36,375 nt of DNA from Anaerolineaceae bacterium (GTDB lineage: Bacteria > Chloroflexota > Anaerolineae > Anaerolineales > UBA11579), in assembly GCA_900299355.1 (NCBI GenBank), contig OMJR01000125.1, forward strand, positions 1-36,375, written 5' to 3'. This document shows, one piece after another, positions 1 to 36,375 of this stretch (the stretch's first letter is position 1; every line of letters begins with the position of its first letter). A program made the position numbers and the translations under genes. The notes beneath the pieces were generated by a model, which searched no databases, was not told the DNA's origin, and saw only the letters and a list, made by a program, of their open reading frames with translations.

Positions 1-40
1 ACTCAGGCGTTGGTGGACCAGCTTGTCTTCTGCTTTCATG
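1..40 (-). CDS. N-terminal start (13 codons) of a CDS running off the window; MKAEDKLVHQRLS resembles the start of IS481-type transposase/integrase proteins
   Basis: ATG at 38-40 on the minus strand preceded by GGAGAG RBS; translation MKAEDKLVHQRLS; family call from memory of similar N-termini only. Confidence 0.35.
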
Positions 41-107
41 GTTGTCTCTCCTTGGTGGCAATAACACCATTGTGTTAGGAGAGAAACTTAGTTGTACATG
101 TAAACCG

Positions 108-926
108 TTAGGCGGGCAGCAAAGCCGCCAGCAGGGCGACCCATAAGGGCAGCAAATCCAACCCACCGGTGGAGCTGCCAAAAGTGGTCAGTAGGCTAAT
201 CCCCAGCGCCAGGACTACGGCGGCCAGCAGCCGGCGGCGGTTGAAGTCGCCCCCGCGATCATCGGGGCCCAGATCGCGGCGAGGCAGGCGCCAAAGCCAA
301 ATCAGGAAAAAGGTCAACGTGATCCCGGCAGCCCACAGGATCGGCGGCTCGGGTGTCTGCCAAGCCGGCCAGTCGCTGCGCCACCAGGTGACGAGGGCCG
401 CCGACCAGGCGAGGGCGGCGAAGGCCAGGTTTTCGGCCCGGTCGGTAAAGACTGCATCCAATATGAAAGCCAGCGCGGCGGCGATACCCAGCCAGCCATT
501 GCCGCTGACTAGCAGAGCCAGCACGGCGCCCAGCAGCAGCACGCTGCGATCGGCGCGCACCAGGCGCAGCCCGGCGGCGCGGTTGACCAGGCGCAGCAGC
601 AAGAGCATCAGTACCGACCCGGCAAAGGCGACTGGTCCCCAGGCGATCGCCGAGCCGCCCGCCACCAGGGCCGCCAGCCAGCCCGTCCATGGGCGCGGTG
701 GATCCAACTCGCGGGCTAACACCCAGGCCACAAAGGCGGCGCCCCCGCTGTTCAGGCCGCTGAACACGGCCGCCATCAGCCCTTCGCCAGCCAGCAAGCT
801 GAGCAGCCCGGCGAGCACGCCAACAGCTAGTGTGATTCCGGCGATTAGGCGGTGGGCCGGGTAACGGAAACTAAACTCGCGGCCCAGACCCGAGCGGACA
901 ATCGATGTATTTTTAGATGAACTCAT
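108..926 (-). CDS. Multi-pass membrane protein, function unknown
   Basis: 272 aa ORF with many hydrophobic segments; TATAAT box just upstream of ATG. Confidence 0.75.
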   Translation of the reverse strand: MSSSKNTSIVRSGLGREFSFRYPAHRLIAGITLAVGVLAGLLSLLAGEGLMAAVFSGLNSGGAAFVAWVLARELDPPRPWTGWLAALVAGGSAIAWGPVAFAGSVLMLLLLRLVNRAAGLRLVRADRSVLLLGAVLALLVSGNGWLGIAAALAFILDAVFTDRAENLAFAALAWSAALVTWWRSDWPAWQTPEPPILWAAGITLTFFLIWLWRLPRRDLGPDDRGGDFNRRRLLAAVVLALGISLLTTFGSSTGGLDLLPLWVALLAALLPA

Positions 927-954
927 AGCGTGGCGATTATAGCATTGAGATTAA

Positions 955-989
955 ACAAAAACGCCGCCCGATAAGAGCGGCGTTTTTGT
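955..989 (-). terminator. Intrinsic terminator (13-bp stem) for the 1003..1419 gene
   Basis: acaaaaacgccgc (955-967) / gcggcgtttttgt (977-989), perfect stem with T-tract in both orientations. Confidence 0.8.
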
Positions 990-1002
990 AGCTCGGCGTG
1001 GG

Positions 1003-1419
1003 TTATTCGCGGGTAAACCAGCCGATGATGGTGCGGATGGCCACTGCCAGGACGGCGACGCCAAGGAAGTTGCCCAACTCGGAGAGGGTGTCGATTACTC
1101 CGGTAGCGAGGCTGGGCGGCAAATCGCCCAGCAATTGGGCGAAAAAGAGCACGGCCAGCGTGATCAAAATGAATTCGGTTTCCTCACCTTCGGGGATGAA
1201 GATCCAACCGCCAACCAGGGCGAGCAGGATAAGCAACCAGGTGACCCACTCGCTGATGCTGGCGGCGGGCACGATGCCGATGATGACGGCCAGCACAATA
1301 CCGGCCAGGAACATGTTTTTGCCTACGGTCTTAATTTCCACGGTGTTTCCTTTTTTGGTCTGGGTGCTCGATTTGCTGCTGCTTTTCTTGGGCTTGGCTT
1401 CCGCCATGGCCACCTCCAA
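1003..1419 (-). CDS. Small membrane protein, function unknown
   Basis: 138 aa ORF with several TM segments; downstream terminator. Confidence 0.65.
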   Translation of the reverse strand: MEVAMAEAKPKKSSSKSSTQTKKGNTVEIKTVGKNMFLAGIVLAVIIGIVPAASISEWVTWLLILLALVGGWIFIPEGEETEFILITLAVLFFAQLLGDLPPSLATGVIDTLSELGNFLGVAVLAVAIRTIIGWFTRE

Positions 1420-1563
1420 TTAGATAAAACGAAAGATCAACAGGATGAGGATAATGGGCAGGATTAGATTGAGCAAGCCATTTCGGCCACGAAAGTTCAG
1501 GCCGCGGGTGGGGATCACCCCCAGTAAGATCAAAACGATCACGACAAGCAAAATGGTTTCCAT
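1420..1563 (-). CDS. 47-aa small hydrophobic membrane protein (absent from the supplied ORF track)
   Basis: METILLVVIVLILLGVIPTRGLNFRGRNGLLNLILPIILILLIFRFI; ATG 1561-1563, stop 1420-1422; same orientation as the neighbouring membrane gene; resembles short DUF3309-type membrane peptides. Confidence 0.6.
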   Translation of the reverse strand: METILLVVIVLILLGVIPTRGLNFRGRNGLLNLILPIILILLIFRFI

Positions 1564-1678
1564 AGCATCCTCGCTTCTTAGAACCCAATGAGGCAGGGCG
1601 GGTTACGAGTTTTGATTGACCTTGCAACTATATCAAGTTGAAACGATTAAAATGGTCGCAGACCTGGAGGCTTGAACG

Positions 1679-2242
1679 ATGATTGAGATCTTTCCGTTAT
1701 CACCTGAGCGCATGGATGATATGACCACCTTGTTTGACGGCCAGGCGATGACCGGGGATTGCTGGTGCATGTGGTGGCTGATTCCGATGAAAGCTTTCCA
1801 CGAAGCCGGCGCGGCGGGCAACAAGGCCGCCTTCAAGGACGTGGCGCACGCCAGCGAGGAACCGATGGGCTTGCTGGCCTACAAGCATGGCAAAGCGGTG
1901 GGTTGGTGCGCCGTCGGTCCACGGGAGCGCTACGCGCGCGCCATCAAGACGCCGACCTACCGCGGGGCGGATTTAGAAGAAGAAGGGGTGTGGCTGGCGC
2001 CCTGTTTCTACATTCTGCCGGAGGTGCGCGGCGAAGGCGTGGCCACCGCATTGCTGAAGGCCGCCGTCGAACTGGCTCAGCAGCACGGCGCCAGCGCTCT
2101 GGAGGGTTTTCCCTATGAGGGCGACAAGCGCCGCAGCGGCGGCAGCATCCAGGTGGGGGTGGAGAGTTTGTTCAATGCTTGCGGCTTTGAGCGCCTGCGT
2201 AAATCGTCCGGCAGCCGGGTGATTATGCGTAAAGAGGTCTGA
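1679..2242 (+). CDS. GNAT family N-acetyltransferase
   Basis: 187 aa; PEVRGEGVATALLKAAVELAQQHGASALEGFP acetyl-CoA binding motif; GGAGG RBS upstream. Confidence 0.85.
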   Translation: MIEIFPLSPERMDDMTTLFDGQAMTGDCWCMWWLIPMKAFHEAGAAGNKAAFKDVAHASEEPMGLLAYKHGKAVGWCAVGPRERYARAIKTPTYRGADLEEEGVWLAPCFYILPEVRGEGVATALLKAAVELAQQHGASALEGFPYEGDKRRSGGSIQVGVESLFNACGFERLRKSSGSRVIMRKEV

Positions 2243-2244
2243 GC

Positions 2245-3423
2245 TTATTTGCGTGGGGCGTAGCGCGAGGCTTCTTTAGACAGCTGTGCATCGCGCCAGG
2301 CAAAGCGGCGGGTGTAATCGCTGGACTGGCCTTCCAGCACATCAGCGGTTACCGGCCCGAGCATGGGGGTGAACTTGAAGGCGTGGCCGCTGCCGCCGGT
2401 ACTGATAAGTAATCCCCACCGCTGGGGATGATAATCAATCCAGAAATCGCCATCGGCGGTATCGCAATAGAAGCATAAACGCTCATAGGTCTTGGGCGCG
2501 GACGCCACGGACTTTAACGATTCGGCAAAGAAGGCCCGGAAGCGTTCCTCGGTGCCGGCCGGCATGCGCCGTTCGCCGCTGGGGTCCATCGCCCACCCCG
2601 GGCCGTGGTTGGCGACCTTGACGGTGCCATCCGCCTGGGCGGGGAAACCGTACCAGCCGGTCTGCTCCACGTCGGCGGTCCAGACCGGGAAGGCCGGCGG
2701 GCGCAAGGCATCCGGATGCTCAGGCATGAAGTGCATCACCGGTTGGGCCACCGGCCACATGTATTCGCTGAGTTCGGGCAGCAACTGGGCGGTCCAGGCG
2801 CCGGCGGCCAGTACGACCACATCGGCGTGATAACGATCTCCCTTGCGGGTCTGCACGCCGGTTACGCGGCCATCGCTTTCGATGAGTTTGGCAAAGGCTG
2901 CGCCGGGCACCAGGCTGACGCCTTCGCGTTCGGCTTGCTGCGCCAGCAGGGTAACGACGCGGCCGCTGGGCGACCAGCCGCCTTGTGGGTTGTAGTAACC
3001 TTCGGGATAGTGCTCAGCCGTCCAGGCTGGAAAATGTTCGGCCAGGCTGGCGCTATCCAGGCGCTGAGTGGCGTGGCCGCGGGTGGCCAGCACTTGCAGG
3101 CTTTTGTGTTCAAAGGATGCGGGGGTCAACGGCTTGCGCGACAGATAGAGCACGCCGGTTTCGTGATAGACCGCTTCGCCAAACTCCTCGCTCCACTGTT
3201 TCCAGAGGGCAATCGAGTCTTCGGCCAGGCGGGTGTAGAGTTCGTCGCTGCCGTAATCCAGGCGTACGACCTTGCTGATGTCGGTGGAGGCGGCGTCGGG
3301 GTGCGGCAGCGGGCCGGGGTCCAGCACGGTGACGCCATGGCCGCGGCGGCGCAATTCCAGGGCGCTGCTCAGGCCAAAGGCGCCGCCACCAACGATGAGG
3401 ACGGATGATGTTGGGGCAGGCAT
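2245..3423 (-). CDS. FAD-dependent amino-acid/sarcosine-oxidase-like oxidoreductase (DAO superfamily)
   Basis: N-terminal VLIVGGGAFGLSSALELRRRGHGVTVLD Rossmann motif; DAO-type C-terminus. Confidence 0.85.
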   Translation of the reverse strand: MPAPTSSVLIVGGGAFGLSSALELRRRGHGVTVLDPGPLPHPDAASTDISKVVRLDYGSDELYTRLAEDSIALWKQWSEEFGEAVYHETGVLYLSRKPLTPASFEHKSLQVLATRGHATQRLDSASLAEHFPAWTAEHYPEGYYNPQGGWSPSGRVVTLLAQQAEREGVSLVPGAAFAKLIESDGRVTGVQTRKGDRYHADVVVLAAGAWTAQLLPELSEYMWPVAQPVMHFMPEHPDALRPPAFPVWTADVEQTGWYGFPAQADGTVKVANHGPGWAMDPSGERRMPAGTEERFRAFFAESLKSVASAPKTYERLCFYCDTADGDFWIDYHPQRWGLLISTGGSGHAFKFTPMLGPVTADVLEGQSSDYTRRFAWRDAQLSKEASRYAPRK

Positions 3424-3429
3424 GTGGAC

Positions 3430-3435
3430 ATTATA
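3430..3435 (-). promoter_or_regulatory. -10 box TATAAT 6 nt upstream of ATG (candidate leaderless promoter)
   Basis: attata on + strand at 3430-3435; ATG at 3421-3423. Confidence 0.55.
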
Positions 3436-3438
3436 GAT

Positions 3439-3474
3439 GGAGAAAGGGGAAGGGGAAAGGAGAAGGGAGAAAGG
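3439..3474 (+). repeat. 36-nt uninterrupted polypurine tract
   Basis: ggagaaaggggaaggggaaaggagaagggagaaagg. Confidence 0.8.
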
Positions 3475-3482
3475 TCAGGAAG

Positions 3483-3576
3483 GGTAATTGGTAACTAGTA
3501 ATTGGAAACTGAAGCTGCCGAACTGAAGGGAAAGCCTTGAAGCCATTACCATTTACCAGTTACTAATTACTAGCCT
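3483..3576. repeat. AT-rich imperfect inverted-repeat element (GTAATTGGTAACTAGTAATTGG family), copy 1
   Basis: ggtaattggtaactagtaattgg ... ccattaccatttaccagttactaattactagcc; shares 15-nt GTAACTAGTAATTGG with 10841-10855 (reverse). Confidence 0.65.
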
Positions 3577-4090
3577 TGAAATTCTTCTCTCCGGCTGGGA
3601 TGGCGACCTTGAGGCGATTTTCGCCGGGGGGCAGGGGGCAGTTCCAATTCTCGTTATAGGCGCAGTAGGGGTTGTAGGCTTCGTTGAAGTCAATCAGGAA
3701 GCTACCGTCCTCCTGCTGCTCCGGGTCCAGATAGCGGCCGGCGCCATAGGTTTCGTTGCCAGCGTTGGCATCCACAAAGGGCAGGAAGTAACCATGCGGG
3801 CTGGCGAAGAGCGTCAGTTCGACCTGCTGGCCGTACACCGGGAAGCTGAAGCGGCCGTAGCGTTTGTAGGTTTTGATGTCGCCGGTGCTGGTGGTCAGGT
3901 CGACCAGCTCCTGGTCTTCGTAGGGTTCGATATCAATTTCAAAGCGCAGGGCCTCATTCTCCGGATAGTAGTTGAGACCCTCGAAAGATTCCTTTTGTTC
4001 CTGCTCCAACGGGCTGTGAGCGTCGTTGGCGAAGAATTCATCTTTGAACTTGCGAGCTTGTTCCAATTCAGTCATAGTGCACCTCTTCAA
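3563..4090 (-). CDS. DUF1684-family protein
   Basis: 175 aa; FVDANAGNETYGAGRYLD...DFNEAYNPYCAYNENWNCPLPPGENRLKVAIPAGEK is characteristic of DUF1684. Confidence 0.85.
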   Translation of the reverse strand: MKRCTMTELEQARKFKDEFFANDAHSPLEQEQKESFEGLNYYPENEALRFEIDIEPYEDQELVDLTTSTGDIKTYKRYGRFSFPVYGQQVELTLFASPHGYFLPFVDANAGNETYGAGRYLDPEQQEDGSFLIDFNEAYNPYCAYNENWNCPLPPGENRLKVAIPAGEKNFKASN

Positions 4091-4126
4091 TCAGGACGGC
4101 CTGGCGGCGGCACTCCTTACAACGCA

Positions 4127-4158
4127 AACGGGCGCGGCCTTGTTGCGCCGCGCCCGTT
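4127..4158 (-). terminator. GC-rich hairpin downstream of the UbiA gene
   Basis: aacgggcgcggc (4127-4138) / gccgcgcccgtt (4147-4158), 12-bp perfect stem; short T-tail. Confidence 0.6.
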
Positions 4159-4176
4159 GAATTTAAGCCATTGTGC

Positions 4177-5218
4177 TTAGAACAGGTTAGTGATGAAGGG
4201 GCTGGTGATATTCAGCCAGTTGAGCACATAGGGGGTGGCGATGTTCAAGAGCAGGCCGATGACGAAGAATTCGCCCGCCTGGCGGTTGAAGTGCATCGCC
4301 CAACCCACGTACCACAGCGGCCAAACGGTCCAGCCTTCGGGGGCTTTCTTGGGCTTGGGCTCGCTGTAGACCTTCCAGGTTTCGCGCAAGCGGCCGACGG
4401 CCAGGAAGGTGAGCAGGATCCAGGGGCCGGTGTAACCCAGCACAACCAGGGCGATAATGATCACATAGAAGAGGATGAAGCTGATCTTGTTGAGCACCTT
4501 GGAGCGCTCAGCGCCCAGCAGCACCGGCACCGACTTCACGCCGATCTTCTTGTCCGGGTCGATCTTGTCGATGTGCTTGCCGACCAGCACCGAAGCGACG
4601 ATCAAGCCGTAGGGCAGGGTCAGCAACCACAAGGCGGGGGTCAGGGCAGCGCCGGCGGCGTAAGCCGTGCCGCCAATCATCAGCGGACCCCACACGATCA
4701 GGGCGGTCAATTCGCCCAGGCCGTACTTCTTGAGGATCGTGGTGTAGGTCAGGCTGAGCAGCAGGCCGCCAACCGCGAAGCCAATGATCGCCGGGCCGCG
4801 CACGTTGAAGATCACCAGCATGATTGCCAGATCCACAATGTTGAGCAGCAGCGCGGCAAAGAGCAGGCCGTTGGGCGTGGTCAGGCCGCCCAGCAGCGGG
4901 TGGGTGCTGTACTGCGCGCGGGGATAATCCTCGGTGTCCACGCCCTGGCGCACATCGCTCCAGTCGTTGAGGATGTTGTTGGACGCGTGGGCAATCACAA
5001 CCCCGATCACGGAAAGAATGCCCAGCAGCCAAGTTCACCGTGCCTTGCTCAGCGGCGATCAGCAGGCCGATCATGCCGGAAGTCAGCGACATGGAGAATA
5101 CGCAGGCGCGCGAGATCACCAGCCAGCGGGTCACGCCGTCCGCGATCTCAATCTGGGGCACGTTGCAGCCATCAATGGCCATCTTCCAGCGGCGGAAGAG
5201 TTGCAGATCAATGGCCAT
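4177..5218 (-). pseudogene. UbiA-family prenyltransferase, interrupted by a one-base frameshift at about 5031-5032
   Basis: ORF 4177..5010 (ASNNILNDWSDVRQGVDTEDYP is the UbiA Asp-rich region) continues in another frame as MAIDLQLFRRWKMAIDGCNVPQIEIADGVTRWLVISRACVFSMSLTSGMIGLLIAAEQGTVN; deleting one A of 5031-5032 gives ...GTVNWLLGILSVIGVVIAHASNNILNDW. Start at 5216-5218 is a best guess. Confidence 0.75.
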
Positions 5219-5392
5219 CGGGCGGCCTACATACAGGGTGGACACTTGCTGGTCGTGCAGGGCTTTCACCAAGCCGGCGTATTGGTGGCCGGCCCCGCGC
5301 TGATTTGGGAAGGCGGCAACGGCCTGACCTATCGGCTTGAGTCCGACCGCCCACTGGACCAACTTATCCGTATCGCCGAATCGATACAATAG
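5188..5392 (+). pseudogene. Possible C-terminal remnant of a DUF4367-like protein
   Basis: + frame ends INGHRAAYIQGGHLLVVQGFHQAGVLVAGPALIWEGGNGLTYRLESDRPLDQLIRIAESIQ*; resembles the ALxWEExGLTYxLE...IAES ending of DUF4367 proteins; the 5' part is replaced by the antisense UbiA gene. Confidence 0.4.
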
Positions 5393-5400
5393 GAGTGATG

Positions 5401-6015
5401 ATGACCTTCAAAAGGATAGTAACCTTCGTGCTGTTGGCAGTTGCCTTGCTGGCGCTAAGCGCGGTAAGCGCCGTGGCGAAGGGGCCACCCGGATATATCG
5501 ACTTTGAAGTACCCGGCATGTGGCGCAACTTCCGCTTGGAAAAACCGGACGTGCCGATGGAACTGAGCATGGGCCAATTCTCAGATTTTTTGTCACCGGT
5601 GGAAGGCCCCGATAACCTGGGCGCTGGTTTTATCATGACCCGCGGCTGGTTTGATGAGGATGGCGAAGCAGTGCCCTGGGACCGGCTGTTCTTCTTTGCT
5701 AATCTGGATGGCGACCTTGGCTATGTCTACTACTTTGGGTTGGTCAACGGCAGCAGCGAATATGATGGGCGCTGGTTCCAGGTGTCTGCGGAAGGGCAGG
5801 CGAAGTTAATTGAAGTGCTCAACGAGGAAGGTGTGCACTTTGCCGGCCTGAATCCGGGGGAATACTACACCTTTGGTGAGGGGCGATCAGCCATGGCTAC
5901 TGATCCCGTGGTGGAGGAAAGTGCGCTGGAGGTGGCTGGTCTGCCAACCGCCATGGGCGCGCTGGCCCTGGCTGGTCTTGGCCTGTGGTGGGTCTCCCGC
6001 GCTAAGCGTGACTAG
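5401..6015 (+). CDS. Secreted/anchored protein, function unknown: signal peptide and C-terminal LPTAMG-hydrophobic-RAKRD tail
   Basis: ORF 5395..6015 (GTG in track); AGGAG RBS best spaced for ATG 5401; N-terminal TFKRIVTFVLLAVALLALSAVSAVAKG; C-terminal AGLPTAMGALALAGLGLWWVSRAKRD. Confidence 0.7.
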   Translation: MTFKRIVTFVLLAVALLALSAVSAVAKGPPGYIDFEVPGMWRNFRLEKPDVPMELSMGQFSDFLSPVEGPDNLGAGFIMTRGWFDEDGEAVPWDRLFFFANLDGDLGYVYYFGLVNGSSEYDGRWFQVSAEGQAKLIEVLNEEGVHFAGLNPGEYYTFGEGRSAMATDPVVEESALEVAGLPTAMGALALAGLGLWWVSRAKRD

Positions 6016-6052
6016 CAAAAAAAGCGGGCGAGATATCTCGCCCACTTTTTGC
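6015..6052. terminator. Bidirectional intrinsic terminator between convergent genes
   Basis: Perfect 18-nt palindrome GGGCGAGATATCTCGCCC (6026-6043) with A-tract before and T-tract after. Confidence 0.85.
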
Positions 6053-6068
6053 TTAAGTAATGGAGCGG

Positions 6069-6728
6069 CTAAGCGCGTCGCCACACCGCCTGGACCAGGA
6101 AATAGCCGCCAACCAGAATCAGCAGGCTGGGCCAGACCACTTCCCAATTGGCCAGCTCGCCGAGGTTGATATAGAGCCCGAAACCGATTAGGAAGATGGC
6201 TGGGAAGATGCCCCAGCTCATCCGCTCCCCATTGACGCGGATGAAGCTGAGCGCGAGGAAAGTGAGGCCCATGCCCAGGAAGAGCACGCCGCCGCCATCA
6301 ATCGGCGAGTTACCCAGCACATCGTCCACCACTGTTACCGCGGCGAGCGAGTACATCACCCCGGCGGGGATGATTGCCCACCAGTTGATGCTGTTGCGCA
6401 GGTAGGCCAGCAGGAAGGCGGTGCCCAGGAAGATAAATAACACTGCGCCGCCAATCGCACGGCCTACTGCGGGCAGGAAGAGGTTCAGCAAGCCTTCCAC
6501 CGCAAAAGCAGCCAGCACAAAAGCGATCAGGGCCAGCCACCAACTATCTAGGTCTTCCCGGTAGCGGCCATAGAAGTTCAGCGCTCCGAGTGCGAAAAGG
6601 CCGGTGAAGATCGCGTCGCCGGCGCCGCCGCCGAGGTAGCCGAGTTGTTGCAGCAGGATCAGCACGCCGGCCGCAATAAGCAGCGTGCCGAAGATTGTGC
6701 GTGAATTTTGTGTGATTTGTTTAATCAT
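6069..6728 (-). CDS. Membrane protein with LiaI/DUF5668-like repeats
   Basis: 219 aa; IFGTLLIAAGVLILLQQLGYLGG ... WPSLLILVGGYFLV. Confidence 0.7.
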   Translation of the reverse strand: MIKQITQNSRTIFGTLLIAAGVLILLQQLGYLGGGAGDAIFTGLFALGALNFYGRYREDLDSWWLALIAFVLAAFAVEGLLNLFLPAVGRAIGGAVLFIFLGTAFLLAYLRNSINWWAIIPAGVMYSLAAVTVVDDVLGNSPIDGGGVLFLGMGLTFLALSFIRVNGERMSWGIFPAIFLIGFGLYINLGELANWEVVWPSLLILVGGYFLVQAVWRRA

Positions 6729-6753
6729 GGTTGCTCCAAACGAGTGTCTGAGA

Positions 6754-7545
6754 TTAGCTAATGCGCACCGAACTCATGCCGGTGTCGATCTCAATCTGGG
6801 CTTTGTTGGCGGCGCTTTCGTAATCGGGGGAGGTGTAGTGCTTGCCATTGCGCGGGAAACGGGTGGTGTTGATCGCGATATCGGCCATGCCGGAGGACAC
6901 GCGGATGTCGGCCGCTACACCCTCGGGGACTTCGATCTCGATTGAGGAGGCACCCGAATCGATATCCACATGAGTGAAGCCCGCCTTAGCCGGCAGCACC
7001 AGCTTGGTGGAGGAAGCGCCGGTCTCCAGACGGAAATCTTTTACCTGCAGGTCGCGCAGGTCCAGCTCATTGCTGTTGGCCCCGGATTGCAGGCGCAAAC
7101 TGATCGGCACCTGGTCGGTGAGGCCGAAATCCCAGCGCAGCGGGCCGCCGCCCCACATCCACGGAAAGGCCATCCAGGCCTCCGAACTGGTGCTGATCTT
7201 CAAGATCGCTTTTCCCTTGCTTTGGCGGCTGTGGATGTCCACAGCGCTGAAATCGCCTTCGACCAGTTGGCCGAACGGGGCGGGACCGCGCAGGATGAGC
7301 TGGCCAGCGCCGTGTTCGATGCTGACGTTGGCTTGGCTGGCGTCTTCCAGCGGGAGGGCAATGTGCTCCATGTCCGCCGTTGCGCCACCCAGGCGCGGCC
7401 CGAGCAAGACAAAGATGCCCAAGAGAATAAGCAGGAAAGGCCAGATCATCGCGAAGTTGAAATCGATCAGGCCCAGGTTGTCAGCCAGGAAGAGGCCGCC
7501 GACACCGATCAGTACCAGGCCCCAGAACAATCTCCATGTTGTCAT
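6754..7545 (-). CDS. LiaF-like membrane protein: N-terminal TM region plus C-terminal adhesin/toast-rack-like beta domain
   Basis: 263 aa; FWGLVLIGVGGLFLADNLGLIDFNFAMIWPFLLILLGIFVLL then repetitive GASSTKLVLPAKAGFTHVDIDSGASSIEIEVPEGVAADIRVSSGMADIAI. Confidence 0.75.
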   Translation of the reverse strand: MTTWRLFWGLVLIGVGGLFLADNLGLIDFNFAMIWPFLLILLGIFVLLGPRLGGATADMEHIALPLEDASQANVSIEHGAGQLILRGPAPFGQLVEGDFSAVDIHSRQSKGKAILKISTSSEAWMAFPWMWGGGPLRWDFGLTDQVPISLRLQSGANSNELDLRDLQVKDFRLETGASSTKLVLPAKAGFTHVDIDSGASSIEIEVPEGVAADIRVSSGMADIAINTTRFPRNGKHYTSPDYESAANKAQIEIDTGMSSVRIS

Positions 7546-7636
7546 ATCAAACTCCTAGATCCCAAACCTGAAGAGGAAATCCACATTGATTATAGGGCTT
7601 GCCCAGCAACGGCCCAGTGTCAGATGTCCGCTGTGC

Positions 7637-8281
7637 TTAGCCGCGGCGCAGCGAGGAAACCAGGAAATACAAGCCGCCCAGCACCAGCAGCGAAGGCCAG
7701 ATGTAATCCCATAAAGCTTGCTGGCTGAAGCCGATAAAGAGGCCAAACACCAGCAAGGGCAGGGCTGGGAAGATGGCCCAATTCATACGTTCGCCATCCA
7801 CCGTAAGGAAATTGATGATCAGAAAGGTCAAGCCCATGCCGATGAAAAGGATGCCAGCGCTATCAAAGGGCAGAGGGTCGACGAGTTCCTCGACTACCAG
7901 CATGGTGGTCAGCGAAAACAGCACGCCGCCGGGAATCAGGGCCCACCACATCGCACGGTCGATCGCGAATACCACCAGGAAGGCCAGTGCTATTACACCC
8001 AAGAGCAGCGCGCCGCCGAATTGATCAGCGAAGCCCAGCAGGGCCATCTCCGAGACTTTGAGCAGGGTCAGTGCGAGCAGAATGAGACCGGCGAGGGCGG
8101 CCCACCAGCGGCGGCGGTCCTGGGCGAAGCTGCTTAGAAAGAAGATCATGCCTACGCCAAATGAGAGGGCAAAAATTGGGTCCTCTAATTCGCCGCTGAT
8201 CAGATTCAGTTCCTGCAAGCCAAAGAGTACGCCAGCCAAAATGAGTAATAAACCAATCACGGTGCGCGGGTCGCGTCGCAT
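7637..8281 (-). CDS. Membrane protein, paralogue of 6069..6728 (LiaI/DUF5668-like)
   Basis: 214 aa; TVIGLLLILAGVLFGLQELNLISG; SAGILFIGMGLTFLIINFLTVDGERMNWAIFPALPLLVFGLFI matches GGGVLFLGMGLTFLALSFIRVNGERMSWGIFPAIFLIGFGLYI. Confidence 0.75.
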   Translation of the reverse strand: MRRDPRTVIGLLLILAGVLFGLQELNLISGELEDPIFALSFGVGMIFFLSSFAQDRRRWWAALAGLILLALTLLKVSEMALLGFADQFGGALLLGVIALAFLVVFAIDRAMWWALIPGGVLFSLTTMLVVEELVDPLPFDSAGILFIGMGLTFLIINFLTVDGERMNWAIFPALPLLVFGLFIGFSQQALWDYIWPSLLVLGGLYFLVSSLRRG

Positions 8282-8340
8282 AAATGTCTCCTCGCTAGTG
8301 AGCCGTCATGATTATATTCGTAAAACAGGGGTCAAAAGTT

Positions 8341-9090
8341 TCACCGAACCCGGCCCCAGGCGTAATGCGTGGGCACATGCAACACGCGCTCGCCGCTCTG
8401 CCAGGCTTGCCGGTCGCGCTCCAGGAGCCCTTCGAGCGTGGCGGAATCGACGAAATCCTGCAGGTCATCGCGTAGCACGGAGTGCTCGATTTCAAGATCT
8501 TCCTCGGACAGTTGGGCAGTGGAAAGCATTTCCATCCGGCCGGTTTCGATCTCGGCCAGACCGGCGGCGCGGAAGAGTTGGCCCAGCCGCGCCCCCAGCA
8601 TCGGATCGGCGCCGCGGGCACGCAGCGCGGCGGTTTGCAGCGCGCCCAGTTCGGCCAAGTTGTCGGGCTTATCGATGCGTGCGCCATAGTCGGGCTCCGC
8701 GAAGGCGGCCACCACTCCGCCTGGGCAGGTGACGCGCGCTATTTCGGCTAACGCTGCGGCGGGATCCGCCAGCCAGAGCAGCACATAATGCGTGAAGGTC
8801 AGGTCGAAGGAATTATCGGGAAAGGGTAGCTGATGGGCATCGCCGCCCGCCAGGCGTAGCTGCGGCTGCTGGCGGCGGGCAATGCGCAGAGAGGGCAGAT
8901 CAATGTCCAGGCCGACGGCGGCGTTTGGGGCGGGGTAGGCGCCTAAGACAGCGCCCGTGCCGCTGCCGACCTCCAGGATCGGGCTGCGGGGTGTGATGCG
9001 AGCCTGCACGAAAAGGTGGTCGCGCAGGCGGGCAGTCCAGGTGGCCTGTTGGCGATAGCGGCGGTGGAGGGCGTCAAAGCTGGGGGGCAT
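8341..9090 (-). CDS. Class I SAM-dependent methyltransferase
   Basis: 249 aa; ILEVGSGTGAVLGAYP, VGLDIDLPSLRIARR, LAGGDAHQLPFPDNSFDLTFTHYVLLWL. Confidence 0.9.
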   Translation of the reverse strand: MPPSFDALHRRYRQQATWTARLRDHLFVQARITPRSPILEVGSGTGAVLGAYPAPNAAVGLDIDLPSLRIARRQQPQLRLAGGDAHQLPFPDNSFDLTFTHYVLLWLADPAAALAEIARVTCPGGVVAAFAEPDYGARIDKPDNLAELGALQTAALRARGADPMLGARLGQLFRAAGLAEIETGRMEMLSTAQLSEEDLEIEHSVLRDDLQDFVDSATLEGLLERDRQAWQSGERVLHVPTHYAWGRVR

Positions 9091-9096
9091 GGGGCG

Positions 9097-9126
9097 ATTA
9101 TACGGCGGGTCACCAAGCGGTATACT
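9097..9126. promoter_or_regulatory. Back-to-back divergent -10 boxes in a 41-bp intergenic region
   Basis: TATAAT on minus (9097-9102) 6 nt from ATG 9090; TATACT on plus (9121-9126) 5 nt from ATG 9132. Confidence 0.6.
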
Positions 9127-9131
9127 TAGGC

Positions 9132-10751
9132 ATGGCCCTCACATTGGAACCGCAATCGAAAACGTCTCTGACTCAATCGCTGCGCGATGGCGCGGCGGGT
9201 TTGTTTGGTGCGCTGGCGCCACGGCCGCCGGCTGCCCTCGGCTTGCACCACTACGATGTGGTGTTGCCGGATGGGCGCGAGATGCGCATCCATTTGCGCA
9301 TTGAGCCCAGCGGGGCGGGAGTGCTCTTTGTGGATGTCACCGATGTGGTGCATCTGAATCCTACTGCGGCCTATATGGCCCAGTTGGCGCTCGAAGAAGT
9401 GCCGATCGCGTCGGCGCGCGCCCAGGTGGCGGCACGCTACCAGGCGGTGCCCTTGGCCCAGATGGAACGCGAGCTGCGCCAGGTCTACGACATGATTGAG
9501 GAGTTCCGCCACCCGGAGGGCGATTGCCCCACCTGCCAATTGAGCAGCACGGTGGAGATGTCGCCGCTGTTCAGTGTGGAGGTCAACGCGCCCTACAAGG
9601 TAGATGTAGCCCTGACCTACGGCTGCAATAACGAGTGCCCGCATTGCTACAACGAGGCGGACCGGCTGGAGATGCCTTCACTGCCGCTGACCGAATGGTA
9701 TGCCGTGATCGACCGCTTGTGCGAACTGGGTGTGCCGCACCTGATCCTGACAGGCGGCGAGGCCACGCTGCATCCCGATTTGCCCGAGATCATTCGCTAT
9801 GCCGATGGCAAGGGCATGGTGGTGGGCCTCAACACGAATGGCCGGCATATCGCCCACAAGCCGTATATGGACGAGTTGGCCGCCGCGGGCCTCAACCATG
9901 TGCAGGTCACCCTGGCGTCCAATCGGGCTGAATTCCACGACGCGATGATGGGCACGACGGCCTTTGAGCAGACCGTGGCCGGGATCCAGAACGCGGTGGC
10001 CAGCAAGGTGCACGTGATTACCAACACGACCTTGATGCGCAACAACATGGATCACGCCGAGGAGATCATTGAATACATCTATGATTTGGGCATCCGCACC
10101 TTTGCGATGAACGGCATGATTTATTCCGGCGGCGGCTTTGCCCATCCGACTGCGATCCCGGAAGAAGATATGCCGCCGCTGCTGATCCGCGTGCGCGATA
10201 AAGCCAACGAACTGGGCATGCGTTTCCTGTGGTACACGCCCACCGAGTACTGCCGCATGTCGCCAGTGGAACTCGAGGTAGGCGCCAAACGCTGCAACGC
10301 GGGCGAATATTCGCTGTGCATTGAGCCCAATGGCGATGTGCTTCCCTGCCAGAGCTATTACGTCTCGGCCGGCAATATCCTGCACGACCCCTGGGAACAG
10401 ATTTGGGATGGCGAACTGTTCCGCTCGTTCCGCTACCGCGAAGAGGATCCCAAGGGATACGGCCTGCCCGAGAAATGCTGGACCTGCCCGGACCTGCCGC
10501 TATGTGGCGGCGGCTGTCGCATTGAGCGCGAGGCGCGCGACGGGGTGCGCGTAGCCAGCGACGGCGGCGGAGGCTGCTCAGGATGCAGCGGCAGCTGCGG
10601 CACCGGGGCGGCGGCCAGCCATGTGCGCAGCCATGCGCCCACCGCGGGCTACATTCCGCAGGGCGGCTTTGTGCCCAGCCCCAGCGCCACCAGCACCAAG
10701 GTACGCGCCAGCGGGGACATGAGTTTGATCGGGTTGGATGAAATTGGATGA
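9132..10751 (+). CDS. Radical SAM/SPASM-like protein with N-terminal PqqD-like region and Cys/Gly-rich C-terminal tail
   Basis: 539 aa; YGCNNECPHCYNEAD (CxxxCxxC), LILTGGEATLH, SPASM-type KRCNAGEYSLCIEPNGDVLPCQ...CWTCPDLPLCGGGC; tail GGGGCSGCSGSCGTG. Confidence 0.92.
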   Translation: MALTLEPQSKTSLTQSLRDGAAGLFGALAPRPPAALGLHHYDVVLPDGREMRIHLRIEPSGAGVLFVDVTDVVHLNPTAAYMAQLALEEVPIASARAQVAARYQAVPLAQMERELRQVYDMIEEFRHPEGDCPTCQLSSTVEMSPLFSVEVNAPYKVDVALTYGCNNECPHCYNEADRLEMPSLPLTEWYAVIDRLCELGVPHLILTGGEATLHPDLPEIIRYADGKGMVVGLNTNGRHIAHKPYMDELAAAGLNHVQVTLASNRAEFHDAMMGTTAFEQTVAGIQNAVASKVHVITNTTLMRNNMDHAEEIIEYIYDLGIRTFAMNGMIYSGGGFAHPTAIPEEDMPPLLIRVRDKANELGMRFLWYTPTEYCRMSPVELEVGAKRCNAGEYSLCIEPNGDVLPCQSYYVSAGNILHDPWEQIWDGELFRSFRYREEDPKGYGLPEKCWTCPDLPLCGGGCRIEREARDGVRVASDGGGGCSGCSGSCGTGAAASHVRSHAPTAGYIPQGGFVPSPSATSTKVRASGDMSLIGLDEIG

Positions 10752-10752
10752 G

Positions 10753-10867
10753 TCTTGAGATTGGTGATTAGAGACTGGCGATTAGTAAGTGGTAACTGGT
10801 AATTACTAATCCTGCACGGTCAATCTCCAGTCCCGTGTCTCCAATTACTAGTTACGAATTACTGTCT
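10753..10867. repeat. AT-rich imperfect inverted-repeat element (GTAACTAGTAATTGG family), copy 2
   Basis: agtaagtggtaactggtaattactaatcc ... ccaattactagttacgaattactg. Confidence 0.6.
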
Positions 10868-10872
10868 TTTCC

Positions 10873-11727
10873 ATGGACACCTTAATCTGGATCATGCTGG
10901 CCTTGTTGCTGCTGTTCAGCTGGCTGCTGCTGGCTTGGCGGCGGCTGCATGGGCGCGAGTGGCAGCCCTACGTGCCGGCGCGGGCGCGTATCGAGGGCGG
11001 CGGCGTCAAACGCGGGCTGACCCCCGCCGAGGGAGCGATTCTGCTGGGGCGGCCGCTGCACGTGGCGCTGACCCTGGTGGTCTTCGACCTGTTGCGCAAG
11101 GGCTTGGTTGTGCAGGTTGAAGATGACCCGCTCATTGTGGAGGTGGTTGAGGCCTTCCGAACTCGCGGCAGCGGGCTCAGTGCGCAGGCGCGCGGCGACC
11201 AGCGCCGCCGGGCGGCCCAGGCGCTCAGCAAGCCGATGCATATCTACGAAGAAGCCTTCATCGAAATTTTGGAAGCAAACCCTGGCCAGCCGGTGCATAC
11301 GGTTGATTACAGCATCGCTATCCAGCCGCTGTTGCGCTATGTGGCCGGGAGGGTGGGCGGCTATGACCTTGAGGACAGCCGCGCCTACTACCGCTTGATT
11401 ATCGACCGGGCCCCACGTGAGGCACGCAGCGACGGCGTGCTGACTTTTGAGCGCCAGAAAGTGTTCGACCGCAATTTTGGCTGGGTGCTGCTGGGCGATG
11501 ATTTTGAGGCCGTGCTGGACCAGGAAGATTACAGCTATGAGCCGGTGTGGTGGAGAACGTCCGATGTCCTACGTCCAACGTCTTTTGCGCGGTGGGCGCA
11601 GGATGTGTTTGCGGCGATGCAGGCGGCGGTGCCGGAGGACCTGGTGGACGCTGGTTTGCAGCGCGAAGCCGACGGTACCACGGTGACCTTGATGAACGAT
11701 ATCGCCCGGGCGACGTTTAGAGGATAG
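10873..11727 (+). CDS. DUF2207-like membrane protein, short form without the N-terminal beta domain or Cys tail
   Basis: 284 aa; TM then IEGGGVKRGLTPAEGAILLGRPLHVALTLVVFDLLRKGLVVQVEDDPLIVEVVE, matching IAGHGIKRGLTAPEAAILLEQPMDKILTMILFSVVKKGAATVTKRDPLELDIVD of 14825..16507. Confidence 0.75.
   Translation: MDTLIWIMLALLLLFSWLLLAWRRLHGREWQPYVPARARIEGGGVKRGLTPAEGAILLGRPLHVALTLVVFDLLRKGLVVQVEDDPLIVEVVEAFRTRGSGLSAQARGDQRRRAAQALSKPMHIYEEAFIEILEANPGQPVHTVDYSIAIQPLLRYVAGRVGGYDLEDSRAYYRLIIDRAPREARSDGVLTFERQKVFDRNFGWVLLGDDFEAVLDQEDYSYEPVWWRTSDVLRPTSFARWAQDVFAAMQAAVPEDLVDAGLQREADGTTVTLMNDIARATFRG
11558..11584 (+). repeat. 27-nt repeat cgtcc[g/t]atgtcctacgtccaacgtctt, copy inside a CDS
   Basis: 26/27 identical to 16514-16540. 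Confidence 0.85.
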
Positions 11728-11772
11728 GGGACTGTTTGGCAGGCGGGGTCCGTGGTCTGATTATCGTTTCAG

Positions 11773-11822
11773 GGATTTGTCGCTGCGCTTGGCAACGCCA
11801 AGCGCAACGCTCGGAATGACGA
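11773..11822 (+). repeat. Dispersed palindromic repeat: CGCT-hairpin-CGCTCGGAATGACG
   Basis: core tgcgcttggc/aac/gccaagcgca (10-bp stem) followed by acgctcggaatgacg. Confidence 0.65.
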
Positions 11823-11884
11823 CCGATAGCAAAGCAATCGGATTCAGGAGAATGCGTTTAAAAACTAACGCGTATTCTCCACAA

Positions 11885-11914
11885 AAAAGAGGACTGCAAT
11901 TGCAGTCCTCTTTT
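11885..11914. terminator. Bidirectional terminator: perfect 30-nt palindrome between convergent genes
   Basis: aaaagaggactgcaattgcagtcctctttt. Confidence 0.9.
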
Positions 11915-11916
11915 GC

Positions 11917-13077
11917 TTAGCAAGTCGGTTGGCTTTCGCCCGCTTCTTCGCGTTCGGCGGGGAACTCGTCCTCTTCTATGGGGGCGTCGATAACGGCCTG
12001 GATGGTCCACTCCGGCGGGTTGCTGATAAAGCGGCGGCGCTGGCGTTTCACATCCAGGATGTGGACGCCATCGCGCAGCGCGTCCACGGCGGCGAAGAGC
12101 ATGCGCTCCTCGTCGAGGAGGCTGACGGTCTGCAGCCATTCACCGAAGCCGGTGCGCTTGTCGGCGTCGGCTGGCAACTGGCTGAGGTCCACAACGTTGT
12201 GCGGCTGGAAATCGGCATCCAGCAGCAGCAGACGGCCCTGGCCGGTGCTGGCCACCTGGTAGCCGTCGCCCAGCCGGCGCAGGCTATGGGGGTGCAAGAG
12301 ACCCAGTTCGTGCTGGACGAACCTGCCGTCGCGCTGGATTTCGAAGGCCTCCGAGCGATGGAAGCCGGTAGCGATGATGGCGCCATCACGGCCGTAGTGC
12401 ACCCCATTGAGGTTCATCGGCGTGCGGTTGGTGGCCAGGCCCTCGCGCGGCAAATTGAGCGGGTCTGCGACCAGCTTGACTTTGGCTTCGGGGTGCTCAG
12501 CCTGCAAGGCGGCGGCCTGCTGCGGGTCACGGCTGACGTAGCTCTTGTTGGCTTTGACGTAGTTGAAGCCGTGGTCCCAGGCGTTCCACTGCCAGATGAC
12601 CTTGCCGGTAGCCAGCTCAATTTCCAGGATAGTGTCCAGGCCGGTAGAGGCGGTCAAAATCCGCTCGCCGTCCGCCGAGAATTCGATGGTGTGCAGGTAG
12701 CTCATCCAGGGGTGCTCAAAGGCTTCGCTCACCTTTTCGTCCAGGTCATGCAGCACAAAACCGGGGCCGGCGGTGTAGGCCAGTTGCCCTTCATGCAGGT
12801 CAATCTCAAACGGTTCGGTGCTATCCAGGGCCAGCTCCAGTGTGTCTTCACCGAATTCGTCGGTGTCGAGGCTGGTGAAGGCGATGTGGCCGTCGGAATA
12901 GCGCCGCTGGGAGACCTTGTCCACCGAAGTGAGGCCGTAGCTTTTATTGCCCTTGCGGCGGATGATTTTGGCGACGATGGCCAACTGGTTGAACCCCTTG
13001 ATGACGACAAAGGCGTTCAACCGCCGGCCGAGATGGTTATCGTATTCGAATTGGGATAAGTCTAAATGTTTGCTCAT
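11917..13077 (-). CDS. Beta-propeller-like protein in the radical-SAM region
   Basis: 386 aa; YLHTIEFSADGERILTASTGLDTILEIELATGKVIWQWNAWDHGFNY, HPHSLRRLGDGYQVASTGQGRLLLLD; C-terminus ESQPTC. Confidence 0.65.
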   Translation of the reverse strand: MSKHLDLSQFEYDNHLGRRLNAFVVIKGFNQLAIVAKIIRRKGNKSYGLTSVDKVSQRRYSDGHIAFTSLDTDEFGEDTLELALDSTEPFEIDLHEGQLAYTAGPGFVLHDLDEKVSEAFEHPWMSYLHTIEFSADGERILTASTGLDTILEIELATGKVIWQWNAWDHGFNYVKANKSYVSRDPQQAAALQAEHPEAKVKLVADPLNLPREGLATNRTPMNLNGVHYGRDGAIIATGFHRSEAFEIQRDGRFVQHELGLLHPHSLRRLGDGYQVASTGQGRLLLLDADFQPHNVVDLSQLPADADKRTGFGEWLQTVSLLDEERMLFAAVDALRDGVHILDVKRQRRRFISNPPEWTIQAVIDAPIEEDEFPAEREEAGESQPTC

Positions 13078-13189
13078 GTCCTATCAGTATTCCTTGAGCG
13101 GGTTAACGCCTAATTGTGAGGCGGCGTGAATGGCGTAAAGGTCGCATGAAGGGTTAATCAACCTCCTGGGTAGCTGGGCGCCGCCAAGC

Positions 13190-13238
13190 GCAAAGCCCAC
13201 CGCGGAGCCCGTCATCGGGGGGTGCCTGCCGGCTTTGC
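13190..13238. other. Long hairpin in 518-bp intergenic region, possible structured leader
   Basis: gcaaagcc (13190-13197) / ggctttgc (13231-13238) outer stem enclosing GC-rich sequence. Confidence 0.4.
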
Positions 13239-13299
13239 CTATTGAGTTGAAGTGGTTAGGATTTTTGCCCGGGCGGATGGTGCTGGCCGCGTTGGGGCG

Positions 13300-13335
13300 A
13301 AAAAAATGCGCCTCGTCCGGTAGGGGAGTCGCATT
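13300..13335 (-). terminator. Attenuator-like hairpin with T-tract downstream of a strong minus-strand promoter
   Basis: minus strand AATGCGaCTC...GAGgCGCATTTTTTT. Confidence 0.55.
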
Positions 13336-13362
13336 CGGGTTGCTGCGTGTCTATGTAAAGGA

Positions 13363-13392
13363 ATTATACCATAGGCTTACAGCTAAAGCCAA
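13363..13392 (-). promoter_or_regulatory. Sigma-70-like promoter TTGGCT-18-TATAAT reading toward the beta-propeller gene
   Basis: -10 at 13363-13368 and -35 at 13387-13392 (minus strand). Confidence 0.6.
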
Positions 13393-13435
13393 ACGCCAAT
13401 GTTGCAGATTTCATTTCTTGCCAATCGTTCTGAGA

Positions 13436-13470
13436 GGGGTTCCTTCCCTCGGCTTGGCTCGGAATGACGA
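13436..13470 (+). repeat. Degenerate copy of the ...CTCGGAATGACG intergenic repeat
   Basis: ggggttccttccctcggcttggctcggaatgacga. Confidence 0.4.
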
Positions 13471-13550
13471 GCAAGGTCACGAATACGCCAACGAAGGATA
13501 CCTGTGAAGCCTATTCGAAGGTCTGGCTTGTTTGCAGGCAGGAATATATG

Positions 13551-13593
13551 GAGGATTCTTCGGTCGCCACGATGTGGCTCCCTCAGAATGACG
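13551..13593 (+). repeat. Dispersed repeat: GATTCTTCGGT-hairpin-CCTCAGAATGACG
   Basis: gaggattcttcggtcgccacgatgtggctccctcagaatgacg; core gccac/gat/gtggc. Confidence 0.55.
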
Positions 13594-13595
13594 TA

Positions 13596-14825
13596 CTAAT
13601 GGGGCGCCTTCCCCCACACCTTCTCCCATTTATCTTTGACCAGGTTGCCCAACTTCTTCTTGGCGCCCTGGCCGGCGAGCACGTCGCCATCCGGCTCCAC
13701 GTAGAGCCAGGCCTTCCCAGTACCTGACTCAACCGCTCGTTGAGCGGTTGAGTTTGGAGTTTGCGGAGCAAACTCCATCTCACTTGGCGGATTTTCCAGC
13801 TCTAATCTAACCGGATTGAGTTCGGAGTAGGGCACCGGCAGGTCCCAAACCAGCGGCAAATCGATGTAGTCGGCGTGGTCGCGGGCGGCCTGCAGCCTAT
13901 CGGTGAGACCTTTGTCGGCCTCACTGAGCGAGACGGCGGAGACGCCGGCTTCCTTCAAGCGGTCGAGCAGTTGATTGGCTTGTTTGGCATTCTTCTCGGT
14001 CAGTGTCAAGTGTGCGGCGACGAAGATATCGTCGGCCAGCACTTCTTTCCAATAGGCGAAGCCCGCCAGGGATTCCCAGGTCTGCTTCTTGCCGGGTTGC
14101 AGCACGACCATCACGTGGTCCAGCCCCGCGTCCAGCAGGCTCTTGAGGTATTTGGTGTCGCCCAGTTTAAGGCCATCAGTAATCAGGCCGGTGACCATCC
14201 CGTGCGCTTCGCAATGGTCAAGCAGTTCGATCAGGTCTTTGCGCAAGGTCGGCTCGCCGCCGGTGAAGACCGCATGCGGCACGCCGGCCGCCCAGGCCTT
14301 ATCAATCACTGTCTTCCATTCTTCGGTGCTCAACTCTTTATCCACGCGCTTGTGGGGGGCGGCCTCGGCGGGCGCACCCTTGGGCAGCTTATAGGTCAGG
14401 GCGCAATCCAGGCGATAGGGCGCGCTGAGCGCCTCGCTGTAGGGGCGGTGGCGTTCGAAATCCAGGTAGGTTACCGGGTCCAGGTCGGGCACTTCAATCA
14501 AGGCCTGGATTTTCTCGGCGAAGGCGGCGTAATCGGCGGCCGCCTGGGATTTGCCCACCCGGTAGCGCTTGGCGATGGTCTCGGCCACCGTATCGGGCGG
14601 TGTCAGATGAATGAAATGGTAGGCGTATTCGGCGGCGGTCTGGTTGAGATGCAGCACGGTGGCGGCGTTGACCACCAGCACGGCGAAGCCATCCGGCTCC
14701 ACGCGCAGGTGCAGGCGGTAATTGAAGGGATGGCTGGGCGGGGCGGTGTAGGAATACATGCCCGGTTCCAGGCGGCTGGGCCGCTCGGGGTTTAAGCGTT
14801 CGCGCAAGCTATCTAGGATGCCCAT
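13596..14825 (-). CDS. Degenerate radical-SAM paralogue (no Fe-S cysteines) with PqqD-like N-terminal region; likely start MGILDSLRERLNPERP
   Basis: PqqD-like region FNYRLHLRVEPDGFAVLVVNAATVLHLNQTAAEYA parallels MRIHLRIEPSGAGVLFVDVTDVVHLNPTAAYMA of 9132..10751; RLDCALTYKLPKGAPAEAAPHKRVDK replaces the CxxxCxxC loop; GVPHAVFTGGEPTLRKDL retained. ATG 14823-14825 overlaps the upstream TAA (TAATG). Confidence 0.85.
   Translation of the reverse strand: MGILDSLRERLNPERPSRLEPGMYSYTAPPSHPFNYRLHLRVEPDGFAVLVVNAATVLHLNQTAAEYAYHFIHLTPPDTVAETIAKRYRVGKSQAAADYAAFAEKIQALIEVPDLDPVTYLDFERHRPYSEALSAPYRLDCALTYKLPKGAPAEAAPHKRVDKELSTEEWKTVIDKAWAAGVPHAVFTGGEPTLRKDLIELLDHCEAHGMVTGLITDGLKLGDTKYLKSLLDAGLDHVMVVLQPGKKQTWESLAGFAYWKEVLADDIFVAAHLTLTEKNAKQANQLLDRLKEAGVSAVSLSEADKGLTDRLQAARDHADYIDLPLVWDLPVPYSELNPVRLELENPPSEMEFAPQTPNSTAQRAVESGTGKAWLYVEPDGDVLAGQGAKKKLGNLVKDKWEKVWGKAPH
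13727..13777. repeat. Two adjacent perfect hairpins inserted in frame in the radical-SAM paralogue
   Basis: actcaaccgctc/gtt/gagcggttgagt (13727-13753, 12-bp stem) and tggagtttgc/gga/gcaaactcca (13755-13777, 10-bp stem). Confidence 0.85.
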
Positions 14826-16507
14826 TAGCGGCCACCTCCGGCACAAGCACAGGCGCAGCCGGCGCAGGCACAGGCGCAGCTGGAGCCGCCGCCGCTCCAT
14901 CCACCGCCGCTGCTGGAACTGGGTTTAGGCGGCGGGTTGGTGACCTTGGTGACGCCGCCGGTAAAGTCGCTCAGGCTGCCGACCACGCCGGCGGCCATGT
15001 TTTGCACGCCGCCGACCACCGAGGCGGCAAAATCACCACCCGGCAGGCTGGGCAACCCGGCGCCGCCGGTGCCGACCGAGGGCACGTTGCCGCCCGCTTT
15101 GCCGCCACCGCTGCCGCTGGTCACCGTGGACGAGCCACCGTAGCCGGGGTCGTAGCGGCCCCACCAGCGCGGCACAAAGACCGGTCCGGTGAAGACTTCG
15201 CGGCTGCGGCGGTCGTAATCCTGGTCCAGCATGGTCCATTCCAGGTTCTCTTCCAGGGCCGACATTTGCACATCCGGCGTGTCGTCGGCCTGCACCTGCT
15301 CCCAGGCTTGCTTGATGATGTTGCGGTAATACTCCACCGTTTCGCGTTTGCTGAAACCCTTCATCTTATTGGCCACGCTCTTGACCAGCGCGACCATCAT
15401 CTTTTGCAAATCCTTGCGACGCGCGGCCTTGCCCTTGCTGCGGAAGGCCTCTACGAAATCGGTTTCGTACTCGCGCAAGTTGAGCGTGTACTGGCTGGGG
15501 TCGACAATGTCCAGTTCCAGCGGGTCACGCTTGGTGACCGTGGCGGCGCCCTTCTTGACCACCGAAAACAAAATCATGGTCAGGATTTTGTCCATCGGCT
15601 GCTCGAGCAGGATGGCCGCTTCCGGGGCGGTGAGGCCGCGCTTGATGCCGTGGCCGGCAATCGAAATCTTGGGCGGCAGGTACTTGAGCCGGCGCCGGCG
15701 TTCGGCATATACCGAAATGACAATGATGCCCACAAAGAACAGGCAGAAGCAGCCGAAGACCAGGAAACCGAAAATGGCGTCCCAATCAATGTTGTAGCGC
15801 TGGCTGAAGCTGGGCTCGGTAATCGTACCGGCGGGCACGTAAGTCTTGGGGAAGGAGGCGCCGAAGAGATAGAAGCTGGAGCCGCTGGCGTTGGGGTTGC
15901 GCCAGGTATAGGTGATGCGACCCTGCTCGTCAATCGCGGTCACCGGCTGCTCGGGGAAGCCGCTGGGGGCGGGGTGCCAGCGCGGCTCGGCGGGGGTCAC
16001 ACCGGGCGGCAGATGGTAGGTGACAGTGATGTCAGCCGAGCCGTGCACGAATTCGGAGCCGAAGTAATTGGGCGCAAAGACGGCGCTGGCGTAGGCGTCG
16101 TCCTCGTTATCGGTGAAGAGCACATCGCGGATATCGGTCACCCGCATGGTGACCGTGCCGGTGTTGCCGGGGCGGATGGCGTTGCCGCCCAGGCCCAGCG
16201 CCACGCCGTAGGTGACATAGGGCGAGTCTTCGATGTTGGTGATGCGCGCGCCATCCACTTCGGCGCTGATGTTGGCGATGCTGTAATTGTTGTTGGGCAG
16301 ACCCACATCCACATAGTCAATCGCGTCGGCCCCGCCATCGTTGGCGAAGACCATCTCGTATTCGATATCCAGGGTGCCATCGCTCTGCCAGTAGAGGTCC
16401 ACCTTTTCACGTACCAGCTGGAAAGAATAGGTCTGCAAAAGCGGGGATGCGGCCGACAAAACCAACATCCCAAGCAAAACGATGACAATAAGCCAGATTC
16501 GTTTCAT
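14825..16507 (-). CDS. DUF2207-like membrane protein with Cys-Ala repeat C-terminus, candidate radical-SAM target
   Basis: Likely start MKRIWLIVIVLLGMLVLSAASPLL (ATG 16505-16507); extracytoplasmic beta region, TM, cytoplasmic region, Gly-rich linker, end GGGWSGGGSSCACACAGCACACAGGGR. Confidence 0.85.
   Translation of the reverse strand: MKRIWLIVIVLLGMLVLSAASPLLQTYSFQLVREKVDLYWQSDGTLDIEYEMVFANDGGADAIDYVDVGLPNNNYSIANISAEVDGARITNIEDSPYVTYGVALGLGGNAIRPGNTGTVTMRVTDIRDVLFTDNEDDAYASAVFAPNYFGSEFVHGSADITVTYHLPPGVTPAEPRWHPAPSGFPEQPVTAIDEQGRITYTWRNPNASGSSFYLFGASFPKTYVPAGTITEPSFSQRYNIDWDAIFGFLVFGCFCLFFVGIIVISVYAERRRRLKYLPPKISIAGHGIKRGLTAPEAAILLEQPMDKILTMILFSVVKKGAATVTKRDPLELDIVDPSQYTLNLREYETDFVEAFRSKGKAARRKDLQKMMVALVKSVANKMKGFSKRETVEYYRNIIKQAWEQVQADDTPDVQMSALEENLEWTMLDQDYDRRSREVFTGPVFVPRWWGRYDPGYGGSSTVTSGSGGGKAGGNVPSVGTGGAGLPSLPGGDFAASVVGGVQNMAAGVVGSLSDFTGGVTKVTNPPPKPSSSSGGGWSGGGSSCACACAGCACACAGGGR
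14840..14878 (-). repeat. Two near-identical 18-nt units encoding the CACACA-G-CACACA tail
   Basis: + strand ggcacaagcacaggcgca (14840-14857), gcc, ggcgcaggcacaggcgca (14861-14878). Confidence 0.8.
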
Positions 16508-16513
16508 TTGATT

Positions 16514-16540
16514 CGTCCTATGTCCTACGTCCAACGTCTT
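16514..16540 (+). repeat. 27-nt repeat cgtcc[g/t]atgtcctacgtccaacgtctt, intergenic copy
   Basis: 26/27 match to 11558-11584. Confidence 0.85.
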
Positions 16541-16560
16541 CCCTATCTACTACCGGCTGC

Positions 16561-16914
16561 TCACCACTTCGGCTTTTCGGTGAGCTGGTAGGTGGCGCCG
16601 CAGTAGGGGCATTCCACCGTGGGCGCACCGGCCACCATGTGGACGTGCTCGGGGCTGAGCGCGCCGCCGCATTGTTCACACTGCAATTTGGAGAGTTCCA
16701 CGTCGCCGGAAATATCAATGTTCAGTTTAACTTCCTGCTGGCCGGCTTCGGCGGCCTTGCGATTGGCGAACCAGATAATTACGAAACCGATGCCCACGCT
16801 GATGGCGCCAATCACAATCCAGCCCGGGCTGCCGTCCTCACTGAAGGCGCCCCATATAAAAAGCACGCCAAAGAAAATCAGAATGGCGGCGGCAATATTT
16901 CCGATGGTCTTCAT
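16561..16914 (-). CDS. Small membrane protein with C-terminal zinc-ribbon-like motif
   Basis: 117 aa; two TM segments, then LQCEQCGGALSPEHVHMVAGAPTVECPYCGATYQL (CxxC...CxxC). Confidence 0.75.
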   Translation of the reverse strand: MKTIGNIAAAILIFFGVLFIWGAFSEDGSPGWIVIGAISVGIGFVIIWFANRKAAEAGQQEVKLNIDISGDVELSKLQCEQCGGALSPEHVHMVAGAPTVECPYCGATYQLTEKPKW

Positions 16915-16940
16915 AGGTGTGGGTCCTCCGTGGCTTTAGT

Positions 16941-18227
16941 TTAGCGTATTTTAGGCGGCGGGGCAGGGTCAGCTGTCACCGGCAGATGGCGTGCGCTCCA
17001 CCAGCTGAGCAGGAAGCACAGCGCCGCAATTGCATACAGCATCAGGTAGCCCGCCGAGCGCGTGGCGGTGGCAGCATTGATGGGGTCGACCAGCAAGCCG
17101 CCCAGCAGGCGGGCCACGGCGCCCCCGCCGGCGCTAGCGATATTGGCGATGCCCAGGAAGCGCGCGGTGGCCTCCACCGGCACGATGTCGCTGAGCATGG
17201 CGAAGTTGGCGCTGATGAAGACCCCGCTGCCGATGCCAATCAGGCCGCCGGCCCACATCAGGCTGTCCGGCTCGCGCACGAAGAGCACCGCCACGGTACC
17301 AATCGCGGCCAGCGCGCAGCCCAGCATCACCAGCGGCTTGCGCCCCCAACGGTCGGCCAGGCGTCCGCTGGGCACCGCAATCAGCAGGATTGCGCCGCCA
17401 AGGATGGCGGAAAGCCGGGCCATAAAGCGCTGCGCCTCGGCCTCGGGCAAGCCAATGACGTCAATAATGAAGAGCAGCAAGAAAGTGCCGAGGATGACGA
17501 AGCCGGTCCAAAACAGGGCACGGTTGATAAACCACCAGGTGAAGCCGGGGTTGCCGCGCCAATCCATGTGGAAGCTGCGGCGTAGCGCCTGCCAGGTGCT
17601 CTCCTCGCTGGGCGGCGGGGCGGGCCAGGGATGGCGGCGCACGGTGCGCCAGGTCAGCCACAGGGCGGCCAGCAGTCCGATGGCGGGTACGCTGACTGCG
17701 GCTAAGAGGGCGGATTGACCCAATTCGGGGAAGCGGCCCATCAGTTCCCCGGCGCTGAATCGGCCGACCAAGACGGCCAAAATCTCCAGGAAGGATTTCA
17801 GGCCGGCGGCCAGGCCGCGCTGGCGGGCGGGCACCAGCTCCGGGTAGAGCGCCTGCCAGACCGGCAATATCAAATTGTCGCCCAGGCGGTAGAGCATCAC
17901 GCCGAGCACGAAGACCAGGATGCTGGAGGCCAGCGCGGTGACATACAGCGCGGCAATCATGATGGGCACCCCGGCCAGGAAGAAGGGCAGGCGTGGGCCG
18001 AGGCGCGAATGGGTGCGGTCGGAGAGCACGCCGACGATGGGGCCGGTGATTATCGCCAGCACCGAGGCTGCAAAGGTGGTGTAGCCCAGCAGGGTGTTGG
18101 GCGCCTCGGGGGCCAGGCGCAGCACCAGGTGGCCGAAGACGGCCGGGTCGAGCGTATTGGTCACCAGGGTGACGGCGAAGCTGAAGCTGGAAAGGGCCAG
18201 GAGGGTGGGCCAGGGCAGGCGTTTCAC
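16941..18227 (-). CDS. MFS transporter
   Basis: About 12 TM segments; LSDRTHSRLGPRLPFFLAGVP and GRLADRWGRKPLVMLG signatures; probable GTG start at 18225-18227 (track ORF extends to 18311). Confidence 0.85.
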   Translation of the reverse strand: MKRLPWPTLLALSSFSFAVTLVTNTLDPAVFGHLVLRLAPEAPNTLLGYTTFAASVLAIITGPIVGVLSDRTHSRLGPRLPFFLAGVPIMIAALYVTALASSILVFVLGVMLYRLGDNLILPVWQALYPELVPARQRGLAAGLKSFLEILAVLVGRFSAGELMGRFPELGQSALLAAVSVPAIGLLAALWLTWRTVRRHPWPAPPPSEESTWQALRRSFHMDWRGNPGFTWWFINRALFWTGFVILGTFLLLFIIDVIGLPEAEAQRFMARLSAILGGAILLIAVPSGRLADRWGRKPLVMLGCALAAIGTVAVLFVREPDSLMWAGGLIGIGSGVFISANFAMLSDIVPVEATARFLGIANIASAGGGAVARLLGGLLVDPINAATATRSAGYLMLYAIAALCFLLSWWSARHLPVTADPAPPPKIR

Positions 18228-18322
18228 GGCGCAAGTGTAGTCGATTTTGGAGCGTGGGGACCTGCCGTTTCGGTTAAATCCTATTAAAATAGAGCAAATC
18301 ATTCGTCCCATTTAGGAGCAAG

Positions 18323-19465
18323 ATGACCCCAGACAATAACGGCTACGTCCCCGGCCTTGAGGGTGTGATAGCCGCCCAAACCCGCAACAGCCGCGTGGAT
18401 GGCCTCGCTGGCCAACTGACCATTGGCGGCTTCGCCCTTGAAGAGATTGCCCCGCGCGCCAGCTTCGAAGAAATGACCTTCCTGCTGTGGAACGACCGCC
18501 TGCCCACGGCGGACGAGTTGGCCGCCTTTAGCCAGGAATTGGCCGCGCTGCGCGAATTGCCGCCGGCGACCCTGCAGCTGATTGAGGACATCGCCGCCAA
18601 AGATTTGGATTATATGGACGCTTTGCGCATAGCCGTGGGCACCTTGGGCTTGCAAGCGCCCAAAATCGACCCGGACCCCTGGCTGGCTAAACGGCTGGTG
18701 GCGACCTTCCCGAGTATCGTGGCGGCCGCCTGGCGGCTGAGCCAGGGTGAAGCGGTGGTGGCGCCCGACCCCAAACTGGGCCATGCCGCCAATTACCTCT
18801 ACATGCTGGAGGGACAGGCGCCCAGCGAGGCGCGCGCCCGCGGCCTGGAAACCTATCTGAATACGGTGATTGACCACGGCCTGAACGCCTCCACGTTTAC
18901 GGCGCGAGTGATCGTCTCCACGGCCAGCGATTTTGTGTCGGCCATCGTGGGCGCGGTCGGCGCACTCAAGGGACCGCTGCATGGCGGCGCGCCCGGCCCG
19001 GCGCTGGATATGGTCTTCGAGATTGGCGAAGCCGACAAGGCTGAGGCGGTACTGCGCAGCAAGCTGGATGCCGGTGAGCGCTTGATGGGCTTTGGCCACC
19101 GCGTGTACAAGGTGCGCGACCCGCGCGCCGAAGTGCTCTCCGGGGCGGCCCGCGCGCTCTATGAAGCCGACGGCGATATGGAGCTCTACAACTTGGTGCA
19201 GCAGGTGGAAAAAACCGCGGTAGCCTTGCTGGAAGAATACAAGCCGGGGCGTAACCTGCAAACCAACGTGGAGTTCTACACTGCCTTGCTGCTGCACGGT
19301 CTCGACCTGCAGATCGCGCTGTTCTCGCCGACCTTTGCGGTCGGGCGGGTCAGTGGCTGGCTGGCGCACTGCATCGAACAGCGCGCGGATGGGCGCTTGA
19401 TTCGCCCCAAGGCGCAATACGTCGGCGACAATGGCCGCCAGTGGAAAGCTCTGGCGGAGCGGTAA
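18323..19465 (+). CDS. gltA: Citrate synthase family protein (citrate/2-methylcitrate synthase)
   Basis: GPLHGGAPGPALDMV, GERLMGFGHRVYKVRDPRAEVL, GWLAHCIEQRADGRLIRPKAQYVG. Confidence 0.93.
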   Translation: MTPDNNGYVPGLEGVIAAQTRNSRVDGLAGQLTIGGFALEEIAPRASFEEMTFLLWNDRLPTADELAAFSQELAALRELPPATLQLIEDIAAKDLDYMDALRIAVGTLGLQAPKIDPDPWLAKRLVATFPSIVAAAWRLSQGEAVVAPDPKLGHAANYLYMLEGQAPSEARARGLETYLNTVIDHGLNASTFTARVIVSTASDFVSAIVGAVGALKGPLHGGAPGPALDMVFEIGEADKAEAVLRSKLDAGERLMGFGHRVYKVRDPRAEVLSGAARALYEADGDMELYNLVQQVEKTAVALLEEYKPGRNLQTNVEFYTALLLHGLDLQIALFSPTFAVGRVSGWLAHCIEQRADGRLIRPKAQYVGDNGRQWKALAER

Positions 19466-19499
19466 AACATCCCTCAAAAAGAATCTTCCGCTTAAGACT

Positions 19500-19550
19500 G
19501 GAGTCGAGGCCTTAGCCGGTTGACTTAACCCCGGCTAAAGCCTCGACTCC
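19500..19550. repeat. 20-nt inverted repeat with 11-nt loop (REP-like or terminator)
   Basis: ggagtcgaggccttagccgg (19500-19519) / ccggctaaagcctcgactcc (19531-19550), 19/20 complementary. Confidence 0.8.
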
Positions 19551-19570
19551 GAAACTCAGCCTGCTGATTG

Positions 19571-19612
19571 TGTCACCCTGAGTGGGGCGCACAATGTGCA
19601 CCCGCGAAGGGT
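19571..19612 (-). repeat. Palindromic repeat flanking the GIY-YIG gene, minus-strand orientation
   Basis: minus strand ACCCTTCGCGGGTGCACATTGTGCGCCCCACTCAGGGTGACA. Confidence 0.65.
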
Positions 19613-19656
19613 AATTGCCGAGTGATGCAAATCGCGGCCACAGCCGAAATAAGGCA

Positions 19657-19949
19657 ATGACCAAAGCTTACGTGTACATCCTGGGTAACCAAGGCAACCT
19701 GCTCTATGTGGGTGTTACCAATGATTTGAACGCCGGATGTTTGAGCACAAAACCAAGGCCATAAAGGGATATTCCAGCAAATACTCGATTGACCGCCTGT
19801 TGTATTTTGAGGAATTTGGGCATCCGCAGGACGCAATTGAATCCGAGAAACGCATCAAAGGTTGGTTGAAGCGCAAGAAACTTGACCTAGTCAGAACGAT
19901 GAATCCAAAATTTAAGGATTTGAGTGAAGGTTGGTTTGATGTCGGCTAG
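19657..19949 (+). pseudogene. GIY-YIG nuclease family protein (about 97 aa), interrupted by a one-base deletion at about 19728
   Basis: MTKAYVYILGNQGNLLYVGVTNDL (19657-19728) then, one frame over, (E)RRMFEHKTKAIKGYSSKYSIDRLLYFEEFGHPQDAIESEKRIKGWLKRKKLDLVRTMNPKFKDLSEGW; adding one G restores NDLERRMFEHK. Confidence 0.85.
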
Positions 19950-19975
19950 CTAGGATTATGGTCCAACATTGCAAA

Positions 19976-20019
19976 TATCCTTCGCTGGCACACCTGCGGT
20001 GCGCCGCTCAGGATGACAT
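19976..20019 (+). repeat. Palindromic repeat flanking the GIY-YIG gene, plus-strand orientation
   Basis: tatccttcgctggcacacctgcggtgcgccgctcaggatgaca. Confidence 0.65.
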
Positions 20020-20023
20020 AAGA

Positions 20024-20054
20024 AAAAAGAGCCGCTCATTGAGCGGCTCTTTTT
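20024..20054. terminator. Bidirectional intrinsic terminator, 15-bp stem
   Basis: aaaaagagccgctca-t-tgagcggctcttttt. Confidence 0.85.
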
Positions 20055-20067
20055 GATTGCTTTGGGC

Positions 20068-20829
20068 TTAGTTCCCAGACAGCAAGTTACCCAATATATC
20101 GCCGCCGATGCCGGCTGCACCCTTGCGCTCGCCGGTTTGCGATTTGAGGCCGGCTTCAATGCGGTCGGCCAGACGCGAGAAGGGCAGACTTTGCAGATAG
20201 ACCTTGCCCGGCCCGGTCAGCTTGGTGAGGAAGAGGCCCTCTCCGCCGAAGAGCGCGTTGGTGAAGCCGCCCACGAACTGGATATCGTAATCCACGCTGG
20301 GGGCAAAGCCGACCAGGCAGCCGGTATCCACGCGCAGGGTCTCGCCCGCTTGCAGGTCGCGCTCGATGATGGTGCCGCCAGCATGCATGAAGGCCAGCCC
20401 GTCGCCCTGCAGGCGTTGCAGGATGAAGCCTTCGCCGCCAAAGAGGCCGGCGCCGATGCGCTTGGTGAAAGCCACCTCGATTTCGATGCCGGCCGCCGCG
20501 CACAGGAAGGAATCCTTTTGGCACAGGAAGGTGCCACCCAGCGCGCTCAGGTCCAGCGGGATGATTTTTCCGGGGTAGGGCGCAGCAAAGGCTACCCGCG
20601 ACTTGGCGCCGCCATTGTTCAGGAAGCTGGTGATGAAAAAGCTCTCGCCGGTGAAGGCGCGCTTGAGGCCCTTGAAGATGCCGCCGCCGGTGCCGGTGGA
20701 CATTTCAATGCCGTTCTCCATATAGGTCATCGTGCCGGCCTCGCCGCGCACGCCCTCGCCGGGGTCTAACTCGACTTCGACCAGTTGCAGGTCGTCGCCG
20801 TAAATCTGATAGTCAATTATGTCTGCCAT
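20068..20829 (-). CDS. TIGR00266/AIM24 family protein
   Basis: 253 aa; DPGEGVRGEAGTMTYMENGIEMSTGTGGGIFKGLKRAFTGESFFITSF, GAGLFGGEGFILQRLQGDGLAFMHAGGT. Confidence 0.9.
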   Translation of the reverse strand: MADIIDYQIYGDDLQLVEVELDPGEGVRGEAGTMTYMENGIEMSTGTGGGIFKGLKRAFTGESFFITSFLNNGGAKSRVAFAAPYPGKIIPLDLSALGGTFLCQKDSFLCAAAGIEIEVAFTKRIGAGLFGGEGFILQRLQGDGLAFMHAGGTIIERDLQAGETLRVDTGCLVGFAPSVDYDIQFVGGFTNALFGGEGLFLTKLTGPGKVYLQSLPFSRLADRIEAGLKSQTGERKGAAGIGGDILGNLLSGN

Positions 20830-20836
20830 GGCTACC

Positions 20837-22054
20837 TCACTTGTTCGGATTGTGGCTTGATTCTAGGCCACTCGCTGTTTTGTGTCCAGCTGAATCCTGG
20901 GCCGCGGCGTAGATGGCCAATAACTGTTGATAATTACGTTCCGGCGTGTACAAAGTTTCATAGCTGCGCCGGCCGCGGCCGCCAATACGGGCCAGCTTGT
21001 CGGCATGCGCCTGGGCCCAGCCGACCTTGGCGGCGATGCCGCTGGCGTCGCCGGGGTTGAAGAGCAGGCCGTTCTTGCCATCCCTAATCATTTCGGCCAT
21101 CGCGCCGAGGCGCGAGGCCAGCACCGGCGTGCCGCAGGCAAAGGCCTCGATGATGGTGTTGGGCATGCCTTCGTAGGAGAGGGAGGGGAAGACCAGCAGT
21201 TTGGCGCGCCCCATCAGGCCCAGCACTTCGTTATGCGGGCGGCGCCCCAGCCATTCGACATTCAACTGCGCCTCGGCCGCCAGCTGCGCTTGCAGCGCCT
21301 CCGCCAGCGGCCCGTCCCCAACGATTTTGAGCGGCAAGCCATCCACGCGGCGCCATGCTTCCAGCAATGGCAGCAGGCCCTTCTGCTGGTCCAGGCGGCC
21401 CACGAAGAGTGCGAAGTTCTCGCGCTTGCCGCGCACGCGCTCCACCTCCGCCACGAAGTTGGGTTTCACCGCCAGGCGCTCGGCGGGCAGGCCGCCTTCA
21501 ATAAATTTGCGGCGCGCGAATTCGGTCAGCACGATGTAGCGGTCGACCTGGTGCTGCCAGGTGCCCAGCGCGCGATGAGTGGCCAGCATGCCGCCCACCA
21601 CGCCGGTCTGCGCGCGGCTGCCGCGCCAGCAGGCATGCGCCAGGCCCGGCCAGGCCACCGCTTTGCCCAGGCACTCCTCGCAAACCTGGCCGTCGCGAAA
21701 GAAAGTCGCCACCGGACAGAGCAGGCGGTAGTTGCGCAGGTCCTGCACCACTGGCAGGCCGTGGGCCTTGGCGGCGTAATAGGCCGCCGGCGAAATCAAC
21801 ATGAAGGTGTTGTGGAAGTGCACCAAATCCGGCTGGCTGCGGCGAATCAGGGCATCCAGCGCGCGGTAGCTGTCCCGCGACCAGACCGTGCGGGCCGCGG
21901 CGCTGAGCGGGTTCATCGCGTTGATGTCGGCGTTGTCGCGGGTGAAGGGGATGACTTCGTGGCCGTGCGCTTCGAGAAGGGCGCTGGTGGCGCGGTAGCT
22001 CTGGTCTTCGCCGCCGGGCTGCTGGTAATAGTTGTGGGCGTAAATAATTCTCAT
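20837..22054 (-). CDS. Glycosyltransferase family 4
   Basis: 405 aa; FVGRLDQQKGLLPLLEAWRRV, VFPSLSYEGMPNTIIEAFACGTPVLASRLGAMAEMI. Confidence 0.9.
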   Translation of the reverse strand: MRIIYAHNYYQQPGGEDQSYRATSALLEAHGHEVIPFTRDNADINAMNPLSAAARTVWSRDSYRALDALIRRSQPDLVHFHNTFMLISPAAYYAAKAHGLPVVQDLRNYRLLCPVATFFRDGQVCEECLGKAVAWPGLAHACWRGSRAQTGVVGGMLATHRALGTWQHQVDRYIVLTEFARRKFIEGGLPAERLAVKPNFVAEVERVRGKRENFALFVGRLDQQKGLLPLLEAWRRVDGLPLKIVGDGPLAEALQAQLAAEAQLNVEWLGRRPHNEVLGLMGRAKLLVFPSLSYEGMPNTIIEAFACGTPVLASRLGAMAEMIRDGKNGLLFNPGDASGIAAKVGWAQAHADKLARIGGRGRRSYETLYTPERNYQQLLAIYAAAQDSAGHKTASGLESSHNPNK

Positions 22055-23304
22055 GCGCGGGCCAACTGGCGTGCCAGCAGCAGCGCCATTACCAGGTAGG
22101 CCAGCCCTTGTCCGGCGAAGGCGCCGCCCACGCCGTAGGCGATGGTCAGGTACACGCCGCCGGTGAGCGCGAAGGCCGCGCCGTAGACATAGGCGCGCAC
22201 CACCCGCTCGGGCATTTCCATGGCGCGCAGGCCGGAGCCGAGCAGGCTGCTGGCGCCCATGACTACCGGCACCAACCCGGCCAGCGGCAGCAAGGCCGCG
22301 TATTCAGCGTATTGTCCGGCGTATAGCCACTCAATGATGGTGGTGCGGAAGAAAGCCAGCAGCAGCCAATAAAGTCCGCTGGCGGCTAGGAAGGCCAGAC
22401 TGAATTGGCGCAAGCGCCGGTGCAGGGTCGCCCGCCCGCGTTCCTGGTACAGCGTCGCCAGCTGGGGCAGCAGCAAAACCACCAGGGCCTGCACGCTTTG
22501 GGTCAGCGGGGTCAGCGTGTTGCTCAGCGCACGCAGCACGCCCGCGGCGGAGAGCTCGCTGGCGTAGGGAATGGCCAGGTAGAAGATATTGAGCGGCACC
22601 CAAATCAAAACCGCCGAGACGGCCGCCCAGCGGGCATAGTCCCATTGTGGGGCGCGCATCGCGGCCATCTTGCTCTTGGAGTTGCGTTGGGGTTTCAGGG
22701 CGGCCAGCAGCAGCAGCGAAATCAACAACGCAGCCAGCCCGAGCACCAGGTAGGCGCTGAAGGGGGAGAGCTGGTTGGCAGCCCGCAGCCATAGCAAACC
22801 GAGCACCGACAAAGCCAGGTAAAGCCCGCTGCCGACTGCCGCCCAGGTCGGTCGCGCCTCAACGTAAAAAGCGCGGCGCAGCAGCCAGGGCAGCAGGATA
22901 AAGGGTGACGCGATGGCGACCCCGTAGAGCGCGTTGGTTAATAGCGCGTTGCCAGCCTGGGCCAGCAGCCAGGCGGCCAGGGTCAGCAATGCAGCGCCAA
23001 GCAAGCTGACCAGCAGATGCCCGCTCAGCAGGAAACCCAGATAACTCCGAAAATGCTCGCGAAAGCGCCCGGCGCCCAGCACCAGCATCGGCTCGGTCAG
23101 CAGGGCAGTGTGCAGCGCGCCGAGAAAGAGGAACACCGCGAAGGCCAGTGCGAAGGCGCCGTAGGCTTCGGGCGCCAGCCAGCGCGCCAGGAGCACATTG
23201 ACTACAAAGGTGGTCAGCGAGAAGAGGCCCTGGTCGGCCAGGCTGAGCAGGGCGCGCGGCCCCCAATGGCGCAGGCGCGCAGCGAGCGGGGATGAATCTG
23301 ACAT
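22051..23304 (-). CDS. Polysaccharide flippase (Wzx/MATE-like)
   Basis: 417 aa polytopic protein; 4-nt overlap with the GT4 gene. Confidence 0.8.
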   Translation of the reverse strand: MSDSSPLAARLRHWGPRALLSLADQGLFSLTTFVVNVLLARWLAPEAYGAFALAFAVFLFLGALHTALLTEPMLVLGAGRFREHFRSYLGFLLSGHLLVSLLGAALLTLAAWLLAQAGNALLTNALYGVAIASPFILLPWLLRRAFYVEARPTWAAVGSGLYLALSVLGLLWLRAANQLSPFSAYLVLGLAALLISLLLLAALKPQRNSKSKMAAMRAPQWDYARWAAVSAVLIWVPLNIFYLAIPYASELSAAGVLRALSNTLTPLTQSVQALVVLLLPQLATLYQERGRATLHRRLRQFSLAFLAASGLYWLLLAFFRTTIIEWLYAGQYAEYAALLPLAGLVPVVMGASSLLGSGLRAMEMPERVVRAYVYGAAFALTGGVYLTIAYGVGGAFAGQGLAYLVMALLLARQLARA

Positions 23305-23384
23305 AGCGCCAATTTACCATGCGGGCCAGGTTGGCGGGGGGTGGCAGCGCACCCCAAAATCGGCCTGCGCCTATAATGCGGGGC

Positions 23385-24158
23385 ATGGATGTGGAACGGG
23401 TCAGCCTGCTGGGCGTGGGTGTGGACGCGGTCGATATGGCCGCCACGCTGGCGCTAATGGCGGATGCTATCAAGAAGCGCCAAGCTGGCTATATCTGTTT
23501 GGCGCCGGCGCACAACCTGCTGGCAGCCCATGACGACCCGCAGGTCAACGCGGCCTTTGCGGATAGCCTGCTTACCGTGCCGGATGGTATGGGCACGGTC
23601 TGGTTTCTGAAGGCGCTGGGCCAACGCGGCGTGGGGCGGGTCTACGGCCCGGAGCTGCTGCAGGCGGCCTGCCTGGCGGGCTTGGATGCCGGTTGGCGGC
23701 ACTTCTTTTTAGGCGGCAGCCCTGAGGTCAGTGAGACCTTGATAAATCGTTTGCGCGGGCAGCATCCAGATCTGCAGGTGGCCGGCAGCGCCACGCCGCC
23801 TTTTGGCGCCTGGGATGCCCACGAAACGCGTACAATCGTGGCAATGATTAATCACAGCCAAGCTGATATTGTGTGGGTGGCCTTGGGTAGCCCGCGACAG
23901 GAACAGTGGATGGCGGCCCAGCGCGCCAACCTGGATGCGCCGCTGCTGGTGGGCGTGGGCGCGGCCTTCGATTTCCTGGCGGGGGCCAAGCCCCAGGCGC
24001 CACGCTGGATGCAGCGCAGCGGCTTGGAATGGCTCTTCCGCTTGCTCAGCGAGCCGCGCCGTTTGTGGCGGCGCTACGCCCAATACCCGCGCTTTGTGTG
24101 GCTGGCGCTGGGCCAAATCCTGGGCTTGAAACGCTATCCGCTCAACGAGAACTCTTAA
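23385..24158 (+). CDS. WecG/TagA/CpsF family glycosyltransferase
   Basis: LTVPDGMGTVWFLKALGQRGVGRVYGPELLQAAC, FFLGGSPEV, DIVWVALGSPRQEQWMAAQR, GVGAAFDFLAGAKPQAPRWMQRSGLEWLFRLLSEPRRLWRRY; start MDVERVSLL chosen. Confidence 0.92.
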   Translation: MDVERVSLLGVGVDAVDMAATLALMADAIKKRQAGYICLAPAHNLLAAHDDPQVNAAFADSLLTVPDGMGTVWFLKALGQRGVGRVYGPELLQAACLAGLDAGWRHFFLGGSPEVSETLINRLRGQHPDLQVAGSATPPFGAWDAHETRTIVAMINHSQADIVWVALGSPRQEQWMAAQRANLDAPLLVGVGAAFDFLAGAKPQAPRWMQRSGLEWLFRLLSEPRRLWRRYAQYPRFVWLALGQILGLKRYPLNENS

Positions 24159-25541
24159 ATGCTGCGACGTTTTTCAGTCAACTTTGCTTTATTTTCCATC
24201 GCGCTGGACGCCCTGCTGGTGGCCGCCGCGCTGCGCCTGGCAGTCCTGTACCGTCCAGCGTTGAATGCCCTATCGTTTGCGCAGACCATTGAGGCTGGCG
24301 GCGCGCTGCTGCCGGATGTGCTTTATATCGTCTTCCCGATATTGTGGGTGGCGGTGCTGCTGCTCTTCGCGGTCTACGATGGACGCCGCAACCTGCGCGT
24401 GGTGGACGAAATGAGCAGCCTGACCCTGGGCTGCCTGCTGGCGGCGATTGCCTCGGCAGGGGCGCTCTATCTCAGCTTCCGGGATGTCTCGCGGCTGCTC
24501 TTTGTGCTATTCGCGCTATTTGCGGTGGTCAGCTTGGGCGGCTGGCGCTTGCTCTACCGACTGGGCCAGCGCTGGCTGGGCTTCCGCGCCGAGCAGCGCC
24601 GCGTACTGGTGGTGGGCGCCGGCGAGATTGGCCGCCAGGTGCAGACCCAGATTCAACAGCACGGCAAGCTGGGCCTGCTCTTTCTGGGCTTCCTGGATGA
24701 CGAGACCAGCGGCGATGAGGTGCTGGGCTATTTGAATGATGCGCGCCAGGTGGTGATGGCGCAAAAGCCCGACGATGTGGTGATTGCCCTGCCGGGTTGG
24801 GCTTACCAGCGTGTGAACACCCTGGCGGCCGAGTTGCATGATTTGCCGGTGCGCACTTGGGTGATTCCCGATTACTTTGCGCTGGCCCTGCACCGTGCCC
24901 AGGTGGACGATTTCGCTGGCCTGCCGCTGCTGGATTTGCGCGCCCCCGCGCTCAGCGACTACCAGCGCCTGACCAAGCGCGCCTTTGATGTCGCGCTGGT
25001 ACTGCTGCTGGCGCCGCTGGCCTTGCCGGCGATGGGCTTGATTTCGGTCGCCATCCTGCTAGCCGACGGCGCTCCGGTGCTGTTGCGCCAAAAGCGGGTG
25101 GGCGAAAATGGCCGGGTGTTTGATATGCTCAAATTTCGCACCATGGTGCCGTATGCTGAACTGTTGCTGCCCGAGGATGACAGCCTGCTGCACAAGCGCC
25201 GCGACGACCCGCGCGTGACGCGGGTGGGCGGTTTTCTGCGCCGCACCAGCCTGGACGAATTGCCGCAGTTCTTCAACATCCTGCGCGGAGAGATGAGCCT
25301 GGTCGGCCCGCGCCCGGAACTGCCCGAGCTGGTGGAACGTTACGAGACCTGGCAGCGCAAGCGCTTTGCGGTGCCGCAGGGGCTGACAGGTTGGTGGCAA
25401 ATCAATGGGCGCAGCGATAAACCGATGCACCTGCACACGGAGGATGACCTGTACTACGTGCAAAATTATTCCCTGGGACTGGACTTGTTGATTTTGTGGC
25501 GCACCTTGTGGACCGTGCTGAGCGGGCGGGGAGCGTATTGA
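24159..25541 (+). CDS. Polyprenyl glycosylphosphotransferase (initiating sugar transferase)
   Basis: 460 aa; CoA-binding-like domain and KRAFDVALVLLLAPLALP...LKFRTMVPYAE...RRTSLDELPQFFNILRGEMSLVGPRPELPELVERYETWQRKRFAVPQGLTGWWQINGRSD. Confidence 0.93.
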   Translation: MLRRFSVNFALFSIALDALLVAAALRLAVLYRPALNALSFAQTIEAGGALLPDVLYIVFPILWVAVLLLFAVYDGRRNLRVVDEMSSLTLGCLLAAIASAGALYLSFRDVSRLLFVLFALFAVVSLGGWRLLYRLGQRWLGFRAEQRRVLVVGAGEIGRQVQTQIQQHGKLGLLFLGFLDDETSGDEVLGYLNDARQVVMAQKPDDVVIALPGWAYQRVNTLAAELHDLPVRTWVIPDYFALALHRAQVDDFAGLPLLDLRAPALSDYQRLTKRAFDVALVLLLAPLALPAMGLISVAILLADGAPVLLRQKRVGENGRVFDMLKFRTMVPYAELLLPEDDSLLHKRRDDPRVTRVGGFLRRTSLDELPQFFNILRGEMSLVGPRPELPELVERYETWQRKRFAVPQGLTGWWQINGRSDKPMHLHTEDDLYYVQNYSLGLDLLILWRTLWTVLSGRGAY

Positions 25542-27967
25542 TGCGGCAGACCGATTGGAAATACCTGGGACGCGAGGCGCTGCTGATTGTGCTGCTGGGC
25601 TACCTGGTGGTGGCGGGCGGTACGCTGAGTGGGATGATTGCCTACCCGTTGCGCCTGATAAACGCCGTGCTGGCCGGGCTGCTATTTGGCGGCTGGTTGC
25701 TGTGGAAGCTGCTGCGCCGCGAGAAGTTACTGGTCACCGGCCTGGAACGGGCCTGGCTGTTCTTCCTGGGCAGCCAACTGCTGGCCACGGTCTTCTCGGA
25801 CGACCCGCGCCGCAGCTTGCCCTGGCTGGCCTTGTGGCTGAGCTATGCGCTGCTGTTCTATTTGATGTACGAGCTGCTGCGCAAGGGCTGGCCAGCTGAA
25901 TTGGTTGAGAAGACCTTGTTGATTGCCGGCGCGATTGTGATTGGCCTGGGGCTGTACCAGGTGGGTACTTTGTATCTGGATTGGCGCGCGGCGGTGGATG
26001 AACTGGCGATTGCCCCGGGCTTCAGCTTCCGTATTTCGGGCCTGCTAGGCGACCCCAACCTGCTGGCCGCTTTCACTAATCTGCTGCTGCCGCTGGCCTT
26101 GGCCCGCGCTCTGGCCAGCCGCAAAGGTGCCGGTCAGGTACTGCTGGGGCTGTTGTGGCTGGCGGGTCTGGCGGTGGTCTATTTCACCGATTCGCGGGGC
26201 GGCCTGTTGGGCCTGGCCATGGGCCTGTTCATCGTCAGCCTGGGTTGGATGCGGATTCTGTCAGACAGGGCGCGCCAGGTATCGAGCCAGGTGTGGGCCT
26301 GGCTGCGCGCCCGGCGCTGGCTGTTCTACGGCCTGTTGCTGGCGCTGCTGGTGTTGGGCGCTTACGCGGCTTTGTTGGCCCTGGGCGGGGGAGGGGATAC
26401 CACCCATGCGCCGGTGGCCAGTGCGCGCGATATTTACTGGCAGGCCGCGGCGGCCGCCTTCCTGGCCAAACCGGTTAGCGGCACCGGGCCGGGAATCTAT
26501 CCCAGCTACCTGATGCAAATCTGGAGCACGCCGCCCGCGCGACCCTACCTGCACGCCCACAGCACGCCCTTTAACATCGGTGCGGAGAGCGGCCTGCTGG
26601 GCTTCTTTGCGTTTTTTGGCTTGCTGATTGCGATTTGGCGGCGGGCCGCCGGCGGCTGGCGCGAGCAGGATGCCGCGGGCCAAGCGCGTTGGGTCGGCAT
26701 CGCCGCCAGCCTGGCAGGTTTCAGTGTGCACTCGTTGGTGGATGATTTCCTGCCCTTTGGCGCCGCGGGTGGCGTGTTGATGATATTGTTGGCCTTATGG
26801 CTGGCGCCGATTCCACGCGAGGAGCAAGCGGAAGCCGCCGAAGGACTTAATCCGCTCTGGCTGCTGGTGCCGGCCTTGTTGACCGCCGTGCTGGCCATCA
26901 ATCCACTGCGAGCGCAGGGCGTGGCGGAAGAGGCTGCCCGGTTTGGTAATGGCGGTGATTGGGTTGCGGCGGCGGAGGGCATGCAGGCCGCGGCCGAGCG
27001 CGACCCGGGCTATGCGGTCTATTGGCAGCAGGCGGCCTACGCCTATGGGCGTGCCGCGGCGGACAACCCAATTTATCACGACCTGGCTTTGCAGAGTTAT
27101 GTGCGCGCCACGCAACTGGAGCCGGTCTACAGCCTGCCCTGGGCCAATTGGGCGGCGCTATCGGCTGCCAATGATTTGTTTGACAGGGCAGCTGAGGGGA
27201 TGCAGGCGGCGGCTGACCGCGCGCCGGAAGCCGGGCTCTATTGGCTGAATCTGGGTAGTTATCAAGAAAACCTTGGCAATGTGAAGGCGGCCAGTGAAGC
27301 CTACATGCAGGCTCTAAGCCTGGAGCCGGATTGGAGCGCCAGCGCCTTCTGGACCCGCAGCGCCTTGCGCCAGGAAACCCTGGCCGCTTTTGAGCCACCG
27401 CCGCCCGACCCGGGCCGGCCGGTGGAAGAGGGCCGCATCCTGGCTGGTGAAGCGCGCGCTGCGATTGCCAATGGCGACCTGGAGCAGGGCCGCAGCTTGC
27501 TGGAGCAGGTCTACGCCATCAACAGCCAGGATGCGGAGCTTTATTTGGGCCTGGCTGAAATTGCTATGGCTGAAGATGAACTTGAATTAACGGAACGTAA
27601 TATCCAGGTTGGATTGCTGGTGCAGGCCACCAGCAACCAGCACAAGGCCGAGATGCTGCTGCTCTGGGCGGAAATCGCAGCTCAACAGGGCGACGATGAG
27701 GCGACCCTGGAACGCTACCAGGGCGCTTTTGAAGCGATTACGACTGAGAATTTATATGGCGGGGGCAGCCGCGGTTGGGTGCCCTACAATCTGTTCGTGT
27801 TCCAGCGCCAGGGCTTGGCGGAGGATTTGCTGCCGCAATTGGAGCGGGCCGATATCCCGGCCAGCGTGGCCCTACGGCTATTGGTGTTGGCGGATTTGTA
27901 CGAGGAGATGGGCCAGCCAGACCAGGCTGAAGTAGTGCGCGCGGTACTGGGGCCTTATTTGCCCTAG
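25541..27967 (+). CDS. O-antigen ligase/polymerase-like membrane protein with C-terminal TPR repeats
   Basis: ATG 25541 overlaps the upstream TGA (TGATG); FTDSRGGLLGLAMGLFI, GTGPGIYPSYL, HAHSTPFNIGAESGLLGFFAF; TPR-like C-terminus. Confidence 0.88.
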   Translation: MRQTDWKYLGREALLIVLLGYLVVAGGTLSGMIAYPLRLINAVLAGLLFGGWLLWKLLRREKLLVTGLERAWLFFLGSQLLATVFSDDPRRSLPWLALWLSYALLFYLMYELLRKGWPAELVEKTLLIAGAIVIGLGLYQVGTLYLDWRAAVDELAIAPGFSFRISGLLGDPNLLAAFTNLLLPLALARALASRKGAGQVLLGLLWLAGLAVVYFTDSRGGLLGLAMGLFIVSLGWMRILSDRARQVSSQVWAWLRARRWLFYGLLLALLVLGAYAALLALGGGGDTTHAPVASARDIYWQAAAAAFLAKPVSGTGPGIYPSYLMQIWSTPPARPYLHAHSTPFNIGAESGLLGFFAFFGLLIAIWRRAAGGWREQDAAGQARWVGIAASLAGFSVHSLVDDFLPFGAAGGVLMILLALWLAPIPREEQAEAAEGLNPLWLLVPALLTAVLAINPLRAQGVAEEAARFGNGGDWVAAAEGMQAAAERDPGYAVYWQQAAYAYGRAAADNPIYHDLALQSYVRATQLEPVYSLPWANWAALSAANDLFDRAAEGMQAAADRAPEAGLYWLNLGSYQENLGNVKAASEAYMQALSLEPDWSASAFWTRSALRQETLAAFEPPPPDPGRPVEEGRILAGEARAAIANGDLEQGRSLLEQVYAINSQDAELYLGLAEIAMAEDELELTERNIQVGLLVQATSNQHKAEMLLLWAEIAAQQGDDEATLERYQGAFEAITTENLYGGGSRGWVPYNLFVFQRQGLAEDLLPQLERADIPASVALRLLVLADLYEEMGQPDQAEVVRAVLGPYLP

Positions 27968-28476
27968 TCCTCGCCGAACAGGTCGAAGCGCCAATCGTTG
28001 CACACAATCGGGTTCCCGGGCGGGTACTCGTACTCAAAATTGCCTAACAATTCGAAGCCAGCCTTGCGGCTGATGGCGATTGACCCGGCGTTATCAATGC
28101 GGGGGTAGGCGTGCATCCAGCGATGCTTTTTCTCTTTGCGGGCCTCTTCAATCACCAGCAGAGTGGCGGCGGTCGCCACCCCTTGGCCCTGAAATTCGGG
28201 CACCACGCTGTAGCCGGTTTCCCAGGCCAATCCATCGCGGGCATCATGTTCCCAATAGCCAATCGTGCCAGCCGGCTCGCCATTCACAGTGATGACGAAC
28301 ATCCGGCCTTTACCGATATCGCCGATCTCGGCGTACTTCTGGTTGCGGGATACCAATTTTTCCTCGGGTTCGGGGCCGCCGAGGAACTGGGTCATGGCTG
28401 GGTCGCCCATGGTGCGCTTCAGCATGCCCAAATCGTCGGCGGTCCAGGGGCGGATATCAATCACTGGTTTCTTCAT
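27964..28476 (-). CDS. GNAT family N-acetyltransferase
   Basis: 170 aa; VVPEFQGQGVATAATLLVIEEARKEKKHRWMHAYPRIDNAGSIAISRKAGFELLG. Confidence 0.9.
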   Translation of the reverse strand: MKKPVIDIRPWTADDLGMLKRTMGDPAMTQFLGGPEPEEKLVSRNQKYAEIGDIGKGRMFVITVNGEPAGTIGYWEHDARDGLAWETGYSVVPEFQGQGVATAATLLVIEEARKEKKHRWMHAYPRIDNAGSIAISRKAGFELLGNFEYEYPPGNPIVCNDWRFDLFGED

Positions 28477-30038
28477 CGTACCTCGCGTAGTAGTTGTCCA
28501 GCGGCATTGTAGCCCGGCAGCCCGCTGACCCCGCCGCCGGGATGCGCGCCATCCCCGCCCAGGTAGAGGCCATCGATGGGGGCGCGGTAACCGGCGAAGC
28601 CCGCGATGGGCCGCATGGTCAGCAGTTGGTCCAGGCCCATTTGCCCGTGGGTGAAAGACCCTTCGGGCAGGCCGTAATCGCGCTCATAATCCAGCGGGGT
28701 AATCACTTTGCGGTGCAATACCAGTTGGCCGAGGCCGGGCGCATAGCGCTCCAATGTCTTCACGACTAAGTCGCCCAGCGTTTCGCGTTTCTGGTCCCAA
28801 TCACCATCTCGCAATTGATAGGGGGCGTAGCGCACGGTGACACTCATCGCGTGCTGACCCGTCGGGGCCAGGCTGCTATCCAGCAGGCTGGGGATGCGCG
28901 CAATCAGAATCGGTTCCGCTGACAGTTGGCCGTACTTGGCGGCGTCGTAGGCGCGCTCGGCGTAATCCGGGCTGGGGCAGAGCACGATATCGCCGCTGAG
29001 CTGTTCCTCGCGCGCCTCGAAGGCGGGCAGGCCGCTGAGTGCCAAATGTACCGTGGCGGTGCTGCCTTGATATTTAATGTTGCGCAGGCGGCGCACATCG
29101 CGCGGTTGCAACTGCGGCCCGCCGGCCCAATCCAGCAGGGTCTGTTCTGGGCTGGTGGTCGAGAGGATAGCCCTGGCGGCAATGCGCTCGCCACCGGCCA
29201 GCTCGACGCCGGCCACTCGGTAGTTTTCAATCAGGATGCGCTGGACCTGCGCGCCGGTGCGGATGTCACCGCCAGCACCTTTGGCGGCCGAAGCCAGCGC
29301 GCGGTTGAGCGCCGCCAGGCCGCCCTTGACGCGCTGGGCCGAGCGATAGCCGCCGCTGTCGCCAGCTAGTTGCCCATAGACCAGCTTGAAGCTGGTGCCC
29401 GCCGCGCGCGGCCCCTGCATCAATTCGCTGACGCTGGCTGCGGCCAGCACACCTTTGAGCGCCTCGCTTTGGAAATGGCGCTCCAGATAGTGCTGGGCGC
29501 TCATCGGCAGCACGCGCAGAAAATCCATCAAACCGCGGGGACCCAGGCGGCGGGCGGCCAGGGCCACGCCGGCCCAGCGGGCCAATAGGCGCAGCGGGCG
29601 ATGGGCCAACCCGGGTGGCTCGAGGCGGGCCATGCGTTGCAAGATGGCAGCATACTGGGCCGCCTCTTGCGCATAGCCAACGAAGGCCTGCGCGTCGGGA
29701 ATCGAATGCTCGTGTAACTCGCTGGCGGTGCGGAGTACATCGCGCCAGAGGGTGATGCCGCTATCCAGTGCGTAAGCCGCCACCGGTATGTCGCTAAAGT
29801 CCAATCCGTGGCTGGCCAGGTCGAGCTTGTTCACCAGGGCGGCATCCAGCAGGCCGGCATCCGGCCAGCCGGTATTGAAATGAAATCCGGGAAAGAGTTC
29901 CTCGCTGGTGGTGGCCCCGCCGAGGGCGTCGCGGCGCTCAAGTACCAGCACCCGGCGTCCAGCCCGTGCCAGGCGGGCTGAGGCGGCTAGGCCGTTGGGG
30001 TCGCCGCCCAGCACGATGATGTCGTAGGCGCCGCTCAC
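28473..30038 (-). CDS. Phytoene-desaturase-like NAD(P)/FAD-dependent oxidoreductase
   Basis: AYDIIVLGGDPNGLAASARLARAGRRVLVLERRDALGG; GLYLGGDGAHPGGGVSGLPGYNAA; GTG start at 30036-30038 overlaps the upstream TGA. Confidence 0.88.
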   Translation of the reverse strand: MSGAYDIIVLGGDPNGLAASARLARAGRRVLVLERRDALGGATTSEELFPGFHFNTGWPDAGLLDAALVNKLDLASHGLDFSDIPVAAYALDSGITLWRDVLRTASELHEHSIPDAQAFVGYAQEAAQYAAILQRMARLEPPGLAHRPLRLLARWAGVALAARRLGPRGLMDFLRVLPMSAQHYLERHFQSEALKGVLAAASVSELMQGPRAAGTSFKLVYGQLAGDSGGYRSAQRVKGGLAALNRALASAAKGAGGDIRTGAQVQRILIENYRVAGVELAGGERIAARAILSTTSPEQTLLDWAGGPQLQPRDVRRLRNIKYQGSTATVHLALSGLPAFEAREEQLSGDIVLCPSPDYAERAYDAAKYGQLSAEPILIARIPSLLDSSLAPTGQHAMSVTVRYAPYQLRDGDWDQKRETLGDLVVKTLERYAPGLGQLVLHRKVITPLDYERDYGLPEGSFTHGQMGLDQLLTMRPIAGFAGYRAPIDGLYLGGDGAHPGGGVSGLPGYNAAGQLLREVR

Positions 30039-31621
30039 CGCTTGCCGTCCTTGAGAATCTGCAGGGCGGCCAGACGTCCGGGCGCACCGGTGATACCGCC
30101 GCCGGGATGTACGGCCGAGCCGCACTGGTAATAGCCCTCAATCGGTGTGCGGTATTGGGTCCAGCCGGGCGCAGGGCGCAGGAAAAATAGCTGGGACAAG
30201 CTCAGTTCGCCCTGGAAGATATTGCCGCCGCTCAGGCCGATGCTACGCTCAATGTCCCAGGGGCTGAGCACCTGGCGATGCAGGATGCGCTCCTTGATGC
30301 TTGGGAAGTACTCGGCCAGGGTGTTGACCACTGCGTCGCCGAAGGCCTCGCGCTGGCCGTCCCAATCACCAGTGGCTAACTGGTAGGGTGCGTACTGCAC
30401 AAAGCAGGACATGACGTGCTGGCCGGGTGGCGCCATGGAGGGGTCAATCATCGAGGGGAAAATAATATCGATGTAAGGTTTTTCTGAGAACTGCCCATAC
30501 TTGGCCTGGTCGTAGGCGCGCTCAATGTAATCTACGCTGGGGCTAATTGAAATCGCGCCGCGCATGTGCGCTCCGCCGCCGGGCAGGGCAGCCAACTCGG
30601 GCAGCGAATCCAGCGCCAGATTGACCTTGCCCGACGAACCATACGTGTCGAAACCCAGAATGTCCTCGACCAGTTCACGCGGCAGCTCGTCCGGGTCGGC
30701 CAGCTTGAGGAAAGTCAGTTTGGGGTCCAGGCTGGAGACGACCACATCGGCACGGTACTCGTCCCCGTTTTCCAGCACTATGCCAGTGGCGCGGCCGTTG
30801 TTGGTGAGCAGCTTGGCCACCCGCGCCTCGGTGCGGATTTCGGCCCCGAAGGCGCGCGCGCTGTTGGCGATGCTCTCCGAGATGGCGCCGGTGCCGCCGC
30901 GGGCGAAGCCCCAGGCGCGAAAGACGCCGTCGATTTCGCCCATGTAATGGTGCAGCAGCACATAGGCCGAGCCCGGCGAGCGCGGCCCCAGGAAGGTGCC
31001 GATAATGCCGCTGGCGGAGAGGGTGGCCACAAGCGGGTCGGTCTCGAACCACTCCTCCAGGAAGTCGGCGGAACTCATCGTCATCAGCTTGACCAGCGTG
31101 TACAGATGCTCTTCGCCGATGCTGAGGAAGTGGCGGCCCAGCTTGAGCAATTGGAGCAGTTCGCGCGGATGCAGCGAAGTGGGATCGGGCGGGCGGATGC
31201 CGAGAATGTACTTGACCGCCTTAGCCATGTGGTACATAGCATGCCCGTATTCGCGGTAGGCTTCGGCGTCACGGGTGGAGAAGCGGCTGAGGTTACGGAA
31301 GGTTTCGTGCGGGTCGGCGCCGCGGTAGATGTAATCGCCATCCGGCAGGGGCGTGATGGTGCTCTCCAGCGGCAGGATGGTCAGACCATGTTTGACCAGC
31401 TTTAGGTCGCGGATGATTTCTGGCCGCAGCAGGCTGACCACGTAAGAGAAGACGCTGAACTTGAAGCCGGGAAAGACTTCCTCGGTGACTGCCGCGCCGC
31501 CCAGCACATGACGCTGCTCCAGTACCAGCACCTTCCAGCCCGCGCGCGCCAGGTAGGCGGCGTTGACGAGGCCGTTGTGGCCGCCTCCGACAATGATTGC
31601 ATCGTAATTGTTAGCCACCAA
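30035..31621 (-). CDS. Phytoene-desaturase-like NAD(P)/FAD-dependent oxidoreductase
   Basis: 528 aa; YDAIIVGGGHNGLVNAAYLARAGWKVLVLEQRHVLGGAAVTEEVFPGFKFSVFSYVVSLL; YYQCGSAVHPGGGITGAPGRLAA. Confidence 0.9.
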   Translation of the reverse strand: MVANNYDAIIVGGGHNGLVNAAYLARAGWKVLVLEQRHVLGGAAVTEEVFPGFKFSVFSYVVSLLRPEIIRDLKLVKHGLTILPLESTITPLPDGDYIYRGADPHETFRNLSRFSTRDAEAYREYGHAMYHMAKAVKYILGIRPPDPTSLHPRELLQLLKLGRHFLSIGEEHLYTLVKLMTMSSADFLEEWFETDPLVATLSASGIIGTFLGPRSPGSAYVLLHHYMGEIDGVFRAWGFARGGTGAISESIANSARAFGAEIRTEARVAKLLTNNGRATGIVLENGDEYRADVVVSSLDPKLTFLKLADPDELPRELVEDILGFDTYGSSGKVNLALDSLPELAALPGGGAHMRGAISISPSVDYIERAYDQAKYGQFSEKPYIDIIFPSMIDPSMAPPGQHVMSCFVQYAPYQLATGDWDGQREAFGDAVVNTLAEYFPSIKERILHRQVLSPWDIERSIGLSGGNIFQGELSLSQLFFLRPAPGWTQYRTPIEGYYQCGSAVHPGGGITGAPGRLAALQILKDGKR

Positions 31622-32813
31622 CCACCGCCTTCTTCCAGGGTGGATTGTAGAAGGGCAGCTTGCTCACTGTAGCGTTGGCCCGCTGGCGCTTGTATTCGAC
31701 GGTGATCTCAATCTCGAGCGTTTGGCCGCGGCGGGCATAGCGGCTGTCTACCGTGGCGAGTGCAATGTACTCTTTCAAGATGGGGGAGAAGAGCATGCTG
31801 GTGGCCTGGCCGACATGGCGGCGGCCGACATATAGCGGCAACGCGCTGCGCGAGGCGCGCCCGGCCACCTGGGGCGGCAGGTCCATCGCCCCAAACAATC
31901 TTTCCAGGTCGGCCCAGGGCACGCGCAGGCCCACAAAGGAGCGCGGGGCACCGCGCTCCTTTTCGCCCAGCAGGGCGCGCTTGCCCACGAAATCGGCGCC
32001 CTCCAGGTCCACGGCCCAGCCCAGGCCCAATTCGTAGGGCGAGGAGGTCTGGCTTTCAATGTGCGCGCTGCGTACAGAGCTGTAGTCCACATCGATCAAT
32101 AACAGTCCGGCCTCCACGCGCAGCATATCCAACGCAGCCAGGCCCACCGGCTGCAAGCCGTAGCCCGCCCCGGCCTCCATCAAGCGATCCCAGACCATCT
32201 CGGCATGCTCGGCGGCGATCCACAACTCGTAACCCAGGTCGCCGGTGTAGCCGGTGCGCGTCACGGTCAGGGGGATCTCGCCAAGCTTAGCCTCCGCCGC
32301 ATGGTAATAGGGCAGGCGGTCTAAATCGATTTCCTTGAGACAGGCTTGCAGAACGGCGCGGCTGCTGGGGCCCTGGATTGCCAGCGCCGCCAGCTCGCGG
32401 CTCACATCGCGCACCTCGGTGTCCAGGCCGAAGCCGCTATCCTGGAACCAGCGCAGGCTGGGGTCGGCGGCGGTGATGCGGAAGCGCTGCGCTTCAAGCC
32501 GAGTCACGGTGCCATCATCGATTACCTTGCCGTTCTCATCGCACCAGGGCGTGTACAGCACCTGGCCCACGGCGCACTGGCTGACATCGCGGGTGATGAT
32601 GCGATCCACCAGGCGGCTGGCGTCCGGGCCGCTGATCTCGTACTTGTACAGCGGCGAAACATCGATCAGGCCGGCCGCGTTGCGCACAGCGTAATATTCA
32701 AATTCATGGCTGGGCTGGTAGCTTATCGCCGACAGATAGCCGGACCAATCGCGCCATTCCTGGGTTTGGCAGAGAGCCGCCGCGCGGCTATGAAAAGCGG
32801 TGGGAATGGGCAT
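31611..32813 (-). CDS. GcvT-family (aminomethyltransferase-like) protein
   Basis: 400 aa; RNAAGLIDVSPLYKYEISGPDASRLVDRIITRDVS, TRTGYTGDLGYELWIAAEHAEMVWDRLMEAGAGYGLQPVGLAALDMLRVEAG. Confidence 0.9.
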   Translation of the reverse strand: MPIPTAFHSRAAALCQTQEWRDWSGYLSAISYQPSHEFEYYAVRNAAGLIDVSPLYKYEISGPDASRLVDRIITRDVSQCAVGQVLYTPWCDENGKVIDDGTVTRLEAQRFRITAADPSLRWFQDSGFGLDTEVRDVSRELAALAIQGPSSRAVLQACLKEIDLDRLPYYHAAEAKLGEIPLTVTRTGYTGDLGYELWIAAEHAEMVWDRLMEAGAGYGLQPVGLAALDMLRVEAGLLLIDVDYSSVRSAHIESQTSSPYELGLGWAVDLEGADFVGKRALLGEKERGAPRSFVGLRVPWADLERLFGAMDLPPQVAGRASRSALPLYVGRRHVGQATSMLFSPILKEYIALATVDSRYARRGQTLEIEITVEYKRQRANATVSKLPFYNPPWKKAVVGG

Positions 32814-32845
32814 GGCTGCCCGATTATACAGGTGAAGTAAACAGT

Positions 32846-35061
32846 TTAATCGACGCTGATCAGTACCGCGGTGACTACCCGGCGCTGGCGGTAGTCCCCG
32901 CTAAGCGGGTCGAAGCTTTCGCAGGTGATCAGGGTCAAGAGGTCGTACTCACTGTGCTCGAATTGGGCGGCGCCACGCGGCGTGATCAGGCGGTTGCTGC
33001 GCACCTCGTAGGTATAGGTTTGGCCGAAAGCACTGATTGTGATCTGGTCCCCATGCTGCAGGTCGTTCAGCCCGTAGAAGGGCCCTGGCTGGTTGTCGGC
33101 GCCCCACACGTGAGCCGTGATCACGGTGTTGCCTGCCCAGGTGGGGAAGGCGCTGCCGTAGAGGTAGCCGGCCTGGTCGCCCAGCCAGGTCACATCCCAG
33201 CCGTTGGGCGATTGGGGCACACCCACGATGCCGGTGGCGATGTCCAGGTTGGGGATCGATAAGACCATATCGGTGGTGGCGTAGGCCGCCTCGGCGGGCT
33301 GGATCCCTAAATCGGTGACCATATCCGGGGCGAAACCGGTCAATGGATAATCGGGCAAGCCTACAATGAACAACGACAGGCGGCTGGTGGTGCCACACAC
33401 CATGCCGGCTTTGGCCGACACGCGCGGTAACGGCGTCCATTGGGTTTCATTGCCATGGCGCGAGTATTGCTGCTTGCCGGTGGTCACGCCGTCCTTGGGT
33501 ACCAGGCAGATTGTGATTGGCTGCAGCAGCAGGCTGACCAGTTGTCCGTCGCACGCAATGGTGATGTCCCATACGTTTTCATCCAGCTGGATATTGAACA
33601 GGCTCGCGTGGCCGACCTGGCTGATGTTCAGCGTGCAGGTGTTGGCGTTGGCATCCGGCCCACTGGGAATGGCACCCGCCGAAATAATGATCGAGCCGCC
33701 CTCAAAGTTGTATACCCCGCCGGTGACGCCGGTGCTGAAAGGCACATCCTCACCGTAGAAACGCGCGAGACAGAAAGCGGTGAAATCCTGGCAATCGGAG
33801 GAGGCGATAATCTTGCCGTCCGATTGCACGATCACGTCCTGGCCGACATCATCTTCATCAGTGAATTTGTAGATCACCCAGCCGTCATCGCCAAAATCGG
33901 TATCAATGTCGCCATCGGCTTCAACGCGCAGCAGGCAAGTGTGCGCCCCTTCGCGGCAACCACCGCTCAGGATGATCTTGCCGTCGGCTTGCACGGCCAG
34001 GCCATAGGCCGCGTTCCAATCCGGGGCCACATCGGCCAGCAGGATGCCGTCGCCGTTGAAGGCCGTGTCCAGTACGCCGCTGCTGGTGTAGGCTAACAGG
34101 CAGAAATAATTGACATCGTTGCACTCGCCAGCCACCAGGATGCGGCCGCCAGTCGTAATCGCAACTTCCTCTACATAATTGAAGCCGCCCAGGATCGGCG
34201 TGCGGGTCCAGTTGACGCCGGCGCCGCCGAAACTGTTATCCACCGTGCCGTCGGCATTGAAGCGCGCCACGCAGACATCATCACGGTCGTCGCAGGAAGC
34301 GGCAATCACGATCTTGCCATCCGATTGCAGGATCACTTCCGGATCTTCGTCATCATCACCCGCGCTGGGGTTGATTTCCGTGAAGCCAGCGCCGCCGTTA
34401 AAAGTGGCATCCTCGCTGCCGTCGCTGTTACGGCGGCTGACGCAAATGTAATTGTCGAAATCGCATTCACCGGCGACAATGATCTGGCCGTTGGATTGAA
34501 GCGCCAGGCTTTCGCCTTCATCGTCGTCCCCTGGGTGATAGCCAAAAATGACATAACCATCCGGTGCGCCAAAGCTGGTGTCCAGCGTGCCGTTTTCGTT
34601 GTAGCGCACCATGCAAATGCGTTGAACGGCATCAATGCAATCGCCAATCATCAGGATCTTGCCGTCCGGCTGCACGACCACGTCGCGTGGACTATCATCT
34701 TCGCCGGAGACGATATCGGTGGTCACGTAGCCGTTGGGTGCGCCGAAGCTGGTGTCAAGCGTGCCATCTGGTTTAAAGCGCGCCAGACAAAACATTTCGG
34801 CGTTGCCGCAGCCGCCCGCCACCAGGATGCTATCGTCGGGCAGCAAAACCATCTTGGGTTCAAAGTGGTCTTCGCCGGGAATGATTTCCAGGAGCACCTG
34901 GCCATCGACGCCAAAAGACGTATCCAGGTCACCTGCCTCATGCAAGGTGGCATGGGGGAAAGAAGCGGCTTGTGCATCCGGCGGGGGGTCAGTGAAAGCA
35001 GCAGGGCCAGGGCCAGCAGTGCCTGTGCCAGAGCACGGGAAAGACCGGTAAATCTCCTCAT
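32846..35061 (-). CDS. Secreted delta-60-repeat protein fused to a C-terminal sortase domain; one-base frameshift in the signal peptide region (about 34983-34988)
   Basis: Track ORF 32846..34945 opens at TTG; 7 repeats (DTSFG/DATFN/DNSFG/DTAFN/DTDFG); C-terminal VITAHVWG...GPFYGLNDLQHGDQITI...LLTLITCESFDPLSGDYRQRRVV. Signal peptide MRRFTGLSRALAQALLALALLLSLTP lies in another frame. Confidence 0.85.
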
Positions 35062-35106
35062 CACTAAGCCCGCATTATATGTGATAAATGGCCTATCAAA
35101 AATGAA

Positions 35107-35130
35107 AAGCGCCCACCAAAGTGGGCGCTT
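35107..35130 (-). terminator. Hairpin downstream of tRNA-Asp
   Basis: aagcgcccac (35107-35116) / gtgggcgctt (35121-35130), followed on the minus strand by TTTT-rich sequence. Confidence 0.7.
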
Positions 35131-35134
35131 GCTG

Positions 35135-35209
35135 CGGTCCCGACGGGACTCGAACCCGCGATCTCTGCCTTGACAGGGCAGCGTGTTAAACCGACTACAC
35201 CACGGGACC
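35135..35209 (-). tRNA. tRNA-Asp (anticodon GTC)
   Basis: Minus strand GGTCCCGTGGTGTAGTCGGTTTAACACGCTGCCCTGTCAAGGCAGAGATCGCGGGTTCGAGTCCCGTCGGGACCG; full cloverleaf, GTTCGAGTC T-loop, no encoded CCA. Confidence 0.95.
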
Positions 35210-35321
35210 TTGAATAGCCTGCGGAGTATACCAGAGCGATTCGGGCCAGTCAAGCAATGCCCGCAAATCTGCAATCACCATCTTGCTAGGGCTCTTTTGG
35301 CTGGCTATACTACAGAGGCAG

Positions 35322-36375
35322 ATGGATATCGCCAATCTTGTTCAGGTTCTACCCGAGCGCTATACCCCTGTCGACCAGGAGCTGATTCAACGTGCCTTCA
35401 AGTTCGCTCAAAAGGCGCACAAAGGGCAGGAACGTGTTTCCGGTGAGCCCTATGTAAATCATTGTGTCGCCGTAGCGGTTATTTTAGCTGAATTACAAGT
35501 CCCGTCCGAGGTTGTTGCGGCGGGACTTTTGCATGATACCGTCGAGGACACCAAGGTAACCCTGGAAGACCTCCGAAAGGAATTTGGCGATGAGATCGCC
35601 AGCCTGGTGGACGGGGTCACCAAGCTGACCCAGCTGCCGCGGGTGTCGCGGATCGAGTCGCAGAACGGACGCAATGGCCGGGGCAAGATCAGCCCCGACG
35701 AATTGGAAGACAATCTGGCCCGCAGCCGAGGCGCCGACCTGGCCTCCGAAACGCTGCGCAAGACCTTCCTGGCGATGGGTGAAGATGTGCGCGTGGTGCT
35801 GATCAAGCTGGCCGACCGACTCCATAATATGCGCACCCTGGGCCACTTGCCGGAGGAGAAACGCCGCCGCATCGCCCGCCAGACCCTGGACATTTTTGCG
35901 CCCCTGGCAAACCGACTGGGTATCTGGCAATTGAAGTGGGAGTTGGAAGACCTGGCCTTCCGATACTCTGAACCGGACGAATACAAAGAGATCGCCGCCA
36001 ACCTGGCTGAGCGCCGCTCATTGCGCGAAGATCAGCTCAAAGACATCATCTTCAATCTGAATTCCTTGCTGGGCCAGGATGGTATCAAGGCCGAGATTAC
36101 CGGGCGCCCAAAGCATATCTATTCGATCTACAACAAGATGCGCCGCAAGGGCGTCGCCTTTGAGATGCTGCATGACGTGCGCGCCGTGCGCGTGTTGGTG
36201 GATGATGTGCCCACCTGCTATCGTGCGCTGGGCTTGATCCACACCCATTGGCGGCCAATCCCGGGCGAGTTTGATGACTATATCGCCGCACCCAAAGACA
36301 ACTTCTACCAATCGTTGCATACCGCCGTAATTTACGACGACGGCAAGCCGCTGGAAGTGCAGATCCGCACCGCCG
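35322..36375 (+). CDS. RelA/SpoT family (p)ppGpp synthetase/hydrolase, truncated by the window end (absent from the ORF track)
   Basis: MDIANLVQVLPERYTPVDQELIQRAFKFAQKAHKGQERVSGEPYVNH...LLHDTVEDT...KLADRLHNMRTL...GRPKHIYSIYNKMRRK...PIPGEFDDYIAAPKDNFYQSLHTAV. Confidence 0.95.
   Translation, partial: MDIANLVQVLPERYTPVDQELIQRAFKFAQKAHKGQERVSGEPYVNHCVAVAVILAELQVPSEVVAAGLLHDTVEDTKVTLEDLRKEFGDEIASLVDGVTKLTQLPRVSRIESQNGRNGRGKISPDELEDNLARSRGADLASETLRKTFLAMGEDVRVVLIKLADRLHNMRTLGHLPEEKRRRIARQTLDIFAPLANRLGIWQLKWELEDLAFRYSEPDEYKEIAANLAERRSLREDQLKDIIFNLNSLLGQDGIKAEITGRPKHIYSIYNKMRRKGVAFEMLHDVRAVRVLVDDVPTCYRALGLIHTHWRPIPGEFDDYIAAPKDNFYQSLHTAVIYDDGKPLEVQIRTA

Follow-up and report, generated by a model that had tools for sequence, protein, structure and literature searches.

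A radical-SAM/SPASM enzyme, its cluster-less paralogue and a membrane protein with an invariant Cys-Ala tail share one gene cassette in Chloroflexota

Main

Radical-SAM peptide chemistry is mostly known from small precursor peptides. The nearest published parallel comes from PMC12452194, in which Cys-tailed TIGR04222 membrane proteins are proposed as possible substrates of MNIO enzymes. Searches of open-licence PMC papers for a cluster-less radical-SAM partner, a Cys-tail system or Chloroflexota radical-SAM RiPPs returned no description of the system reported below.

Here we analyse a 36,375-nucleotide stretch of DNA from an Anaerolineaceae bacterium (GCA_900299355.1, OMJR01000125.1:1-36375), called the window throughout. 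A preliminary description of this DNA proposed two complementary two-gene pairs: a live radical-SAM (rSAM) maturase beside a short tail-less membrane protein on one strand and, on the other, a full-length DUF2207-like protein with a Cys tail, coupled to an rSAM paralogue without Fe-S cysteines (the dead paralogue). We place these genes in the context of related loci, ask what their conservation says about the tail and weigh the readings that follow.

Results

Cassette organization

The two-module observation is confirmed as real and far beyond chance: all four ORFs are present (Table 1), and the dead ORF starts, as described, at a TAATG overlap with the tail gene. The pair is nevertheless not the basic unit. 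The order zinc-ribbon protein, tail protein, live rSAM, dead rSAM, methyltransferase is found in 77/108 loci, and most of the remainder are incomplete cassettes cut by contig ends. The zinc-ribbon gene immediately precedes the tail gene in 104 of the 108 (none was seen in the other 4), and the methyltransferase gene closes the cassette in 81 (the 77, plus 3 of split layout and 1 lacking the zinc-ribbon gene). Both of these conserved members were omitted from the preliminary description.

Table 1. Features of the cassette in the window (positions counted from the first letter of the window)
Feature	Coordinates	Strand	Basis
Class I SAM-dependent methyltransferase, last cassette gene	8341..9090	-	Pfam Methyltransf_11 1e-20
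Live radical-SAM/SPASM enzyme, putative N-terminal PqqD-like RRE	9132..10751	+	Pfam, tree, nearest solved sequences
Cys-rich C-terminal extension of the live rSAM, GGGGCSGCSGSCGTGA	10563..10610	+	Comparison of live rSAMs
Short tail-less paralogue of the tail protein: one TM + cytosolic domain	10873..11727	+	tblastn
Dead rSAM paralogue: PqqD-like RRE + rSAM fold, cluster-less	13596..14822	-	ORF, AF2, Foldseek, tree, dN/dS
DUF2207-like membrane protein with Cys tail, 560 aa	14825..16507	-	ORF, AF2, hydropathy, hhalign
Invariant C-terminal tail CACACAGCACACAGGGR, residues 544-560, proposed core peptide	14828..14878	-	Alignment
Conserved helix + TNPPP segment, residues 486-527, candidate built-in leader	14927..15052	-	Conservation, AF2
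Two-TM zinc-ribbon membrane protein, first cassette gene	16561..16914	-	Position, TM peaks, weak zinc-ribbon matches

An inverted layout, with tail and dead genes on one strand and live and short genes on the other, occurs in 3/108 loci (the window, L078 and L135), and in G400 the live–short pair and the tail–dead pair lie on different contigs; the split is limited to the window and these three relatives. Because 77/108 loci keep a single order and only the window's lineage departs from it in this way, the two 'pairs' are rearranged pieces of one conserved five-gene cassette, whose usual state is a single operon with both rSAM genes behind the tail gene. The short protein, which lies downstream of the live rSAM in the window, contains no Cys, in keeping with its description as tail-less, and tblastn aligns it with the cytosolic half of its full-length, tailed homologue (34% over 77 aa). 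It also accompanies the live rSAM in L078, L135 and L230, and in these loci and the window the live enzyme carries a Cys-rich C-terminal extension (GGGGCSGCSGSCGTG) that is absent from the other live rSAMs compared. Extension and short paralogue are exclusive to the split-layout lineage, and the short protein is a lineage-specific extra.

Tail protein

The tail protein is predicted to comprise a signal helix (residues 1–24), a β-sandwich ectodomain (29–225), one TM (about 242–274) and a cytosolic winged-helix/helical domain (285–457), followed by a variable linker, a conserved helical TNPPP segment, a Gly/Ser linker and a disordered tail (AF2 model, mean pLDDT 79.7, pTM 0.45). Fold matches to the ectodomain are M1 aminopeptidase domains with low TM-scores, which carry no evidential weight. 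Sequence and hydropathy place an Arg-rich stretch immediately behind the TM, and the tail is predicted to lie in the cytosol, on the same side as the enzyme; its predicted exposure comes also from the model, at that pTM of 0.45. In the helical segment the mean major-residue frequency is 0.68, versus 0.29 in the preceding linker, and this conserved, modelled helix may constitute a built-in leader for an RRE.

The DUF2207 label holds as remote homology only. In profile–profile alignment by hhalign the tail protein matches DUF2207 proteins from related genomes with a probability of 98.3%, over the ectodomain, the TM and the start of the cytosolic domain, but the window protein falls short of the Pfam gathering cut-off and is not among the matches to PF09972/PF20990; DUF2207_C is reached by 2/27 homologues (best E=0.003).

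The protein ends, as described, in CACACAGCACACAGGGR. All 17 alignment columns from C544 to R560 are invariant, against a mean column identity of 55% for the tail-protein alignment. Among 108 proteins the final 15 residues show no difference, and the 102 distinct DNA sequences behind them vary there at synonymous positions only. Variation in the N-terminal part of the tail is confined to the number of CA units: the Gly is preceded by three in 13 proteins, four in 77 and five in 17, and is followed by three in every case. A search for the tail DNA pattern gives one match per genome in 29/400 genomes, 28 of these matches being the tail gene, and its reversed control has 0 matches in the 400; a match in G173 was rejected as an extra tail gene, being in an unrelated frame. 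A spurious low-complexity repeat was also rejected as an explanation: third codon positions vary freely and the amino acids are totally conserved.

Radical-SAM enzymes

The cysteines of the live enzyme are intact, as had been claimed. It carries the radical SAM motif C165xxxC169xxC172 and a SPASM-type set (C388, C396, C406 and C449xxC452x5C458x3C462, with G401x4C406 spacing), and Pfam identifies Radical_SAM (2e-26) and SPASM (8e-12; 45.8 bits, above the cut-off of 21.5). The usual last SPASM Cys is absent from most members of the live family. PqqD scores 18.2 bits (E=0.003) against a cut-off of 23.4, and among the best 25 NCBIfam matches no equivalog cut-off is reached, the top match scoring 119 bits versus 500. 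SkfB, PqqE, BlsE and SuiB are the nearest solved sequences. The CxxxCxxC motif is present in 102/102 live ORFs, and the window enzyme falls inside the live clade of the tree.

In dead ORFs the motif count is 0/93. The window's dead paralogue has none of the cluster cysteines of the live enzyme, again in agreement with the preliminary description; it is devoid of SPASM Cys, ending before CX2CX5CX3C, and the positions switched from live to dead include C132D, C374S and C396Y. A tree of 78 sequences unites the dead proteins in one clade (SH-aLRT 100) on a long stem. Their dN/dS between close pairs is 0.07–0.15, like that of the live enzyme, and in an AF2 model (pLDDT 85.6) the secondary structure of the RRE region fits a PqqD-like domain. 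Foldseek with this model returns PqqE, SuiB and SkfB first and EpeE more weakly. The positions kept at over 90% in both live and dead families include the RRE residues R52, H54, L55, R56, L75, N76 and A79 and a GGE motif (208–210). Because the dead proteins are monophyletic, under purifying selection, encoded in open frames and well modelled, the paralogue is retained and not decaying; a recently decayed pseudogene is rejected on the same evidence. It is an ancient, selected, retained pseudoenzyme.

Distribution

The unbiased set is a search of 400 Chloroflexota genomes with the tail protein, which recovered 27 full-length homologues besides that of the window, all matching to the last residue (one of them, in G232, split over two frames). 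At over 530 bits, live orthologues coincide with the tail protein genome for genome (28 genomes with both, 0/372 others with either), which bears out the co-occurrence that the preliminary description suggested looking for across Chloroflexota. Dead orthologues occur in 27/28 tail-bearing genomes and also in G096, where tail and live enzyme are both absent; the tail-bearing genome without one is G011, a MAG from another part of the phylum with 8% contamination, which has tail and live enzyme only. All tail homologues except that of G011 are vertically related within one order, the Anaerolineales, and because of this shared ancestry the co-occurrences are not independent events. A contig scan of GTDB genomes gave 80 named loci, all titled as Chloroflexota; since it was seeded with tail peptides, its loci do not test tail loss. 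Carriers include Ornatilinea apprima, Levilinea saccharolytica, Bellilinea caldifistulae and Leptolinea. These data support tail, live rSAM and dead rSAM as one genetic unit.

A tail gene with no rSAM neighbour, raised in the preliminary description as a finding that would count against the proposal, was seen once in the CACACA family, in L152, where no rSAM is visible in the 750 bp downstream of the tail gene on a 4-kb contig; a single CHSA locus is treated below. Three further candidates were rejected, the live rSAM being on another contig (L079), partly masked by N (L084/G401) or visible by its start at the contig end (L087). Anti-phage defence was rejected as a role for the locus, PADLOC giving only generic viperin/rSAM hits and one weak methyltransferase match.

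A sister system with CHSA tails

Weak homologues of the tail protein in G136, G382 and G011 end in CHSA repeats. The repeat pattern occurs in 32/298 genomes of the class, in other families, and its control gives 0. The (CHSA)n tail is near-invariant; CHSA and CACACA bodies align by hhalign at 99.9% (E=1.7e-31), but the tails do not. Following the tail gene, CHSA loci encode a live rSAM/SPASM enzyme of a sister clade, with a PqqD domain (28.8 bits), then a protein of coiled-coil-like character and a zinc-ribbon protein with two TMs, the last common to both systems. CxxxCxxC is present in 26/26 CHSA rSAMs; no rSAM is seen in 4/30 loci, of which three stop at the tail gene or close to it and the fourth, L294, has none in the 4.5 kb downstream.

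The tail thus differs with the rSAM clade, with two enzyme clades and two Cys tails on one scaffold. That each of the two clades accompanies its own near-invariant tail is the strongest argument, drawn from sequence comparison, that the tail may be the substrate. No dead rSAM was seen in the CHSA loci examined, so the scheme does not in general require a dead 'presenter'.

Discussion

We infer that the tail is a substrate, that its modification is thioether chemistry and that the dead paralogue is a partner in it. In the reading that we favour, with a probability of about 0.6, this is a RiPP-like system for protein tails in which the Cys tail serves as core peptide and the helical segment as its leader, with the live rSAM as maturase and the dead paralogue as an RRE partner, and the sequence comparisons point to a system modifying the end of a full-sized membrane protein. 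The substrate would be part of the membrane protein itself: a (CA)nGCACACAGGGR core at the C-terminus, in the cytosol, preceded by a built-in leader. The live enzyme would bind the helical segment through its putative PqqD-like RRE, and its radical SAM cluster and auxiliary clusters would then modify the Cys-Ala core. By analogy with SkfB and CteB, the products would most likely be thioethers of the sactionine type that span the central Gly and join the sulphur of a Cys to the α-carbon of an Ala or a Cys. The dead paralogue, keeping RRE and barrel, may hold the leader or pair with the live enzyme non-catalytically, and the methyltransferase and zinc-ribbon membrane protein would be accessory. 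Because the live enzyme is kept in G400 even when unlinked from the tail gene, its proposed action in trans is plausible. A more ambitious version, in which the live/pseudo-rSAM pair builds a multi-thioether Cys-Ala knot, with the pseudoenzyme as obligate holder of the substrate and the CHSA system as a second version making a differently modified arm on one shared scaffold, would amount to a new class of RiPP chemistry on protein tails; we advance it only tentatively.

The part of the dead paralogue is open to another reading. Its earlier casting as a substrate presenter agrees with an ancient, selected pseudoenzyme of conserved RRE and sits poorly with CHSA loci that do without one. It could instead be a regulator or membrane tether, the live enzyme alone modifying the tail, as the CHSA loci, the G011 gene content and the fast evolution of one dead clade (L052, L056 and L058) would allow; its retention in 27/28 tail genomes, the purifying selection on it and its intact RRE signature make this doubtful, if still a serious competitor.

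A second challenge concerns the tail itself, which might be an unmodified metal- or Fe-S-binding arm, with the rSAM pair loading the metal or acting elsewhere, on a cofactor, the zinc-ribbon protein or a small molecule. Six to eight Cys at one-residue spacing suit metal binding, the CHSA tail adds a His at every repeat, both systems contain the two-TM zinc-ribbon protein and invariance could reflect a metal site. However, every Ala and Gly between the Cys is also invariant, a constraint beyond what metal binding alone would impose, a different rSAM clade comes with a different tail, and a putative PqqD-like RRE on both rSAMs suggests a peptide substrate; we regard such an arm as unlikely.

If the tail is modified, the live rSAM might epimerise or otherwise alter Ala, giving L-Cys/D-Ala and leaving Cys as ligands or for later cross-linking. 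The strict alternation of Cys and Ala would suit such an activity, and the epimerase EpeE is among the structural neighbours of the paralogue fold, but as a weaker match than PqqE, SuiB or SkfB, and we consider this improbable. Modification by an MNIO (DUF692) enzyme, as proposed for TIGR04222 membrane proteins whose Cys-tailed members neighbour MNIO genes (PMC12452194), is largely refuted and scarcely credible here: CHSA-tail proteins match TIGR04222 weakly (E=4e-6; 26.6 bits versus a cut-off of 43), as do 4/27 CACACA proteins (best E=0.0015) though not that of the window, but no MNIO enzyme was found in 12/15 tail-bearing genomes tested, the window's included, and the other 3 gave weak partial matches.

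On the favoured reading, a conserved order-wide cassette seemingly directs radical-SAM chemistry to the terminus of a full-sized membrane protein, and offers a model both for the role of Cys-tailed DUF2207/TIGR04222-type membrane proteins and for what non-catalytic radical-SAM paralogues do. Several carriers (Ornatilinea, Levilinea, Bellilinea and Leptolinea) are cultured, and the tail is therefore open to direct examination.

Among described families, the RiPP maturases SkfB, AlbA, SuiB, CteB and PqqE resemble the live enzyme in rSAM core, SPASM Cys pattern and, putatively, a PqqD-like RRE; the system described here departs from them in its proposed substrate, the C-terminus of a membrane protein of 560 aa, and in having a cluster-less paralogue within the cassette. 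The haloarchaeal TIGR04347 is also of the rSAM family and is named pseudo-SAM, yet it is a different family from the dead paralogue, which scores 54.3 bits against its cut-off of 525. The rSAM/SPASM family TIGR04340 (ACGX-system) is linked by name to a short Cys-repeat motif; the CHSA rSAM reaches 85 bits, far below the cut-off of 400. DUF2207 (YciQ-type) proteins are remote homologues of the tail protein, but the five ordinary Chloroflexota members examined have a Gly/Ser-rich C-terminus free of Cys. The TIGR04222/MNIO proposal (PMC12452194) comes nearest in outline, joining a membrane protein with a low-complexity, Cys-rich C-terminus to a linked peptide-modifying metalloenzyme. There the enzyme is an MNIO and here a radical-SAM/SPASM protein; TIGR04222 tails are predicted to be periplasmic and belong to a diverse family, whereas the CACACA tail is predicted to be cytosolic and is invariant; and the CACACA cassette includes a pseudoenzyme, of which the part of that paper drawn on here describes none for TIGR04222/MNIO. 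The system thus differs from the TIGR04222/MNIO idea in enzyme class, tail invariance, predicted membrane side and possession of a pseudoenzyme.

A sister system and other loci

A near-invariant (CHSA)n tail of Cys-His-Ser-Ala repeats was found by a repeat-pattern scan in 32 of the 298 genomes of the window's class. Its carrier is a membrane protein homologous to the Cys-tailed DUF2207-like protein of the window, and its gene adjoins those for an RRE-bearing live radical-SAM (rSAM)/SPASM protein, for a two-TM zinc-ribbon protein and for one that is coiled-coil-like. For both the CHSA-tail protein and the coiled-coil-like protein, all family models score below cut-off. The 18-kb stretch at L066 holds no rSAM match of the cassette's family, and the genome G096, which carries an orphan dead rSAM, has neither a tail protein nor a live orthologue. 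At L152, a 4-kb contig, an unrelated methyltransferase-like ORF stands in the rSAM's place after the tail gene (beyond nt 3330).

Further features of the window

The LiaF-like protein lies between a pair of related multi-TM ORFs, one at 6069-6728 and the other at 7637-8281, and the end of the secreted protein looks, from its sequence, like a C-terminal sorting signal. The live-rSAM extension recurs at loci L078, L135 and L230; it might supply cluster ligands or else be a second substrate.

Coordinates of the features discussed
Feature	Location	Remark
Secreted protein, C-terminal end LPTAMGALALAGLGLWWVSRAKRD	window 5395-6015	
LiaF-like (toast-rack) membrane protein	window 6754-7545	
Cys-rich C-terminal extension of live rSAM, GGGGCSGCSGSCGTG	window 10563-10610	conserved in split-layout lineage (live rSAM apart from tail-dead pair)
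Sister-system loci	L061, L062, L064, L265-L294	
Second zinc-ribbon gene	L066 (G255:C47, locus 8794-9914)	adjoins tail-less paralogue of cytosolic domain
Dead rSAM, orphan	G096:C35:2607-3737 (L228)	genome 97% complete

Follow-up and report, generated by a model that had tools for sequence, protein, structure and literature searches.

Inverted, tagged palindromes bracket a small GIY-YIG nuclease gene in a recurrent bacterial unit

The window, by which we mean the whole stretch of DNA analysed (36,375 nucleotides; positions 1 to 36,375 of contig OMJR01000125.1 from an Anaerolineaceae bacterium, assembly GCA_900299355.1), contains a small GIY-YIG nuclease gene bracketed by two palindromic elements in inverted orientation, together with scattered relatives of these elements:

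19571-19612, plus strand: left palindromic element, TGTCACCCTGAGTGGGGCGCACAATGTGCACCCGCGAAGGGT, with an outward TGTC tag (direct reading; tag and stem scan)
19657-19734, plus strand: GIY-YIG gene, first frame (MTKAYVYILGNQGNLLYVGVTNDLNA), residues 1-26, matching PF01541 positions 1-24 (translation)
19740-19949, plus strand: GIY-YIG gene, second frame (FEHKTK...EKRIKGW...NPKFKDLSEGWFDVG), matching PF01541 positions 29-76 (own-genome search; alignment)
19977-20018, minus strand: right palindromic element, ATCCTTCGCTGGCACACCTGCGGTGCGCCGCTCAGGATGACA, inverted, with an outward TGTC tag (direct reading; tag and stem scan)
13555-13593, minus strand: orphan element of the same superfamily, with tag CGTC, stem ATTCT/AGAAT and GA/GA (direct reading; scan)
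11775-11821, minus strand: degenerate related palindrome (..CTCGGAATGACG; direct reading)
13437-13469, minus strand: degenerate related palindrome (..GGCTCGGAATGACG; direct reading)

The left element is laid out as TGTC-ACCCT-GA-(hairpin)-GA-AGGGT and the right one as TGTC-ATCCT-GA-(hairpin)-GA-AGGAT, the latter being also recovered in the own-genome pattern search (19979-20018); when folded as single-stranded DNA, both give a hairpin with a GA/GA internal loop. The 36 kb window holds two exact matches to CTCAGGRTGACA, both of them in the elements of the unit and facing outward. The inverted palindromes that the sequence-only reading had placed on either side of a GIY-YIG gene are present at 19571-19612 and 19977-20018, with their tags outward. 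The gene itself was taken in that reading for an open frame of ~97 aa (19657-19949), which does not hold: it occupies two frames, with a frameshift near 19735, and each half separately matches PF01541, the stop codon of the second frame lying at 19947-19949. Since the halves are in different frames, this is either a decayed copy (pseudogene) or an assembly error. A scan of the window for a tag, a 5-bp stem and its complement found three tandem GA/GA elements, namely, the pair of the unit and the orphan at 13555-13593; of the related elements claimed at 11773, 13436 and 13551, the last corresponds to this good element, whereas the other two are degenerate relatives.

Other repeats and genes of the window deserve mention. 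Immediately to the left of the unit (19498-19551) lies a dispersed inverted repeat, GGAGTCGAGGCCTTAGCCGG...CCCGGCTAAAGCCTCGACTCC, which also occurs in L010 at about 1577-1634, and a different intergenic family is represented by the AT-rich dispersed repeat TTGGTAACTAGTAATTGG and its inverted copies at 3484-3572 and 10783-10862. Two radical-SAM/SPASM-like genes are encoded at 13596-14900 (minus strand) and 9132-10751 (plus strand). The former resembles the latter, which has CNNECPHCYNE, and is without the CxxxCxxC cluster motif (LDCALTYKLPKGAPAE); by sequence, it is apparently a paralog that has lost the cluster motif, close to an intact gene.

Of the six PF01541 genes in the window's own genome (2.1 Mb, 173 contigs), one encodes UvrC and the other five are small. 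All five of the small genes are bracketed by outward palindromes, albeit with a degraded left copy at the C118 gene, and the stems at these five units are ATTCC (two), ATGCT (one) and ACCCT/ATCCT (two, window included). At the UvrC locus, no GA/GA element was found, and UvrC is not bracketed. Orphan elements are numerous in this genome, with 69 matches to a degenerate pattern versus none to a reversed control pattern. Beside orphan elements, at about 1558-1590 in L007 and about 1310-1335 in L010, the repeat GGGCGAGGCATGCCTCGCCCCTAC constitutes a further own-genome family.

The protein is about 97 aa long and comprises the GIY-YIG domain alone, with PF01541 E values to 1e-17 for intact copies. 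The catalytic positions, with their Tyr, Arg and Glu, are conserved: Y11, R32, H36, E69, K73 and N88 are invariant in an alignment of 40 proteins from many phyla. The AlphaFold model (pLDDT 90.6) has the GIY-YIG fold, and the closest solved structures are UPF0213 BH0048 (1zg2), Slx1 and the UvrC N-terminal domain.

For a wider survey, we assembled 175 distinct small GIY-YIG genes: 80 cross-phylum loci, being the best tblastn matches to three proteins of the window genome, and the remainder from relatives within the order. The 220-nt flanks of each gene were compared as inverted copies, with other genes in the same loci as controls. Left and right flanks matched at a score of at least 12 for 93/171 GIY-YIG genes versus 8/195 control genes, and at a score of at least 20 for 46/171 versus 0/195; such repeats are thus much commoner beside these genes than beside others, contrary to the outcome that the sequence-only reading had named as its refutation. 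The density of element half-sites falls about 20-fold, from 5.96/kb within 100 nt of the gene to 0.26/kb at 500-700 nt. In multi-unit genomes, the flanks of one unit match each other in 49% of comparisons at a score of at least 14, versus 8% for the flanks of different units, and 0/5000 within-genome permutations of the flank pairing reached the observed sum. The nearest elements on the two sides of a gene form 38 outward pairs, 14 inward pairs and 19 that point the same way. The bracketing of the nuclease gene by palindromes is, therefore, confirmed as real and far above chance, and the pairing of the two recurs in many bacterial phyla, although about half of the small genes have no element that could be detected in their flanks.

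Among Chloroflexota relatives, the number of GIY-YIG genes correlates with that of elements (Spearman 0.48, p = 8e-5), the exceptions including G041 (336 elements and two PF01541 matches) and G010 (38 elements and none). The 336 elements of G041 belong to a small number of near-identical forms and represent a great expansion accompanied by few genes. Element type follows protein similarity to a modest degree: nearest-neighbour proteins share an element type in 15/27 cases versus 7.2 expected, with host relatedness as a confounder; this test is weak, because exact-stem matching gave 27 units and the left and right stems often differ. In a Gracilimonas genome (G067:C37:205203-206214; L242, L257), three GIY-YIG genes, one of them with an internal stop, lie in tandem with a 398-nt period; the scan did not find tag elements in this array.

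A scan of the flanks for a tag, a 5-bp stem and its complement yielded 186 distinct outward elements versus 1.6 per shuffle. The elements have in common a YGTC tag, then a 5-bp stem that covaries, tandem GA/GA mismatches and, innermost, a hairpin: GA occurs on both sides inside the stem in 137/186 elements, giving tandem G.A mismatches. In the shortest elements (GTCAYNNYGAGC-NNN-GCGARNNRT; n = 94), the 5-bp stem is complementary in 89, over ten sequence types, and the loop is GNA in 80 (N being C, A, T or G) versus the complementary TNC in a single case. In single-stranded DNA, unusual stability is a property of both d(GCGNAGC) hairpins and Y-GA-R tandem G.A pairs; from this, given the GNA loops, we infer that the palindromes form a hairpin from one DNA strand, namely, the tag strand. 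This strand specificity rests on the loop counts: the predicted fold had the shape anticipated, but the folding energies of the short form did not separate the tag strand from its complement, the parameters of the tool having no clear bonus for GNA loops.

Empty sites exist for several units, which are present or absent as a whole between orthologous neighbours in a Chloroflexota genus, in Sphingobium and in Sinorhizobium. In the first, G019 carries the L165 unit (513 bp including filler), which is missing from G015, G016 and G018, where 28 nt separate the flanking matches; G015 and G019 both carry the L149 unit, which G012, G016, G017 and G018 lack, their neighbouring genes lying a few nucleotides apart. 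These Chloroflexota empty sites hold no palindrome, and there is no clear target-site duplication at either of the two insertions. In Sphingobium, a unit lies between fnrL and a response regulator gene in three records; of three compared records without it, two (TYG64 and TYG74) hold one palindrome tagged at both ends and the third has none. A lone double-tagged palindrome is also seen in Sinorhizobium K101, where S. meliloti Ak57 carries two tandem units (L221 1159-1950) that share a spacer and of which the first retains only a remnant of its GIY-YIG gene. Moreover, the same relation is found for a gene-less dimer in G018, which corresponds to a double-tagged palindrome at the matching site of G016 and is bounded on both sides by the stem sequence ATTGC as a 5-nt direct repeat; neither dimer nor palindrome occurs there in the more distant relatives G008, G020 and G022. 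Judged from these sequences, the lone double-tagged palindrome may represent either a target for insertion or a scar left by excision. Four further orphan sites compared between G016 and G018 show replaced segments, not clean insertions, and the boundaries of units are blurred by 5-15% divergence because each species is represented by one genome. Additionally, an intergenic site in genus g9 (L303/L304/L313) carries different dimers and inverted repeats depending on the genome (ATTGC, ATTCC and others), as in an insertion hotspot.

The nuclease gene and its inverted, strand-specific hairpin elements form one recurrent unit, which is either there or missing whole at matching sites. We think it probable that the window holds a decayed minimal mobile unit of this kind, with the palindromes serving as cognate sites of the nuclease and the nuclease aiding their spread; cutting, binding and the role of the nuclease in movement are putative. 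The unit would consist of an outward-tagged palindrome, the small GIY-YIG nuclease gene and an inverted, outward-tagged palindrome. When single-stranded, the tag strand would fold through its YGTC tag, 5-bp stem and tandem G.A mismatches into either a GC-rich hairpin or a GNA mini-hairpin; the nuclease would nick this hairpin, single-stranded or extruded as a cruciform, near the tagged base while DNA is being replicated or taken up; and copying, insertion or removal of the unit would then be the work of host repair or replication. Gene-less dimers with their tags outward would represent non-autonomous, REPIN-like derivatives. Among gene-less neighbouring elements within 170 nt of each other, 41 pairs are tag-outward, 9 are tag-inward and 12 point in the same direction, the positions being drawn solely from the matches listed in two element searches.

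The best of the alternatives, which we hold to be plausible though somewhat doubtful, is that nuclease and repeats are a domesticated pair: the enzyme would cut its own repeats in single-stranded DNA, thereby limiting or shaping DNA uptake and recombination, and the flanking copies would be regulatory or target sites of a gene that is not mobile. Neisseria Ssn is said to modulate natural transformation, and orthologous copies kept at one site are under purifying selection (dN/dS about 0.05-0.13 where dS could be estimated, dS being near saturation), strong selection of this kind fitting a host function as well as the mobile unit. Caulobacter crescentus, moreover, has three such small GIY-YIG genes, one of which carries an SOS box (PMC1839093). 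Against this, whole units with both palindromes come and go between intact neighbouring genes, one unit lies between sufB and sufC in Azospirillum lipoferum, and genomes carry several divergent copies that frequently decay, the window copy included. A mobile unit may, nevertheless, also be domesticated in some hosts, and the confidence attached to our explanation and to its rivals is not to be read as exclusive shares.

A free-standing, homing-type endonuclease appears rather unlikely: here the ORF would cut a lone palindrome and enter it by gene conversion, and the repeats would be its target, not its own ends. The single double-tagged palindromes at the empty sites of Sphingobium and Sinorhizobium look as if a unit had opened them, and the gene-less dimer with its 5-nt direct repeat stands in the same relation to its empty site; excision scars, however, would equally predict double-tagged palindromes, dimers behave alike without a gene, and the two Chloroflexota empty sites are devoid of palindromes. 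Neither homing nor domestication is fully exclusive of the mobile-unit mechanism.

The elements can be related to a known class of repeats. Di Nocera et al. 2013 (PMC3733652) defined CGTC-tagged REPs, which take in the dRS3 of Neisseria and RPE-4/RPE-6 of Rickettsia and are apparently without a dedicated transposase. Tagged palindromes of this superfamily bracket a small GIY-YIG gene in 10/12 named loci of a plasmid collection, covering species and genera named in the survey (A. lipoferum, Sinorhizobium meliloti, Novosphingobium aromaticivorans, Sphingobium and Neisseria) as well as Shinella, Rhizobium, Aeromonas, Spirosoma and Planktothrix. The defining features (a CGTC/TGTC tag, an AT-initiated 8-9-bp stem, a 4-5-nt loop and a CCA tail) are found in many proteobacterial and Bacteroidota units, one example being CGTC-ATCCTCGG-GCTTGAC-CCGAGGAT-CCA, and several flanks from Alphaproteobacteria agree closely with them. 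Another trait of the class, pairs with one prevailing relative orientation, is seen in the gene-less neighbours described above. The window elements fit as to the TGTC tag and the AT/AC start, but their 5-bp stem leads into GA/GA and an inner hairpin of greater length; by sequence, they are a variant and not a textbook CGTC REP. On plasmid p1 of Planktothrix agardhii (L225), a GIY-YIG unit has an MmeI-type restriction gene on one side and the DISARM gene drmA on the other. Several megabase 'plasmid' records, such as NZ_CP119140.1, CP090106.1 and NZ_AP026896.1, resemble chromosomes, one example carrying gltA and lpxB.

In an independent sample of 59 Alphaproteobacteria, a small GIY-YIG gene is present in 9/9 genomes with at least 10 REPs versus 21/50 of the others (Fisher p = 0.002), the small-gene counts being assigned by hand using open-frame length. 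The flank enrichment was reproduced in this sample: the flanks of the GIY-YIG genes of REP-rich genomes match as inverted copies in 12/25 cases versus 2.9% when re-paired.

That Y1 (RAYT/IS200) transposases move the elements, with the GIY-YIG genes as passengers or residents of an insertion hotspot, is very improbable. GTAG-type REPs are linked to RAYTs (PMC3733652), and Y1 proteins do occur in the genomes of many Chloroflexota relatives; yet, there is no Y1 match in 6/8 of the REP-rich Alphaproteobacteria checked, nor in G053, GA/GA elements are absent from all eight Y1 loci sampled, and no CGTC repeats have been reported to flank Y1 genes (PMC3733652). Finally, coincidence between a very common repeat (69 orphan copies in the window's genome) and any intergenic gene has practically no credit left, being excluded by the density gradient, orientation, within-genome pairing, shuffles and control genes.

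Returning to the mobile unit, we would venture, more tentatively, that the purely hydrolytic GIY-YIG nuclease is the missing mobilizer of the CGTC-type REP superfamily, including the GA/GA palindromes of the window type in many phyla, and that it moves them as single-strand hairpins without a transposase. An enzyme with a footprint matching that of the CGTC REPs, which are said to lack one, is present in several of the survey's species and genera; Chloroflexota, cyanobacteria, Bacteroidota, candidate phyla and others have it together with a distinct element design. Should the nuclease indeed drive the spread, the units (about 450-600 bp) would be among the smallest self-spreading ones in bacteria, relying on a nuclease chemistry that is not known for transposition. 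They are also the likely source of a type of repeat that is very common in MAGs (TGTCATTCTGAGCGAAGCGAAGAATCT and kin).

A literature search, including searches by repeat sequence, found no link between GIY-YIG nucleases and REPs; its coverage did not extend to the work on Ssn, the site-specific single-strand nucleases. That work (2025, Nature Communications) reportedly describes a wide family of small GIY-YIG nucleases that cut single-stranded DNA at repeats, NTS in the case of Neisseria, and is said to emphasize this cutting and transformation. A related nuclease-repeat pairing has thus reportedly been published already: a small GIY-YIG protein is again paired with a many-copy repeat, and in Neisseria, CGTCATTCCCGCGCAGGCGGGAATC flanks a member of the present family. 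By contrast, the Ssn work may contain neither unit mobility nor the GA/GA-GNA design, nor an equation of the elements with CGTC REPs. Unless reported there, what appears to be new is that the units are paired and face outward, that they are gained and lost, that their elements follow the GA/GA-GNA design and that these can be identified with CGTC REPs.

Compared with other known systems, free-standing GIY-YIG homing endonucleases of the Seg/I-TevI type share the catalytic domain, a mobile gene and gain or loss at defined sites, whereas the present proteins (about 97 aa) have no C-terminal DNA-binding domains, their sites are dispersed palindromes and the gene brings bracketing repeats of its own. 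The UPF0213/YhbQ-like and SLX1 nucleases have the same fold, but repair or resolvase proteins with this fold are not known to have cognate repeats at their flanks. CGTC REPs resemble the present elements in the CGTC or TGTC tag, a stem starting with complementary AT, the short loop, the CCA tail and the paired dimers; the survey, however, includes no CGTC elements from Chloroflexota, and the stems it reports are plain and 8-9 bp long (PMC3733652), as opposed to the 5-bp stem, tandem GA/GA and variable inner hairpin of the window type. A further parallel is with REPtrons, comprising a RAYT/TnpA-REP with GTAG REPs, and with REPINs: inverted palindromes bracket a single small gene, a single-stranded hairpin is likely to be recognized and paired elements spread without the gene. 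The differences lie in the tag and in the enzyme, an HUH Y1 transposase there and a hydrolytic GIY-YIG nuclease here, and for the latter class we know of no strand-transfer activity. The presence or absence of units at orthologous sites, together with the flank tests, lends good support, at the level of anatomy, to the sequence-only reading's likeness to a RAYT/REPtron in which GIY-YIG replaces Y1. The GIY-YIG unit is not a REPtron but may work like one.
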